In this document: positions 1-64,000 of the stretch, one piece after another | How the letters are laid out: each line of letters starts with the position of its first letter | Position numbering within the stretch: position 1 is the first letter of the stretch | From: Pseudomonas sp. HS6 | Lineage (GTDB): Bacteria; Pseudomonadota; Gammaproteobacteria; Pseudomonadales; Pseudomonadaceae | Length of the DNA stretch: 64,000 bases | Assembly: GCF_023375815.1 (NCBI RefSeq) | Contig: NZ_CP067412.1 | Coordinates: 1,426,001-1,490,000, forward strand | Direction of reading: 5' to 3' | Translations under genes and position numbers: made by a program | Notes under the pieces: generated by a model | The model's database searches: none | Told to the model about the DNA's origin: nothing | What the model saw: only the letters and a program-made list of their open reading frames with translations

Positions 1-463
1 GCGCCTCGCGCCGGACTCGCTGGCGTTGTTTGGCGGCGGCTGGAAAACCAGCGCCGCGCAGGAGATTCCCCGCCGTAAGCTTTACGAGCGCATTCATCAG
101 CAATTGGGAATCGACATCGCCCGCTGCCGCGACGGCTACGGTGCAGTCGAGCATCCGGTGCCTTACTTCGAATGCGCTCACCATCGTTTCCATGTCCCGG
201 TGTATTCGAAGGTATTCGTGCGCGATCCATCCAGTTTCTCCGTCCTGCCCTATGGCCGGCCGGGCTTGCTGAGTGCGGTCTCGCCCTACATTTCTTCCAG
301 CCCTGCCCATGCGGTCGTCATGAGCGACCTCGCCACCCTGCACCCCGGCGCAAGCTGCGGCTGCGGTCTGGACAGCGACTGGTTCGATTTGCATGGCCGC
401 GCCGCCGCCACGGCGGGCAGAAGCTGCGCCATGGCGGCGTCCGAACTGCTGGGGAGGCACTGA
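1..463 (+). CDS. LuxE-like acyl-protein synthetase, C-terminal part
   Basis: Only the last 153 or so codons are inside the window, and the reading frame is open from base 2. The fragment carries a GGGWKT motif followed by a conserved-looking C-terminal region with the YGAVEHP segment and a Cys-Gly-Cys-Gly stretch, which resembles the C-terminal half of LuxE acyl-protein synthetases (ANL-type enzymes that activate a fatty acid as acyl-AMP and pass it to a cysteine). The family is usually about 370 residues, so more than half lies upstream. The stop codon is one base from the ATG of the LuxC-like gene, so the two are almost certainly co-transcribed and probably act together. The substrate cannot be read from the fragment. 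It could also be classed as LuxE/PaaK family. Confidence 0.7.
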   Translation, partial: RLAPDSLALFGGGWKTSAAQEIPRRKLYERIHQQLGIDIARCRDGYGAVEHPVPYFECAHHRFHVPVYSKVFVRDPSSFSVLPYGRPGLLSAVSPYISSSPAHAVVMSDLATLHPGASCGCGLDSDWFDLHGRAAATAGRSCAMAASELLGRH

Positions 464-464
464 C

Positions 465-2915
465 ATGTACCTGATCAATGGACAACTTCACGATGACCTC
501 AACCTCGATACCGCGCTGAATCAACTGCGTCACGTGCTGCCACAACGTCTGAATTCGCCTCTGCAAAGCGAGACGGTTATTCATGCGGCGGCCGCGTTCG
601 CCCGCCGGTTAGGCGATTTCAGTCCGGCCCTGCCGCTCGATGCAGAACAACGCCAGTCGTTGATTGCGTTCTGTCAGCCTCAAGGGCTGCGGCGCAAGCT
701 CGAACGGGAGCTGGGCGATCAACCCTCTGCACTGCGTCGCTTCGACTTTCGCCAACCACGTTTCGAGCGCTGGAGTCCGCTGGGCCTGGTGGTTCATATC
801 ACCCCCGGCAACGCGACACTGTTGGCGTTCTGCGCGGTGATCGAGAGTCTGCTGGCCGGTAACGTCAACTGGCTACGCCCCAGCAGCAGCGACCACGGGC
901 TGACTGCGCAATTGCTCAATGCGCTGACGCAATGCGACCCCAGCGGCCAACTCGCGGGACATGTCGCTGTCGTTCCGGCGACCACCGCGCAAATCGGCCA
1001 GTTGTGCCAATGGGCCGACGGTGTCTCTGCCTGGGGTGGCGAATCGGCACTGCAAGCGATTCGTCAGCAGATCCCCGCCGGGTGCCGCTGGATCGATTGG
1101 GGGCACCGCATCAGCTTCGTCTATCTGACTCCGGACGCCGCCTCGCCGCAAGCGCTGGATGCCGTGGCGGATGAAGTCTGTCGACTCGATCAGCAAGCCT
1201 GTTCCAGCCCGCAATGGTTGCTGGTGGACAGCGACGACGAAGCCGTGCTGCGCGAGATCGGTGAACGCCTGGCCGAGTCATTCGAACGCCGTGCCGGGCA
1301 ATGGCCGCCCTTACAGCCCACCCTTCAGGAAGCCTCGCAAATCACCACCGACACGGCCATGGCCAGGCTTGCACACAGTTTCGCCGAGGTGGCTGGCGAG
1401 GTCTGGACAGCACCCGGCTGGCGGGTGATCTGGACCCATGACCAACACTTGAAACCTTCGCCGCTGTTTCGCAGCCTGCTGCTCAAGCCACTGCCCCGCA
1501 CGCGGGTGATCGAGACCTTGTTGCCATGGCGAAACCTCCTGCAAAGCTGCGCCCTGATCTGCCCGGAACAGCAGATTGCAGAGCTTTCACAGCGACTGAT
1601 CACCGCCGGCGTCACCCGGATTGCGCCGATGCTAGCCATTCACGATGGCTACAACGGCGAACCTCACGACGGCGTCTATGCCCTGCAACGCTTGAGCCGG
1701 CGAGTCTCGGTCAGTCTGTCGCCGACACAACTGACCACCCAGGCGACGCTCAACGGCCCGCCACCTCGGCCCCGCGTGGCCGACCTGCCGATCATGAGCA
1801 AGGAAGACTTCGTCACACGTCCGATCAATCCTGCGGCCCAGCTGTATTTCCGATCCGGCGGCAGCAGCGGCGTGCCGGCGTTGTCAGGCTTCAGCTATCG
1901 GGACTTTCGCCAACAGATGTGCGCGACGGCCGATGGTCTGTTTGCATCCGGTCTTGATCCAGTTAAAGACCGGGTGATGAACCTGTTTTTCAGTGGCGGT
2001 TTGTATGGCGGTTTTTTCAGTTTCGCCAAAGTGCTTGAGCAACTGGACGTCACCCACTTGCCGATGGGCGCACCCGCCGATGATAACTACCGGGAAATTG
2101 CGCAATTGATCGTTGATCAGCGGGTAAGCACGCTGATCGGCATGCCGAGCACCCTGCACCGCTTGTTCCTCAACGAACAAACCCGTCTGCGCGCCTATGG
2201 CGGGGTCGAAAAGGTATTCCTCGGCGGTGAGCATCTCGGCGAACAGAGCCGCCAGTTGCTGCAAGACTGCGGCGTCAGCCTGATCCGCTCGGCGGTCTAC
2301 GGCAGCGTCGACGCCGGCCCGCTCGGTCATGCGTGCTCAGCCACCCACGATGGCGTGTTTCATCTGTTGAGCGATATCCAGCACTTGGAAATTGTCGCAT
2401 TCGAAGCCGATCGCCCTGTCGGTGATAACGAAACCGGTCGCCTGGTGTTCACCTCTATCGCGCGGGAAGGTCAGGACGTTCAGCGTTACGACGTCGGCGA
2501 CAGCGGCCGCTGGGTACCCGGACGGTGTGGCTGTGGTTTGCAGACGCCGCGTTTCGAACTGCTTCAGCGCCACGGCAGGCTGGTGCGCATCGGCACCGAT
2601 TTCATCTGCCTCTCGGAACTGGCGCAGCACCTGCAGACCGAGTTCCAGGTGATCCTCGAGCATGCCCCCGACGGACTGGAGCGCATGAAATTCCGAAGCC
2701 TGCTCCAACCCCACGAAGTGCGCCAACGACTGCTGGGTTACCCGACGCTGGCAACTCTTGTGCAGGCCGGGCTGCTGACAGTGGACGCACAGGTCTGCGC
2801 CATCGATCGGTTCACCCGAAACAAACACAGCGGCAAGACGCCGCTGCTGATCGATAACCGAGGAATCCGCCCCTCCTCCGATTTGCAAGGAGCACACGAT
2901 GAACCCAAGAATTGA
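465..2915 (+). CDS. LuxC-type acyl reductase fused to a LuxE/PaaK-type adenylating domain
   Basis: Encodes 816 residues. The start at 465 is chosen because a strong GGGGAGG ribosome-binding site lies just upstream; an in-frame start at 393 would overlap the previous gene. Residues about 1-400 resemble LuxC acyl-CoA reductases: a HITPGN nucleotide-binding segment and, at C246, a DQQACSSPQ motif like the LuxC catalytic cysteine. Residues about 430-816 form a second domain like LuxE/PaaK adenylating enzymes, with a Ser/Gly-rich phosphate loop (RSGGSSGVP) and a YGSVDAG segment. The family reaction for the N-terminal half is NADPH-dependent reduction of a thioester-bound acyl group to an aldehyde. 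Luminous bacteria carry these activities on separate proteins, so the fusion is unusual. It overlaps the next gene by 17 bases. No luxAB luciferase genes are visible. The acyl substrate is unknown. Confidence 0.75.
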   Translation: MYLINGQLHDDLNLDTALNQLRHVLPQRLNSPLQSETVIHAAAAFARRLGDFSPALPLDAEQRQSLIAFCQPQGLRRKLERELGDQPSALRRFDFRQPRFERWSPLGLVVHITPGNATLLAFCAVIESLLAGNVNWLRPSSSDHGLTAQLLNALTQCDPSGQLAGHVAVVPATTAQIGQLCQWADGVSAWGGESALQAIRQQIPAGCRWIDWGHRISFVYLTPDAASPQALDAVADEVCRLDQQACSSPQWLLVDSDDEAVLREIGERLAESFERRAGQWPPLQPTLQEASQITTDTAMARLAHSFAEVAGEVWTAPGWRVIWTHDQHLKPSPLFRSLLLKPLPRTRVIETLLPWRNLLQSCALICPEQQIAELSQRLITAGVTRIAPMLAIHDGYNGEPHDGVYALQRLSRRVSVSLSPTQLTTQATLNGPPPRPRVADLPIMSKEDFVTRPINPAAQLYFRSGGSSGVPALSGFSYRDFRQQMCATADGLFASGLDPVKDRVMNLFFSGGLYGGFFSFAKVLEQLDVTHLPMGAPADDNYREIAQLIVDQRVSTLIGMPSTLHRLFLNEQTRLRAYGGVEKVFLGGEHLGEQSRQLLQDCGVSLIRSAVYGSVDAGPLGHACSATHDGVFHLLSDIQHLEIVAFEADRPVGDNETGRLVFTSIAREGQDVQRYDVGDSGRWVPGRCGCGLQTPRFELLQRHGRLVRIGTDFICLSELAQHLQTEFQVILEHAPDGLERMKFRSLLQPHEVRQRLLGYPTLATLVQAGLLTVDAQVCAIDRFTRNKHSGKTPLLIDNRGIRPSSDLQGAHDEPKN

Positions 2916-4188
2916 ACTGCAGGATCTGGTGGCTTTTGCACGCCAGCATTCACGCTTTTACGCCAGCCACTTTGCCGACGTAGCCGAGCAGGTGACGTCC
3001 CTGAGCGAATTGCCGGTGATTGACCCCGCGCACTACTGGAAAGGCAGCCAGGACCTCGACCGCTGGCCGGTGCTGACCGCAGGCCTGGGCAACGCGATGG
3101 TTTTCAAAACCGGAGGGACCACCCGTGATGGCAAACTGTCGGTCTTCGAACGCGGCGAATGGCAAACGCTGGTCGAGGATTTCGGTCGCAGTCTCAACGT
3201 GCATTTGAACAAGGGCGATCGGGTCGCCAACCTGTTTTTTGTCGGCGATCTGTATGCCAGTTTCATCTTCACTCACGATGCTCTGGCCCACGTTCAGCCG
3301 GGCGTTGTGGAGTTCCCTTTCACCGGCCATGTCGATTCGGCCGTCCTGACCGATGCGATTTCCCGGCATCGGATCAATGTACTGGCAGGTTTACCTGCGC
3401 ATTTATTGACCTTCGCTGCGTGGCTGGAACGCCAGGGGCGCAGGCTGGGGTGCGTCGAACGCCTGCTCTACGGCGGTGAAAGCCTGTTTCCGGCGCAGTT
3501 GCAATTGCTCGGCCGGGTCTTCCCCAATGTACGCGTCGCCTCGATGGGATACGCCAGTGTCGATGCAGGTTTCATCGGCGCCAGTCATCCCGACTGCGCC
3601 TTGGGTGAACACCGGATGACGCGGGGCCACAGCGTGCTGGAAATCCTTGATGAACAGACCGGTGAGGTGATCGAGGAATGCGATCGCACAGGACGCCTGG
3701 TCATGACCAATTTCACCCGGCGACTGATGCCGTTGATTCGCTACCCGGTCGGCGACCGCGCCTGCTGGCGGGAACTCGACCGAACGCCCATGCGCAAATT
3801 CGCGTTGATGGGCCGCAGCGCCGACAGCCAGCGAGTCAGGGTGGGAATCCTGACGCTGCTGCCCGATGAAATTGGCAACACGGTGCAACGCATCACCGGC
3901 AGTGACGATTGGCAACTGGTGATCGAGCAGGTCGGGACCAAGGATGTCCTGCGTCTGAAATGGGCTCCGGACGCTGTGCAATCCACTCCATTTGACACAG
4001 ACCGAAGACTGCACAGCGCGCTGATTGAACATTACCCGTTGATCAAACAACTGAATGCCGATCACTTGCTGGATATGGAGATTCACTGCTGCACGGTTCA
4101 GGACCTGTCATGCCACCCGCGCTCCGGCAAACGCCAGCGCGTGCTGGATCTGCGCGCCTACGACACCCCGCCCATGGAACATCGCTGA
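2899..4188 (+). CDS. LuxE/PaaK-like acyl-activating enzyme
   Basis: A 429-residue protein starting inside the end of the LuxC-fusion gene, with AAGGAGC seven bases before its ATG. Around residue 70 it has a TGGTTRDGK phosphate loop, and later a YGGESL segment, a MGYASVDAG segment and an RYPVGD motif, all typical of phenylacetate-CoA-ligase/LuxE-like adenylating enzymes. It resembles the C-terminal domain of the preceding fusion protein, so the cluster contains three related activating domains. I infer that it activates a carboxylic acid for the same pathway; the acid is not identifiable. The stop (TGA) overlaps the start of the GNAT gene by one base, indicating translational coupling. Confidence 0.65.
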   Translation: MNPRIELQDLVAFARQHSRFYASHFADVAEQVTSLSELPVIDPAHYWKGSQDLDRWPVLTAGLGNAMVFKTGGTTRDGKLSVFERGEWQTLVEDFGRSLNVHLNKGDRVANLFFVGDLYASFIFTHDALAHVQPGVVEFPFTGHVDSAVLTDAISRHRINVLAGLPAHLLTFAAWLERQGRRLGCVERLLYGGESLFPAQLQLLGRVFPNVRVASMGYASVDAGFIGASHPDCALGEHRMTRGHSVLEILDEQTGEVIEECDRTGRLVMTNFTRRLMPLIRYPVGDRACWRELDRTPMRKFALMGRSADSQRVRVGILTLLPDEIGNTVQRITGSDDWQLVIEQVGTKDVLRLKWAPDAVQSTPFDTDRRLHSALIEHYPLIKQLNADHLLDMEIHCCTVQDLSCHPRSGKRQRVLDLRAYDTPPMEHR

Positions 4189-5108
4189 TGGAAACAGTCA
4201 CCCTGCGAAGCTTCCGCAGCAGCGACGCTCCTGCCGTTAGCAATTTGTTCAGAAAAATCTACGGCGATCTTTACGCTCAGCCTCACGTCTATCTGCCCTG
4301 CATGATCGATCGCAACCATGCGCTGGGTCACTGGCACTCTTTGGTCGCCGTCGCAGAAGATCAAACGCTGGGACACGCGACCTTGATTCATGCCAGGGGA
4401 TCGCACATCGCCGAGCTGGCGTTGAGCGTGGTTGCCCCGGAAAACCGTGGTCAGAACATTGCCACTCGCCTGGGACGGCAGCTGTTGATTCATGCGCAAG
4501 CGCTGGGATACCGGGGCGTGACGATCAAACAGGTCACCGGCCATCCCTACACACAACGCATGGCCGCCAGCCTCGGCTTTCAGAATGTCGGATGGCTGCC
4601 CGACTATGTACCCTCTCCTTTCAACGACTCGGCGCGGGAGTCGCTGATTATCGGTTACACACCCATCGACGATAACCGACGTCCGCTCCCGACCCTGGCG
4701 TGGCCCGAAAGCTGCCGGGATTTCATGATGCAGATGTGCAGCGTGTTCGGAACACAGGACAAAGCCGCGCCCTGGGTGGGCGAACCGGTGCAGCTCGAAC
4801 AACAATCGAACCGGTATGAAGGCACTTTCAAAGAGCTCGATGGCGGCTTGTTGAAGCAGTTGCAAGCACTGCCGGCGCATTGGCTTATTTCAATCAGGCT
4901 CAGGCTGGCGAAGAGTTTTGAAGACGCGTCGTACTTGTTGACGGCGGCGGGATTCGTGTTCACCGGGCTGGTACCGGATGAGAGAGGCGCGGGCTGGCTG
5001 GCGCTGTTTCATCGCGGCGCAAAGCCACCGGTGTTGAAGCTGATCTGCCCGCAGATGCAGCGGCTGCATGACGACCTGCAACTGCAGATCGCTCGCGGAG
5101 CGCAATAA
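4188..5108 (+). CDS. GNAT family acyltransferase
   Basis: A 306-residue protein whose ATG shares its A with the stop of the preceding gene (TGATG). Residues about 1-155 form a GNAT fold, with the acyl-CoA-binding segment PENRGQNIATRL near residue 85-95. The C-terminal 150 residues contain a second, more divergent domain ending near residue 306. GNAT enzymes move an acyl group from acyl-CoA (or sometimes acyl-ACP) to an amine or hydroxyl. As the last gene of the LuxE/LuxC-like set it may couple an activated acyl group to an amine acceptor, but that is inference from position only. A hairpin terminator follows immediately. Confidence 0.7.
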   Translation: METVTLRSFRSSDAPAVSNLFRKIYGDLYAQPHVYLPCMIDRNHALGHWHSLVAVAEDQTLGHATLIHARGSHIAELALSVVAPENRGQNIATRLGRQLLIHAQALGYRGVTIKQVTGHPYTQRMAASLGFQNVGWLPDYVPSPFNDSARESLIIGYTPIDDNRRPLPTLAWPESCRDFMMQMCSVFGTQDKAAPWVGEPVQLEQQSNRYEGTFKELDGGLLKQLQALPAHWLISIRLRLAKSFEDASYLLTAAGFVFTGLVPDERGAGWLALFHRGAKPPVLKLICPQMQRLHDDLQLQIARGAQ

Positions 5109-5112
5109 CGCT

Positions 5113-5135
5113 CAAGCCCCCTTATCGGGGGCTTG
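5113..5135. terminator. Intrinsic hairpin between convergent genes
   Basis: A perfect 9-bp stem (CAAGCCCCC with GGGGGCTTG) and a 5-base loop lie 4 bases after the GNAT stop and 11 bases before the stop of the minus-strand gene. It probably terminates both transcripts, although the T-tract is weak on either side. Confidence 0.75.
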
Positions 5136-5146
5136 TCGTTGCGAGG

Positions 5147-5680
5147 TCAAGCCTTGGCGCTGACACCTTTGTCCGTCGGCAGCGAACGATCACCACCCTG
5201 CCCGTAGGTCTTCAGGTTCTGAAGAACGTAAATGGCTTTCTTGTACTCGGGAATCAGCCCGTTGGCGTACTTGTTGCCTTTCAGATTGTTGTTCTGGATG
5301 GTGTCCAGTTGCGTGGCGAAATACTCCAGCGCATTGAACCTGGCATCCGGGTCTTTCTGAACGCCGAAACGGTCGAACTTGTCACCGGCATTGAGCAGTG
5401 TCATCGACGTCACTTCGGAAATAAGGCCCCGACTGCGCAGGAAGTCAGACAGTTTGCCCAACTGCTTGGCAGAGACGTTTTCCGGATCGAACCCCTTGAT
5501 GTTCTTGTGCAAACGCTGCTTGTCCATTTCCGCCGTATTGAGAACGGTGGGGTCGTTGCCGACCAGGGCCAGCATCTGCTTGACCTTCACGCTTTGAGAA
5601 ACCGGTTTGCCCGAGCTCCCTGTATCTCGAACCAGCAAACCTGCCTTGGGCTGCCACGCGCCGGTATAACCAACGGTCAT
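5147..5680 (-). CDS. Hypothetical protein, function not recognised
   Basis: Encodes 177 residues. The start at 5680 is preferred over an upstream in-frame ATG at 5803 because AAGGAGC lies eight bases before it. No signal peptide or membrane segment is visible. The protein is mostly polar and probably helical, with many Lys, Asn, Asp and Leu residues (for example the segment SAKQLGKLSDFLRSRG) and a short Gly-rich tail. It stands alone, convergent with the accessory LuxE/LuxC cluster, and the upstream DNA is AT-rich. I do not recognise a domain; it looks like a lineage-restricted Pseudomonas protein. Confidence 0.6.
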   Translation of the reverse strand: MTVGYTGAWQPKAGLLVRDTGSSGKPVSQSVKVKQMLALVGNDPTVLNTAEMDKQRLHKNIKGFDPENVSAKQLGKLSDFLRSRGLISEVTSMTLLNAGDKFDRFGVQKDPDARFNALEYFATQLDTIQNNNLKGNKYANGLIPEYKKAIYVLQNLKTYGQGGDRSLPTDKGVSAKA

Positions 5681-6060
5681 GAGCGTGCTCCTTGCGAAAA
5701 GAACATGGAAATATCCTTGTGGAACGTCTTGAGTTGCCCGGAGTATCGGCCGGCAAACTGATGGCACCAATCTGTTTTTCACTTTTTTACAAATTTCGTA
5801 CATTCTCGATACAAAGCACTAAAGCCCCGCAGACGTTGAGCCAGAGCCTCCTGTCCCAGCCGGATAAAATCGGGTTTTTAGTCTAACGAACGGGCTGGTT
5901 AGTTCGCATGTGTCGAATCTGTTACTTACCGATCAGCATTTAAAAACTTTTTAGCACGTGAGTACCTAAAGCTTCCTCGCAGCGCGACGATACGTAAGGG
6001 ATACCCCTACTGTTTTACTCCTCGCCCCTAATAAGAAACGCTGCTCAAGGACCGGTCTCC
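5681..6060. other. Intergenic region between divergent genes
   Basis: About 380 bases with no convincing gene. It is AT-richer than its flanks around 5765-5960, as expected for the promoter region of the divergent hypothetical gene and chemoreceptor gene. I could not identify a specific operator, and the chemoreceptor ATG has only a weak ribosome-binding site (AAGGACC, 7 bases upstream). Confidence 0.5.
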
Positions 6061-8052
6061 ATGCCCGCATTCCGTACCATTCAGGCTCGCTACACGCTGT
6101 TTCTGGTTCTTTTCATTCTGTTGCTGTCGGTCCTGACGGTCGTGGGCATCAGCCAACTGGTCGCGCCGAAACTGCGCCATACCGAAGAGCAAGTGGTGCT
6201 CAACCGCATCGCCGAGGTCGCCGAGCAGATCCAGGGCGAACTGAACAAAGTTCAGTCCCAGCAACGCAGCATCACTCAGACCATCCCGCTGCTCGACAGC
6301 GCCGCTATCGATACGGTGCTGCCGGGGCTGGTGGACCAGTACGGCGAGTTGAAAGTATTTGGCGGCGGTATCTGGCCACTGCCCGGTCAGCGTGAGGCGG
6401 GACGCAACAAGTTCAGCACCTTCTGGCACCGCGACAGCTCCGGCAAACTCGCTGTGAACACCTTCTGGAACAGCGACGCAGCCCCCAACTATTACGACCA
6501 GAGCTGGTACAAGGGCGGCTTGCAGACCCCGCGCGGTCAATGTGCCTGGGCCGCTGCTTATAAAGACGATGCCAGCGCCGAGCCGCGCACCAACTGCGCC
6601 ATGGCCATCCAGAAAAACGGCACGACCTGGGGCGTCTCGACCATCGACGTCACACTGGGCTTCTTCAACGACCTGGTAGCGCGCAAGGAAAAAGACCTCA
6701 GCGCCGAAATGCTGATCGTCGAGGCCGACGGCAAGATCATCAGCAACAGTTCGCGCATCAATGGCCCGATCGTGCTGAAAAACATCAGCGAGCTGGCCGG
6801 CAGTTCACCTTTCGCGAGTCAGGTAAAGGCTGGCTTGCAACAACGTGATCAGGCCCAGCGTGTCGAATTCGACAACAACGGTGTAGCCAGCACCTTCTTC
6901 ATGCGCCCGATCGAAGGCACGCCCTGGTTCCTCGCCACTGCACTGCCGACCAAAATGCTCACCGCGCAACGTGATGACGTGCTCAGCACCCTGAGCCTGT
7001 TGCAGATCCCACTGGTGATCCTGCTGGTGCTCTGGCAGGTCTATGCGATTCGCCAACTGATCCAGCGCATGAAGGCCTTGAAAGCCAACATCGATTTGCT
7101 GTCCAGCGGCGATGCCGACCTGACCCGACGCATCACCATTCGCGCCGAAGACGAACTCGGCGCGATCGGTCACTCGGTCAACACCTTCATCGCCTACCTG
7201 CAAAACATGATCGGTGAAGTCACCCAGGCCACCGGCGCCATGGCTTCCAGCCTCGATAACCTGCAACGCACCTCGGCGCACACCAGTCAGATCCTGCTAC
7301 GCCACGCCTCGGAAACCGACCAGACCGTCACCGCGATCAACGAAATGAGTTCGACCGCTGAAAGCGTCGCGCAGAACGCCGCTGAAACCGCTGCCTTCAC
7401 CCAGCGCGCCAACGAAAATGCCGATCGCTCGCGGGTCGTGGTCGGCGAAGCCTCAAACAGTGTCGTCGCGCTGATCGACGAAGTGGCCAGCGCCACGCAC
7501 AAGGTCGAAAGCATGCAGCAGGACGCTCAACGCATCACCGAGATTCTCGGGGTGATTGGCGCGATTGCCGGCCAGACCAACCTGTTGGCGCTCAACGCTG
7601 CCATCGAAGCGGCCCGCGCCGGTGAGCAAGGCCGCGGCTTTGCGGTGGTGGCCGACGAAGTGCGTGCCCTCGCCGCCCGCACCCAGGCCAGCACCTCGGA
7701 AATCAACGAAATGTTGACCCGCCTGACCCAGGGCGTGAGCTCGTCAGTCAGTGCCATGGAAAACACCCAGGCCAGTTGCCAATCGGCCGCCGACGCCACA
7801 GCGCGAGTCAACAGCGGCCTCGACGAGATGGCCGGCTCGGTCAGCCATATCAACAGCCTCAGCACCCAGATCGCCACCGCCGCCGAACAGCAAAGCGCCG
7901 TCACCGAAGAGATCAACCGCAGCATGGTGCAAATCCGCCACATGGTCGATGAACTGGTGCAAAGCGGTCAGGCCAGCGAGCTGAACACCCGACAACTGCT
8001 GGAAGCCAACAGCCAGGTCAGTGCGATCATGGGCCGGTTCAAGGTGCGATGA
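6061..8052 (+). CDS. Methyl-accepting chemotaxis protein with Cache-like sensor
   Basis: A 663-residue transmembrane chemoreceptor. A first membrane helix lies at about residues 11-32, followed by a periplasmic sensor of about 280 residues. A WYKGG segment near residue 145 and the following strand pattern suggest a double-Cache fold. A second helix lies at about 313-333, then HAMP at about 335-387 and the cytoplasmic signalling domain. Its hairpin tip ([19 protein letters not shown]) and the following [12 protein letters not shown] are the hallmark CheA/CheW-contact region. The C-terminus has no CheR-docking pentapeptide. The ligand cannot be assigned: the sensor lacks the full Y-R-W-Y-D amino-acid motif of PctA-type Cache domains. 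The gene is monocistronic. Confidence 0.93.
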
Positions 8053-8062
8053 GCTTGTTTAC

Positions 8063-8078
8063 CTGACAAATCTGTCAT
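8063..8078 (+). promoter_or_regulatory. Candidate CopR-type operator upstream of copG
   Basis: CTGACA, five bases, then GTCAT. This differs by one base from the copper-responsive CopR box as I recall it for P. aeruginosa (CTGACA-N5-GTAAT). It lies about 150 bases before a copper-resistance copG homologue and just after the chemoreceptor stop. The assignment rests on motif plus context only. Confidence 0.4.
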
Positions 8079-8224
8079 CTCTCGCTCAGCAGGCTGTCAG
8101 CCTTGATCTACGATCATGCTGGCAGCCCGCCTTGTATCACTTGGAAACACTCCGTTGATGCCGGGCAGGAAAATCCGGTCAAAATGCGTTCTTTTTTGAT
8201 CGTCACCCGAGCCGAGAGCCCTCC

Positions 8225-8671
8225 ATGCGAAACCACCTGCGTCTGGCCGCCCTGAGCGCGCTGTTTATCTCCTCGCTGGCGCAAGCCGCCGACCTCATTC
8301 CGATCGAAGTCCACCGCGACGCCAACTGCGGCTGCTGCAAGAAATGGATCAGCCACCTGGAAGCCAACGGTTTCAAGGTCGAGGATCACGTTGAAGCCGA
8401 CATGAGCAGCTTCAAGCAACAACACGGCGTACCGCCTCGTCTGGCGTCCTGCCACACGGCGATCATCAACGGCAAATTCGTCGAAGGTCATGTGCCCGCC
8501 GAACAGGTGCTGGCCCTGAGCAAGCGTGACGACCTGCTCGGCGTGGCCGCTCCGGGGATGCCGATGGGTTCGCCGGGCATGGAAATGGACGGCATGAGCG
8601 ATGCCTATCAAGTCATCGGCCTCAAAAAGGATGGGGCTGATGTGGTGGTGGCTGATTACCCGGCCCATTGA
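8225..8671 (+). CDS. copG: CopG-type copper-resistance protein (DUF411)
   Basis: A 148-residue exported protein. A signal peptide covers about residues 1-21 (cleavage after AQA). The mature part is a DUF411 domain with the CGCC metal-binding motif at residues 35-38, a second conserved Cys in LASCHT, and a Met-rich loop near residues 110-125 (MPMGSPGMEMDGM). The P. aeruginosa homologue CopG binds a cysteine-bridged copper cluster in the periplasm, and this protein has the same cysteines, so a role in periplasmic copper handling is likely. Its TGA overlaps the ATG of the next gene, a small membrane protein. A candidate CopR box lies upstream. Confidence 0.82.
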   Translation: MRNHLRLAALSALFISSLAQAADLIPIEVHRDANCGCCKKWISHLEANGFKVEDHVEADMSSFKQQHGVPPRLASCHTAIINGKFVEGHVPAEQVLALSKRDDLLGVAAPGMPMGSPGMEMDGMSDAYQVIGLKKDGADVVVADYPAH

Positions 8672-9105
8672 TGACAGCGGGTTATCTCGGGCTGTTCTTC
8701 GCCGCGTTTGGCGCGGCCACACTGCTGCCACTGCAATCGGAAGCCGTACTGGTCGGGTTGCTGGTCAGTGATCGTTATTGGCTTTGGGAACTGTTGGCGG
8801 TGGCGACGCTGGGGAATGTCCTCGGTTCGCTGGTCAACTGGTGGCTGGGACGAGGACTGGAGCGGTTTCAGGGGCGACGCTGGTTTCCGGTCAGCCCGAA
8901 ACACATGGACCGCGCCCGCGCTCACTATCAACGTTATGGACACTGGTCGCTGTTGCTCAGTTGGCTGCCGGTCATCGGTGATCCCCTGACGCTGGTCGCC
9001 GGGGTCATGCGCGAACCGCTTGGGCGATTCCTGTTGATCGTCACCCTGGCCAAAGGCACCCGCTATGGGGTGCTGGCGATGCTCACGCTGGGCTGGCTCG
9101 GTTGA
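8671..9105 (+). CDS. YqaA/DedA-like small inner-membrane protein
   Basis: A 144-residue membrane protein. The ATG at 8671 overlaps the copG stop (TGATG); a TTG codon one position earlier is less likely. It has about four hydrophobic segments, at roughly residues 5-30, 38-55, 90-112 and 120-142. It also has the short conserved GNVLGSLVNWWLGR and an R-containing loop typical of the YqaA branch of the SNARE-associated/DedA (VTT) family. Members are thought to act in lipid transport or membrane homeostasis; a specific function cannot be given. Overlap with copG indicates co-translation, so it may be copper-induced. Confidence 0.75.
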   Translation: MTAGYLGLFFAAFGAATLLPLQSEAVLVGLLVSDRYWLWELLAVATLGNVLGSLVNWWLGRGLERFQGRRWFPVSPKHMDRARAHYQRYGHWSLLLSWLPVIGDPLTLVAGVMREPLGRFLLIVTLAKGTRYGVLAMLTLGWLG

Positions 9106-9190
9106 ACGTTCAGACGCGGGCATTGCCTGTGTTTAACGTCGCCCTAATCCGGCCGTTCCAGCATCGGCCGATTTCTTGTGGAGTTGTCCT

Positions 9191-10216
9191 ATGTCTGTGT
9201 CGCTGACCCGCTGGCTGCCCGGCTTGTTGCTGACCGCTGCCCTGCCCCTGCTGGCTCACGCCGAAGGCCCGCAATACGGCCCGGAACTGCAAGGTTTCGA
9301 TTATCCCTACACCCTCAAGCACTTTGCCTTTCAGTCCCAGGGCCAGTCTCTGCAGATGGGCTACATGGACGTCGCCGCCCACGGCAAGGCCAACGGACGC
9401 ACCGTGGTGCTGATGCACGGCAAGAATTTCTGCGGCGCCACCTGGGACAGTTCGATCCAGGCCCTGAGTGAGGCAGGTTACCGGGTGGTCGCCCCCGATC
9501 AGATCGGTTTCTGCACCTCCAGCAAACCCGATCACTACCAGTACACCTTCCAGCAACTGGCGGCCAACACCCAGCAATTGCTCAAGGCGCTGGGCATCCA
9601 GAAAGCCACCCTGCTCGGCCACTCCACCGGCGGCATGCTGGCCACCCGCTACGCCCTGCAATACCCGGATCAGGTCGAGCAACTGGCGCTGGTCAACCCT
9701 ATCGGCCTCGAAGACTGGAAAGCCCTCGGCGTACCGTATCGCAGCGTTGACCAGTGGTATCAGCGCGAATTGAAAGTTACCGCCCAGGGCATCCGCGACT
9801 ATGAACGCAGCACCTATTACGACGGTCGCTGGAAACCCGAATTCGACCGCTGGGTCGACATGCTCGCCGGCCTGAGCAACGGCCCGGGCAAGACTCAGGT
9901 CGCATGGAACTCGGCGCTGATCTACGACATGATCTTCACCCAGCCGGTGTACTACGAGTTCAAGGACCTGAAGATGCCGACCCTGTTGCTGATCGGCACC
10001 TCCGACACCACCGCCATCGGCAAGGACATTGCGCCGCCCGAGGTGAAAGCGAAAATCGGCCATTACGACGTGCTGGGCAAGCAGGTCGCCAAACTGATTC
10101 CGCAATCCACGCTGGTGGAATTCCCCGGCCTGGGCCACGCCCCGCAGATGGAAGAACCGGCGCAGTTCCACCAGGCGCTGCTCGGCTGGCTGAATAAAAC
10201 CTATCCCGTTCGTTGA
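9191..10216 (+). CDS. Secreted alpha/beta hydrolase
   Basis: A 341-residue protein with a signal peptide over about residues 1-24 (cleavage after AHA). The fold markers are an HG oxyanion motif at 76-77 (LMHGKNF), a GHSTGG nucleophile elbow with Ser145, a GTSDTT strand carrying the likely acid, and the catalytic His in GLGHAPQ near the end. The size and lid region fit a periplasmic esterase, epoxide hydrolase or haloalkane-dehalogenase-like enzyme; the substrate is unknown. The ATG at 9191 is preferred to upstream in-frame codons because it gives a clean signal peptide. It is followed after 13 bases by the hydroxyacid dehydrogenase gene and may be co-transcribed with it. Confidence 0.85.
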   Translation: MSVSLTRWLPGLLLTAALPLLAHAEGPQYGPELQGFDYPYTLKHFAFQSQGQSLQMGYMDVAAHGKANGRTVVLMHGKNFCGATWDSSIQALSEAGYRVVAPDQIGFCTSSKPDHYQYTFQQLAANTQQLLKALGIQKATLLGHSTGGMLATRYALQYPDQVEQLALVNPIGLEDWKALGVPYRSVDQWYQRELKVTAQGIRDYERSTYYDGRWKPEFDRWVDMLAGLSNGPGKTQVAWNSALIYDMIFTQPVYYEFKDLKMPTLLLIGTSDTTAIGKDIAPPEVKAKIGHYDVLGKQVAKLIPQSTLVEFPGLGHAPQMEEPAQFHQALLGWLNKTYPVR

Positions 10217-10229
10217 GGAGTCAAGGCTG

Positions 10230-11183
10230 ATGGCGGTGCAGATTGCAGTGATCGATGACTGGCAGGACGTGGCGCGGGACGTGGTCGACTGGTCGGTGCT
10301 GAACAGTCTGGGGGAAGTGACCTTCGTCCATGAATACCCGGCGGACAACGCCACACTGGCCGAACGACTGGGCCGGTTCGAGGTGATTTGCGTGATGCGC
10401 GAACGCACACGCTTCGATGGAGACCTTCTCAAGCTCTTGCCGAATCTGAAGCTGCTGGTCACCGGCGGCATGCGCAACGCGGCGCTGGACATGCCAGCCG
10501 CTGCCCGGCTCGGAATCAAGGTCTGTGGCACCGACAGTTATAAACATGCCGCACCGGAACTGACCTGGGCGCTGATCATGGCCGCCACCCGAAATCTGGT
10601 GAACGAGGCCAACGCCCTGCGCGCAGGGCAATGGCAACAGGGTCTGGGCGGCGACCTGCACGGCAAGACCCTCGGTATTCTTGGCCTTGGCAGCATCGGT
10701 CAACGGGTGGCGCAATTCGGTCAGGTGTTCGGCATGCGGGTAATTGCCTGGAGCGAAAACCTGACCGCCGAACGCGCCGAGCAGGCCGGCGTGACCCATG
10801 TCAGCAAGCAGCAGTTGTTCGAGCAGGCCGACGTGCTGTCGGTGCATCTGGTGCTCAGCGACCGCAGCCGTGGGCTGGTCGATGCCCAAGCGCTGGACTG
10901 GATGAAACCGACCGCCCTGCTGGTCAACACGGCACGCGGGCCGATCATCGACGAAGCCGCGCTGATCAAGGCATTGCAGAAACAACGCATCGCCGGGGCA
11001 GCCCTGGATGTATTCGATGAGGAGCCGTTGCCGGCGCTACATCCGTTTCGCACGCTAGACAACGTGCTGGCCACGCCTCATGTCGGATATGTCAGCCGAC
11101 AGAACTATCAGCAGTTCTTTTCGCAGATGATCGAGGACATTCAGGCCTGGTCGGCTGGAGAACCGCTTCGTCTGCTGAACTGA
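10230..11183 (+). CDS. D-2-hydroxyacid dehydrogenase family protein
   Basis: A 317-residue NAD(P)-dependent oxidoreductase. The cofactor-binding Rossmann motif GLGSIG is at residues 152-157. The catalytic triad of the family is complete: Arg236 in NTARGP, Glu265 in VFDEEP and His284 in ATPHVGY. Enzymes of this family interconvert 2-keto acids and D-2-hydroxy acids; the exact substrate is not predictable (glyoxylate/hydroxypyruvate reductase and phosphoglycerate dehydrogenase-like enzymes share these motifs). It is cytosolic. It probably shares a transcript with the upstream hydrolase gene and is followed by a strong hairpin. Confidence 0.88.
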   Translation: MAVQIAVIDDWQDVARDVVDWSVLNSLGEVTFVHEYPADNATLAERLGRFEVICVMRERTRFDGDLLKLLPNLKLLVTGGMRNAALDMPAAARLGIKVCGTDSYKHAAPELTWALIMAATRNLVNEANALRAGQWQQGLGGDLHGKTLGILGLGSIGQRVAQFGQVFGMRVIAWSENLTAERAEQAGVTHVSKQQLFEQADVLSVHLVLSDRSRGLVDAQALDWMKPTALLVNTARGPIIDEAALIKALQKQRIAGAALDVFDEEPLPALHPFRTLDNVLATPHVGYVSRQNYQQFFSQMIEDIQAWSAGEPLRLLN

Positions 11184-11194
11184 CTTTCGTCCGA

Positions 11195-11219
11195 TTCGCG
11201 GGCAGTCCCTGCCCGCGAA
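11195..11219 (+). terminator. Hairpin after the hydroxyacid dehydrogenase gene
   Basis: A perfect 11-bp stem (TTCGCGGGCAG with CTGCCCGCGAA) and a 3-base loop, 11 bases after the stop. No strong T-tract follows, so it may be Rho-assisted or a stabilising 3' hairpin. Confidence 0.65.
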
Positions 11220-11711
11220 GCAGCACCCGTTGACCGCACGCCAACACAACTGTCTGCACCGCAACAGTGCGCTCGCACTTTGCCGGCGCCCGAAATCGTG
11301 ACCCGCCGGTCACCACTTTGCATCATCACCCCTGCGAAACATGCACTTCGTCGGGGCGCACCTCCTCCCAAAGCCACGGATTTCGTGAGCCTGCAACAGA
11401 TTGTCGAACAATTCGTCCGATTGCCGTGGCCCGCTCTAGGATCTGGCCTAGACTGGTTTTCGCGGGGCGAAACCGGCCGGTCACAAAGCGGAAATTTTGT
11501 CGAAACTTTTGCTGATCGCGACGGGTCATCTGAAAGACAGGGCCAAAGCGACTGGTTCATTCCTTGCAACGGCCTCTTCACCCATTCTGCTTGCGCGTGT
11601 TGGGTAGCGTTTGCTCACCGATGCGTGGCGCGTTTGCGCCCGGCCACAGGATTTGGCCATGGACATCGCTTGTTCAAGACAAGAATCAGATCAACAAAAC
11701 GGGAGATTCAT
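11220..11711. other. Non-coding leader upstream of glgA
   Basis: About 490 bases without a supported gene. The glgA frame is open upstream to 11280, but that stretch has no good start signal and does not resemble glycogen synthase. A small inverted repeat (GGTTTTCGC with GCGAAACC) lies around 11455-11475. The region presumably holds the promoter of the long glgA-treZ-malQ-treY-glgX transcript. I could not place a promoter with confidence. Confidence 0.5.
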
Positions 11712-13298
11712 ATGATCAGTGCGGCATTGGATATTCAGGGAGAGCGTGCTCATCAGCCGGTCGGCGAGTCGAGCACCGTGAGCGTTCCCGGCAGCCGGTC
11801 GATCAACGTCCCGGGCACCAAGACGCTGACACCGGTAGCCAGTCAGAACCCCAACAAGAAGAAAGTGTTGTTCGTGACCTCGGAAATCGCCGATCTCGTG
11901 AAGACCGGCGGTCTTGGTGACGTTTCTGCCGCCCTGCCCCGCGCGATGGCGCATCTGCATGACGTCCGGGTGCTGATCCCCGGTTACCCGCAAGTGATGA
12001 ACAGTGAGAATCCGATCCACATCATCGGTGAACTGGGTGGCCACGCCGCGCTGCCACCCTGCAAGATCGGGCGCATGGACATGCCTGACGGTCTGGTCAT
12101 TTATGTGTTGATCTGCCCTGAACTCTACGCTCGCGACGGCGGCCCTTACGGCGCCAACAATGGTCGTGACTGGCCGGACAACCACATCCGCTTCGCCCGT
12201 CTGGGGCTGGCTGCCGCCGATATCGCCGCCAACCTCGCACAAATCCACTGGTGCCCGGATCTGGTGCACGCCCACGACTGGCCGGCCGGGCTGGCGCCCG
12301 CTTACATGCACTGGCGCGGGCAACGCACGCCGACCCTGTTCACCATTCATAACCTCGCCTATCAGGGCGTGACCAGCCTCGGCTCATGCCCGGAACTCGG
12401 GATTCCCGCCCATGCCCTGCAACAGGAAGGCATGGAGTTCTACGGCAAGATGTCGTTCCTCAAGGCCGGCATGGCCTATTCGAGCCACATCACCACGGTC
12501 AGCGCCACGTACGCGCAGGAAATCACCACCCCTGATTTCGGCTGCGGCCTCGATGGCTTTCTCGCCGCGAAGACCCAGCAAGGCTTGCTCAGTGGCATCC
12601 CCAACGGTATCGACGAGAGCTGGGACGCCGCCACCGATCCGCACCTGTTTGCGCCGTTTGCCATCGGCGACTGGGAAGGCAAGGCAATCAACGCTGCCCA
12701 CGTGCGCGAACTGTTCGGTCTGAAAGACTCCGAAGGCCCGCTGTTTGCCGTGGTGTCGCGGCTGGTTTATCAAAAAGGCCTGGATCTGACCGAAGCCGTC
12801 TCCGAGTACATCGTTCAGAACGGCGGCCAGATCGCCATCATCGGTCGCGGCGAGCCGGAAGAAGAACAGGCCATGCGCGAACTGGCCCTGCGTTTCCCCG
12901 GCCAGATCGGCGTGCGCATCGGCTTCAATGAAACCGACGCCCGGCGGATGTTCGCCGGCAGCGATTTCCTGCTGATGCCTTCGCGTTACGAACCTTGCGG
13001 CTTGAGCCAGATGTACGCCCAGCGTTTCGGCTCATTGCCGGTGGCGCGCAATACCGGCGGACTGGCCGACACCATTGAAAACGGCGTCACCGGGTTCCTG
13101 TTCAACGAATCGACGGCCGACAGCTACCGCGAGGCCCTGAGCCGCGCGTTCAAGGTATTTGCCTTCCCGGACCTGCTTCATGCCATGCGCTGCCGGGCGA
13201 TGGCGGCTCCGTTCAACTGGTGCAAAGCGGTAGAACCCTACGCCGAACTTTACGAACAACTGGTGGCCAAGGCCTTGGGTAAAACGCACCACAAGTAA
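11712..13298 (+). CDS. glgA: Glycogen synthase (ADP-glucose type)
   Basis: A GT5-family glucosyltransferase of 528 residues that extends alpha-1,4-glucan from a nucleotide-activated glucose donor in the cytosol. The donor-binding motif KTGGLGDV is at residues 64-71; in E. coli GlgA it is near residue 15, so this protein has a polar N-terminal extension of about 50 residues. The GT-B C-terminal domain is complete, with SRLVYQKGLD and the PSRYEPCGLSQMYAQRFG loop. The start at 11712 is chosen for the upstream GGGAG. It is the first gene of the trehalose/alpha-glucan operon. glgC, which would make ADP-glucose, is not nearby, so the donor supply must be encoded elsewhere. Confidence 0.95.
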   Translation: MISAALDIQGERAHQPVGESSTVSVPGSRSINVPGTKTLTPVASQNPNKKKVLFVTSEIADLVKTGGLGDVSAALPRAMAHLHDVRVLIPGYPQVMNSENPIHIIGELGGHAALPPCKIGRMDMPDGLVIYVLICPELYARDGGPYGANNGRDWPDNHIRFARLGLAAADIAANLAQIHWCPDLVHAHDWPAGLAPAYMHWRGQRTPTLFTIHNLAYQGVTSLGSCPELGIPAHALQQEGMEFYGKMSFLKAGMAYSSHITTVSATYAQEITTPDFGCGLDGFLAAKTQQGLLSGIPNGIDESWDAATDPHLFAPFAIGDWEGKAINAAHVRELFGLKDSEGPLFAVVSRLVYQKGLDLTEAVSEYIVQNGGQIAIIGRGEPEEEQAMRELALRFPGQIGVRIGFNETDARRMFAGSDFLLMPSRYEPCGLSQMYAQRFGSLPVARNTGGLADTIENGVTGFLFNESTADSYREALSRAFKVFAFPDLLHAMRCRAMAAPFNWCKAVEPYAELYEQLVAKALGKTHHK

Positions 13299-13316
13299 CC
13301 AGGGAGGTTTTCAACG

Positions 13317-15119
13317 ATGCCGTTACGGTCCCAAGAAATCTGGCCCCACGGCGCGATCATGCTGGATGCCGACCACACGCAATTCGCGTTGTGGGCCCCG
13401 GATGCGTTTTACGTCAGCGTCGAGTTGGACAACGGCCAGTCCCTGCCGATGCTGCCGCAAGGCGATGGCTGGTTTGTCATCAAGACCCGCTGCCCCGCCG
13501 GCAGCCGCTACCGTTTCAATATCGATGGCGAACTGGAGGTGCCTGACCCGGCCTCCAGGGCGCAGGACGGTGACCTCGACCGCCACAGCGTGGTGGTCGA
13601 TCCGCACGCCTATGCCTGGCGGAATACGATCTGGCACGGTCGGCCGTGGAATGAAGCGGTGATCTACGAATTGCATGTTGGTGCGCTCGGTGGTTTCGCC
13701 GAAGTCGAGCAGCATCTGGCGCGCCTGGCCGAACTCGGCATTACCGCCATCGAGCTGATGCCGATCGCGCAGTTCCCCGGTGAGCGCAACTGGGGCTACG
13801 ACGGCGTGCTGCACTTCGCGCCGCAGGCTTCCTATGGCACACCGGAACAGCTCAAACACCTGATCGACAGTGCCCACGGTCATGGCCTGGCGGTGATTCT
13901 GGACGTGGTCTACAACCACTTCGGCCCCGACGGCAATTACCTGCATCGCTACGCCAAGGGTTTCTTTCGCGAAGACAAACACACCCCGTGGGGCGCGGCC
14001 ATCGATTTCCGCCGCCAGGAAGTGCGGGACTTTTTCATCGAAAATGCCTTGATGTGGCTGCTCGAGTACCGTTTCGACGGACTGCGTCTGGATGCGGTGC
14101 ATGCGATCGAAAGTCCCGACTTTCTGCCTGAACTGGCGCAACGCGTACGCAGCCAGATCGACCCGGCCCGTCATGTGTGGCTGACCATCGAAAACGAGCT
14201 CAACCAATCGAGCCTGCTGGAGGAAAACTACGACGCGCAGTGGAATGACGACGGCCACAACGCGCTGCATGTGCTGCTGACCGGTGAGACCGACGCCTAT
14301 TACGCGGACTACGCGCTGCAACCCACTCGCCAATTGGCGCGCTGCCTGAGTCAGGGCTTCGTGTTTCAAGGCCACATCACCCGGCATGGCGAACCCCGTG
14401 GCGAGCCCAGCGAGCATTTGCCGTCCACCGCTTTCATCCTGTTCCTGCAAAACCACGATCAGATCGGCAACCGCGCCTTCGGCGAGCGGCTACACCAATT
14501 GGCCGACCCGCGCGCCGTGGAAGCTGCGACCGTACTGCTGCTGCTGTCACCGATGATTCCGCTGATGTTCATGGGCGATGAATACGCCGCCGAGCAACCG
14601 TTCCTGTTTTTCACCAGCCACCATGACGAACTGGCGAAGCAGGTGCGCGAAGGCCGGCGCAACGAGTTCGCGGGGTTCAGCGCCTTCACCGATCCGCACA
14701 AGCGCGAGCAGATTCCAGACCCCAACGCCGAACAGACCTTCCAAGCCTCGCAACCCCGCCTGATCGGCAGCGGCACACCGAAACAGCAGGCAACACTGGC
14801 GCTGTACCGCCAACTGCTGCAATTGCGACATCAATACATCATTCCAAACCTGTCCGGCACCCAGGCCCTCGGTGCCACGTTGCTTGACCGTGGCGCCGTC
14901 AGCGCGCGCTGGCGACTGGGCGATGGCAGCGAGCTGCGAATCGACCTGAACCTCAGCGACAAGCCCGTGGTCAACCCTCCACAGGCCGATGCGGTGTGGC
15001 GCTTGCAACACCCGCCCAACGCCGACCTGACGAAGGAGGGCCAATTGGCCCCGTATTGCGCGCTTGTCAGCCTCACGGCCGCAACCCCTTTGCCACCCCT
15101 GGATGGAGAGCGCCTATGA
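13317..15119 (+). CDS. treZ: Malto-oligosyltrehalose trehalohydrolase
   Basis: A 600-residue GH13 enzyme that releases trehalose from malto-oligosyl-trehalose ends made by TreY. It has an N-terminal beta-sandwich (about 1-100) followed by the (beta/alpha)8 barrel. The four amylase regions are visible: DVVYNH near residue 195, GLRLDAVHAI with the nucleophile Asp near 258, TIENE with the general acid near 290, and QNHDQIGN with the third carboxylate near 380. A good site (GGGAGG) precedes the ATG. The ATG of malQ overlaps the stop codon (ATGA), so the two are translationally coupled. Confidence 0.95.
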   Translation: MPLRSQEIWPHGAIMLDADHTQFALWAPDAFYVSVELDNGQSLPMLPQGDGWFVIKTRCPAGSRYRFNIDGELEVPDPASRAQDGDLDRHSVVVDPHAYAWRNTIWHGRPWNEAVIYELHVGALGGFAEVEQHLARLAELGITAIELMPIAQFPGERNWGYDGVLHFAPQASYGTPEQLKHLIDSAHGHGLAVILDVVYNHFGPDGNYLHRYAKGFFREDKHTPWGAAIDFRRQEVRDFFIENALMWLLEYRFDGLRLDAVHAIESPDFLPELAQRVRSQIDPARHVWLTIENELNQSSLLEENYDAQWNDDGHNALHVLLTGETDAYYADYALQPTRQLARCLSQGFVFQGHITRHGEPRGEPSEHLPSTAFILFLQNHDQIGNRAFGERLHQLADPRAVEAATVLLLLSPMIPLMFMGDEYAAEQPFLFFTSHHDELAKQVREGRRNEFAGFSAFTDPHKREQIPDPNAEQTFQASQPRLIGSGTPKQQATLALYRQLLQLRHQYIIPNLSGTQALGATLLDRGAVSARWRLGDGSELRIDLNLSDKPVVNPPQADAVWRLQHPPNADLTKEGQLAPYCALVSLTAATPLPPLDGERL

Positions 15120-17194
15120 GCGATGCGCAACTGGAAATTCTCGCCAGCCGAGCCGGCCTCGCGGTCGACTGGATCGACGCCAATGGCCGCCCGCAAAAGG
15201 TCGCGCCGGCCGTGCTGCGCAATGTCCTCACCGGGCTCGGCCACCCGGCCGGTTCAGCCCAGGAGATCGACGCCAGCCTGCTGGAACTACAACAAGTGCA
15301 ACAGGACCGCCAACTGCCGCCACTGCTGACCGCCGATGTCGGGGTGGGTCTGGATCTGGCGCGTTATTTTGAAGCCGAAAGCCCCTGTGAGATTCATCTT
15401 GAGGACGGCACGCGGCTGTCGCTCAAGCTCGACGCCGATGCGGTGTTGCCTGGCGAGATCCCGGTCGGGTATCAGCAAGTGCACATCGCCGATCAACATT
15501 TCATCCTGGCCGTGGCGCCCGAGCGCTGCTACAGCGTGGGCGATGCCGTGGACAGTCCGATCCCCCGCGCCTGGGGCCTGAGCGTGCAGCTTTACAGCCT
15601 GCGTCGCCCCGGAGACGGTGGGTTCGGCGACACCCAGGCCTTGGAAGAACTGGCCCGCAGCGCCGGCGAACGCGGTGCCGACGCCTTGGCGATCAGCCCG
15701 CTGCATGCGATGTTCAGCGCCGATACCGGGCGCTACAGCCCGTATTCGCCTTCCAGCCGCCTGTTTCTCAATTCGCTGTATGCCGCGCCGGGAACCATTC
15801 TCGGCGAGCGCGCCCTGCGTGATGCCATTGACGCCGCCGGGCTGGCAGATCAATTCGAGCAACTGGAAAACCTGAAACTGATCGACTGGCCAAGCGCCGC
15901 TGACGCCAAGCAAAAACTCCTGCAAGCACTGTACGAAGGCTTCAGCCGGGGCGAGCACCCGTTGCAGGCGGATTTCTCCAGCTATCGCGATGCGGGTGGC
16001 GAAGCGCTGGAAAACCACTGCCGCTTCGAAGCCATCCAGGAAATGCGCGCCGCCCGAGGCGAAAACCTCGACTGGCGCGAATGGCCGGAGCACTGGCACG
16101 ACCCGCGTGGCGCCGCCCTCGGTGCATTTGCCGAGGAGTACGCCGAACGCATCGGCTACTTCGCGTTTTGCCAATGGCTGATCCACCGGTGTCTGGAGCG
16201 CGCACAAAGTGCCGCCCGCAGCGCCGGCATGGGCATCGGTCTGATCGCGGATCTGGCGGTAGGTGCCGATGGCGCCGGCAGTCAGGCCTGGAGTTTTCAG
16301 GACGAATTGCTGGCGTCGCTGACCGTCGGCGCGCCACCGGACATCCTCAATCGGTCCGGCCAGGGCTGGGGCATCTCCGCGTTCTCCCCTGAAGGTCTGG
16401 TGCGCAACGGCTTTCGTGCGTTTATCGACATGCTGCGCGCCAACTTCGCCCACGCTGGCGGCCTGCGCATCGACCATGTCATGGGCCTGCAACGGCTGTG
16501 GGTAATTCCCAACGGCGCGGTGCCGGCGGACGGCGCCTACCTGTATTACCCGGTCGATGACCTGCTGCGTCTGTTGACCCTTGAATCCCACCGCCATCAG
16601 GCGATTGTGCTGGGCGAAGACCTCGGCACCGTGCCCGACGGTCTACGGGAAAAACTGATCGCCCGCGCCATGCTCGGCATGCGCGTGCTGTTGTTCGAAC
16701 AGGACAACACCCATTTCAAACCGATCCTCGACTGGCCGGACAACGCGCTGGCCACCACCAGTACCCACGATTTGCCGACGCTCAACGGCTGGTGGCATGG
16801 CCGGGACATCGACTGGAATGCACGACTCGGGCTGATCGACGCCAACGGCGAAATCGACTGGCGCCGTTACCGCGAACGCGAACGCGAAGGTCTGCGCGGT
16901 GCCTTGAGCCAGGACCCGCAGAACTTTCGCGAAGAGTCCCACGAGGCCGATCAGGTGGTCGACGCCAGTGTCCGTTTCCTCGGCCACACCCGCGCGCCGC
17001 TGGTGCTTTTGCCGCTGGAAGACGCACTGGGGCTGGACGAACAAGCCAATCTGCCCGGCACTATCGACACCCACCCGAACTGGTCGCGGCGCCTGCCCGG
17101 CACCAGCGAAACCCTGCTCGATGGCGTCGACGCCGCACGGCGTCTGGAATTGCTTGCCTGTGCCCGCCTTCAGGCCGCCGAGCGTGACCGATGA
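15116..17194 (+). CDS. malQ: 4-alpha-glucanotransferase (amylomaltase)
   Basis: A 692-residue GH77 enzyme that disproportionates malto-oligosaccharides in the cytosol. It has an N-terminal MalQ extension (about 1-140) and a barrel with the catalytic Asp in GLRIDHVMG near residue 452, the acid Glu in LGEDLGTVP near 500 and the stabilising Asp in TSTHDLPT near 551, close to the positions in E. coli MalQ. The start is the ATG overlapping the treZ stop. Its own stop overlaps the treY start (ATGA). It recycles short glucans left by TreY/TreZ and GlgX. Confidence 0.95.
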   Translation: MSDAQLEILASRAGLAVDWIDANGRPQKVAPAVLRNVLTGLGHPAGSAQEIDASLLELQQVQQDRQLPPLLTADVGVGLDLARYFEAESPCEIHLEDGTRLSLKLDADAVLPGEIPVGYQQVHIADQHFILAVAPERCYSVGDAVDSPIPRAWGLSVQLYSLRRPGDGGFGDTQALEELARSAGERGADALAISPLHAMFSADTGRYSPYSPSSRLFLNSLYAAPGTILGERALRDAIDAAGLADQFEQLENLKLIDWPSAADAKQKLLQALYEGFSRGEHPLQADFSSYRDAGGEALENHCRFEAIQEMRAARGENLDWREWPEHWHDPRGAALGAFAEEYAERIGYFAFCQWLIHRCLERAQSAARSAGMGIGLIADLAVGADGAGSQAWSFQDELLASLTVGAPPDILNRSGQGWGISAFSPEGLVRNGFRAFIDMLRANFAHAGGLRIDHVMGLQRLWVIPNGAVPADGAYLYYPVDDLLRLLTLESHRHQAIVLGEDLGTVPDGLREKLIARAMLGMRVLLFEQDNTHFKPILDWPDNALATTSTHDLPTLNGWWHGRDIDWNARLGLIDANGEIDWRRYREREREGLRGALSQDPQNFREESHEADQVVDASVRFLGHTRAPLVLLPLEDALGLDEQANLPGTIDTHPNWSRRLPGTSETLLDGVDAARRLELLACARLQAAERDR

Positions 17195-19965
17195 GTGCAT
17201 TGCCAGACCAGACACTTCGGGCCACGGTGCGCCTGCAATTTCATAAAGGTTTCACCCTCGATCAGGCGGTGCCGCTGGTGGCGTATTTTGCCCGGCTCGG
17301 CATCAGCCATGTTTATGCCTCGCCGTTGCTCGCCGCCCGCGCCGGGTCCATGCACGGCTACGATGTGGTCGACCCGACGCGGGTCAACCCTGAACTCGGC
17401 GGCGAACCGGCGCTGCGCCGGCTGGTCGCGGCTCTGCGTGAGCACGGTATGGGACTGATCCTCGATATCGTTTCCAACCATATGGCGGTCGGCGGCGGTG
17501 ACAACCCGTGGTGGCTGGACTTGCTGGAATGGGGCCGGCTCAGTCCCTATGGCGAGTTCTTCGACATTCAATGGCACTCGCCCGACCCTTTGATGGAAGG
17601 CCAATTGTTGCTGCCCTTCCTCGGCAGCGATTACGGCATTGCGCTACAGGACGCGACCCTGCCGCTGGTGTTCAACGCCGAAAGCGGCACCTTCCACGTC
17701 GAGCATTACGAACATCACTTCCCGATCTGCCCTGGCGATTACGGCGAACTGCTGAAAACAGACGAACCGGCGAACGAGGCGCTCAAGTCACTGGCCGATC
17801 GCTTCAGCAGCCTCAGCTACCAGACCGACGCCCGCTCGCTGGCGATCCCGCTCAAGGAAGAACTGCGGCAACTGGCCAGCGACCCGCACATCCTGCAAAC
17901 CATCCAGCGCAACTTGACGCACTACGACTCAAAGGCCGATGAAGGTTTCCAGCGGCTGCATCAACTGCTTGAGCGGCAAAGCTATCGCTTGGCCAGTTGG
18001 CGTACCGCCGCCGATGACATCAACTGGCGACGCTTCTTCGACATCAATGAACTCGGTGGCTTGCGCGTCGAACGTCCCGCCGTGTTCGAAGCGACCCACG
18101 GCAAGATTTTCCAATTGATCGGTGAAGGCCTGATCGACGGTCTGCGCATCGACCACATCGACGGTCTCGCTGATCCACGGGGTTATTGCCGCAAGCTACG
18201 TCGACGTCTCGACTTTTTAGCGCCGGGGCGGCACTTGCCAATCTACGTCGAGAAAATTCTCGGCGACGGCGAAACCCTGCGCACCGACTGGGCAGTCGAT
18301 GGCAGCACCGGTTACGAGTTCATGAATCAACTGTCGCTGCTGCAACACGACCCGGCCGGTGAACACGTGCTCGGGGACTTGTGGCAACGCCGTACCGAGC
18401 GCCCTGCCGCGTTTATCGAAGAGGCGCGACTGGCGCGTCAGCAGATTCTCAACGGTTCCCTGGCCAGCGATTGCGAAAGCGTTGCCCAGGCGCTGTTGCA
18501 AGTGGCCCGGGACGATTTGATGACCCGCGACCTCACACTCGGCTCCATCCGCCGGGTGTTGCAGGCGTTGATCGTGCACTTCCCTGTTTATCGCACCTAC
18601 ATCAGCGCAATGGGCCGTTCAGAGCAGGACGAGGTGTTTTTCCAGCACGCCATGGAGGGTGCACGCCAGACGTTGAGCGAAGGCGAATGGCCGGTGCTCG
18701 ATTCCGTGGCAGCCTGGCTCGGTGGCGAGCCGTGGCGTCGCAAACCTCGTGGGCGCTCGCGCAAGATCCTGCGCCATGCCTGCGTACGCTTTCAGCAACT
18801 CACCTCGCCCGCTGCCGCCAAAGCCGTGGAAGACACCGCGCTGTACCGCTCGGCGGTGCTGCTGTCGCGCAATGACGTGGGCTACAACACCGAACAGTTC
18901 AGCGCCCCGGTCAGCGATTTTCACGCGGCAAACCTGCAACGTCTGACGACATTCCCCGACAACTTGCTGGCCACTGCCACCCACGACCACAAGCGCGGCG
19001 AAGACACCCGCGCCCGCTTGGCCGTGCTCAGCGAACGCAGCCACTGGTACGCCGAACAGATCGAATTGTGGCGTGCCCTCGCCCGGCCGCTGCGCAATGA
19101 CGATCAGATGCCGTCGCCCGCCGACGAGTTGATCCTTTATCAGGCGTTGCTCGGCAGTTGGCCGCTGGAACTGCACAACGACGATCAGGATGGATTCGCC
19201 GACTACGCCAAGCGCATCTGGCAGTGGCAGCAAAAAGCCCTGCGCGAAGCCAAGCTGCAAAGCAGCTGGAGTGCGCCGAATGAGGCCTACGAAAACGCCA
19301 CACAATCATTCACCGAGCAATTGTTGTTGGCTCCCGAAGGTGAACTGTTGCGCGGGGCGCTCGCCAAGAGCGTCAACAGCATCGCCGCTGCCGGCGCCCT
19401 CAACAGTCTGGCGCAAACCTTGCTGCACATGACGGTGCCGGGGGTGCCGGATCTGTATCAGGGCAATGAGTTCTGGGATTTCAGTCTGGTGGATCCGGAC
19501 AACCGTCGACCGGTGGACTACGACTTGCGTGAGCAATCCGTGAAACCCGCGCCGGCATCGGAGCTGCTGTCGAACTGGCGCGACGGGCGAATCAAACAAG
19601 CGTTGATCGCCCAGGTGCTGAACCTGCGCGCCGAACACACCGAGTTGTTTCGCCGAGGCTCGTACCAGGCCCTCGAGGTGCTGGGCAGCCAGGCGCACAA
19701 CGTGCTCGCGTTTGCCCGTGAGCACGGGGGGCAACGGGCAATCGTCATCGTGCCGATCCGTTGCGCAACACTGCTGGAAAACGGTGCCGTCCCTCAGGTC
19801 GATGCGCTGCGCTGGGGCGATACGCGGGTCGAATTACCGTTCGCCGCCTCGGACGAACATCTGAAGGGACTTTTTTCGAGCACCGCAGTCACAAAAAACA
19901 GGGAGCTGGAGGTCAGCGCCGCGCTGGGGGATTTCCCGGTCAATCTGTTTATCCAACACTTCTAG
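17191..19965 (+). CDS. treY: Malto-oligosyltrehalose synthase
   Basis: A 924-residue GH13 enzyme that isomerises the reducing-end alpha-1,4 bond of a glucan chain to alpha,alpha-1,1, giving the TreZ substrate. Motifs are DIVSNHMA near residue 95, GLRIDHIDGL near 315 with the nucleophile Asp, VEKIL near 355 with the general acid, and TATHDHKRGED near 595, a signature of TreY. The length fits bacterial TreY with long insertions. Its start overlaps the malQ stop. With TreZ it forms the glucan-to-trehalose route, associated with osmotic and desiccation tolerance in pseudomonads. Confidence 0.95.
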   Translation: MSALPDQTLRATVRLQFHKGFTLDQAVPLVAYFARLGISHVYASPLLAARAGSMHGYDVVDPTRVNPELGGEPALRRLVAALREHGMGLILDIVSNHMAVGGGDNPWWLDLLEWGRLSPYGEFFDIQWHSPDPLMEGQLLLPFLGSDYGIALQDATLPLVFNAESGTFHVEHYEHHFPICPGDYGELLKTDEPANEALKSLADRFSSLSYQTDARSLAIPLKEELRQLASDPHILQTIQRNLTHYDSKADEGFQRLHQLLERQSYRLASWRTAADDINWRRFFDINELGGLRVERPAVFEATHGKIFQLIGEGLIDGLRIDHIDGLADPRGYCRKLRRRLDFLAPGRHLPIYVEKILGDGETLRTDWAVDGSTGYEFMNQLSLLQHDPAGEHVLGDLWQRRTERPAAFIEEARLARQQILNGSLASDCESVAQALLQVARDDLMTRDLTLGSIRRVLQALIVHFPVYRTYISAMGRSEQDEVFFQHAMEGARQTLSEGEWPVLDSVAAWLGGEPWRRKPRGRSRKILRHACVRFQQLTSPAAAKAVEDTALYRSAVLLSRNDVGYNTEQFSAPVSDFHAANLQRLTTFPDNLLATATHDHKRGEDTRARLAVLSERSHWYAEQIELWRALARPLRNDDQMPSPADELILYQALLGSWPLELHNDDQDGFADYAKRIWQWQQKALREAKLQSSWSAPNEAYENATQSFTEQLLLAPEGELLRGALAKSVNSIAAAGALNSLAQTLLHMTVPGVPDLYQGNEFWDFSLVDPDNRRPVDYDLREQSVKPAPASELLSNWRDGRIKQALIAQVLNLRAEHTELFRRGSYQALEVLGSQAHNVLAFAREHGGQRAIVIVPIRCATLLENGAVPQVDALRWGDTRVELPFAASDEHLKGLFSSTAVTKNRELEVSAALGDFPVNLFIQHF

Positions 19966-19994
19966 AAGCATGAGTTCAGTTCAGGAGCATTGCG

Positions 19995-20312
19995 ATGAGT
20001 ACCGACGATAAACGCATTCGCGAATTCGCCTATCAGATCTGGGAATCGGAAGGTAAACCCGAAGGTGAAGAGGCACGCCACTGGGAGATGGCGCGCAAAC
20101 TGGCCGAGGCCGAAGCTTTGGCACCGAATAAATCACCGAAGTCTGGCGCTGGCAAAGCACCGGCCACCAAGGCCTCTGACCCCAAGGCTGCTGCCAAGCC
20201 CAAAGCCACGACGGCCAAAGCCAAACCGGCGAGCGCTGCGAAAGTGATTCCACCTGGCGAAAAACCTGCCGAGAAAAAGCCCCGCGCACCCCGCAAGCCC
20301 CCGGCGGCCTGA
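19995..20312 (+). CDS. DUF2934 protein with Lys/Ala/Pro-rich tail
   Basis: A 105-residue protein. Residues about 5-40 are a DUF2934 motif (RIREFAYQIWESEG, then RHWEMARKL). The remaining 60 or so residues are a low-complexity tail of Lys, Ala and Pro, similar in composition to histone-H1-like or nucleic-acid-binding tails. It lies between treY and glgX on the same strand, with a 29-base gap after treY. Small DUF2934 proteins are often found beside glgX/treY genes in proteobacteria; their function is not known to me. Confidence 0.8.
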   Translation: MSTDDKRIREFAYQIWESEGKPEGEEARHWEMARKLAEAEALAPNKSPKSGAGKAPATKASDPKAAAKPKATTAKAKPASAAKVIPPGEKPAEKKPRAPRKPPAA

Positions 20313-20415
20313 CGCTTCTCGAACCGTTGAACTGAATGACCGCGTGGCGGGTTCGCTCGCCACCGAGGGTTCACTCGTCCTTTAAAAATGCCCACCCCGA
20401 TTTGCAGGAGCAATC

Positions 20416-22575
20416 ATGACCCGTCCAAAGAAAGCCGAGCCCGCCGCACACGCCGAGCCTTCGCGAATTCGTGAAGGCCTGCCCTTCCCGCTCGGCGCGA
20501 CCTGGGATGGTCTGGGGGTGAACTTTGCGCTGTTTTCCGCCAACGCCACCCGCGTCGAACTGTGCATTTTCGACGATGCCGGCGAAGTCGAGCTCGAACG
20601 CATCGAACTGCCGGAATATACCGACGAGATTTTCCACGGCTACCTGCCCGATGCGCACCCCGGTCTGATCTATGGCTACCGGGTCTACGGCCCTTACGAT
20701 CCGGCCAACGGCCACCGCTTCAACCACAATAAATTGCTGATCGACCCCTACGCCAAGCAACTGGTTGGCCAGTTGAAATGGTCCGAAGCACTGTTCGGCT
20801 ACACCATCGGCCACCCGGATGCCGACCTCAGCTTCGACGAGCGCGACAGTGCGCCCTTCGTCCCCAAATGCAAGGTCATCGACCCGGCGCACACCTGGGG
20901 CAACGACCACCGCGTCAGCGTGCCGTGGGACAAGACCATCATTTATGAAACCCACGTGCGCGGCATCAGCATGCGCCACCCCGGCGTGCCGGATAACGTG
21001 CGCGGTACGTTTGCCGGGCTGATGGTCGATGATGTGCTGGAACACATCCGCAAACTCGGCGTATCCACCGTCGAACTGCTGCCGATCCACGCCTTCGTCA
21101 ACGATCAACACCTGCTGCACAAAGGCATGACCAATTACTGGGGCTACAACAGCATCGCCTTCTTCGCCCCGGACCCGCGTTATCTGGCCAGCGGCAAGAT
21201 CGCCGAGTTCAAGGAAATGGTCGCGCACCTGCACGAAGCCAATCTCGAGGTGATTCTAGACGTGGTCTACAACCACACCGCCGAGGGCAACGAGCAAGGC
21301 CCGACCCTTTCGATGCGCGGGATCGACAACGCTTCGTACTATCGGCTGATGCCGGACGACAAGCGCTTCTACATCAACGATTCCGGCACCGGTAACACCC
21401 TCGACCTGAGCCACCCGTGCGTCTTGCAAATGGTCACCGACTCGCTGCGTTACTGGGCCAGTGAAATGCACGTCGACGGCTTCCGTTTCGACCTGGCGAC
21501 CATTCTTGGCCGCTACCACGACGGTTTCGACGAACGCCACAGCTTTCTCGTGGCCTGCCGCCAGGACCCGGTACTGCGTCAGGTGAAAATGATTGCCGAG
21601 CCGTGGGACTGTGGCCCCGGTGGCTATCAGGTCGGCAACTTCCCGCCGGGGTGGGTCGAATGGAACGACAAGTTCCGCGACACCGTGCGCGCCTTCTGGA
21701 AAGGTGACGACGGCCAAGTCGCCGACTTCGCCAGCCGCATGACCGCCTCCGGGGAAATGTTCAATCAGCGTGGTCGACGGCCTTATTCATCGGTGAACTT
21801 CATCACCGCCCACGACGGTTTCACCCTCAACGATCTGGTGTCCTACAACGACAAACACAACGAGGCCAACGACGAAAACAATCAGGACGGCAGCAACAAC
21901 AACCTGTCCTGGAACCACGGCGTCGAAGGCCCCACCGACGACCCCGAAATCAACGCGCTGCGCCATCGGCAGATGCGCAACTTCTTCGCTACATTGCTGC
22001 TGGCCCAAGGCACGCCGATGCTGGTGGCCGGCGACGAATTCGCCCGCACTCAGGACGGCAACAACAACGCCTATTGCCAGGACAGCGAAATCGGTTGGGT
22101 CAACTGGGACCTGAGCGAGGACGGCAAGGCGCTGCTGAAATTCGTCAAACGCCTGATCAAGCTGCGCCTGACTTACCCGATCCTGCGTCGCGGACGTTTT
22201 CTGGTCGGCGAATACAACGAAGACATCGGGGTCAAGGACGTGACCTGGCTGGCGCCGGACGCCACGGAGATGACCACCGAGCACTGGCACGATGCTCATA
22301 ACCGCTGCCTGGGCATGTTGCTCGATGGCCGCGCCCAGGAAACCGGCATCCGCCGCAAGGGCGCCGACGCGACGTTGCTGCTGGTGGTCAACGCCCATCA
22401 CGACATCGTCAACTTCACGCTGCCGGAAGTGCCTGAAGGCAGTTTCTGGACGTGCATGGTCGACACCAATCAGCCATCGATCCGGGGTCAGGAGCGCTTT
22501 GATTTCGGGCACGAATATTCGGTCACCGGGCGCTCGTTGCTGTTGTTCGAGTTGCAGCGCGAAGAGGAAGACTGA
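20416..22575 (+). CDS. glgX: Glycogen debranching enzyme (isoamylase type)
   Basis: A 719-residue GH13 enzyme that hydrolyses alpha-1,6 branches of glycogen-like glucans in the cytosol. It has an N-terminal CBM48-type sandwich (about 15-150), then a barrel with DVVYNHTAEG near residue 278, GFRFDLAT near 357 (nucleophile), AEPWDCGPGGY near 395 (general acid) and TAHDGFTLNDL near 465. A GGAG site lies 7 bases before the ATG. The next gene, an acyl-CoA dehydrogenase-like protein, starts one base after the stop, tying the glucan genes to the downstream accessory set. Its product chains feed MalQ and TreY. Confidence 0.95.
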   Translation: MTRPKKAEPAAHAEPSRIREGLPFPLGATWDGLGVNFALFSANATRVELCIFDDAGEVELERIELPEYTDEIFHGYLPDAHPGLIYGYRVYGPYDPANGHRFNHNKLLIDPYAKQLVGQLKWSEALFGYTIGHPDADLSFDERDSAPFVPKCKVIDPAHTWGNDHRVSVPWDKTIIYETHVRGISMRHPGVPDNVRGTFAGLMVDDVLEHIRKLGVSTVELLPIHAFVNDQHLLHKGMTNYWGYNSIAFFAPDPRYLASGKIAEFKEMVAHLHEANLEVILDVVYNHTAEGNEQGPTLSMRGIDNASYYRLMPDDKRFYINDSGTGNTLDLSHPCVLQMVTDSLRYWASEMHVDGFRFDLATILGRYHDGFDERHSFLVACRQDPVLRQVKMIAEPWDCGPGGYQVGNFPPGWVEWNDKFRDTVRAFWKGDDGQVADFASRMTASGEMFNQRGRRPYSSVNFITAHDGFTLNDLVSYNDKHNEANDENNQDGSNNNLSWNHGVEGPTDDPEINALRHRQMRNFFATLLLAQGTPMLVAGDEFARTQDGNNNAYCQDSEIGWVNWDLSEDGKALLKFVKRLIKLRLTYPILRRGRFLVGEYNEDIGVKDVTWLAPDATEMTTEHWHDAHNRCLGMLLDGRAQETGIRRKGADATLLLVVNAHHDIVNFTLPEVPEGSFWTCMVDTNQPSIRGQERFDFGHEYSVTGRSLLLFELQREEED

Positions 22576-22576
22576 C

Positions 22577-23575
22577 ATGGATCTGCCCGGCTATTTCTCG
22601 CGGCGCACACCGGACTACGGCGACACCGAATCCCTCGGCCGGTATCTGCGGGAAATGGTCGAAGCCGGTCTCGACCGTCTGCCATTGCCGGGCAGCGGTC
22701 GCACGCTGGAGCGCTGGCAAAGGCTGTCCGAGGTCGGCGGTCATGATCTGGGGTTGTGCAAACTCTATGAAGGCCATATCGATGCCTTAGCGATCATCGA
22801 GCAGCTCGGTGGCTCGCCGACGCCCGCCAGCACGTGGGGCATGTGGGCCGCCGAACCCCCGCAGGCGCGGGTCAGGGTCAGCCGCTCGGGGCAGCTCGTG
22901 CGGTTGAACGGGCGCAAGGCCTGGTGCTCCGGGGCGGCGGTGCTCAGTCACGCCCTGCTTACGGCGTGGGATGAGGATGATCGTCAGCAACTGGTGGCCG
23001 TGGCCCTCGATCAACCGGGCGTACGCGTGACCGATCAAGGCTGGCACGCGGTCGGCATGGCGGCCACCGGCAGCGTCGAGGTGCTGTTCGAGGAGGTAGA
23101 GGCCCAAGCGATCGGCGACCCCGGCGACTACCTGCAACGTCCGGGTTTCTGGCACGGCGGAATCGGCATCGCCGCATGCTGGTACGGCGCCGCGAGGGAG
23201 ATCGGCGAACGCTTGCGCCAGCAATGTGCGCGGCGTGAGGACCCTCACGCGCTGGCCAGCCTCGGTGCCGTCGACAGCGCCTTGCACGCGGCCGCTCAAG
23301 TGCTGCGCGTCAGCGCTCTGGACATCGACAGCAATCCCCACGCCAACGCCGAGCTGCTGGCCCGCCGCGTACGCGCCGTGGTCGAGGATGCCGCCGAACA
23401 GGTGATCCGCGAAAGCGGTCGAGCACTTGGGGCCGGGCCATTCTGCAAGGATCCGCACTTCGCCCGCCTGGCGGCCGACTTACCGGTTTACCTGCGTCAG
23501 AGCCATGCCGAACGTGATCTGGCGGCACTTGGCCAATTGATTGCGCAACAACCACGCGAGGGTTGGGCCCTATGA
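22577..23575 (+). CDS. Acyl-CoA dehydrogenase-like flavoprotein
   Basis: A 332-residue protein, shorter than the usual 380-400 for acyl-CoA dehydrogenases. The N-terminal part is helical, a middle beta-domain (about 95-200) contains WGMWAAEPP and a GRKAWCSGA segment as in the FAD-contact region of the family, and a helical C-terminal domain follows. I could not place the catalytic glutamate with certainty. The ATG at 22577 lies one base after the glgX stop; the frame is open much further upstream but only as an overlap with glgX. Its own stop overlaps the PIG-L start (ATGA). Known homologues oxidise acyl-CoA alpha-beta bonds, but the neighbours suggest a sugar-derived or amine substrate rather than fatty-acid degradation; that is inference. 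Confidence 0.75.
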   Translation: MDLPGYFSRRTPDYGDTESLGRYLREMVEAGLDRLPLPGSGRTLERWQRLSEVGGHDLGLCKLYEGHIDALAIIEQLGGSPTPASTWGMWAAEPPQARVRVSRSGQLVRLNGRKAWCSGAAVLSHALLTAWDEDDRQQLVAVALDQPGVRVTDQGWHAVGMAATGSVEVLFEEVEAQAIGDPGDYLQRPGFWHGGIGIAACWYGAAREIGERLRQQCARREDPHALASLGAVDSALHAAAQVLRVSALDIDSNPHANAELLARRVRAVVEDAAEQVIRESGRALGAGPFCKDPHFARLAADLPVYLRQSHAERDLAALGQLIAQQPREGWAL

Positions 23576-24330
23576 AGCGCAATCCGATCGTCGGCGAGGG
23601 CACCTCACTGCATGAATGGCAGGGCTCACGTCATCTGGCGGCGGTGGACAGCATCGACATTCTTGATCTGGTACCGCCGGGATCGCGGGCGGTGGTGATC
23701 GCGCCGCATCCGGACGATGAAGTGCTCGGTTGTGGCGGGCTGCTGCAACGACTCGGGGCGGCGGGACGCACCTTGCAATTGATTTCGGTCACCGATGGCA
23801 GCGCCAGTCATCCGGGCTCGGATCGCTGGCCGGTGGAGCGCCTGAGCGTGGCGCGCCCGCAGGAATCCGCCGAAGCCTTGCGTCGTCTCGGCCTGCCCAT
23901 GCACCAGTTGCAGTGGCTGCGCGGCGGCTTCCCCGACACCCAGGTCGCGGCGCGCGAGTCGATGCTTTGCGAATACCTGACCCGTTACCTGCAAGCCGAT
24001 GACGTGATCTTCACCACCTGGCGCGAGGACGGCCACAGCGACCACGAAGCCGTCGGCCGCGCCAGCGTCGAAGCGGCGAAACACGTGGGTGCGATTTGCC
24101 ACGAGCTGCCGGTCTGGGCCTGGCACTGGGCAACCCCCGAAGACGCCATCGTACCCTGGGAACGGGCGCGCAAAATCCTGCTCAGCCCGGCGCAAGTCGC
24201 GCGCAAGCGTCACGCGGTGCACGCGTTCGCCAGCCAGCTGGAGGGCGATCCGGCAGCGGGCCTGCCACCGGTGCTCGCGCACTATGTCATCGATCGACTG
24301 TTGCAACCATTCGAGCTGGTATTTCTATGA
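23572..24330 (+). CDS. PIG-L family deacetylase (catalytic residues intact)
   Basis: A 252-residue LmbE/PIG-L-type zinc deacetylase. The PHPDDE motif is at residues 45-50 and GHSDH at 154-158. By comparison with MshB of Mycobacterium, His46, Asp49 and His158 match the zinc ligands, Asp48 the general base and His155 the second catalytic residue, so all five are present. The family removes acetyl groups from N-acetylglucosamine-type moieties (GlcNAc-PI, GlcNAc-inositol, GlcNAc-malate). No membrane segment is visible, so it is cytosolic. Its start overlaps the ACAD stop, and its stop overlaps a decoy ATG inside a 14-nt duplication before the methyltransferase. A second, degenerate paralogue lies 1.4 kb downstream. 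Confidence 0.88.
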   Translation: MKRNPIVGEGTSLHEWQGSRHLAAVDSIDILDLVPPGSRAVVIAPHPDDEVLGCGGLLQRLGAAGRTLQLISVTDGSASHPGSDRWPVERLSVARPQESAEALRRLGLPMHQLQWLRGGFPDTQVAARESMLCEYLTRYLQADDVIFTTWREDGHSDHEAVGRASVEAAKHVGAICHELPVWAWHWATPEDAIVPWERARKILLSPAQVARKRHAVHAFASQLEGDPAAGLPPVLAHYVIDRLLQPFELVFL

Positions 24331-24348
24331 GTGTATTCCTGTGAGTGT
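24321..24348 (+). repeat. 14-nt tandem duplication at a gene junction
   Basis: ATTTCTATGAGTGT (24321-24334) is followed directly by ATTCCTGTGAGTGT (24335-24348), 12 of 14 identical. The first copy holds an ATG that overlaps the PIG-L stop but opens only five codons (M-S-V-F-L) before a TGA. That TGA overlaps the GTG start of the methyltransferase. Confidence 0.85.
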
Positions 24349-24940
24349 CGAGGATCGCTACTTCGAAGGCCTGTTCGCGGGCAATAACGACCCCTGGGGA
24401 TTCCGCCAGCGCTGGTACGAGCAACGTAAACGCCTCATGACCCTGGCGGCCCTGCCCCGCCCGCACTACCGGGCAATCTTTGAACCAGGGTGCGCCAACG
24501 GTGAACTGGGTGCGGCGCTGGCCGAACGCTGCGATCGGCTGTTGTGCTGCGACACCAGTGCCGCCGCAGTCAATCTGGCGCGTACCCGGCTGAGCCTGTT
24601 CGACCACGCCGAGGTGCATCACGGTCGTCTGCCTGACGACTGGCCCGAGGAAAAATTCGACCTGATCATATTCAGCGAAATCGGCTACTACCTGGATCGG
24701 CAGGATCTGACAGAGGTCATCCGTCACATCAGCGATTCGCTGACGGCGGATGGGCAATTACTGGCCTGTCACTGGCGACCACCCATTGAAGGCTGCCCGC
24801 TCAATGCCCGGCAGGTTCACGACCTGATTCACGAACAGCTGCACCTACCGCGCCTGGTGCTGCATCAGGAGGCCGATTTCATACTTGAAATATGGAGCCG
24901 AGAACCTCGCTCAGTGGCCGCGCTGGAGGGATTGCGATGA
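24341..24940 (+). CDS. NodS-like SAM-dependent methyltransferase
   Basis: A 199-residue class I methyltransferase. Motif I is FEPGCANGELG near residues 45-56, a CCDTS acidic loop follows near 68-72, and a DLIIFSEIGYYL segment occupies the motif IV position. The N-terminal NDPWGFRQRWYE block is typical of NodS-type N-methyltransferases. The start is taken as GTG at 24341, because the ATG 14 bases upstream is out of frame after a tandem duplication. Its stop overlaps the GT2 start (ATGA). Its position after a sugar deacetylase suggests methylation of the freed amine, as NodS does after NodB in Nod-factor synthesis; this is an analogy, not evidence of Nod-factor production. Confidence 0.82.
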   Translation: MSVEDRYFEGLFAGNNDPWGFRQRWYEQRKRLMTLAALPRPHYRAIFEPGCANGELGAALAERCDRLLCCDTSAAAVNLARTRLSLFDHAEVHHGRLPDDWPEEKFDLIIFSEIGYYLDRQDLTEVIRHISDSLTADGQLLACHWRPPIEGCPLNARQVHDLIHEQLHLPRLVLHQEADFILEIWSREPRSVAALEGLR

Positions 24941-25596
24941 TCGGCATCCTGATTCCCGCGCACAACGAAGAAGACTGGCTCGATGACTGCCTGTGCGCCG
25001 CCCTGCGCGCGGGTGACCATCCTTTGCTGGCGGGTGAACCGGTGGAAATCCTGGTGGTGCTCGACAGTTGCACCGATCGTTCGGCGCACATCGTCAGCCA
25101 GTACCCGGTGCTCGCGCTAAGCATCGAAGCGCGCAATGTCGGGCAGGCGCGCGCCATTGGCGCACAACAACTGCTTGAACGCGGTGCGCGCTGGATTTCC
25201 TGCTCGGACGCCGACAGCCGTGTCGCCGAGGACTGGTTGGTGGCACAACTGGGGCTGGGCATGGATGCCGTGTGTGGCACGGTGACGGTCGAGCGTTGGC
25301 ATGAGTCGTTCGATGAAGCCGCGCAGATTCGCTATCACCGTGATTACCAGGCCTGCGAAGGTCACCGGCACATACACGGCGCCAATCTGGGTGTCAGCGC
25401 GCAAGCCTACATCCGCGCCGGCGGGTTCGAACCGTTGCCCTGTGATGAGGACGTGCAACTGGTCCGGCAACTGGAGCGTTGCGGGGCCAGCATCGCCTGG
25501 AGCCACCGCCCGCAGGTCGTCACCAGTGCCCGCCTGGACAGTCGGGCACGCGGTGGCTTTGGCGACTATCTGCGACAGCTGGCACAGACTGAATAA
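24937..25596 (+). CDS. GT2-family glycosyltransferase, soluble
   Basis: A 219-residue GT-A fold glycosyltransferase. The N-terminal ILIPAHNEEDWLDDC segment binds the nucleotide, the metal-binding DxD appears as CSDADS near residue 90, and a conserved HGANLGVSA acceptor-loop segment and a DEDVQL acidic motif follow near residues 148 and 169. No membrane helix is visible, so it is not a synthase-type processive enzyme. It is the last gene of the run; an A-tract follows. Co-translation with the methyltransferase and PIG-L genes suggests that it makes or extends the sugar that they modify. Donor and acceptor are unknown. Confidence 0.82.
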   Translation: MIGILIPAHNEEDWLDDCLCAALRAGDHPLLAGEPVEILVVLDSCTDRSAHIVSQYPVLALSIEARNVGQARAIGAQQLLERGARWISCSDADSRVAEDWLVAQLGLGMDAVCGTVTVERWHESFDEAAQIRYHRDYQACEGHRHIHGANLGVSAQAYIRAGGFEPLPCDEDVQLVRQLERCGASIAWSHRPQVVTSARLDSRARGGFGDYLRQLAQTE

Positions 25597-25770
25597 AAAA
25601 AAACGGATCAGATGGATCTGTAACGCGACGAACCGTGCGTCTTGAGCAATACTCTGCATCGCGGCAATCCAGGGTTCGGAGCGCTGCAGGGTTATCAACC
25701 AGCCTTCACGGGTCAAACACGCGCCGTCGTGCGTGACTGAAGGCCAGACACAACAAGGACGTCTTGCCCC

Positions 25771-26532
25771 ATGAAACCGTTATCTCTCAACGAAAGCGGC
25801 CTGCCGGCGCAAATCTGGAACAGCGCCGCGCAACTCGACAATATTCCGGTCATCAACACCCATAGTCTCGTGCCGCCCGGTGCTCGTGCCGTGGTTATCG
25901 CTCCGCACCCCGGCGATGAAGTGGTGACCTGCGGCGGCCTGCTGCAACTGCTGTCCGCCCTTGGGCATCCCCTGCAATTGCTTTCCGTCACCGACGGCAG
26001 CGCCAGCCATCCCGGCTCGCGCCAATGGTCGGAAAAACGCCTGAGCGTGTTCCGCCCTCAGGAAAGCGTCGAAGCCTTGCGCCGCCTGGGGCTACCGATG
26101 CACAGCCTGAAATGGGTGCGCGGTGGCTTCACCGACAATGCTCTGCTCGACCAGGAAGCCCAACTGATCGAGTTCATCTCACGCTATCTACGCCCCGGCG
26201 ACGTGGTGTTCAGCACGTGGTGCGAAGACGGCTCGGCGGATCATGAAGTGGTTGGCCGGGCCAGCGCCAAAGCCGCCCGCCAGGCTGGCGCCACCTATCA
26301 CGATGTGCCGGTCTGGGCCTGGCACTGGCCTGAGCGCGATCAGACGCAGATCCCGTGGCACCGTGCGCGCAAGCTGCGCCTCGATACCTGGACCGTCGCG
26401 CGCAAGAGCCACGCCACCCACGCTTACGCCAGCCAACTGAACGGAGAACCGGCCATCGGTATTGCACCGCTGTTGCCCAAGGCCATTCTGGAGCGCATGC
26501 GCCTGCCTTATGAAATTGTCTTCGTTGACTGA
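25771..26532 (+). CDS. PIG-L family protein with degenerate catalytic site
   Basis: A 253-residue paralogue of the PIG-L protein encoded 1.4 kb upstream; the two align almost without gaps from residue 33 on. The deacetylase motif reads PHPGDE (residues 45-50) instead of PHPDDE, and GSADH (154-158) instead of GHSDH. By comparison with MshB, the zinc ligands are kept (His46, Asp49, His158) but the general-base Asp is Gly48 and the second catalytic His is Ser155. The rest of the protein is well conserved, including TDGSASHPGS and VWAWHWP, so the gene does not look decayed. It may be a pseudo-enzyme: a regulator, a binding protein or a partner of the active paralogue. It has its own upstream gap of 174 bases and is followed by a hairpin. 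Confidence 0.85.
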   Translation: MKPLSLNESGLPAQIWNSAAQLDNIPVINTHSLVPPGARAVVIAPHPGDEVVTCGGLLQLLSALGHPLQLLSVTDGSASHPGSRQWSEKRLSVFRPQESVEALRRLGLPMHSLKWVRGGFTDNALLDQEAQLIEFISRYLRPGDVVFSTWCEDGSADHEVVGRASAKAARQAGATYHDVPVWAWHWPERDQTQIPWHRARKLRLDTWTVARKSHATHAYASQLNGEPAIGIAPLLPKAILERMRLPYEIVFVD

Positions 26533-26536
26533 AGAG

Positions 26537-26576
26537 CGGGCGCGGACAGTCACTCAATGTGAACTGCCCGCGCCCG
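26537..26576 (+). terminator. Hairpin after the second PIG-L gene
   Basis: Arms of 14 bases (CGGGCGCGGACAGT with ACTGCCCGCGCCCG, one mismatch) and a 12-base loop start 4 bases after the stop. No long T-tract follows. Confidence 0.65.
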
Positions 26577-26619
26577 GATCAGTCGCATGAAAAGGCAGTC
26601 ATGATTCAGAGGAGCGACC

Positions 26620-27417
26620 GTGTCCAGCGACCCCAAGCGTCACGACATCGACGCACAGCCCTTGAAGCCGTCGACCATCCATCGCCTGCGGGTGTTGACG
26701 GTCAATACGCACAAGGGGTTTACCGCACTCAACCGCCGTTTCATTCTTCCGGAGCTGCGTGAGGCAGTGCGCAGCACCAGCGCCGATCTGGTGTTTCTTC
26801 AGGAAGTGGTGGGCGAACACGAACGGCATTCGAACCGCTACAACGAGTGGCCGCAAACCTCGCAATATGAATTCCTCGCGGACAGCATGTGGAGCGATTT
26901 CGCCTACGGACGTAACGCCGTTTACCCCGACGGCCACCACGGAAACGCGCTGTTGTCGAAGTACCCGATCCGCGAGTACCGCAACCTCGATGTCTCGATC
27001 ACCGGCCCGGAACGCCGCGGTCTGCTGCACTGCATACTGGATGTGCCGGGGCACGCAGAAGTTCATGCGATCTGTGTGCACTTGAGCCTGCTCGAAAGCC
27101 ATCGTCAATTGCAGCTGCAACTGCTTTGCCAGTTGCTTGAATCCCTGCCGGAGGATGCGCCGGTCATCATTGCTGGCGACTTCAATGACTGGCAAATGCA
27201 GGGCAACCTCACCCTCTCCCGCCGCGACTACCTGCACGAAGCGTTCGAGCGCCATCACGGCCGGCCGGCCAAGACCTACCCGGCGCGCTTTCCGCTGTTG
27301 CGGCTGGACCGGGTTTATCTGCGCAATGCCAGCAGCCACGACCCGCAGATACTCGGCAACAAGCCCTGGACGCATTTGTCCGATCACTTGCCGCTGGCGG
27401 TCGAGGTGCATCTGTAG
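26620..27417 (+). CDS. Endonuclease/exonuclease/phosphatase (EEP) family protein
   Basis: A 265-residue metal-dependent hydrolase with a GTG start, chosen for AGAGGAG eight bases upstream. EEP motifs are LTVNTHKG near the N-terminus, the metal-binding Glu in [10 protein letters not shown] near residue 66, [10 protein letters not shown] near 185 and the C-terminal SDHLPL with the catalytic His. Such proteins cleave phosphodiester or phosphomonoester bonds. In many pseudomonads a similar protein is encoded next to a cardiolipin synthase (ClsB-like) and a YbhN-like membrane protein, but neither follows here. After the TAG stop the same frame stays open for about 60 codons. Confidence 0.85.
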
Positions 27418-27848
27418 TTCGACCGTACCGTCAGTGTCTACGCCAGCACCGATAACATTAGCAATATTGACAGCCATGACCTGCGTGGCCTGGCGAAAAA
27501 TCCGAGTGTTCGCATCCATTGGCAAGCCGATAGCAGGCTAAGCAAACGCTCTGTCTCGCGGTTCCAGGCGTGTTTCCTCCTGCAAACAACAACTTAGATA
27601 TGTGCAGAAAAACAAACGCTTGCGACCTCTGATTTAGCCATACCGCTCATCGTCCAATTTCTTGACGCAGGGACATCGGTCTTCTTAGCTCTACCTTACT
27701 ACCCCCGGAAACACTACTCGGGGCGGGCCTTCGGACACTCGTGAAAACGGGTGGCTGCGGGTTCGCCTCGCTCCATTCGGTCGCCCCTCATTCGGGGTAG
27801 GAGAGACGCCAAGGCGAGATACCACATGCGCTAGCAAGGTAGATCTTC
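27418..27848. other. Intergenic region with possible gene remnant and structured leader
   Basis: About 430 bases with no supported intact gene. From 27418 to 27597 the frame of the EEP gene stays open after its stop, without a start codon of its own, which could be a remnant. From about 27760 the DNA is GC-rich and can fold: TCGCCT (27763-27768) pairs with AGGCGA (27812-27817) around an inner CCCC/GGGG hairpin (27784-27797), placing a stem-loop about 30 bases before the next start codon. Confidence 0.35.
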
Positions 27849-28919
27849 ATGAAAACCTCACTCACCCCACACGAGATCAAAATCACCTTCTGCACCGTTT
27901 CAAGTTCTATCTTGCTGTGCTCATCCATGGAGGCGCAGGCGGGTCCTGTGGCGGATGAGACCACGCCTTGGTATCGCCAGGACGTGCCGATCCTGACCCT
28001 GCCCGCGACCGTCATCACCCCCGACCCGCAACGGTTGAGCCCGCGCCCCGACCTGCGTGGCAACTACCTTATCACCGAAGACCTTACCCCTTCGGCCTGG
28101 GATCAACTCTACGGACAAGCCTCTCGCCAGGCACAAACCGATATCCTCAACCCCGGGTTCGCGACGCCCGGCAGCGGGGAACTCAAAGGGCCGCCGGTGT
28201 TGACGCTGCAAGGCAGCAGCGGGCAGACCCAGCGCATCGGCCTGATCGGCGGCATGAGTCAGATCCAGGGCAACGGCAATGGTCTGATCGTCAATCGCGC
28301 GCTCGCCGATCCGACCACCGACACCCTCAATCTGCAAGGCCAGAGCCTCGGCGCCTACTACAGCCTGACCGGGTCCGAAGGCTGGCACGTCGACCTGTCG
28401 GCCAGCGGTGGCCGGGTCAGTGGTTTCAGCCGCAATGAACAGGGTGCGCGCCTGGCCACCGAAGGCAGTGCGATGACATTCTCCGTGGAGGGCGGTTTCC
28501 CGATTGGCCTGGGCGAAAACTGGGTTGTCGAGCCTCAGGCGCAGTTGATCAATCAGCGGATCACCCTCGACACGCCTTACGCGGGTTCGGGCAACGCTTC
28601 ATCGAGTGACATTTCGTCCTGGAGCGGCCGGGTCGGTGCCCGACTGAAAGGCAGTTACGATCTGAGCGGCCTGCCGGTAGAACCTTACGTGCGCACCAAC
28701 CTGTGGCACACGGTGTACACCGGCAACACGGTGACGCTCGATCAGGTGGACAAGATCAGCAGCAGTCGCAAGTCATCGACGGTGGAATTGGGTCTGGGTC
28801 TGGTGGCGAAGGTCACGCCGTCGGTGAGCCTGTACGTCAGTGCCGACTACAGCAGTGACGTGGACGACAATGATCTGAACGGGTTGATCGGCAGCCTGGG
28901 CATCCGGATGCGCTGGTGA
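27849..28919 (+). CDS. Short autotransporter-type outer-membrane barrel protein
   Basis: A 356-residue exported protein. The leader has an unusual polar N-terminus and a hydrophobic core near residues 14-28, with a likely cleavage after AQA (about residue 31). Residues about 60-150 resemble a linker or stub passenger; the last 230 or so residues alternate as amphipathic strands (for example LGAYYSLTGSEGWHVDLSASGG) and end in RMRW, an aromatic C-terminus as required by the BAM machinery. It matches autotransporter barrel domains, but a typical passenger of several hundred residues is missing. It could be a truncated type V protein or a stand-alone barrel. The gene is isolated and convergent with glgB. 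Confidence 0.7.
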   Translation: MKTSLTPHEIKITFCTVSSSILLCSSMEAQAGPVADETTPWYRQDVPILTLPATVITPDPQRLSPRPDLRGNYLITEDLTPSAWDQLYGQASRQAQTDILNPGFATPGSGELKGPPVLTLQGSSGQTQRIGLIGGMSQIQGNGNGLIVNRALADPTTDTLNLQGQSLGAYYSLTGSEGWHVDLSASGGRVSGFSRNEQGARLATEGSAMTFSVEGGFPIGLGENWVVEPQAQLINQRITLDTPYAGSGNASSSDISSWSGRVGARLKGSYDLSGLPVEPYVRTNLWHTVYTGNTVTLDQVDKISSSRKSSTVELGLGLVAKVTPSVSLYVSADYSSDVDDNDLNGLIGSLGIRMRW

Positions 28920-28949
28920 GGGCGCGTCATTCGCGTCGGGTAATACAGT

Positions 28950-28980
28950 GATCGTTCCCACGCTCTGCGTGGAAACGATC
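28950..28980. repeat. Palindromic extragenic repeat between convergent genes
   Basis: GATCGTTCCCACGC, loop TCT, then GCGTGGAAACGATC, with one internal mismatch. A shorter relative lies at 46634-46652. It sits between the stops of the barrel protein gene and glgB and could act as a two-way terminator. Confidence 0.65.
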
Positions 28981-29005
28981 TCGCGTGAGGTCGATCAGTG
29001 ACGCG

Positions 29006-31237
29006 TCAGCCCTCGGGCTTGAGAATCAACACCGCCAGCGGCGGCAGATTCAGTTCCAGTGACAACGCCTGACCATGGCTGGGCACGTCTTCGGTGAACG
29101 CCCCGCCACCATTGCCATAATTGGAGCCGGCATAGGTGTCGGCATCACTGTTGAGCAGCTCGGTCCAGCGCCCGGCAAACGGCACACCCACTCGATACGA
29201 CTGACGCGGCACTGGCGTGAAATTGGCCACCACCAGCACCGGCGAGCCGTCCTTGCTCCAGCGCAGCCAGGCGTAGACGCTGTTGATCGCATCGTCACCG
29301 ATCAGCCACTGAAAGCCTTGCGGCGCATCGTCCTGTTCGTGCAGCGCTGGCTCTTCGCGGTACAAGCGATTCAGATCACCAACCAGTTTCTGCACACCTT
29401 TGTGCTCGGAGTACTGGAGCAGATACCAGTCCAGTTGCTGATCGTGATTCCACTCGCGCCACTGGCCAAACTCGCAGCCCATGAACAGCAGCTTCTTGCC
29501 CGGATGGGTCCACATGAAGCTCAGATAAGCGCGCAAGTTGGCGAATTTCTGCCAGCGGTCGCCGGGCATTTTGTCGATCAGCGAGTGCTTGCCGTGCACC
29601 ACTTCGTCGTGGGAAATCGGCAGGATGAAACGTTCGGACCAGGCGTAGACCAGACCGAAACTCAGCTCGTTGTGATGATGGGCGCGGTACACCGGATCCT
29701 GTTGAATGTAATGCAGCGAATCGTGCATCCAGCCCATGTTCCATTTGTAGGCAAAGCCGAGGCCGCCCTGCTGGGTACTTTGGCTGACGCCCGGCCACGC
29801 TGTGGATTCCTCGGCGATCACCAGCGCCCCCGGTGCTTCCAGCGCCACTACGTCGTTGAGGTGGCGCAGGAAGTCGATGGCTTCCAGGTTCTCGCGACCG
29901 CCATGACGATTGGGCACCCACTCGCCGGCCTTGCGTGAATAGTCGCGATAGAGCATCGACGCCACCGCATCGACCCGCAGTCCATCGACATGGAAATGCT
30001 TCAGCCAGTGCAACGCCGACGCCAGCATGTAGCCATGCACTTCGGTGCGCCCGAGGTTGTAGATCAGTGTGTCCCAATCCTGATGGAAGCCTTCCAGCGG
30101 GTTACCGTATTCGTACAGCGCGGTGCCGTCGAACTGCGCCAGACCGTGGGTATCGGTCGGAAAATGCGCCGGCACCCAGTCAAGAATCACACCGATTTCA
30201 GCCTGATGGCAGGCATTGATGAACGCCGCGAACTCATCCGGTGTGCCATAACGCGCACTCGGCGCGAATTGCGACAGCAACTGATAACCCCAGGAGCCAC
30301 CGAACGGGTGCTCCATGATCGGCATCAGCTCGATGTGGGTGAAGCCCAGTTCCTTGACGTAGGGAATCAGCCGCTCGGCCAGCTCCGGCCAGGTGTACTG
30401 GCGGGCGACTTCACCGAGATCGTCGAGTTCACACTGCCAGGAACCGGCGTGCAGCTCATAGATCGACAGCGGCGCATTGTGTTGCTGGCGCTCGCTGCGC
30501 CCGCTCATCCAGTGCTGATCCTGCCAGTCGATCTGCAGCGGCGCGGCGACTTTGGACGCGGTGTCCGGTGGCAGGCTGGTAGCCAGCGCCATCGGGTCGG
30601 CCTTGAGCGGCAGGATGCCGTGGGCGCCGAGAATTTCGTATTTGTATAGATCGCCGGCCTGCAGGCGCGGAATGAACAACTCCCAGACCCCGGATGGATG
30701 CCGCAGACGCATCGGATGCCGTCGCCCGTCCCAGACGTTGAAGTCGCCGACCACCGACACCCGACGGGCATTCGGTGCCCACACGGCAAACCGCACGCCG
30801 TCGACGCCATCGACGGTTTTCAGCTGTGCGCCGAGGCAACTGCTGAGATCGCGATGATTGCCCTCGGCAAACAGATACAGATCCATCTCACCGAGCAACG
30901 GCCCGAAGCTGTAGGGATCTTCCGCGACCTGCTCGCCACCGGCCCAGCGGGTGCGCAACTGATACGGCCGCGAATGCTCGAAATGCCCGACGAACAGTCC
31001 CGGCGTCTCGGTCGCCTCCAACGGACCAAGTTCATCGCCGGTGTCCTTGTCCAGCACGGTGACACTCAATGCACCCGGCAGATACGCCCGGATGAATTGC
31101 CCGCCGGCACCATCGCCGTGGGGCCCGAGAATGGAAAACGGGTCCTGATGCTCTGCGCGCACCAGGGCATCGATGTCCTTCACCCTGGGCAGCAAGCGCT
31201 CTTTAACGTGACCCTGTTCCTTGTTCGAGAAACTCAT
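29006..31237 (-). CDS. glgB: 1,4-alpha-glucan branching enzyme
   Basis: A 743-residue GH13 enzyme that makes alpha-1,6 branches in linear glucan. It has a GlgB N-terminal sandwich (about 25-120), a CBM48 domain (about 130-230), then the barrel with DWVPAHF, the nucleophile Asp in GLRVDAVAS near residue 415, the general acid Glu in IAEESTAW near 470 and the third carboxylate in ISHDEVVHG near 535. A C-terminal all-beta domain follows. The ATG lies two bases after the treS stop, with GGAGAG inside the end of treS as ribosome-binding site, so the genes are coupled. It is the last gene of glgE-treS-glgB and finishes the GlgE-made glucan. Confidence 0.96.
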
Positions 31238-31239
31238 GA

Positions 31240-34581
<3,342 letters not shown>

Positions 34582-34620
34582 GTGAAACTCCTGTTCAATG
34601 CATGAATGCGTCGGCCCGGA

Positions 34621-36618
34621 TCAGGCTGCGGTGATGCGCCAGATCCCGAACGGCTGATAAGCCGGGTCGATCCGCATGAACTGGTACTTGCCGTGCCAGT
34701 CCCAGCGATGCCCGTTCATCAGGTCTTCGCCGTGAGTGGTGGCATCGTCCGGCAGGCCCATCTCCCACAGTGGCAATTCGAAATTGGCCTCCTGCGCGTA
34801 ATGCGGATCGAGGCTGACGGCCACCAGAATGAAGTTGCTGCCATCGGCGCTGCGCTTGCCGAAGTACAGAATGTTGTCGTTCCAGGCGTTGTAGATCTTC
34901 AGGCCCAGGTGGCTGTGCAGCGCCGGGTTCTGCCGGCGGATGCGATTGAGCTGGGCGATCTCGGCAATGATGTTGTCGGGCGCATTGAAGTCGCGGACAC
35001 GGATCTCGTACTTCTCGGAATCGAGGTACTCCTCCTTGCCCGGCACCGGTGCCGATTCGCACAGTTCGAACCCCGAGTACATACCCCACAGGCCCGAGCC
35101 CATGGTCGCCAGTGCCGCGCGGATCAGAAATCCCGGTCTTCCAGATTCATGCAGGAACGCCGGGTTGATGTCCGGAGTGTTGACGAAAAAATTCGGCCGG
35201 TAGCACTCGCGCCACGGCGATTCGTTGAGTTCGCTGAAATAACTCGCCAGTTCGGCCTTGGTGTTGCGCCAAGTGAAATAGGTGTAGCTCTGGGTGTAAC
35301 CGACCTTGCCCAGGCGCGCCATCATCGCCGGAGTGGTGAAGGCTTCGGCGAGGAAGATCACTTCGGGATGCAGTGTGCGCACATCGGCGATCAGCCACTG
35401 CCAGAACGGCAGCGGTTTGGTGTGCGGGTTGTCGACGCGAAAGATCTTCACGCCCTCCTCGACCCAGCCCACAACGATGTCACGCAGTTCGACCCACAGG
35501 CTCGGGATCGCTTCCGGCGCATAGAAGTCGACGTTGACGATGTCCTGGTATTTCTTCGGCGGGTTTTCCGCGTATTTGATCGTGCCGTCCGGCCGCCAGT
35601 TAAACCAGCCCGGATGCTGCTTGAGCCACGGGTGATCCTGGGAACACTGGATGGCAAAATCGAGGGCGATTTCCAGACCATGCTCGGCGGCAGCTGCCAC
35701 CAGTCGACGAAAATCCTCGCGGGTGCCGAGCTGCGAGTGAATCGCTTCGTGCCCGCCTTCTTCGCTGCCTATTGCATACGGGCTTCCCGGATCGTCCGGG
35801 CCGGCCGTCAGCGAGTTATTGCGACCCTTGCGGTGGCTGCGGCCAATCGGGTGGATCGGCGTGAAATACAACACGTCGAAGCCCATGTCCTGAATCATCG
35901 GCAGCCGCGAGTGCACATCGTTGAAGGTGCCGTGGCGGGCGGGATCGTCGGTGATCGAGCGGGGAAACAGCTCGTACCAACTGGCGAATTCAGCCAGTTC
36001 GCGCTCTACGTCCAGCGGGAATTCAGCGCTGATGCTCAGATAAGCGCGGTGATCGGCCTCGGCCATCAACTGCGCACTCTGCGGGTGCAGAAATAGCGCG
36101 ACCTGCTCGGTTTCGAGCAGGCCGGACAATTCGTGGTGCAGCGCCGCCAGTTGTTCGCTGAGCGGGCCTTCGCTGCGTTCAGCCGCCTGGTGCACCATCG
36201 TGCGGCCTTCTTGCAATTCAAGGCTGACCGGTACGCGGGCGGTGTGTTTTTTCTCCAGTTCGTACTGAAAACTGGCGAACTGATCGATCCACGCTTCGAT
36301 CAGGTACAGATAACGGCCCATGCGCTGGGGCCGAAACCGACCTTCCCAGCCGTTATTGCCCTGATCGGCCATGACTTCGCTTTGCCAGACTTCCTCGCCC
36401 TCTTCGCGCCAGCGAATGCGCACCGCCAGTTTGTCGTGACCGTCGGCGAAGATCTTGCTGGTGACCACGATCTCGCGCCCGACCACCGCCTTGACGGCAA
36501 ACTGCCCGCCATCCAGCGATGGCTGAACGTTTTCAATGGCTATGCGTGGCAGCAGCAACGCCTGCGACAGCGGGATGTGCGGGTTGTAGCTCTGTTCGGA
36601 GGGTTTTTCAGCAGTCAT
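34621..36618 (-). CDS. glgE: Maltose-1-phosphate maltosyltransferase
   Basis: A 665-residue GH13_3 enzyme that transfers maltosyl units from alpha-maltose-1-phosphate to the non-reducing end of a glucan. The start at 36618 is preferred to an in-frame ATG at 36672 because GGAGAGA lies 5 bases upstream and the length then fits the family. It has an N-terminal beta-domain, then a catalytic domain with the TPIHPIGR segment, the nucleophile Asp in FRVDNPHTKP (about residue 394) and the acid Glu in LAEAFTTP (about 423). It is first in the glgE-treS-glgB operon, whose promoter should lie in 36619-36836. In P. aeruginosa the GlgE glucan is linked to desiccation tolerance. Confidence 0.96.
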   Translation of the reverse strand: MTAEKPSEQSYNPHIPLSQALLLPRIAIENVQPSLDGGQFAVKAVVGREIVVTSKIFADGHDKLAVRIRWREEGEEVWQSEVMADQGNNGWEGRFRPQRMGRYLYLIEAWIDQFASFQYELEKKHTARVPVSLELQEGRTMVHQAAERSEGPLSEQLAALHHELSGLLETEQVALFLHPQSAQLMAEADHRAYLSISAEFPLDVERELAEFASWYELFPRSITDDPARHGTFNDVHSRLPMIQDMGFDVLYFTPIHPIGRSHRKGRNNSLTAGPDDPGSPYAIGSEEGGHEAIHSQLGTREDFRRLVAAAAEHGLEIALDFAIQCSQDHPWLKQHPGWFNWRPDGTIKYAENPPKKYQDIVNVDFYAPEAIPSLWVELRDIVVGWVEEGVKIFRVDNPHTKPLPFWQWLIADVRTLHPEVIFLAEAFTTPAMMARLGKVGYTQSYTYFTWRNTKAELASYFSELNESPWRECYRPNFFVNTPDINPAFLHESGRPGFLIRAALATMGSGLWGMYSGFELCESAPVPGKEEYLDSEKYEIRVRDFNAPDNIIAEIAQLNRIRRQNPALHSHLGLKIYNAWNDNILYFGKRSADGSNFILVAVSLDPHYAQEANFELPLWEMGLPDDATTHGEDLMNGHRWDWHGKYQFMRIDPAYQPFGIWRITAA

Positions 36619-36836
36619 TGAGCATCTCTCCTTAACGCCCCAAGGACGCTCGTTTGCCTGTTTGTCGATCACGACCGGGCCTGTGCCCGACGATGAACTC
36701 TCTCAGGTTCCGAGCGACCCTCGCCGGCAAAAGTTCACAGGGATTTGCCCCGCCACAAAATCGGATCGATTTCGCGCAGAAGTGGTCAACTCACTTAAGC
36801 ACTTCTCACGCCATGTGCCACACGGAGGTTCAACTG

Positions 36837-36995
36837 ATGACTATTCCGATCCCTGCTGAAACGCCCGATCCGAACATCGACAAACCGGTGCTGCCCGAAA
36901 CCGAGCCGCAGCCGGTCCCTGAACAGGAGCCACCGGGCACTACACCGCCACCCAAGGAAGAGCCGCCGACGACCATGCCGCCGGTGATCGTCTGA
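36837..36995 (+). CDS. Small Pro/Glu-rich protein, unknown
   Basis: A 52-residue protein with GGAGG eight bases before the ATG. About a third of the residues are proline, with many Glu and Thr (for example PETEPQPVPEQEPPG), and Lys, Arg and aromatics are rare or absent. It is probably disordered. The stop touches the stop of the minus-strand mgtC-like gene with no gap. Divergent from glgE, it may share a stress-related promoter region. I do not recognise a family. Confidence 0.6.
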   Translation: MTIPIPAETPDPNIDKPVLPETEPQPVPEQEPPGTTPPPKEEPPTTMPPVIV

Positions 36996-37502
36996 TCAGC
37001 GGGGCTCGTCGTGATCCTTCTCGAAAAGCCTCACGATCCGGGGCATCACGCTGAATACGCCCAGCGCCAGCAGCGTACTGAGCACCGCCGTCGCCTCGCG
37101 GCCCAAACCGGCCGCGACGCCGATGGCGGCGGTCATCCACAACCCGGCGGCAGTGGTCAGGCCTTTGACGTGACCTTCATCGCCTTCGTGATTCTTCAGA
37201 ATGGTGCCGGCCCCGAGAAAGCCGATGCCGGCGATCACCCCTTGCATCACCCGGCTCATCGCGTCGGCCTGTGAGCCGGACAGTTGTGGCACCAAAACGA
37301 ACAGCGCCGCGCCGATGGCCACCAGCATGTGCGTTCGCACCCCGGCAGCTTTGCCTTTGTGCTCACGCTCGAAACCGAGAATACCGCCCAATATCGCCGC
37401 TATCAGCAGACGCACGGTAATCCGCGTCAGCTGTGACGCATCACCGATGTCGGCGAATTCCTCTTGCAGTGTTTCCCAGACTTCATGCCACCAGGCGTTC
37501 AT
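36996..37502 (-). CDS. MgtC/SapB family inner-membrane protein
   Basis: A 168-residue membrane protein. The MgtC core is clear: LLIAAILGGILGFEREHKG near residues 30-50, the AAGVRTHMLVAIGAALF helix, a GVIAGIGFLGAGTILK helix near 90-105, and TTAAGLWMTAAIGVAAGLG near 115-135. The acidic/basic signature GFEREH of the family is intact. MgtC proteins in pathogens affect growth in low Mg and membrane potential; this shorter member (no C-terminal ACT-like domain) has no assigned role. It is convergent with the small proline-rich gene. Confidence 0.9.
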   Translation of the reverse strand: MNAWWHEVWETLQEEFADIGDASQLTRITVRLLIAAILGGILGFEREHKGKAAGVRTHMLVAIGAALFVLVPQLSGSQADAMSRVMQGVIAGIGFLGAGTILKNHEGDEGHVKGLTTAAGLWMTAAIGVAAGLGREATAVLSTLLALGVFSVMPRIVRLFEKDHDEPR

Positions 37503-37625
37503 CGCTCAGTCCTTGTGAAAGGGTCATGGAAGGTGGACAGCGGCGACCATTAATCGGTTGCGTAGAACGATCACCCGGACCAACGCCCTAACCTTTCAAC
37601 ACCCCCTGGAAAAAAGGACAGCCCC

Positions 37626-37859
37626 ATGACCGTGCGCATCGAAAACAAGACCTGTTTTTTCGCCAACGAAAACGGTGAGCAGATTCGCCTGTGCGGCGAC
37701 CTGACCATAATCACCGACAGTGAAAAATCGATGTCAGCCGTGGAAATAGAAGGTCGGCGCATTTACATCACGGAGGCCGAAGCCGACGCTCTGACCGTCG
37801 CAGGTGCCAAAGACGGACGTAAACACCTGAAAGCCACCGACAGTGATTCGGTGATTTGA
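37626..37859 (+). CDS. DUF3203 family protein
   Basis: A 77-residue acidic cytosolic protein resembling the Pseudomonas DUF3203 family, with the conserved-looking EIEGRRIYITEAEADALTVAG segment. The AAAAAAGGA stretch before the ATG supplies a ribosome-binding site. It stands alone between mgtC and ccoG; no function is known to me. Confidence 0.75.
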   Translation: MTVRIENKTCFFANENGEQIRLCGDLTIITDSEKSMSAVEIEGRRIYITEAEADALTVAGAKDGRKHLKATDSDSVI

Positions 37860-38040
37860 CTGACCCCGGTCAAGATCCTGCGCAGACGTCTGGGATAGGC
37901 ATCTGCGCCTAGCTCCGCCAACTGCTTCAAGTTGTCGCAGGGCCGGGCGCAAAACCCATCTGATACGCTTTTTATTGAAATACCTGAGTCTGTTATGCAA
38001 ACAGATCGGCGCTCATAGTTCATTGGCCTGATGGAGGCTG

Positions 38041-38068
38041 ATGAGCGAACGACCATGAGCGAACGAAT
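38041..38068 (+). repeat. 14-nt tandem duplication at the ccoG start
   Basis: ATGAGCGAACGACC (38041-38054) is followed directly by ATGAGCGAACGAAT (38055-38068), 12 of 14 identical. The first ATG, close behind a TGGAGG ribosome-binding site, opens five codons (M-S-E-R-P) and ends on a TGA that overlaps the second ATG, which is in frame with ccoG. Confidence 0.85.
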
Positions 38069-39485
38069 CCCCGTCCGAACCGTAGAAGCATCTCCCCAGA
38101 TAAAAAAAGTACCGGCGCGCCCAATGAAGGCGAAACACGCCACCAGCGACAACCAGATTTTCACCCGCAGCTTCACCGGCCTGTTCCGCACATTGCGCAT
38201 GAGCGGCGCGGGGTTTCTGTTCCTGATGTTTTTCGGCACCGTGTGGCTGAACTGGGGCGGTCGTCAGGCAGTGCTCTGGGACCTTTCCGAAAGCAAATTC
38301 CACATCTTTGGCGCGACCTTCTGGCCCCAGGATTTCATCCTGCTGTCGGCGCTGCTGATCATTGCCGCGTTCGGCCTGTTCGCCATTACTGTGTTCGCGG
38401 GCCGGGTCTGGTGTGGCTACACCTGCCCGCAGAGTTCGTGGACCTGGATCTTCATGTGGTGCGAGAAGATCACCGAGGGCGAACGCAACCAGCGGATCAA
38501 GCTGCAAGCGGCGCCCTGGAACCTGAACAAACTGGCGCGGCGTGCGGCCAAGCACACCCTGTGGCTGGCGATCAGCGTACTGACCGGCCTGACCTTCGTC
38601 GGCTACTTCACCCCGATCCGCCCGCTGGCCGAAGAACTGCTGACCTTGCAGATCGGCGGGGTCAGCCTGTTCTGGGTGCTGTTCTTCACCGCCGCCACCT
38701 ACATCAATGCCGGCTGGCTGCGCGAAGCGGTGTGCATGCACATGTGCCCGTACGCACGATTCCAGAGCGTGATGTTCGACAAGGACACGTTGGCGATTTC
38801 CTACGACGTGGCCCGGGGCGAAAACCGTGGCCCGCGCAAACGCGATGTGAAACCGGCCGAAGCCGGACTCGGCGATTGCATCGACTGCCAGCTGTGCGTG
38901 CAGGTCTGCCCGACCGGCATCGACATCCGCGACGGCCTGCAAATGGAATGCATCGGCTGCGCGGCGTGCATCGACGCTTGCGACTCGATCATGGACAAGA
39001 TGAATTACGCCCGCGGCCTGATCCGCTACACCTCCGAGCGTGAATTGCAGGGTGGCAAGACGCATCTGCTGCGCCCGAGGCTGATCGGCTACGTCGCGGT
39101 GCTGGTGCTGATGATCGGCGCCCTCGCCCTGGCATTGGTCGAGCGGCCGATGGTGTCGCTGGACGTGACCAAAGACCGTGGCCTGTTCCGAGAGAACGGT
39201 CAGGGCCAGATCGAAAACATCTACACGCTCAAAGTCATCAACAAGACCCAGCAGCGCCAGGACTACAACTTGAGCCTGGTGGATGGCGATGGCTTCCAGC
39301 TGCAAGGCAAGACTGAGCTGAGTTTGGCACCGGGCGAGATCGTCGATGTGCCGGTGTCGGTGGCAATGACGACGGATCGCCCGGCCAGCAGCTCGCAGAC
39401 CTTGAGCTTCAAGATTGCCGACAGTGATGAACCTGAGGTTTATAGCGTGGCGAAGAGCCGGTTTGTTGCGCCGATGAATCGGTGA
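38055..39485 (+). CDS. ccoG: Cytochrome oxidase maturation protein CcoG
   Basis: A 476-residue membrane ferredoxin-like protein (RdxA/FixG family) linked to copper handling and assembly of cbb3-type oxidase. It has membrane helices near residues 40-62, 85-105 and 160-210, the WCGYTCPQSSWTW motif near 125, two cysteine clusters for 4Fe-4S centres (CIDCQLCVQVCP and CIGCAACIDAC) near 270-320, a last helix near 340-360 and a C-terminal Ig-like domain. An in-frame ATG at 38031 is possible, but 38055 matches the usual N-terminus. ccoNOPQ and ccoHIS are not adjacent, so this is an orphan copy. A 14-nt duplication separates the best ribosome-binding site from the start. Confidence 0.93.
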   Translation: MSERIPVRTVEASPQIKKVPARPMKAKHATSDNQIFTRSFTGLFRTLRMSGAGFLFLMFFGTVWLNWGGRQAVLWDLSESKFHIFGATFWPQDFILLSALLIIAAFGLFAITVFAGRVWCGYTCPQSSWTWIFMWCEKITEGERNQRIKLQAAPWNLNKLARRAAKHTLWLAISVLTGLTFVGYFTPIRPLAEELLTLQIGGVSLFWVLFFTAATYINAGWLREAVCMHMCPYARFQSVMFDKDTLAISYDVARGENRGPRKRDVKPAEAGLGDCIDCQLCVQVCPTGIDIRDGLQMECIGCAACIDACDSIMDKMNYARGLIRYTSERELQGGKTHLLRPRLIGYVAVLVLMIGALALALVERPMVSLDVTKDRGLFRENGQGQIENIYTLKVINKTQQRQDYNLSLVDGDGFQLQGKTELSLAPGEIVDVPVSVAMTTDRPASSSQTLSFKIADSDEPEVYSVAKSRFVAPMNR

Positions 39486-39536
39486 GGCTTTAAGATGGCG
39501 GCGGTTTCAAGGGTTGTGGGGTGTCAGTGCGATTGG

Positions 39537-40106
39537 CCCTCACCCCAGCCCTCTCCCGGAGGGAGAGGGAGCCGACCGCGATGTCTGGCGTTATCCATCG
39601 ACCTGAAACACCGAGTCGATTATGGATTCACTGCAGCACGATCAGGTCGGTGTAACTCTGAAGCATCCCCCCGATCAGTCCCCTCTCCCTCAGGGAGAGG
39701 GAGCCGACCGGGATGTCTGGCGTTATACATCGAACTGAAAAACCGAGTCGATTATGGATTCACTGCAGCACGATCAGGTCGGTGTAACTCTGAAGCATCC
39801 CCCGATCAGTCCCCTCTCCCTCCGGGAGAGGGAGCCGGCTGCGATGTCTGGCGTTATACATCGAACTGAAAAACCGAGTCGATTATGGATTCACAGTAGA
39901 ACGTTCAGGTCGGCGTAACTCTGAAGCATCCCACGATCAGTCCCCTCTCCCTCCGGGAGAGGGAGCCGGCTGCGATGTCTCGCGCTACACATCGATCTGA
40001 AAAACCGAGTCGATTATTGATTCACAGCAGCACGATCAGGTCGATGTAACTCTGAAGCATCCCACGATCAGTCCCCTCTCCCTCCGGGAGAGGGCTAGGG
40101 TGAGGG
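39537..40106. repeat. 131-bp tandem array with five palindromes and terminal inverted repeats
   Basis: Four direct units of 131-132 bp start at 39549, 39681, 39812 and 39943. Each begins with a perfect 9-bp palindrome (CCCTCTCCC, 3-base loop, GGGAGAGGG), and a fifth palindrome starts at 40074. The whole is bounded by 21-base inverted repeats, CCCTCACCCCAGCCCTCTCCC at 39537-39557 and its near-complement at 40086-40106 (20 of 21). The left palindrome has loop GGA, while the others have TCC or TCA, consistent with an inverted left end. Units share an internal core such as ACCGAGTCGATTATGGATTC. It fills the gap between ccoG and the MocR gene and contains no supported gene. Confidence 0.9.
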
Positions 40107-40153
40107 GGCTTTTCCCTGACACTCTACACATTCAACCAGCACCAAGGCCCCCG

Positions 40154-41563
40154 ATGAAACGCTACGAAAAATTCGCCGACGACATCGCTGAACTGATCCG
40201 CTCCGGCGTCCTTGGCCCCGGCCAGCGGGTGCCGTCGGTGCGCTACGCGAGCCAGACTTATGGCGTCAGCCCGTCCACGGTGTTCCAGGCCTATTACCTG
40301 CTGGAACGTCGCGGCCTGATCCGCGCCCGGCCTCGCTCCGGTTACTTCGTCAACACCCACGCCCCGAGCCCGTTCTCGGAGCCGGTGATCAGCAGCCAGG
40401 TCAACGAATCCACCAAGGTCGACGTCAGCGAACTGGTGTTCTCGGTGCTGGAATCGATCAAGGACCCGAGCACCGTTCCGTTCGGCTCGGCATTCCCCAG
40501 CCCCGAACTGTTCCCGTTGCAACGCCTGTCACGTTCGCTGGCCAGCGCTGCCCGGGAGATGGACCCGCGCATGGTGGTCACCGACATGTCGCCGGGCAAC
40601 CCGCAACTGCGCCGGCAGATTGCCCTGCGCTACATGGTCGGCGGGCTGATGCTGCCGATGGAAGAACTGCTGATCACCAACGGCGCCCTCGAAGCGCTGA
40701 ACCTGTGCCTGCAAGCGGTGACAGAACCGGGCGATCTGGTGGCCATCGAAGCCCCGGCGTTCTACGCCAGCCTGCAAGTGCTGGAGCGGCTGAAACTCAA
40801 AGCCGTGGAGATCCCCGTGCACCCGCGCGACGGCATCGACCTCGGCGTGCTCGCCCAGACCCTGGAACGGCACCCGATCAAGGCCTGCTGGTGCATGACC
40901 AGTTTCCAGAACCCCATGGGCGCGACCATGCCCGAGGCCAAGAAACAGGAACTGGTGGAACTGCTGAAACGCCATCAAGTGCCGCTGATCGAAGACGACG
41001 TCTACGCCGAGCTCTATTACGGCCAACAGGCGCCGAAACCGGCCAAGGCCTTCGACACTGAAGGGCTGGTGATGCATTGCGGCTCGTTCGCCAAGAGCCT
41101 GGCCCCCGGCTACCGCATCGGCTGGGTCGCCGCCGGGCGCTACGCGCAGAAAATCGAACGCCTGAAACTGATGACCTCGCTGTGCGCCTCGATGCCGGCC
41201 CAGGCGGCCATCGCCGACTACCTGCAACACGGCGGCTACGACCGCCACCTACGCAAATTGCGCTACGCCCTCGAAGAACAGCAAAGCGCCATGCTCGCCG
41301 CCATCGCACGCTACTTCCCGGCCCAGACGCGCGTGAGCCAACCGGCTGGTGGGTATTTCCTGTGGCTGGAACTGCCACCGCAGATGGATTCTTTGAAGTT
41401 GTTTCAAATGGCATTGGCGCAAGGCATCAGCATTGCGCCGGGGCCGATTTTCTCGCCGACGCAAAGATTCAGGAATTGCATCCGGTTGAATTACGGCAGC
41501 CCGTGGACCGAGAGTTCGGAGAAGGCGATGGAGACGTTGGGGCGGATTGTGCGTTCGTTTTGA
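40154..41563 (+). CDS. MocR-type regulator (GntR HTH plus aminotransferase domain)
   Basis: A 469-residue protein. Residues about 1-70 form a GntR winged helix-turn-helix (SVRYASQTYGVSPSTVFQAY, then RGLIRARPRSGYFV). Residues about 110-465 are a fold-type I aminotransferase domain, with the PLP lysine in GSFAKSLAPGYRIGW and a conserved FQNPMGAT segment. MocR regulators use PLP or a PLP adduct as effector; the target genes are unknown. The start at 40154 (MKRYEKF) is preferred over the open frame back to 40100, since residues before it lie next to the repeat element. The ribosome-binding site is weak. No obvious divergent target gene is present, as the palindromic repeat lies upstream. Confidence 0.85.
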   Translation: MKRYEKFADDIAELIRSGVLGPGQRVPSVRYASQTYGVSPSTVFQAYYLLERRGLIRARPRSGYFVNTHAPSPFSEPVISSQVNESTKVDVSELVFSVLESIKDPSTVPFGSAFPSPELFPLQRLSRSLASAAREMDPRMVVTDMSPGNPQLRRQIALRYMVGGLMLPMEELLITNGALEALNLCLQAVTEPGDLVAIEAPAFYASLQVLERLKLKAVEIPVHPRDGIDLGVLAQTLERHPIKACWCMTSFQNPMGATMPEAKKQELVELLKRHQVPLIEDDVYAELYYGQQAPKPAKAFDTEGLVMHCGSFAKSLAPGYRIGWVAAGRYAQKIERLKLMTSLCASMPAQAAIADYLQHGGYDRHLRKLRYALEEQQSAMLAAIARYFPAQTRVSQPAGGYFLWLELPPQMDSLKLFQMALAQGISIAPGPIFSPTQRFRNCIRLNYGSPWTESSEKAMETLGRIVRSF

Positions 41564-41696
41564 CGTTGAAGCCCCCTGTTTTGGCCTGGTCGCAATTCGG
41601 CGAGATGGCTATCATGGAGCCATCACTGATGAGTTATCCATAGCGCCTAGCCGCATTTACGATCGCTAGTCGATTGCAGGGAGCTTCACCTACAAC

Positions 41697-43478
41697 ATGT
41701 CAGATAATATTTTTCTTAAAGGCCTACAAATTTCCGCCTTCAAAGGGATAGGCAAAGAACTACAAACCATCGCGCCATTCAAGCAATTTAATTTCTTCAT
41801 AGGCGCGAACAACTCTGGCAAATCAACAGTCATTGAATTTATTGCAAATTACATAAGCAAGGCAAACAACCTAACCACGTCGCGATATAGCGGGATCAAG
41901 CTAGATGGTAATTCAAAGCAGTTAAATATCGACTGCAACACCAAGAGCTTTTCTGCAAACATCGGTGTTTCCGCCGAACAATTCTCAAAATCCTGCAGAG
42001 AGCAATCAGATATTTTTGGCGACTACAGCGTACTTCCTTTAGTCAACCAAATAGTTAAAGAACTCACACAAGAGCAAGACCTTATCTGGATAGAAACCGT
42101 AATACGGCCCGGACAGGACTCAATACAGTTAAAAAAAACAATTAAATATGAAAGCGTAAGCGATATAGCAAATATAGAAAAACAGATCAAAACCTTGCAA
42201 GAAATGGTTAAAGCAGGGCATTCACAAAGAAACGAGCAAAATCTTCAGTTTTGCATAGAAGGGATGCTTAGAAAAGTAGAGGTACGGATTCCGAAAGCTG
42301 ATTTAATTCCAGCCATTCGCCAGGTTTCAAGCCAAGGTGAAGAGTTCGATGACTACTCAGGAAAAGGTTTGATTGAGGAACTTGCCGAACTGCAAAACCC
42401 GCGTACACATGGTAGAGATCGTCACAAAAAATTTAAAAAGATAAACCGGTTCCTGAAAACAGTTCTCGACAAACCGGATGCCGCCATTGAAATCCCTTAT
42501 GACAGGAGTGAAATTCTTGTCCACATCGATGAAAGAGCATTTCCACTGGCCGCTCTTGGCACCGGCATTCATGAAGTCGTCCTGCTGGCTTCATTCTGTA
42601 CGCTGCTTGAACGTCAAATAGTTTGTATAGAGGAGCCTGAAATACATCTACACCCTGCATTGCAACGTCGACTGATCAACTATCTACAGACCGAAACAAA
42701 TAACCAGTACTTCATAGCCACTCACTCCGCCTCAGTGATTGACTCACAAAACCTCGACACTGAAAACACTTCAATATTCCATGTAAAAAACGAATGTGGC
42801 ACAACATCCATCCGCAATGCCAACTGCGAAAGCACCCGACTGGAAAGCATAAAGGAGCTGGGCTACAAAGCATCTGACTTACTTCAGGCAAATTGCATTA
42901 TCTGGGTAGAAGGCCCTTCCGATCGTATTTATTTAAAACATTGGATCAAGTCAAAAAACAAAGATCTTCTGGAAGGCATTCACTACGCCATCATGTTTTA
43001 CGGCGGCCGCCTGCTAAGTCACTTGAGCACAGACCCCAACGATCAACCCGATGACGACATCCAGACCCTGATAGCAGTACAAAAACTTAATCAGAACCTC
43101 GCCTTTATTATTGATAGCGACAAGAAAAAACTCGCCGACACGATCAACGCCACAAAACAGCGAATTCTGGATACCCTTATCGAAAGAAACGGTTTTTGCT
43201 GGGTCACTGAAGGCAGAGAGATTGAAAACTACATAGAGCCCTCACTTATTGAGCAAGCGCTGAGAGTCGTCTGCAAAAATAATTTCGGCAAAAAAAGTTC
43301 CGCGGGTGCGTATAAGAACTCGCTGCATTTTTACGACAAAGAAGGAGTAATTTACAAAAAAGCCGACAAAGTTAAAATTGCGCATGCCATCACGGAACAT
43401 CCCGCAAACTTCACAATGCTCGACTTGGACCCAAGGGTTGACGCACTGATTGAGTTCATCAAAAATTCAAATAAATAA
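41697..43478 (+). CDS. OLD-family ATPase/TOPRIM nuclease, candidate defence gene
   Basis: A 593-residue protein. The N-terminal ABC-type ATPase has Walker A GANNSGKS at residues 36-43, Walker B in VCIEEPEIHLHP near 306-315 and an ATHSASVI H-loop near 340. The C-terminal TOPRIM domain has WVEGPSDRIYL near 402-410 with the catalytic Glu and FIIDSDKK near 470 with the metal-binding Asp pair. This is the OLD architecture found in phage P2 Old and GajA. No UvrD-like helicase (GajB) lies alongside, so it fits single-gene class 1 OLD. The gene is clearly AT-richer and uses AAA, ATA and TTA codons far more than neighbours, which suggests recent transfer. GGGAG lies upstream of the ATG. Confidence 0.88.
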   Translation: MSDNIFLKGLQISAFKGIGKELQTIAPFKQFNFFIGANNSGKSTVIEFIANYISKANNLTTSRYSGIKLDGNSKQLNIDCNTKSFSANIGVSAEQFSKSCREQSDIFGDYSVLPLVNQIVKELTQEQDLIWIETVIRPGQDSIQLKKTIKYESVSDIANIEKQIKTLQEMVKAGHSQRNEQNLQFCIEGMLRKVEVRIPKADLIPAIRQVSSQGEEFDDYSGKGLIEELAELQNPRTHGRDRHKKFKKINRFLKTVLDKPDAAIEIPYDRSEILVHIDERAFPLAALGTGIHEVVLLASFCTLLERQIVCIEEPEIHLHPALQRRLINYLQTETNNQYFIATHSASVIDSQNLDTENTSIFHVKNECGTTSIRNANCESTRLESIKELGYKASDLLQANCIIWVEGPSDRIYLKHWIKSKNKDLLEGIHYAIMFYGGRLLSHLSTDPNDQPDDDIQTLIAVQKLNQNLAFIIDSDKKKLADTINATKQRILDTLIERNGFCWVTEGREIENYIEPSLIEQALRVVCKNNFGKKSSAGAYKNSLHFYDKEGVIYKKADKVKIAHAITEHPANFTMLDLDPRVDALIEFIKNSNK

Positions 43479-43498
43479 ACTCAAATTGAAAGGAAACC

Positions 43499-43525
43499 AT
43501 GAGAACCGCCTCAATCGGTTCTCAT
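43499..43525. terminator. Hairpin between OLD gene and SDR gene
   Basis: A perfect 10-bp stem (ATGAGAACCG with CGGTTCTCAT) and a 7-base loop between the two convergent stops. It probably serves both. Confidence 0.75.
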
Positions 43526-43538
43526 AGCATTTGACGAT

Positions 43539-44285
43539 TTATCGCCCGCCCCCCAAATCAACAAACGTCCCGGTGGCATACGAAGCCTTGTCCGACAACA
43601 ACCACACAATCGCCTCCGCCACTTCATCCGGACGGCCGCCACGAGCCATCGGAATCGCCGACTCAAGCTTGCTGACCCGATCCGGATCGCCGCTCAACGC
43701 ATGGAAATCGGTGTAGATGTAACCCGGGCGCACCGCGTTGACCCTAATCCCCTCGCCCGCCACTTCCTTGGACAGACCGATGGTGAATGTGTCGAGCGCG
43801 CCTTTGGACGCCGCGTAGTCGACGTACTCGTTCGGCGAACCCAGGCGTGCGGCAACCGAGGAAACGTTGACGATGCTGCCGCCCTGCCCGCCGTGTTTGG
43901 GCGACATGCGCAGGATCGCGTGCTTGGCACAGAGGATCGGCGCCAGGACGTTGGTTTTCATGATTTTGAGAATGCGGAATTCGGACATTTCGTCGACCCG
44001 CGATTTGTGCCCGACGGTGCCGGCGTTGTTCACCAGTGCGGTGACCCTTCCCAGCTCCGTGTCGACCCGATGAAACAGGCCGATCACTTCGTCTTCGATG
44101 CTGACGTCGGCGCGCACTGCAATGGCGGTGGCACCGCGCTCACGCACCTGATCGAGTACGTGGTGGGCTGCCTGCTCGTCCGACTGGTAATTGATGCAGA
44201 TCCGATAGCCTTGCTCGGCAGCCAACAGCGCCGTAGCGGCCCCGATTCCGCGACCACCGCCAGTGATCACAATGACTTTATCCAT
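43539..44285 (-). CDS. SDR family oxidoreductase
   Basis: A 248-residue classical short-chain dehydrogenase. The NAD(P) motif TGGGRGIG is at residues 8-15, NNAG at 86-89, Ser143 in VSSVAA, and the YxxxK pair at Tyr157 and Lys161. The C-terminal GTFVDLGGGR is typical. The start at 44285 is chosen because a purine-rich GGGGGGAAAG lies upstream and the Rossmann motif then starts at the usual position; the open frame to 44354 is longer. The substrate is unknown. It resembles sugar or 3-oxoacyl reductases annotated YgfF/FabG-like. Confidence 0.9.
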   Translation of the reverse strand: MDKVIVITGGGRGIGAATALLAAEQGYRICINYQSDEQAAHHVLDQVRERGATAIAVRADVSIEDEVIGLFHRVDTELGRVTALVNNAGTVGHKSRVDEMSEFRILKIMKTNVLAPILCAKHAILRMSPKHGGQGGSIVNVSSVAARLGSPNEYVDYAASKGALDTFTIGLSKEVAGEGIRVNAVRPGYIYTDFHALSGDPDRVSKLESAIPMARGGRPDEVAEAIVWLLSDKASYATGTFVDLGGGR

Positions 44286-44370
44286 GCTGGCTTTCCCCCC
44301 GATGCACACGTAACAGTCGGGAGGAAGAATAACCGTCATTGCAGGGTTTTGCATGGCCTGTGTCAGGCGT

Positions 44371-46455
44371 TCAGCTCACCGCCGTCGTTTGCTTGCCGCG
44401 CACGATGTCCTGCATGAAGCGGTCCGCCGGCATCGGGTGGCCGAGCAGATAGCCTTGCAGCGAATCACAGCCCAATTGCGTCAGGAAGTCCTGCTGCACG
44501 CCGGTCTCCACACCTTCGGCCACAATGCGCAGGCCCAGTGCCTGACCCAGCGCGACAATCGCCGAGACGATGGCGGCATCGTCGCTGTCATGCTCCAGGT
44601 CGCGGACGAAACCACGGTCGATCTTCAACTCGTTGGCAGGCAGGCGCTTGAGGTACATCAGGCTCGAATAGCCGGTGCCAAAGTCATCGATGGAGAGGTC
44701 GACGCCCATATCGGACAGTTCCTGCAACACCGTCATGCTCGCGTCAGCATCGCTCATGGCGGTGGTTTCGGTGATTTCCAGGGTCAGGCTGTTGGCCGGC
44801 AAGTGGTGAGTGGCCAAGGCCTTGGCGACACTTTGCACCAGCCCGGTGTGGCAGAACTGCAACGCCGAGAGATTCACCGCGATGCGCCAGTCGGTGTACC
44901 CCAGCACGTACCACTCGCGCATCTGCCGGCAGGCTTCGTTCAGTACCCATTCGCCGATCGGAATGATCAAACCGGTCTTCTCGGCCAGGTCGATGAACTT
45001 GTCCGGCATCAGCATGCCGTGGAGCGGATGCTGCCAGCGCAGCAACGCTTCGGCGCCGACCGGGCGACCATCGGCGGCGTGAAACTTGGGTTGGTAATGC
45101 AAGCTGAACTGACTGTGCTCCAGCGCTGCGCGCAGGTCCTGCAACAGTTGCAGTTGCTTGCGGGCGTTGCTGTTCATTGAAGCGTCGAAGAAGCTGTAGC
45201 CGTTTTTACCGCCGCCCTTGGCGTGGTACATCGCGGCATCGGCGTTCATAAGCAGCTCCTGGGCGTTCTGGCCGTTGCCCGGGTATAGGGCGATGCCGAC
45301 GCTGGCGGAAATCTGCAAGTCATGCTCGGCCACGCGGAACGACTGCGCGATCAAACCGACCTGGCGTGCGGCCAGGCCTAGCGCATCGTTGGGCTCGGTC
45401 AGGCGCACCAACAGCACAAACTCATCGCCGCCGATCCGCGCCAGCGTGTCGAGGCTGCGCAAATCTTCGCGCAAACGCACCGCCACTTCGCGCAGCAACT
45501 GGTCGCCCATGTGGTGACCGAACGCATCGTTGACCGGTTTGAAACCATCCAGATCGATGAACATCAGCGCAAAACAGCCGCCCTGCTCGTTGACTTTTTT
45601 CATCGCCTGATTGATCCGGTCGTCCAGCAACATGCGGTTCGGCAGGCCGGTCAGGGTGTCGTGCAGGGCCAGTTGGGTGAGTTCGCGGTTGGCCACGGTC
45701 AGCGAATGGGCCAGATCGGCGGTGCGCGCTTCGAGGCGGGCATCGAGAATCGAGGTCAGCAGCGCGATGCTCAGCACCGCGAGCGTGGTGATCAGCACCA
45801 GATTATCCAGGCCATTGCCGTTCAGACCGCTGAGCGCTGCGCCGCAAAAACTGCCTTCGGGAAACCGCGCCGCCGCCATGCCGGTGTAGTGCATGCCGAC
45901 AATCGCGATGCCCATCACAATGGCTGCGCCGGCACGAAACAGGCGTACGTAAGGTGAATGCTGACGCAGGCGAAAGGCAATCCACAACGCCGCGGCCGAA
46001 GCGCCAACGGCGATCAACAGCGAAGCACCAAACAAGGCAGGGTCGTAATCAATGCCCGGCTGCATGCGCATCGCGGCCATGCCGGTGTAGTGCATGGCGC
46101 TAATGCCGGCACCCATGATCAAGGCGCCAAAGGCCAGTTGCCAGGCAGGAAGTTTCGGCTGGCTCACCAGCCACAGCGCAAAACCGCAGGACAGCACGGC
46201 GATCAATAACGACAATGCCGTGATTGGTACGTCGTACCCCAGGCTGATTGGCAGTTTGAAGGCCAGCATGCCAATGAAGTGCATCGACCAGACGCCGATG
46301 CCCATGGCGAACGCGCCGCCGGCTGTCCACAAATGCACGGCGCGACCCTTGGCAGTGGCGATGCGCCCTGTAAGGTCGAGCGCGGTATAGGACGCGAGGA
46401 TCGCCACACACAGCGAAATGAAAACCAGCGTGAAGGAATAACTACCGATGAGCAT
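44371..46455 (-). CDS. mucR: MucR-like MHYT-GGDEF-EAL cyclic-di-GMP protein
   Basis: A 694-residue inner-membrane protein. The MHYT sensor has seven helices with MHFIGM and two MHYTGM motifs within residues about 1-245, thought to bind metal and sense a diatomic gas. The GGDEF domain has an intact GGDEF at about residue 340. The EAL domain has EALLRW near 467 and DDFGTGYSS near 600. Both active sites look complete, so it may make and degrade c-di-GMP. In P. aeruginosa MucR (same domain order) supports alginate production and responds to nitric oxide. The start at 46455 (MLIGSYSF) matches the family; a GTG 18 bases upstream is also possible. Confidence 0.88.
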   Translation of the reverse strand: MLIGSYSFTLVFISLCVAILASYTALDLTGRIATAKGRAVHLWTAGGAFAMGIGVWSMHFIGMLAFKLPISLGYDVPITALSLLIAVLSCGFALWLVSQPKLPAWQLAFGALIMGAGISAMHYTGMAAMRMQPGIDYDPALFGASLLIAVGASAAALWIAFRLRQHSPYVRLFRAGAAIVMGIAIVGMHYTGMAAARFPEGSFCGAALSGLNGNGLDNLVLITTLAVLSIALLTSILDARLEARTADLAHSLTVANRELTQLALHDTLTGLPNRMLLDDRINQAMKKVNEQGGCFALMFIDLDGFKPVNDAFGHHMGDQLLREVAVRLREDLRSLDTLARIGGDEFVLLVRLTEPNDALGLAARQVGLIAQSFRVAEHDLQISASVGIALYPGNGQNAQELLMNADAAMYHAKGGGKNGYSFFDASMNSNARKQLQLLQDLRAALEHSQFSLHYQPKFHAADGRPVGAEALLRWQHPLHGMLMPDKFIDLAEKTGLIIPIGEWVLNEACRQMREWYVLGYTDWRIAVNLSALQFCHTGLVQSVAKALATHHLPANSLTLEITETTAMSDADASMTVLQELSDMGVDLSIDDFGTGYSSLMYLKRLPANELKIDRGFVRDLEHDSDDAAIVSAIVALGQALGLRIVAEGVETGVQQDFLTQLGCDSLQGYLLGHPMPADRFMQDIVRGKQTTAVS

Positions 46456-46633
46456 GAGAATTCTCGTGACCACCCCACCGTACTGCTTCCGTTCTCGGCG
46501 GGGCCAAATGCGCCGATTGTACTGATTGCACAGAAGAACGCACTGACAAAGTAATCAAATGGCCATCAAGCCGATGAAACGCTTGTTTGATCGTTCGACA
46601 AGGCTCTAGCCCGGCAGTCGCAGTACTGATCGA

Positions 46634-46652
46634 TCCCACGCGTTGCGTGGGA
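46634..46652. repeat. Palindromic extragenic repeat after opmB
   Basis: TCCCACGC, loop GTT, GCGTGGGA; preceded by CTGATCGA as in the related element at 28950-28980. It lies 9 bases after the opmB stop on the minus-strand transcript and may end it. Confidence 0.65.
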
Positions 46653-46660
46653 ATTCAGGG

Positions 46661-48130
46661 TTACGGATTCTGACTGGTTTCCAGCTGCCCGTCCCAACCA
46701 CCGCCCAGCGCCGCGATCAATTGCACGCTGGCAATCAGTCGACTTTGCAGGATGTTGAGCACGGTACGCTCGTTGCTCAACGCCGTGGCTTGCACCACCA
46801 CCACGTCGATGTAGGCAATCAACCCGGCCTTGTACTGGTTCTGGGTCAGTCGCAAGGAATCTCGCGCGGCGTCGAGTGCTTCCTGGCGCACCGCTGCTTC
46901 GTCCTCGTACACCTTCAACTGCACCAGATAGTTTTCTACTTCGCGGAAACCATCGAGCACGGTCTGCCGGTATTTGGCCACGGTCTCGTCGTACTTCGCT
47001 TCGGTGCGGTCGACTTCTGCCGAGCGTCGGCCGCCGTCGAACAATGGCAGGCTCATTTTCGGCCCCACCGACCAGAATCGATTCGGCAGGCTGATCAGGT
47101 CTCGCGAGGTACTGCTGCTGTAGCCGCCGCTGAGGCTCAGGCTGAAGTCGGGGTAATACGCGGCTTTGGCTACGCCGATGTTGGCGTTGGCGGCGATCAC
47201 CGAGCGCTCCGCCGAAGCGATGTCCGGGCGGCGCTCGAGCAGTTGCGACGGCAGGCTCAGCGGAATCTGCGGCAACTTCGGGATGTCCTGGGTTTCGGCA
47301 AGCTTGAATTGCGCAGGTGGCTGGCCGGTCAGTACCGCAATGGCGTTTTCGAATTGCGCCCGTTGCCAGATCAGGTCCACCAGATCGCCCTGGGTGGATT
47401 TGAGTTGCGTCTGCGCCTGCGCCACCGCATCACGCCCGGAGATCCCGGCGTTGTATTGGTTCATGGTCATTTTCAGCGAGCGCTCGTAAGCCGCCACTGT
47501 CGACTCAAGCAAGCGCTTCTGTTGATCGATCACGCGCAATTGCAGGTAGTTCTGCACCAATTCCGACTGCTGACTCAGGCGCATCGCTGCCAGATCGGCG
47601 AAGCTCGCCTGGGCGCTGGCTTCATTGGCTTCCAGCCCACGACGTAGCTTGCCCCAGACATCGGCCTCCCAACTGACGCCCAGTTGGGCGTTGTAGGTAT
47701 CACGGATACCGCTGGAAGAACTGCTCAGGCTCGAACTGCTGCTGCCGGTGCCCTGGCTGGAGCGGGTCTTACCCGCGCTCAGGTCGATGCTCGGGTAAAA
47801 CGCACCGCGTGCATCGCGCACCAGGGCTTGGGCCTGACGGTATTGCGCCTCGGACTGGGCGACGGTCTGGTTGGCGCTGTTGAGCTTCTCGATCAACTCG
47901 TTGAGCTGACGGTCGCCGTACAGTTCCCACCAGGCGCCACGGGCCAGAGAGTCGGCAGGACTGGCCTGACGCCAGCCTTCGGCCTCTTTGTACTGGGCGA
48001 TTTCGGCGGTTTGCGGGCGCTGGTAGTCCGGGCCGACGGCGCACGCACTGAGCATCGCCACGCACAGTGACAGGCTCAGCAAACGCGAGCCGCGAACACT
48101 GGCCAGTTGGATAAGCGAACGGTCATTCAT
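46661..48130 (-). CDS. opmB: Outer-membrane efflux lipoprotein OpmB
   Basis: A 489-residue TolC-type outer-membrane channel. It has a lipoprotein signal with LSAC lipobox (Cys at about residue 30), followed by VGPDYQRP, the usual start of OprM-family channels. Two OEP repeats follow with long helical segments (about 80-270 and 290-480). Its start overlaps the stop of the upstream RND gene. As the last gene of a four-gene operon with one adaptor and two RND pumps it matches the MuxABC-OpmB system of P. aeruginosa, which affects susceptibility to novobiocin, aztreonam and other drugs. Confidence 0.93.
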   Translation of the reverse strand: MNDRSLIQLASVRGSRLLSLSLCVAMLSACAVGPDYQRPQTAEIAQYKEAEGWRQASPADSLARGAWWELYGDRQLNELIEKLNSANQTVAQSEAQYRQAQALVRDARGAFYPSIDLSAGKTRSSQGTGSSSSSLSSSSSGIRDTYNAQLGVSWEADVWGKLRRGLEANEASAQASFADLAAMRLSQQSELVQNYLQLRVIDQQKRLLESTVAAYERSLKMTMNQYNAGISGRDAVAQAQTQLKSTQGDLVDLIWQRAQFENAIAVLTGQPPAQFKLAETQDIPKLPQIPLSLPSQLLERRPDIASAERSVIAANANIGVAKAAYYPDFSLSLSGGYSSSTSRDLISLPNRFWSVGPKMSLPLFDGGRRSAEVDRTEAKYDETVAKYRQTVLDGFREVENYLVQLKVYEDEAAVRQEALDAARDSLRLTQNQYKAGLIAYIDVVVVQATALSNERTVLNILQSRLIASVQLIAALGGGWDGQLETSQNP

Positions 48131-51100
48131 AGCGGAGTTTCCAGAGCGGCATCAGTACGTACGCCACGCCACTTGTTGAAGCGGTGGCGAGCCTTGTCGA
48201 GATAGAGGTAAACCACAGGCGTGGTGTAAAGGGTCAGCACCTGGCTGAAAATCAGCCCGCCGATGATCGTCAGGCCCAGCGGCTGGCGCATTTCCGCGCC
48301 TTCGGCCCGGCTGAGCAGCAACGGCAAGGCACCGAGGATCGCCGCCAGCGTGGTCATCAGGATCGGCCGCAAACGTTGCAAACAGGCACTGCGGATCGAC
48401 TCCAGCGGTGCCATGCCTTGATGACGTTCCAATTGCAGCGCCAGATCGATCATCAGGATCGCGTTCTTCTTCACCACACCGATCAACAGGAACAGCCCGA
48501 GCAACGAGATCAGACTGAATTCGCCGCCCAGCGCATAGATCGACAGCAGCGCACCAACCCCGGCCGATGGCAGTGTCGACAGAATCGTCAACGGATGAAT
48601 GTAGCTTTCATACAGCACACCCAACACCAGATACACCGCCAGCAGCGCGCCGAGGATCATGAACGGCTGACTCTTCTGGGTAGCCGCGAAGGCGTCGGCG
48701 GTGCCGGCCATTTTCGCGATCACGTCTTCCGGCAAGCCGACCTTGGCAATCGCCCGCTCGATGGCGGCACTGCCCTGCTCCACCGTCACGCCTTCGGCCA
48801 TGTCGAACGAAATACTTTCGGAGGCGAACTGGCCTTCGTGGCTGACCCGGTCGTCTTCCAGGCTGTTTTCGTAGTGCGCAATGGTCGACAGTGGAATCCG
48901 CGCGCCATCGGCAGTGATCACCTGCACCTGATTGAGCGTGACCGGATCCTGGGCGTATTTCGGATTGACCTCCATCACCACCTGATACTGGTTGAGGCTG
49001 TCGTAAATCGTGGAAATCTGCCGCTGGCTGTAGGCGTTGTTCAGCACGGCGGTGACCATGTTCATGTCCACGCCCAGGCGTTTGGCCTGATCGCGGTCGA
49101 CGATCAACGTCACCTGCTGCGCACCGCGTCCTTCACGGGCGTCGATGGCGGTCAGCTCCGGCAAGGCGCGCAATGCGGTGACCACTTTCGGGTACCACTC
49201 GCGCAAGGCGCCCAAATCACCGCTCTGCAGAATGTAGGTGTACTGCGACGTGGTCTGCTCACGGCCACCACCGAATTGCAGGTCCTGGTCGGCCATCAGC
49301 ATCAATTGCGCGCCGGGCACCTTGGGCATTTCCTTGCGCAGGCGCTCGATGACTTTCTGCGCCGACAGGTTGCGTTCCTTGATCGGTTTCAGACGCACCA
49401 GCATGAAGGCGTTGTTGGTGCCATTGTTGCCACCGATGAACCCGGCGACACTCTCGACCGCTTCGTCCTTGAGCACGGCGCGGCGGAAGGTCTCCATTTT
49501 CGGCTGCATCACGCTGAACGACAGACCGTCGTCACCGCGCACGAAACCGATCAACTGGCCGGTGTCCTGTTGCGGCAGGAACGTCTTCGGCACCACCACG
49601 TACAGCGCGACGTTCACACCGACCGTGATGATCAGGCTCAACAACGTCAGGCGCCGATGACGCAACACCCAGTCGAGGCTGGTGGCGTATTTGCCGACCA
49701 TCCAGTCGTTGGTGCGACGGCTCCAGCGCTGCAGTCGGTTTTCCTGGCCCGGCGTGTGCGGCTTCAACCAGCGGGCGCAGAGCATCGGCGTCAGGGTCAG
49801 CGAAACCACCAGCGACACCACGATAGCCGCGGCCAGGGTGATGGAAAACTCGCGGAACAGGCTCTCGATGATCCCGCCCATGAACAGGATCGACAGGAAC
49901 ACCGCCACCAGCGACACGTTCATCGACAGCAAGGTGAACCCGACTTCCTTGGCCCCGAGATACGCAGCTTTCATCGGTTTGACGCCTTCGTCGATGTGCC
50001 GGGAAATGTTCTCCAGCACCACGATGGCGTCGTCCACCACCAGGCCCGTGGCGAGAATCAGCGCCATCAGCGACAAGTTGTTCAGCGAGAATCCGTAGAG
50101 GTACATCACCGCAAAAGTGCCGACCAGCGACACCGGCACCGCCAAAGTCGGAATCAGGGATGCGCGGAAGTTGCCAAGGAACAGGAACACCACCAGGATC
50201 ACCAGCGCCACGGCGATCAGCAGGGTCATCTCTGCTTCGTGCAGGGTGGCCTTGATCACCGGCGAGCGATCCATCGCCAGGTTCAGTTTGACGCTGGCCG
50301 GCAACACGGCCTGCAACGCTGGCAACTGTGCCTTGATCTCGTTGACCGTCTCGATGATGTTGGCGCCGGCCTGCCGGTTGATCACCAGCAACACCGCCGC
50401 GTCATCATTGAAAAAGCCGCTGTTGTAGCGGTCTTCCACGCCGTCGGTGACTTTGGCCACGTCCTTCAGACGCAGGGCCGCACCGCCGTTGTAATGGATG
50501 ATCAGCGATTCGTAGTCCTTGGCTTTCTCCAGTTGGTCATTGGCCTGAATCTGCCACAGACGCTGGTCGTCCTCGACCGAACCCTTGGGCCGGCGAACGT
50601 TGGCGCCAGCGATGGTCTTGCGCACATCGTCCAAAGCCACGCCGTACTGGTTCAGCGCCTGGGGTTCGAGTTCGATGCGCACCGCCGGCAGGGAGCTGCC
50701 GCCGATCTGCACTTCGCCGACGCCCTGCACCTGGGACAGGCTCTGGGACAGGATGGTCGAGGCCAAGTCATAGAGCTGGCCTTTTTCCAGCACATCCGAG
50801 GTCAGCGACAACACCATGATCGGCGCCTGCGACGGGTTGACCTTCTTGTAGGTCGGCATGCTGCGCATCCCGCTCGGCAGCAGGTTGCGCGAGGCATTGA
50901 TCGCCGCTTGCACTTCTCGCGCCGCGCCGTTGATGTCGCGGTCGAGGTCGAATTGCAGAATGACCCGGGTCGAGCCCTGGCTGGAACGGCTGCTCATGGT
51001 GTTGACGCCGGCAATGGCGCCGAACGAGCGTTCCAGCGGCGTCGCCACAGTCGAGGCCATGACTTCCGGACTCGCGCCGGGCAGGCTCGCCTGCACCACG

Positions 51101-51234
51101 ATCACCGGGAAGTCCATTTGCGGCAGTGGCGACACCGGCAGCAGGCCGAAGCTCACACCGCCCAGCAGCATGATCGCCAGGCTCAGGAGCATGGTCGCCA
51201 CCGGGCGCTTGATGAAAGGACCGGACAGGTTCAT
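48127..51234 (-). CDS. muxC: RND efflux permease MuxC
   Basis: A 1035-residue proton-driven inner-membrane pump subunit. The first helix is followed by the [11 protein letters not shown] segment, two large periplasmic loops and twelve membrane helices. The proton-relay Asp pair lies in [14 protein letters not shown] near residue 405. Start and stop overlap neighbours by four bases (ATGA). Two different RND subunits in one operon indicate a heteromultimer as in MuxBC/MdtBC. Confidence 0.93.
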
Positions 51235-54200
51235 GGCTGTTCTACCGGCTCCACGGCCGAAGGCGCGCGGCCCCAGCGCCGACCGAGGCGGTCGAAGTAC
51301 AGGTAGATCACCGGCGTGGTGAACAGCGTCAGCACTTGGCTCACCAGCAAACCGCCGACCATCACCAGACCCAACGGCTGACGCAATTCAGCGCCGGAGC
51401 CGGTGGCCAGCATCAGCGGCACCGCGCCGAACAAGGCCGCGAGCGTGGTCATGAGAATCGGCCGGAAACGCAACAGCGCCGCCTGATAGATCGCCTGCTC
51501 CGGCGCCATGCCCTGGGTGCGTTCGGCGTCGAGGGCGAAGTCGATCATCATGATCGCGTTCTTCTTGACGATACCGATCAGCAGAATGATGCCGATGATC
51601 GCGATCATGCCCAGGTCATTGCCGCTGAGCAGCAACGCCAGCAAGGCGCCGACCGCCGCCGACGGCAGAGTCGAGAGAATGGTGATCGGGTGGATGTAGC
51701 TCTCGTAGAGCACGCCCAGCACGATGTACATGGTCACCACCGCCGCCAGAATCAGCAGCAAGGTACTCGACAACGAAGCCTGGAACGCTTCGGCCGCGCC
51801 CTGGAACTGGGTCTGCACGCCGACCGGCATGCCGATGTCCTTCTGCACCTGCTCGATGATGTCCACTGCATGGCCCAGCGCCACGCCGGGCGCGAGGTTG
51901 AAGGACATCATCACCGCCGGGAACTGGCCAATGTGGGTAATCGCCAGTTGCGCCTGACGCTCTTCGACATGGGCCAGGCTCGACAACCGTACCTGACCGC
52001 CATCGGTGGTCTTGACGTGAATCTGATCCAGCGCCTTCGGACCGATCGACTCCCCGGCCTGAGCTTGCAGCACCACGCGATACTGGCTGGCCTGGGTGTA
52101 GATGGTCGAGATCTGCCGCTGGCCAAAGGCGTCGTACAGCGCATCAGTGATGTTCGCCACCGACACACCAAGGCGCGAGGCCGCGTCGCGGTCGATCACC
52201 AGGAACACCTGCAAACCCTTGTCCTGCAAATCGCTGGCGACGTCGGTCAGTTCAGGGCGCTGGGCCAGTGCTTCCACCAGACGCCCGCTCCACAGGCTGA
52301 GCAATTCGGAGTCCGGCGATGACATGCTGAACTGATACTGGGTGCGGCTGACGCGATCTTCGATGGTCAGGTCCTGCACCGGCTGCATGAACAGACGGAT
52401 GCCCACCAGTTTGTCCAGTTGCGGTTGCAGGCGGGTAATCACTTCAGAAGCCGTCAGGTCGCGCTGACCGTGGGGCTTGAGGTTGATCAGCAGGCGACCG
52501 CTGTTGAGCGTGGCGTTGTCACCGTCGACGCCGATGTAGGACGACAGGCTTTCCACCGCCGGATCTTCGAGAATCACCTTCGCCAGCGCCTGCTGACGCT
52601 CGCCCATCGCCGCAAAGGAAATCGACTGCGGCGCCTCGGAAATGCCCTGGATCACGCCAGTGTCCTGCACCGGGAAGAAGCCTTTGGGCACCACCATGTA
52701 AAGGAACACGGTCAATGCCAGCGTACCGATAGCCACCAGCAGGGTCAGCGGCTGGTGCTTGAGCACCCACTGCAACTTGCGCCCGTAAGCAGCGATCATC
52801 CAGTCGATGAACGCGCCACTGGTGCGGTAGAAACGGCCCTGTTCATGTTCTTCCGGCTCACGCTTGAGCAAACGCGCGCACATCATCGGCGTCAGGGTCA
52901 GCGAGACCACCAGGGAAATCAGGATCGCCACCGCCAGGGTAATGGCGAATTCGCGGAACAACCGCCCCACCACGTCGGCCATGAACAGCAGCGGAATCAG
53001 TACTGCAATCAGCGACAGGGTCAGGGAAATCAGGGTGAAACCGATCTGCTTCGCGCCCTTGAGTGCGGCCTGCATCGGACTATCGCCCTCTTCGATGAAA
53101 CGGGCGATGTTTTCCAGCATCACGATCGCATCGTCGACCACGAAACCGGTGGCGATGGTCAGTGCCATCAGTGTCAGGTTGTTGACCGAGAACCCGGCCA
53201 GGTACATCACGCCGAACGTACCGATCAGCGACAGCGGCACGGCCACCGACGGAATGATGGTGGCACTGGCACGACGCAGGAACAGGAACGTCACCATCAC
53301 CACCAGGGCAATGGCGATCAGCAATTCGTGCTGCACGTCGGTGACCGAAGCGCGGATGGTCTGGGTGCGGTCGGTCAGCACAGTGACTTCAAGGCCGGCC
53401 GGCAGGTTGTCGGTGATGCTCGGCAGCAGTGCCTTGATCCGGTCGACCACTTCAATCACGTTGGCGCCCGGCTGACGCTGGATGTTCAGCAACACCGCCT
53501 GATTCTGGTTGGCCCACGCGGCCAGGCGCTCGTTCTCGGCGCCGTCGACGATCTGCGCGACATCTTTGAGCCGCAGCGGCGCGCCGTTCTTGTAGGCCAG
53601 GATCAGGTTGGCGTAATCCTTGGGCGAGGTCAGCTGGTCGTTGGCATCGAGCATCGACACCCGGGTCGGGCCGTCGAAGTTGCCCTTGGGCTGGTTGACG
53701 TTGGACGCGCTGATCAGCGTGCGCACGTCCGACAGGTTCAAGCCGTTGGCGGCGAGCGCCTCCGGATTGACCTTGATCCGCACGGCCTGACGTTGACCGC
53801 CGGCGATGCTGACCATGCCGACGCCGCTGATCTGGGCGATCTTCTGCGCCATGCGCGTATCGACCAGATCGTTGAGCTTGGGCAGCAACATGGTTTTCGA
53901 AGTGATGGCCAGGGTCAGCACCGGGGTGTCCGCCGGGTTGACCTTGTTGTACACCGGCGGCGCCGGCAAATCGGTCGGCAACAGATTGGTCGCGGCGTTG
54001 ATCGCGGCCTGCACCTGCTGTTCGGCGACGTCCATGTTGATGTCGAGGCTGAAACGCAGGGTCAGCACCGACGCACCGCCGGAACTGGTCGAAGCCATTT
54101 GCGTCAGGCCCGGCATCTGCCCGAACTGACGTTCAAGCGGCGCGGTGACGGCGCTGGTCATCACGTCCGGACTCGCGCCCGGGTACAACGTCATGACCCG

Positions 54201-54335
54201 GATGGTCGGGTAATCGACCTGGGGCAAGGCCGAAACCGGCAGCAGGCGATAGGCGATCAGGCCGGCCAGCACGATGGCCAGCATGCTCAGCGTGGTGGCG
54301 ACCGGGCGGAGGATGAACAGACGCGAAATGTTCAT
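51231..54335 (-). CDS. muxB: RND efflux permease MuxB
   Basis: A 1034-residue RND subunit and homologue of MdtB. It begins [16 protein letters not shown], followed by [13 protein letters not shown]. The Asp pair of helix 4 is in [14 protein letters not shown] near residue 405. It overlaps both neighbours by four bases. It pairs with MuxC, MuxA and OpmB to span both membranes. In the Mdt/Mux systems the two permeases are not equivalent; which one binds drug here cannot be told. Confidence 0.93.
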
Positions 54336-55639
54336 GCGCCCTTCTTGGCCTTGTTGGTGGCAGTGGCGTCAGGCGCGGTGGCCGCCGACTTGCCTTGCAG
54401 GTGTTCGGTCGGGGTGGTCGGCACGTCCTGGGTGTCGTTGACCACTTCCACTTCACTGCCTTCCTTCAAGCGGTCGGTGCCTTCCAGCACCACACGGTCG
54501 CCGGCGGCCAGGCCTTCGGTGATCACAGTGTTGTTGCCGTCGCTGGCACCGATCTTCAACTGGCGGATGGTGACTTTCTTGTCGCCATCCAGCGCGTAGA
54601 CGAAGGTGCCGTTGGTGCCGAACTGGATAGCAGCCGACGGGGCCAGCACGACGCCCTTGAGGGTGTCGGCCAGCAGGTGGACGTTGACGAACTGGTTGGG
54701 GAACAGCGACTGATCACGGTTTTCGTAGCGCGCCTTGAACTTCAGGGTGCCGGTGGTCACGTCGATCTGGTTGTCGAGGCTTTGCAGCACGCCACTGGCT
54801 TGCAGTTTGGTGTCGCCACGATCCCACGCTTCGGCCGGCAGCTTGGCGCCGCTGTGGTAGCGGGCAAGCACGGTTTCGAGGGTATTTTCCGGCAGCGTGA
54901 AGACCACGCTGATCGGTTGGGTCTGGGTGATCACGGCGAGGAACGTGGTGTCATTCGCCGCCACCAGGTTGCCGACATCGAGCTGACGCAGGCCGACGCG
55001 ACCGGTAATCGGTGCGCGGATCTTGGTGAATTCGAGATTGAGCTTGGCGTCGTTGACCGCTGCCTGATTGGTCTTCACGGTGCCAAGATACTGGCCGACC
55101 AGCGCTTCGGCGGTGTCCAGGGTCTGCTTGGCGATGCTGTCTTCCTTGAACAGGCCCCGATAGCGCTCGACATCGACCTGGGCGTTTTTCAACTGCGCCT
55201 GGTTCTGCAGCAAGGTGCCTTCAGCCTGGAGCAAGGCGTTCTGGTACGAGCGCGGATCGATCTCCGCCAGCAAGTCGCCGGCCTTCACCATCTGCCCTTC
55301 TTCGAAATAGATCTTCACCAGTTCGCCGCCGACCCGGCTGCGCACGTTGATGGTGTTCAGCGCAGTCACGGTGCCCAGCGCCTTGTAATACAGCGGGAAA
55401 TCACCGGTGACCGCCGGCGCCACGCGCACCGGGATCGAACCTGCCGCCCCGCCGAAGCCCGGACGCATCATCCCCGAACGACCGGCATGACCGTTCGCGG
55501 GTTTCTCGCCGCCCTCCTTGTGGGTCGATCCGGCGGGCCAGAATTTCCAGCACAGACCGGCAATGACCAGCAGGACAAGCAGGCTGAGCAGCCAACGACG
55601 AGAGTTTCGGGAAGACGATTGCATGGAATGATTAACCAT
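54332..55639 (-). CDS. muxA: RND efflux periplasmic adaptor MuxA
   Basis: A 435-residue membrane-fusion protein. It has an N-terminal signal anchor (about residues 13-35), a barrel-sandwich hybrid domain split around a helical hairpin ([20 protein letters not shown] near 110-130, then [22 protein letters not shown] near 205-225), a beta-barrel and a membrane-proximal domain. A low-complexity Thr/Ala/Lys tail ends the protein. A second ATG 15 bases in is a possible start. First gene of the operon; the promoter should lie in 55640-55771. Confidence 0.93.
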
Positions 55640-55771
55640 TGGGCGCGTGGGCTTCTTTTACGGGAGGCTGAACGATAAGCACTGGTGGGGGTAAAGCAAA
55701 GCAGCTTTACCGGCAATTTACCTTCAACTTACGTTTCAAGGTGTGAGCCAAAACACTGATACACAAATGAA

Positions 55772-55797
55772 AACGGCCTGGACAGGGCCAGGCCGTT
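55772..55797 (-). terminator. Terminator of tpx
   Basis: A perfect 10-bp stem (AACGGCCTGG with CCAGGCCGTT) and a 6-base loop, followed on the minus strand by TTCATTTG, 45 bases after the tpx stop. Confidence 0.75.
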
Positions 55798-55842
55798 AAC
55801 AATTGTAAACGCGCTGAAATCAGCGGGTTTACTTGAGCACAC

Positions 55843-56343
55843 TTACTTCAATACAGCGAGTGCCGCATCGTAGTTCGGCTCTTCAGCGATTTCCTTGACC
55901 AGTTCGCTGTGCAGCACGTTGTCGTTTTCGTCCAGCACGACTACCGCACGGGCGGTCAAGCCTTTCAGCGGGCCGTCAGCGATGGCCACGCCGTAGTTCT
56001 CGATGAACTCGGCGCCGCGCAGGGTCGACAGGTTCTGTACGTTTTCCAGGCCTTCGGCGCCGCAGAAACGGGCCTGGGCGAATGGCAGGTCAGCCGAGAT
56101 GCACAGCACCACGGTGTTGGCCAGTTCGTTTGCCTGGGCGTTGAACTTGCGCACGGAAGTGGCGCAGGTCGGGGTGTCGACGCTTGGGAAGATGTTCAAC
56201 ACTTTGCGCTTGCCGGCGAAGTCTTTCAGGGTGACGTCGGACAGATTGCCGGCTACCAGGGAAAAGGCTGGCGCCTTGGAACCGGCTTGTGGCAGTTGGC
56301 CGTTGACTTGAACCGGGTTGCCTTTGAGCGTGACTTGAGCCAT
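55843..56343 (-). CDS. tpx: Thiol peroxidase
   Basis: A 166-residue atypical 2-Cys peroxiredoxin that reduces hydroperoxides with thioredoxin. The peroxidatic Cys is in [15 protein letters not shown] near residue 60 and the resolving Cys in [11 protein letters not shown] near 94, as in E. coli Tpx. The start at 56343 gives MAQVTLKG, the usual N-terminus, with AAGGA upstream; the open frame to 56400 is longer. Monocistronic with its own terminator. Confidence 0.95.
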
Positions 56344-56475
56344 GAACGGAGTCCTTCTTAACGTTGTTGGGAAAGCATGCAAGAGGCGGAAGTTAACCAC
56401 GAAATTGTCCGACGACCTATGCCTGAACCGAAATTGTCATGTGCTGGCACACAACATTGGATACAACCTTGAGCG

Positions 56476-56919
56476 CTACCCGAGCAATTGCAGCATGTTG
56501 CGATGACGGGCCTCGAATATCCGCCGCATGTAACCGTTCACCAGCAACGCCTCGCTGAATGCCCCGCCAATCGCCGAATACGTCACGCGGTCGGTGTACA
56601 GCGTACCGCCCTCACCTGCCGCCACCCGATGTTCATGACGAAAGGCGCGCAGCGGCCCCTTGAGCATTTCATCGATGAAATGCGTGTCGCCGACTTCGCG
56701 GATCGTCACCGTCCAGTTCGACGGGATCAGATTGAACATCCAGTGCCGGAAACGGAATTGCCGCCCGGCCTCGATACGCAGGTTGTTCAGGTCGATATCC
56801 CCCAGCGGCGTGACGCGTTCGGGAAAGATCTTCGGGAAATTGACGCCTTCCAGGCAGAAGTCGAGTACCTCGCTCGGAGTGCGATCGGGGATCAGCGTGG
56901 TGAGTTCCAGGGTAGGCAT
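56476..56919 (-). CDS. SRPBCC family protein
   Basis: A 147-residue START/Bet v1-like protein with a predicted hydrophobic ligand pocket. The beta-rich core includes FRFRHWMFNLIPSNW and a C-terminal helix (MRRIFEARHRNMLQLL). The start at 56919 (MPTLELT) is preferred over an ATG 51 bases upstream. Ligand and role are unknown; similar small proteins are annotated as polyketide-cyclase-like or coenzyme Q-binding-like. It is divergent from the YciI gene. Confidence 0.72.
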   Translation of the reverse strand: MPTLELTTLIPDRTPSEVLDFCLEGVNFPKIFPERVTPLGDIDLNNLRIEAGRQFRFRHWMFNLIPSNWTVTIREVGDTHFIDEMLKGPLRAFRHEHRVAAGEGGTLYTDRVTYSAIGGAFSEALLVNGYMRRIFEARHRNMLQLLG

Positions 56920-57051
56920 GGCGGACACATTCCGTATGGAGGCGATGCTTGTTAAAACGCGAGTCTGCATCTTTTATTTAACGACCTGTCGATTCAACTC
57001 CCCGCCATTCGACAAAGCATTGAATCCCTCACTTTCCAGCGGAGAAACACC

Positions 57052-57477
57052 ATGCGCTTCATGATCATTGTCAAAGCCAGCCAGGACTCCGAAGCCGGCG
57101 TGATGCCCAGCGAACAACTGCTCACCGACATGGGCAACTACAACGAGGAACTGGCGAAGGCCGGCATTCTGGTGTCCGCCGATGGCCTGCACCCCAGCAG
57201 CAAAGGCGCCCGGGTGCGTTTCAGCGGTGAAAAACGCAGCGTGATCGACGGCCCCTTCGCCGAAACCAAGGAGTTGATCGCCGGATACTGGATCTGGGAC
57301 GTTAAGTCGAAGGAGGAAGCCATCGAGTGGGTCAAACGCTGCCCTAATCCGATGCCGGGCACCGAGGCCGAGATCGAGATTCGCCAGGTATTCAGCCCGG
57401 AAGATTTCGGCGCCGAGTTCACCCCGGAGCTGCGCGAACAAGAAGAACGGGTACGCGAGCAGGCGAAAAAACACTGA
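57052..57477 (+). CDS. YciI family protein (DGPF domain)
   Basis: A 141-residue protein. The ferredoxin-like YciI fold is indicated by RFMIIVKAS at the N-terminus, the name-giving DGPFAETKEL near residue 66-75, GYWIWDVKSKEEA and a predicted C-terminal helix rich in Glu and Arg. Family members are usually of unknown function and are often next to ECF sigma factors; none is seen here. GGAG precedes the ATG. A strong hairpin follows. Confidence 0.88.
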   Translation: MRFMIIVKASQDSEAGVMPSEQLLTDMGNYNEELAKAGILVSADGLHPSSKGARVRFSGEKRSVIDGPFAETKELIAGYWIWDVKSKEEAIEWVKRCPNPMPGTEAEIEIRQVFSPEDFGAEFTPELREQEERVREQAKKH

Positions 57478-57487
57478 CATTTCACGG

Positions 57488-57520
57488 GGATCACGCCAGT
57501 ACACAAAACTGGCGTGATCC
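57488..57520 (+). terminator. Terminator after the YciI gene
   Basis: A perfect 13-bp stem (GGATCACGCCAGT with ACTGGCGTGATCC) and a 7-base loop, 10 bases after the stop. The T-tract is weak. Confidence 0.75.
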
Positions 57521-57679
57521 TGCGCACAAAACCAAAGAATTAATCCCTATGACTGGCTAACCCCCGATTAGCTGCTAGTTTCAACAGACATGTCCTACAG
57601 GCTTGATAAGAAAAGGATTACGCCTTAACGGCCACGAAGTGCCGAGTCGTCCACTGAGCCACCAGGGAATCGGGGAATC

Positions 57680-59161
57680 ATGTCGAATACAACGGGAATT
57701 CACGCCTTTTCGTCGGCGCGCTCGCTGACGTCCGTCATCTGCGTCCGGCCTAAAACAGCCTTTAAGGTCGCCGCCTACAGCGTCATGGCGACGTTCGTAA
57801 GCTGTGGCGTCGGCGCCCAGGATTTTACCGCCAACCCCGATGAAGCCCGGGCCATCGCCAAGGAAGCCTATCTGTACGGTTTCCCGGTGGTAGAGATGTA
57901 CAAGACCCTGTACACCCAGGCCATCGATACCAAAAGCCCGAACTATAAGGCGCCACTGAACCAGATCGGCAACACCGCGAAGGCCTTCACCGCGAAAGAC
58001 ACCGCATTCGTCACGCCAAACGCCGACACGCCTTACTCGTTCGTCTGGATGGACCTGCGTGCCGAGCCACTGATCCTCACCCTGCCGCCCATCGAAGAGC
58101 ACCGTTACTACTCGGTGCAACTGATCGACGCCTATACCCAGAACTTCGCGTACCTCGGCACCCGCAGCACCGGTAACAACGGCGGGCATTTCATGATTGC
58201 CGGGCCGGACTGGCAGGGTCAGCAACCGCTGAACATCGACCGATTGCTGCGCAGTGAAAGCAACATTACCTACGCGCTGTACCGCACGCAGCTGTTCGAC
58301 GACAAGGACCTGGCGAAGGTCAAACAGATCCAGAAAGGCTACAAGGTCGAGCCGCTGAGCCATTACGTGAAACAGAAAGCGCCGGCACCAGCGCCGAAAG
58401 TCACTTGGCCGAAACCGACGCCGACCATGAGCGAAACCCCGGACCTGTTCCGCTACTTGAATTTCATGCTGGCCTTCACCCCGCCGCAGGATGTCGAGAA
58501 AGACCTGCTCGCGCGCTTCGCCAAAATCGGTATCGGCGCCGGCCAGCCCTTCGATCTGAAGTCACTCAGCGCCGAGCAACGCAAGGCACTGGAAGACGGT
58601 ATTGCCGACGCAAAAGCCGAGTTCGCCGCGTTCCAGAAAGACAAGGTCGATACCCATCAGGTCTCCAGCGGCGATCTGTTCGGCACTCGCGACCACCTCA
58701 AGGGCAATTACCTGTACCGCTACGCCGGGGCCAACATGGGGATCTTCGGCAACTCCGCCGAAGAGGCGAATTACATCGGTTATTTCGTCGACAAGGACGG
58801 GCAGCACGCCGACGCTTCGAAACACGACTATACCCTGCATTTCGACAAGGGCGCCCTGCCCCCCGCCGACGCGTTCTGGTCACTGACGATGTACGACGGC
58901 AAATCCAAATTGCTGGTGGCCAACCCGCTCAACCGCTACCTGATCAACTCGCGGATGCTGCCGGACCTGAAGCTCGATGCCGACGGTGGTCTGACTCTGT
59001 ACGTGCAGCACAAGAATCCGGGGAAAGACAAACAGGCCAATTGGCTACCTGCACCGAACGGTCCGTTCTACGGGGTCTTGCGCCTATATCTGCCAAGACC
59101 GGAAGTCGCCAGCGGCGAATGGAAAATGCCGTTGCTCAACCCGGTCGACACAAAACAATAA
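57680..59161 (+). CDS. DUF1254/DUF1214 exported protein
   Basis: A 493-residue protein. A long N-terminus ends in a hydrophobic stretch and a likely signal cleavage near residues 45-50 (VGAQ). DUF1254 covers about 60-190 (EAYLYGFPVVEMYK, TPNADTPYSFVWMDL) and DUF1214 about 350-480 (FWSLTMYDGKSKLLVANPLNRY). Such proteins are periplasmic and of unknown activity. An internal ATG near residue 36 could be an alternative start. It is followed after 12 bases by two genes for outer-membrane barrel proteins, so the three may act together in the envelope. Confidence 0.88.
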   Translation: MSNTTGIHAFSSARSLTSVICVRPKTAFKVAAYSVMATFVSCGVGAQDFTANPDEARAIAKEAYLYGFPVVEMYKTLYTQAIDTKSPNYKAPLNQIGNTAKAFTAKDTAFVTPNADTPYSFVWMDLRAEPLILTLPPIEEHRYYSVQLIDAYTQNFAYLGTRSTGNNGGHFMIAGPDWQGQQPLNIDRLLRSESNITYALYRTQLFDDKDLAKVKQIQKGYKVEPLSHYVKQKAPAPAPKVTWPKPTPTMSETPDLFRYLNFMLAFTPPQDVEKDLLARFAKIGIGAGQPFDLKSLSAEQRKALEDGIADAKAEFAAFQKDKVDTHQVSSGDLFGTRDHLKGNYLYRYAGANMGIFGNSAEEANYIGYFVDKDGQHADASKHDYTLHFDKGALPPADAFWSLTMYDGKSKLLVANPLNRYLINSRMLPDLKLDADGGLTLYVQHKNPGKDKQANWLPAPNGPFYGVLRLYLPRPEVASGEWKMPLLNPVDTKQ

Positions 59162-59173
59162 GCGGAGTCAGTG

Positions 59174-60124
59174 ATGGTCAAGCCTTACGTTGTGCGCCCG
59201 TTGCTGGCGCTGTGCATGATCGGCAGCCCGGCGCTGTACGCCGCCGAGGGCGGTGTCGGGCGACCGATTACCGGTCAGCAGGTGTTTTCCAATGCCGGGG
59301 TCGTCCCGCCGGAACCGGGCTTGGTGACGTCGCTTACCAGCATCTGGTACGACGGCGAGCTCAAGGGCAGTCGCGGCGCGCCGATTTCCGGTGCGGTCAG
59401 CGCCGGGATCAAGATGAAAGTCTCCTACACCATGGCCAACGTCACTCACGTCTGGGACACCGGCAAAGGCCCCTGGAACTATGCCTCGGCCATCGGCATA
59501 CCGGTTCAATACACCGACATCAATGCTTCCATCACCGGGCCGCGTGGACGGACCCTCGGCACCAGCGATTCCGGCACCCAGTTTGCCGACGCATTGATCA
59601 CGCCGATTGCCGCCGGTTACCATTTCGACGAGCTCAATCACATTTCGTTTTCGCTGCCGATCTACGTACCGACCGGTGCCTATAACGACAATCGCCTGGC
59701 CAACCCCGGCCAGAACAACTACACGTTCATGCCCACCGTGGCGTTCTCGCATCTGGACGGCAAGGGCGGCGAATTCACGCTGTCCGGCAACCTGCAGTTC
59801 TATACCGAGAACAAAGACACTGATTACCGCACGGGCGACATCTTTTCCCTCGAAGCCCTGTGGACCCACGGTTTTGGCAATGGCTGGAATGCCGGACTGG
59901 TCGCCGGCTACATCCAGCAGGTGAGCGACGACAAGGGTGACACTGCCGACACGCTCAACGGCTTTCGCGGTCGTTCGGTCGGTGCCGGCCCGACCGTTGG
60001 CTGGAGCGGCAAGTTCGCCGACGCTCAGGCCAGCGTCAGCGCTCGTTGGGTGCCGGAGTTCGACACCAAGAACCGTCCTGAAGGTAACGGCGTGTCCGTC
60101 AACCTGACCCTGGCGTTTTTCTAA
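59174..60124 (+). CDS. SphA/MetA-type outer-membrane barrel protein
   Basis: A 316-residue exported protein; the ATG at 59174 follows a GTG that is less likely. A signal peptide ends after YAA (about residue 22). The mature part alternates as amphipathic strands, starts with EGGVGRPITGQQVF and ends in LALFF, an aromatic C-terminus for barrel assembly. This pattern is that of the SphA/phenol-degradation MetA family of putative outer-membrane transporters. The substrate is unknown. It lies 12 bases after the DUF1254 gene and 13 before the next barrel gene. Confidence 0.8.
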   Translation: MVKPYVVRPLLALCMIGSPALYAAEGGVGRPITGQQVFSNAGVVPPEPGLVTSLTSIWYDGELKGSRGAPISGAVSAGIKMKVSYTMANVTHVWDTGKGPWNYASAIGIPVQYTDINASITGPRGRTLGTSDSGTQFADALITPIAAGYHFDELNHISFSLPIYVPTGAYNDNRLANPGQNNYTFMPTVAFSHLDGKGGEFTLSGNLQFYTENKDTDYRTGDIFSLEALWTHGFGNGWNAGLVAGYIQQVSDDKGDTADTLNGFRGRSVGAGPTVGWSGKFADAQASVSARWVPEFDTKNRPEGNGVSVNLTLAFF

Positions 60125-60137
60125 GGAGGCGCCAGGG

Positions 60138-61181
60138 ATGGCCATCGCTCGCCGCTTGACCTTATGCAGCGCACTGTTCAGCAGTCTGGCCTGTGCCGGC
60201 GGTGATTTACCGGGGCTAGGCAGTGCTCCCGCCCACCCGGTCCCCAAGGGCGACCCGGAAACCTGCCATCGCCTGCAACAGAACTTCGACATCGACCTGA
60301 AGGACGTCGTGAAGGCCGGTTGCGACCCGTCCACCGAACAGATCTCCAAACTGATGGATAACCCGGTGGGCAATCTGGTGCTGCTGGTCAACCAGTTCGA
60401 CTACACCGCGCTCAAGGGCCCGAACAGCAACGGCACGCGGATGCTCGGCAAATACAGCTTCATGCCGACCTTCCCGATCTCCCTCGGCGAAGACTGGAAC
60501 CTAATCAACCGCGTGCCGATCAGCTACGTCAGCGCACCGGTCAATCACAGGGCCGGTAACCTGATCGGCATGGGGCCGAATGAAATCCTCAGTGACCGCG
60601 ACGATTTCGCCTCGGTGGTCGAGGATCCGTTTGACCGCACCAGCGGTTTCGGCGATCTGACCTACGTCGGCGTGTTCTCGCCCAAGCAACCGGTGCGCTT
60701 TGCCGGCGGCGGCAAGATGGTCTGGGGCTTCGGCCCGACGGCAATGTTCCCCACCGCTGAAAAGGACGTGCTCGGCACCGGCAAATACTCGCTGGGCCCA
60801 GCGTTCGTCGCCGCATATCTGGGCGAGGACTGGACGCTCGGCGTATTCCCGCAGCATTGGTGGTCGGTCGGCGGCGACAGCAACCGCAAGGATGTCAGCC
60901 TGACCAACGTGCAGTACTTCATTCAACGCGTGATTCCCGGCCCGGCCCAATGGCGGGTTGGCATGACACCCAACGTCACGGTCAACTGGAAGGCTGACGG
61001 CGGCAACAAGGTCACCTTCCCCGTCGGCATCGGCGCCGGGCGGATCTTCAATTTCGGCAAGCTGCCGGTGCGGATTTCCGGCGAGATCCAGTACTCGGCG
61101 ATCCACCCCGAAGACCAGATCAGCAGTCGCTGGAATTTCCGGCTGTCGTTCGTTCCGGTCATCCCGACTTTCATGTTTTGA
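60138..61181 (+). CDS. Putative outer-membrane barrel protein
   Basis: A 347-residue exported protein with a signal peptide of about 20 residues (cleavage near LACAG). The mature N-terminus has a cysteine pair (TCHRLQQ, then AGCDPSTEQ), then about 270 residues of alternating strands ending in IPTFMF with a C-terminal Phe. It resembles neuromedin-U-like/transporter-type outer-membrane proteins. GGAGG (AAGGAGGCG) precedes the ATG. It likely works with the preceding two envelope proteins. It is followed after 15 bases by moxR, so the transcript may continue. Confidence 0.72.
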   Translation: MAIARRLTLCSALFSSLACAGGDLPGLGSAPAHPVPKGDPETCHRLQQNFDIDLKDVVKAGCDPSTEQISKLMDNPVGNLVLLVNQFDYTALKGPNSNGTRMLGKYSFMPTFPISLGEDWNLINRVPISYVSAPVNHRAGNLIGMGPNEILSDRDDFASVVEDPFDRTSGFGDLTYVGVFSPKQPVRFAGGGKMVWGFGPTAMFPTAEKDVLGTGKYSLGPAFVAAYLGEDWTLGVFPQHWWSVGGDSNRKDVSLTNVQYFIQRVIPGPAQWRVGMTPNVTVNWKADGGNKVTFPVGIGAGRIFNFGKLPVRISGEIQYSAIHPEDQISSRWNFRLSFVPVIPTFMF

Positions 61182-61196
61182 GCAAGGACTCGCGCC

Positions 61197-62177
61197 ATGA
61201 CTGCACTCACCGAACTCAACGCCCTACAGGCCAGCATCGCTGAAACGGTGCTCGGCCAGGATCAGGTGATCCGGCAGATCCTGCTCGGTCTACTGGCCAA
61301 CGGGCACTTGCTGCTGGAAAGCCTGCCGGGGCTGGCCAAGACCCGCACGGTCAAGGCGCTCGCCAGGCATCTGGACGCAAAGATGAGCCGCATCCAGTTC
61401 ACCCCGGACCTGCTGCCCTCGGACATCACCGGTGCCGAGGTGCTGCATCAGGTCGAAGGCAAGAACGAGATCCGCTTCCAGCCCGGCCCGCTGTTCGGCA
61501 ATCTGATTCTGGCCGACGAAATCAACCGTGCGCCGGCCAAGGTGCAAGCGGCACTGCTTGAAGCCATGGAAGAACGGCAAATCACCGTGGCCGGCAACAG
61601 CCACGTGCTGCCGGAGCTGTTCATTGTCGTGGCGACGCAAAACCCGATTGAACAGGAAGGCACTTATCCGCTGCCGGAAGCGCAGATGGACCGGTTCCTG
61701 ATGAAAGTCCTGCTCGATTACCCCAGCGCCGACAACGAGAGTCAGGTGCTGCGACTGCTGCGCGCCGAAGAGTTTGCCCAGGGCGCCAACACGGCGCCGA
61801 CCAAGGGTTTCGAACTGGCGCAGGACGTGATCTTCGCCGCACGCAAGGAAGTCAGTGCGGTACACGTCTCCCCCGCCATCGACCGTTACCTGATCGACCT
61901 GATCAACGCCACCCGCCTTCCGGCCGATTACGACGAAGACCTCGGCCGCTGGATCGCCATCGGCGCCAGTCCCCGTGGCGGCATCGGGCTGGATCGTTGC
62001 GCCCGCGCCGATGCGTGGTTGCAGGGTCAGGATTTCGTTTCGCCGGACAACGTGCGCGCTGTGGTGCACCCGGTGCTGCGCCATCGCCTGCAACTGAGCT
62101 ACGACGCAGTGGCCGATGGCGTCAGCGCCGATCAGGTGCTGGACCGGATTCTCGACAAGGTGGCGATTCCCGCCTGA
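61197..62177 (+). CDS. MoxR family AAA+ ATPase
   Basis: A 326-residue AAA+ chaperone-like ATPase. Walker A reads ESLPGLAKTR near residues 42-51, Walker B LILADEINRAPAKVQ near 102, sensor 1 VATQNPIEQEGTYPLPEAQ near 145, and an ISPRGG-like sensor 2 (GASPRGGIGL) near 260. MoxR proteins pair with VWA-domain proteins to mature or activate partners. The DUF58, DUF4381 and VWA genes that follow are the usual partners in Bat-type operons linked to envelope stress tolerance. Confidence 0.93.
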   Translation: MTALTELNALQASIAETVLGQDQVIRQILLGLLANGHLLLESLPGLAKTRTVKALARHLDAKMSRIQFTPDLLPSDITGAEVLHQVEGKNEIRFQPGPLFGNLILADEINRAPAKVQAALLEAMEERQITVAGNSHVLPELFIVVATQNPIEQEGTYPLPEAQMDRFLMKVLLDYPSADNESQVLRLLRAEEFAQGANTAPTKGFELAQDVIFAARKEVSAVHVSPAIDRYLIDLINATRLPADYDEDLGRWIAIGASPRGGIGLDRCARADAWLQGQDFVSPDNVRAVVHPVLRHRLQLSYDAVADGVSADQVLDRILDKVAIPA

Positions 62178-62185
62178 GGCCTGAT

Positions 62186-63124
62186 ATGGAAAGCACCGAC
62201 GGGCTGGTCTATGTCTCTCTCGCACAGTTGATGGCGCTGGAGTTCAAGGCCCGTGATCTGAGTTTTCTGGCCCGCCAGCCCCAGGGCAGCATCCTCGCCG
62301 GCAACCATGCCTCGCGCCTGCGTGGCCGAGGTTTGAACTTTGATGAACTGCGCCGCTATCAGCCCGGCGACGATTTACGTCACCTCGACTGGCGCGCCTC
62401 GCTGCGCACTGGCAAACCGGTGGTGCGCACCTTCACCGAGGAACGCGATCGCCCGGCGCTGATCGTGGTCGACCAGCGCATGTCGATGTTTTTCGGCTCG
62501 CAACGCAGCTTCAAATCCGCCGTCGCTGCGGAACTCGGAGCACTCGCGGCGTGGATGGTGTTCCATGCCGGGGATCGGGTCGGCGGGCTGGTGTTCAATG
62601 ATCGGCGCATCGACTGCATCGCGCCGCTGCGCAGCCGTAAACGGGTCGAGGTCTTGCTCAGTCGCATCGCCGAGCAGAATCAGGCGCTGAACGCCGGCAA
62701 CCCCGACGCCGAAGACGAGGACCAACTGGACAAGGCCTTGCAACGTTGCCTGGCGCTGGCCGGGCATGACCATCTGATCTGCATCGTCAGCGACTTTGCC
62801 GGGGCCGGCGAGCGCACCTTGCAGTTGATGCGGCAACTTTCAGCGCACAACGATGTGATCGCGCTGCAAGTCTACGATCCGTTGGCGCTGAAGCTGCCGA
62901 ACAACGGTCGACTGTTGGTGACCCAGGGCCAGTTGCAAGTGGAACTGGCGGTCGAGAAACGTAACGTGCATCAGCCGTTGGGGGATTTTCTCGGTGGCCG
63001 GCTCAAGGACGTCGCCACCCTGCTGCGCCGCAGTCAGGTGCCACTGATGATGTTCAGCACCGCCGAAGAAGCGCATCAGCAATTGCGCGCCGAGCTTGGC
63101 AAAAGCGCCGGACCCCGGCGGTGA
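62186..63124 (+). CDS. DUF58 domain protein
   Basis: A 312-residue protein with the typical DUF58 core RRYQPGDDLRHLDWRAS near residue 55-70 and a following VWA-like fold (ALIVVDQRMSMFF). The start at 62186 is 8 bases after the moxR stop; the open frame back to 61997 overlaps moxR. No membrane helix is visible. The stop overlaps the GTG start of the DUF4381 gene (GTGA). It is probably a MoxR-dependent partner protein. Confidence 0.9.
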   Translation: MESTDGLVYVSLAQLMALEFKARDLSFLARQPQGSILAGNHASRLRGRGLNFDELRRYQPGDDLRHLDWRASLRTGKPVVRTFTEERDRPALIVVDQRMSMFFGSQRSFKSAVAAELGALAAWMVFHAGDRVGGLVFNDRRIDCIAPLRSRKRVEVLLSRIAEQNQALNAGNPDAEDEDQLDKALQRCLALAGHDHLICIVSDFAGAGERTLQLMRQLSAHNDVIALQVYDPLALKLPNNGRLLVTQGQLQVELAVEKRNVHQPLGDFLGGRLKDVATLLRRSQVPLMMFSTAEEAHQQLRAELGKSAGPRR

Positions 63125-63723
63125 ACCCGAACATCCCGAGCATCGAACAACTCCAGGAGTTGGGCCTGCCCGCGCCGGTCAGCTACGCGCCGCAGACCTG
63201 GGGCTGGTGGGTGTTGCTGGCAGTCCTGCTGCTGACAGCACTGCTGATTGGGGTGCGGCGGTATTGGCAATGGCGGCGCGATCAGTATCGGCGTGAAGCA
63301 TTGGTGCGACTGGCGCAGTTGCGCGATCGCAGTGATGACCTGAGTGCGTTGCGCGAATTGCCGGAGTTGCTCAAGCGCGTGGCAATCTCGATGCCGATCT
63401 GCAATCCGCCCCCTGTGGGAGCGAACTTGCTCGCGATGGCGTCGGGGCAGCCAATAAATGTGTTGGATGGTGTTCCCTCATCGCGAGCAAGTCGAATCGT
63501 CGCACCGTCGCTCCCACAGGGTCCGGCAGCGCTGGAGGGGCTGGACTGGCAAGCTTTCTTGCAGCAACACAGCAAAAAACCGTTGCCCGCCGATTTCAGC
63601 CAGCAACTGGCCCGACTCGCCTACGCTCCCGACGACGTCCTGCGCTCCCTGCCCGCTTCGCAGCGGCTGGCGCTGTTCGACACCTGCCAACACTGGGTGG
63701 AGCAGCATCATGTGGCAGCTTGA
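63121..63723 (+). CDS. DUF4381 membrane protein carrying an in-frame REPIN
   Basis: A 200-residue protein with GTG start overlapping the DUF58 stop. One membrane helix lies at about residues 26-47 (WWVLLAVLLLTALLIGV), then a cytoplasmic helical domain (RELPELLKRVAIS) and a C-terminal part (GLDWQAFLQQHSKKPL, then LFDTCQHWVEQH) as in DUF4381 proteins of Bat operons. Residues about 97-134 are encoded by a 111-bp REPIN and look unrelated to the family; without them the length, about 163, matches typical members. The insertion keeps the frame. Its end overlaps the VWA gene by 14 bases. Confidence 0.85.
   Translation: MNPNIPSIEQLQELGLPAPVSYAPQTWGWWVLLAVLLLTALLIGVRRYWQWRRDQYRREALVRLAQLRDRSDDLSALRELPELLKRVAISMPICNPPPVGANLLAMASGQPINVLDGVPSSRASRIVAPSLPQGPAALEGLDWQAFLQQHSKKPLPADFSQQLARLAYAPDDVLRSLPASQRLALFDTCQHWVEQHHVAA
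63411..63521. repeat. REPIN (paired REP elements) inside a coding gene
   Basis: The left arm begins CCCTGTGGGAGCGAACTTGC and the right arm ends GTCGCTCCCACAGGG, with TCGCGA near the inner end of both arms. The right arm has about 15 extra bases (a common REP variant). The length of 111 bases is a multiple of three, and no stop codon occurs in the reading frame of the host gene. Confidence 0.9.
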
Positions 63724-64000
63724 TTATCCGTGGCTGTTACTCCTGCTGCCGCTGCCCTGGCTGGCCTACCGTTACCTGCCCGCGTATCAGGAAGCCCGCA
63801 GCGCCGTGCGCGTGCCGTTCTTCAACGCCATGAGCCGCGCCGTCGGTGAAACACCCGGCACCGCCGGCAGCCGCCGCAACCACTGGCAACTGCTGCTCAA
63901 TTTCCTGGTGTGGGCCTTGTTGCTGTTGGCCGTCGCACGTCCGGTGTTCGTCGAAAAACCCATCGAGCGCCAGCAACCGGTGCGTGACTTGATGCTTGCG
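63710..64000 (+). CDS. VWA domain protein (BatA-like), N-terminal part
   Basis: The first 97 codons of a gene cut by the window end. The N-terminus has a short hydrophobic segment (WLLLLLPLPWLAY) and a second helix near residues 60-82 (LLLNFLVWALLLLAVARP). The layout of two helices before QQPVRDLMLA, where the VWA metal-site strand should follow, is that of BatA/BatB proteins. It overlaps the DUF4381 gene by 14 bases and belongs to the moxR operon. Confidence 0.8.
   Translation, partial: MWQLDYPWLLLLLPLPWLAYRYLPAYQEARSAVRVPFFNAMSRAVGETPGTAGSRRNHWQLLLNFLVWALLLLAVARPVFVEKPIERQQPVRDLMLA

Follow-up and report, generated by a model that had tools for sequence, protein, structure and literature searches.

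A gene at 25771 to 26532 of the window, the 64,000-nucleotide stretch of Pseudomonas sp. HS6 analyzed here (contig NZ_CP067412.1), encodes a PIG-L-family protein, termed PLB, which lacks the general base of the LmbE-like de-N-acetylases in every ortholog compared. PLB is under purifying selection, persists in genomes that do not encode its intact paralog PLA, and is preceded by a conserved leader with a CsrA/Rsm-type site. We consider it somewhat better than an even bet (roughly 55%) that PLB is a fixed, selected, stand-alone pseudo-deacetylase that keeps a metal site, is repressed by Rsm proteins and has a metal-centered binding role. Databases name its orthologs "PIG-L deacetylase", a name that is probably wrong. 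The features referred to below are as follows.

20416..22575, + strand: glgX homolog, the next recognized gene 5' of PLB in 61/63 loci without the four-gene run
22574..23575, + strand: ACAD, acyl-CoA-dehydrogenase-like, opening the run (approximate start)
23572..24330, + strand: PLA, PIG-L paralog of PLB with PHPDDE and GHSDH intact
24326..24940, + strand: MT, NodS-like SAM methyltransferase, third gene in the run (approximate start)
24892..25596, + strand: GT, family 2 glycosyltransferase, last gene in the run (approximate start)
25648..25653, + strand: AATACT, -10-like element; in leaders with both, it mostly sits 22-23 nt 5' of the hairpin loop
25661..25687, + strand: leader hairpin, conserved, with modest covariation
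25753..25762, + strand: CsrA/Rsm-type consensus site ACAAGGACGT at the PLB ribosome-binding site, matching ACARGGANGT
25771..26532, + strand: PLB, PIG-L-family protein of 253 aa with Gly48 at the base position and Ser155, keeping the metal ligands His46, Asp49 and His158

PLB retains the metal ligands and lacks the general base

PLB and PLA (window 23572-24327) align without gaps, with 139 of 252 residues identical (55%), in agreement with the position-for-position correspondence described in the sequence-only reading. The translated open reading frame of PLB has PHPGDE at residues 45-50 and GSADH at residues 154-158, so that the two proteins differ in these motifs at residue 48 (Asp in PLA, Gly in PLB) and at residue 155 (His in PLA, Ser in PLB). 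Scores against PF02585 (74.3 bits for PLB and 95.4 bits for PLA, cut-off 28.2), together with the common fold, place PLB in the PIG-L/LmbE-like superfamily by homology, and at the motif level the metal-ligand pattern H-x-x-D plus H is present. In excerpts of PMC4101496, the LmbE-like motif HXD1D2+H is described as binding the metal through both His and D2, with D1 as the general base; MshB His144 and Asp146 (residues 155 and 157 here) are tied to substrate recognition, MshB Tyr142 is the oxyanion/acid residue, and in glycopeptide deacetylases the His equivalent to MshB His144 is named as oxyanion-stabilizing. Given these roles, PLB has lost two residues, the general base and a His involved in substrate recognition or oxyanion stabilization. 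The initial assignment of the ligands (first His, second Asp, last His) and of the base Asp therefore fits the motif, but the other lost His, which had been taken as catalytic, is rather a substrate-recognition or oxyanion residue. A third PIG-L protein of this genome (L267, G000:C1:3569087-3569593), with 494 aa and a putative N-terminal membrane segment, keeps HADD and HPDH.

Conservation was assessed in two sets. The first (P0001-P0121) comprised the window protein and 120 listed of 483 matches; Gly48, His46 and Asp49 were each found in 121/121 proteins and His158 in 118/121, with Gln in the other three. The second comprised 201 loci: the window, 100 from a first survey, 80 named of 219 relatives and 20 hand-chosen. 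The first survey covered 149 Pseudomonas genomes, 120 of which had a match at E 1e-30; 100 stretches were taken around listed matches, which represent part of them, yielding 101 loci with the window. PLB occurs in 160/201 loci as 141 distinct proteins, and the distinct count was used since some genomes occur twice. Gly48, His46, Asp49, Asp157 and His158 are each present in 141/141 distinct PLB proteins. Because Gly48 is fixed in both sets, a chance change of the motif in PLB is excluded, and base loss with retention of the metal ligands is common to all orthologs, as had been anticipated.

The same does not hold for the second motif. Residue 155 takes 11 forms among the 141 proteins: Asn in 88, Ile in 14, Thr in 13, Asp in 9, Pro in 5, Ser in 4, His in 3, Val in 2, and Lys, Leu and Ala in one each. 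Comparison of conservation between the paralogs sets this in context: 76 positions are at least 97% conserved in PLA, 51 of which are equally conserved in PLB, and at nine (11, 48, 52, 125, 155, 187, 226, 243 and 247) the PLA residue is found in fewer than half of PLB proteins. On these counts Gly48 is a fixed change and residue 155 is relaxed. Ser155 as a selected residue was thus ruled out (4/141), and to the question raised earlier, whether Gly48 and Ser155 are fixed, the answer is yes for Gly48 alone; the loss of exactly two side chains as a single selected change had to be abandoned, given a position that varies so widely and still includes His in 3/141. A variable residue 155 next to a fixed Gly48 fits an order in which the base would have been lost first and the His relaxed later.

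PLB is maintained by purifying selection

The PLB open reading frame is full-length in 160/160 loci, and that of PLA in 136/138; in two loci (L059 and L257) PLA is broken into two reading frames and the adjoining PLB is full-length. Omega values (IQ-TREE GY+F3X4, fast search, 36 sequences per set) were 0.091 for PLB without the run, 0.073 for PLB with the run, 0.083 for PLA, 0.076 for MT and 0.039 for EEP, the endonuclease/phosphatase-family gene 3' of PLB. Pairwise NG86 medians were, in the same order, 0.127, 0.128, 0.107, 0.079 and 0.045. PLB is thus under purifying selection similar to that on PLA, as the sequence-only reading had proposed. Decay does occur in the family, since a sporadic relative (P0220) keeps Asp48 and has lost one metal ligand and the motif Glu; that PLB itself is a decaying gene kept by chance after duplication is nevertheless very improbable, given omega values of 0.07-0.09, full reading frames in 160/160 loci and invariant Gly48 and metal ligands. 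Strain-specific decay, named beforehand as the refuting outcome, is ruled out by the same omega values and reading frames, and none of the 141 proteins of the PLB clade carries Asp48.

PLB outlives the gene run that encodes its intact paralog

In the window, the run ACAD-PLA-MT-GT lies between glgX and PLB, so that PLB is encoded just outside the run holding PLA, as noted at the outset. The genes around the run and PLB we take to be treY, glgX and glgB. The run resembles a short pathway that might deacetylate an amino sugar and then N-methylate it. It is also found away from glgX in seven loci (L122-L127 and L131). Relatives of PLA outside Pseudomonas were detected in 3/273 other genomes of a class-wide draw at E 1e-30.

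Among the 101 loci, 45 have the run and PLB, 26 PLB alone, 26 the run without PLB and 4 PLA alone; the run is thus missing in 26 of the 71 loci with PLB. Searches for a second PLA-type protein (E 1e-30) and for MT (E 1e-15) were both negative in 24/26 genomes with PLB alone, and the other two (G043 and G130) have a distant PLA-type copy located with ACAD and MT. Overall, the run is missing in 63/160 PLB loci, with glgX as the next recognized upstream gene in 61 of them. Remnants remain in several: 25 codons of the PLA 3' end between glgX and PLB in L159 (80% identical, E 8e-9), two pieces of the first 51 ACAD codons in the same interval in L034, and a 32-codon ACAD start before PLB in L106 and L175, which match equally (47%, E 1e-5). 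As these remnants precede PLB, the run was deleted there while PLB stayed. Fitch parsimony places 15 changes of run presence on a weakly supported FastTree PLB tree. In P. frederiksbergensis 36C6, the order treY-glgX-PLB-EEP-OMP-glgB appears at two places (L178 and L182) of NZ_MOBM01000038.1, labeled 'Joined_contig', which is possibly an assembly artifact.

These distributions bear on the proposal that PLB is an inactive partner subunit, a substrate binder or a regulator of the adjoining deacetylase. The two genes adjoin in 45/71 PLB loci, their products are 55% identical without gaps, and mixed oligomers are conceivable, BshB being described in excerpts of PMC4101496 as a hexamer made of dimers. 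A general partnership is nevertheless ruled out by the run-less genomes that keep PLB, 24/26 of which have no PLA-type partner; PLB omega is similar in run-bearing and run-less loci, and in 26 loci the run is present but PLB is not. Furthermore, Arg95 (Cys in 5 proteins) and/or Asp122 (Glu or His in 11 proteins) have been lost in two run-less PLB clades, a loss seen in 0/87 distinct run-bearing PLB proteins. These residues would correspond to the MshB substrate-recognition residues Arg68 and Asp95, which also speaks against a partner or substrate-binder role in general. A partnership is possible in the 45 loci holding both genes, but even where both are present we judge such a role unlikely, and the stand-alone reading is retained below.

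The PLB leader carries a conserved CsrA/Rsm-type site

The GT-PLB gap spans 174 nt, and its conserved elements occur with or without the run. Close to the start codon (within 40 nt), ACARGGANGT is found in 139/141 distinct PLB leaders, 86/87 with the run and 53/54 without it. This conserved leader is a new finding, beyond what the sequence-only reading had described. Across 136 leaders, conservation is 1.00 for ACA and GGA and 0.99 for GT, and falls to 0.33-0.60 at the four positions 5' and 0.42-0.43 at the two positions 3' of the site. Leader conservation alone is no proof of function, since EEP leaders, whose sequence is different, also show fair conservation about their GGA (0.71-0.98). The stricter ACARGGAYGT precedes 128/136 PLB starts and was found 0 times before treY (65), glgX (156), ACAD (122), MT (121), GT (105), EEP (98), OMP (162) and glgB (68), counts for which starts were chosen automatically and may be off. 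It also precedes 3/127 PLA starts (L073, L242 and L243) and is not strictly tied to base loss, because L243 has an intact PLA in a full run.

The leader motif agrees with the CsrA SELEX consensus RUACARGGAUGU, in which, according to excerpts of PMC7652899, ACA and GGA are 100% conserved and GU is present in all ligands but one; the 139/141 leaders thus carry a conserved SELEX-like site near the ribosome-binding site, as expected of a CsrA/Rsm regulon member. The HS6 genome has three CsrA-family genes and 17 matches to ACARGGAYGTN(2-12)ATG, compared with 5 when the pattern is reversed. Roughly half of these 17 matches are followed by short open reading frames, and six others precede genes for a serralysin, an IcmF/TssM N-terminal domain protein, a histidine kinase, an ADP-ribosylglycohydrolase, an alpha/beta hydrolase and a MerR protein. 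Gac/Rsm targets include aprA-type proteases and type VI genes. In the window leader, the GGA of the site falls in a predicted hairpin loop; across leaders this arrangement is seen in 25/141 versus 25-37/139 with shuffled flanks, and the window leader shows no folding advantage over its shuffled versions (z -0.12 and 1.01). A conserved hairpin presentation of the site is therefore unsupported.

Further upstream, a CRATACT -10-like motif begins 22-23 nt 5' of the hairpin loop motif in 89/97 leaders holding both, and a consensus promoter scan did not report the AATACT element of the window. The hairpin was aligned in 28 leaders, drawn from 34 listed of 101 motif matches among the 141, with pairing in 94.2% of 224 cells and changes on both sides in three pairs. 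Its covariation score was 0.198 against 0.127 for shuffled alignments, and 0/500 shuffles scored as high; two count measures were reached by 42/500 shuffles, and the covariation is for this reason considered modest. The hairpin sequence occurs without mismatch once in the genome, with five other places at 3 mismatches, which rules it out as a shared operator, and no Rfam family matched 25400-26000 up to E 1. Directly 3' of the GT stop, CGGATCAGATGGATCTG (25604-25621) forms a short inverted repeat that contains GGA motifs.

The general base has been lost repeatedly in the PIG-L family

In a 69-sequence IQ-TREE tree, the 26 PLB sequences group together as a single clade (UFBoot 100). L073/L242/P0122 (Ile48) and P0142/P0147 (Gly48), two groups with UFBoot 100 each, also lack the base but sit in a different clade, along with intact relatives; besides PLB, the base was thus lost independently at least twice more. 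A larger FastTree tree also groups all 141 PLB proteins, with a node support of 0.331 and a sister group different from that of IQ-TREE, and any exact placement of the origin of PLB within PLA is for these reasons tentative.

L073 and L242 have a solitary PIG-L gene 3' of glgX with the motif PHPIDE; the run is missing, and MT is absent from both genomes. The two proteins are 95% identical, and their genes show 32 silent codon differences and 12 replacements. His155 is kept in P0142, P0147, P0122 and L242, with Gln in L073, which suggests that the base goes first. The context of P0142/P0147 was not found among 56 genomes. In a distant set, Gly48 was seen in 2/119 readable relatives (P0312 with His155 and P0324 with Gln155); sporadic base loss thus recurs, and single records could be sequence errors. 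L082, a solitary PIG-L gene after glgX with Asp48 intact, counts against a strict rule.

PLB as a proposed stand-alone pseudo-deacetylase, probably under Gac/Rsm control

The observations can be assembled as follows. PLB would derive from a PLA-type protein that lost its general base once (Asp48 to Gly) at the root of the PLB clade, after which His155 would have drifted while the His46-Asp49-His158 site stayed invariant. The protein presumably binds metal, lacks deacetylase activity and acts without an obligate PLA partner; the conserved leader and promoter-like element that belong to PLB itself, and its survival of run deletion, argue that PLB works independently of PLA. Since the CsrA-type site overlies the ribosome-binding site, Rsm proteins most likely repress PLB during growth, and the Gac cascade would release it late, so that PLB is probably under Gac/Rsm control. 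The least secure step is the last, that PLB would bind a small carbohydrate or glycoconjugate around its metal without hydrolyzing it.

PLB may instead have residual or different activity, as it retains Glu50, Asp153 and Asp157, and the same fold supports other chemistry in GalB. A lyase, hydratase or slow hydrolase that works with the kept metal and dispenses with the Asp base, comparable to the P. putida hydratase GalB, is conceivable but less likely: residues 95, 122 and 155 differ among lineages, which is unusual for one turned-over substrate, and no new invariant acid/base replaces Asp48 in the motif. We rank the binding role above a new reaction, since in part of the run-less lineages the recognition residues have relaxed and the metal ligands have not. 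Extending the binding reading to the family is tentative: Pseudomonas PIG-L proteins may repeatedly have turned from biosynthetic deacetylases into non-hydrolytic, metal-dependent binders, serving as sensors or effectors of a glycogen/trehalose-linked carbohydrate, with the base lost first and PLB as the most widespread case and stand-alone Gac/Rsm member.

The family forms a natural series, with the active copy alone, active and inactive copies together, the inactive copy alone and further independent base losses, which makes the role of a pseudo-deacetylase after loss of the enzyme directly testable by deletion. The Rsm-type leader ties the unstudied PLB, located in the glycogen/trehalose gene region, to the carbon-storage regulator. 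In the open-licence literature we found no paper on PIG-L pseudoenzyme deacetylases, on an LmbE/PIG-L gene with a Pseudomonas glgX, glycogen or trehalose operon, on a PIG-L/NodS/acyl-CoA dehydrogenase cluster like ACAD-PLA-MT-GT, or on a PIG-L gene in a Pseudomonas GacA regulon. A search of the main texts of three Rsm-related papers (PMC4353343, PMC3684763 and PMC7937890) for selected words gave no mention of the PLB gene; PMC7937890 mentions one deacetylase, unrelated to PLB.

Among CsrA/Rsm-repressed mRNAs, the closest parallel is E. coli glgC, also a glycogen gene, which excerpts of PMC7652899 describe as repressed by CsrA through leader binding with one site over the Shine-Dalgarno sequence; in both, an ACA-GGA-GU consensus overlaps the Shine-Dalgarno region. 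Unlike glgC-type targets, the PLB leader has one clear predicted consensus site, with unsupported loop presentation. GalB, the 4-carboxy-2-hydroxymuconate hydratase of P. putida (PDB 5cgz), shares the PIG-L fold with PLB at 17% identity and is compared at fold level. The LmbE-like/PIG-L de-N-acetylases proper (MshB, BshB and diacetylchitobiose deacetylase; PF02585) have the base Asp, whereas PLB has Gly in 141/141 proteins and almost always replaces His155.
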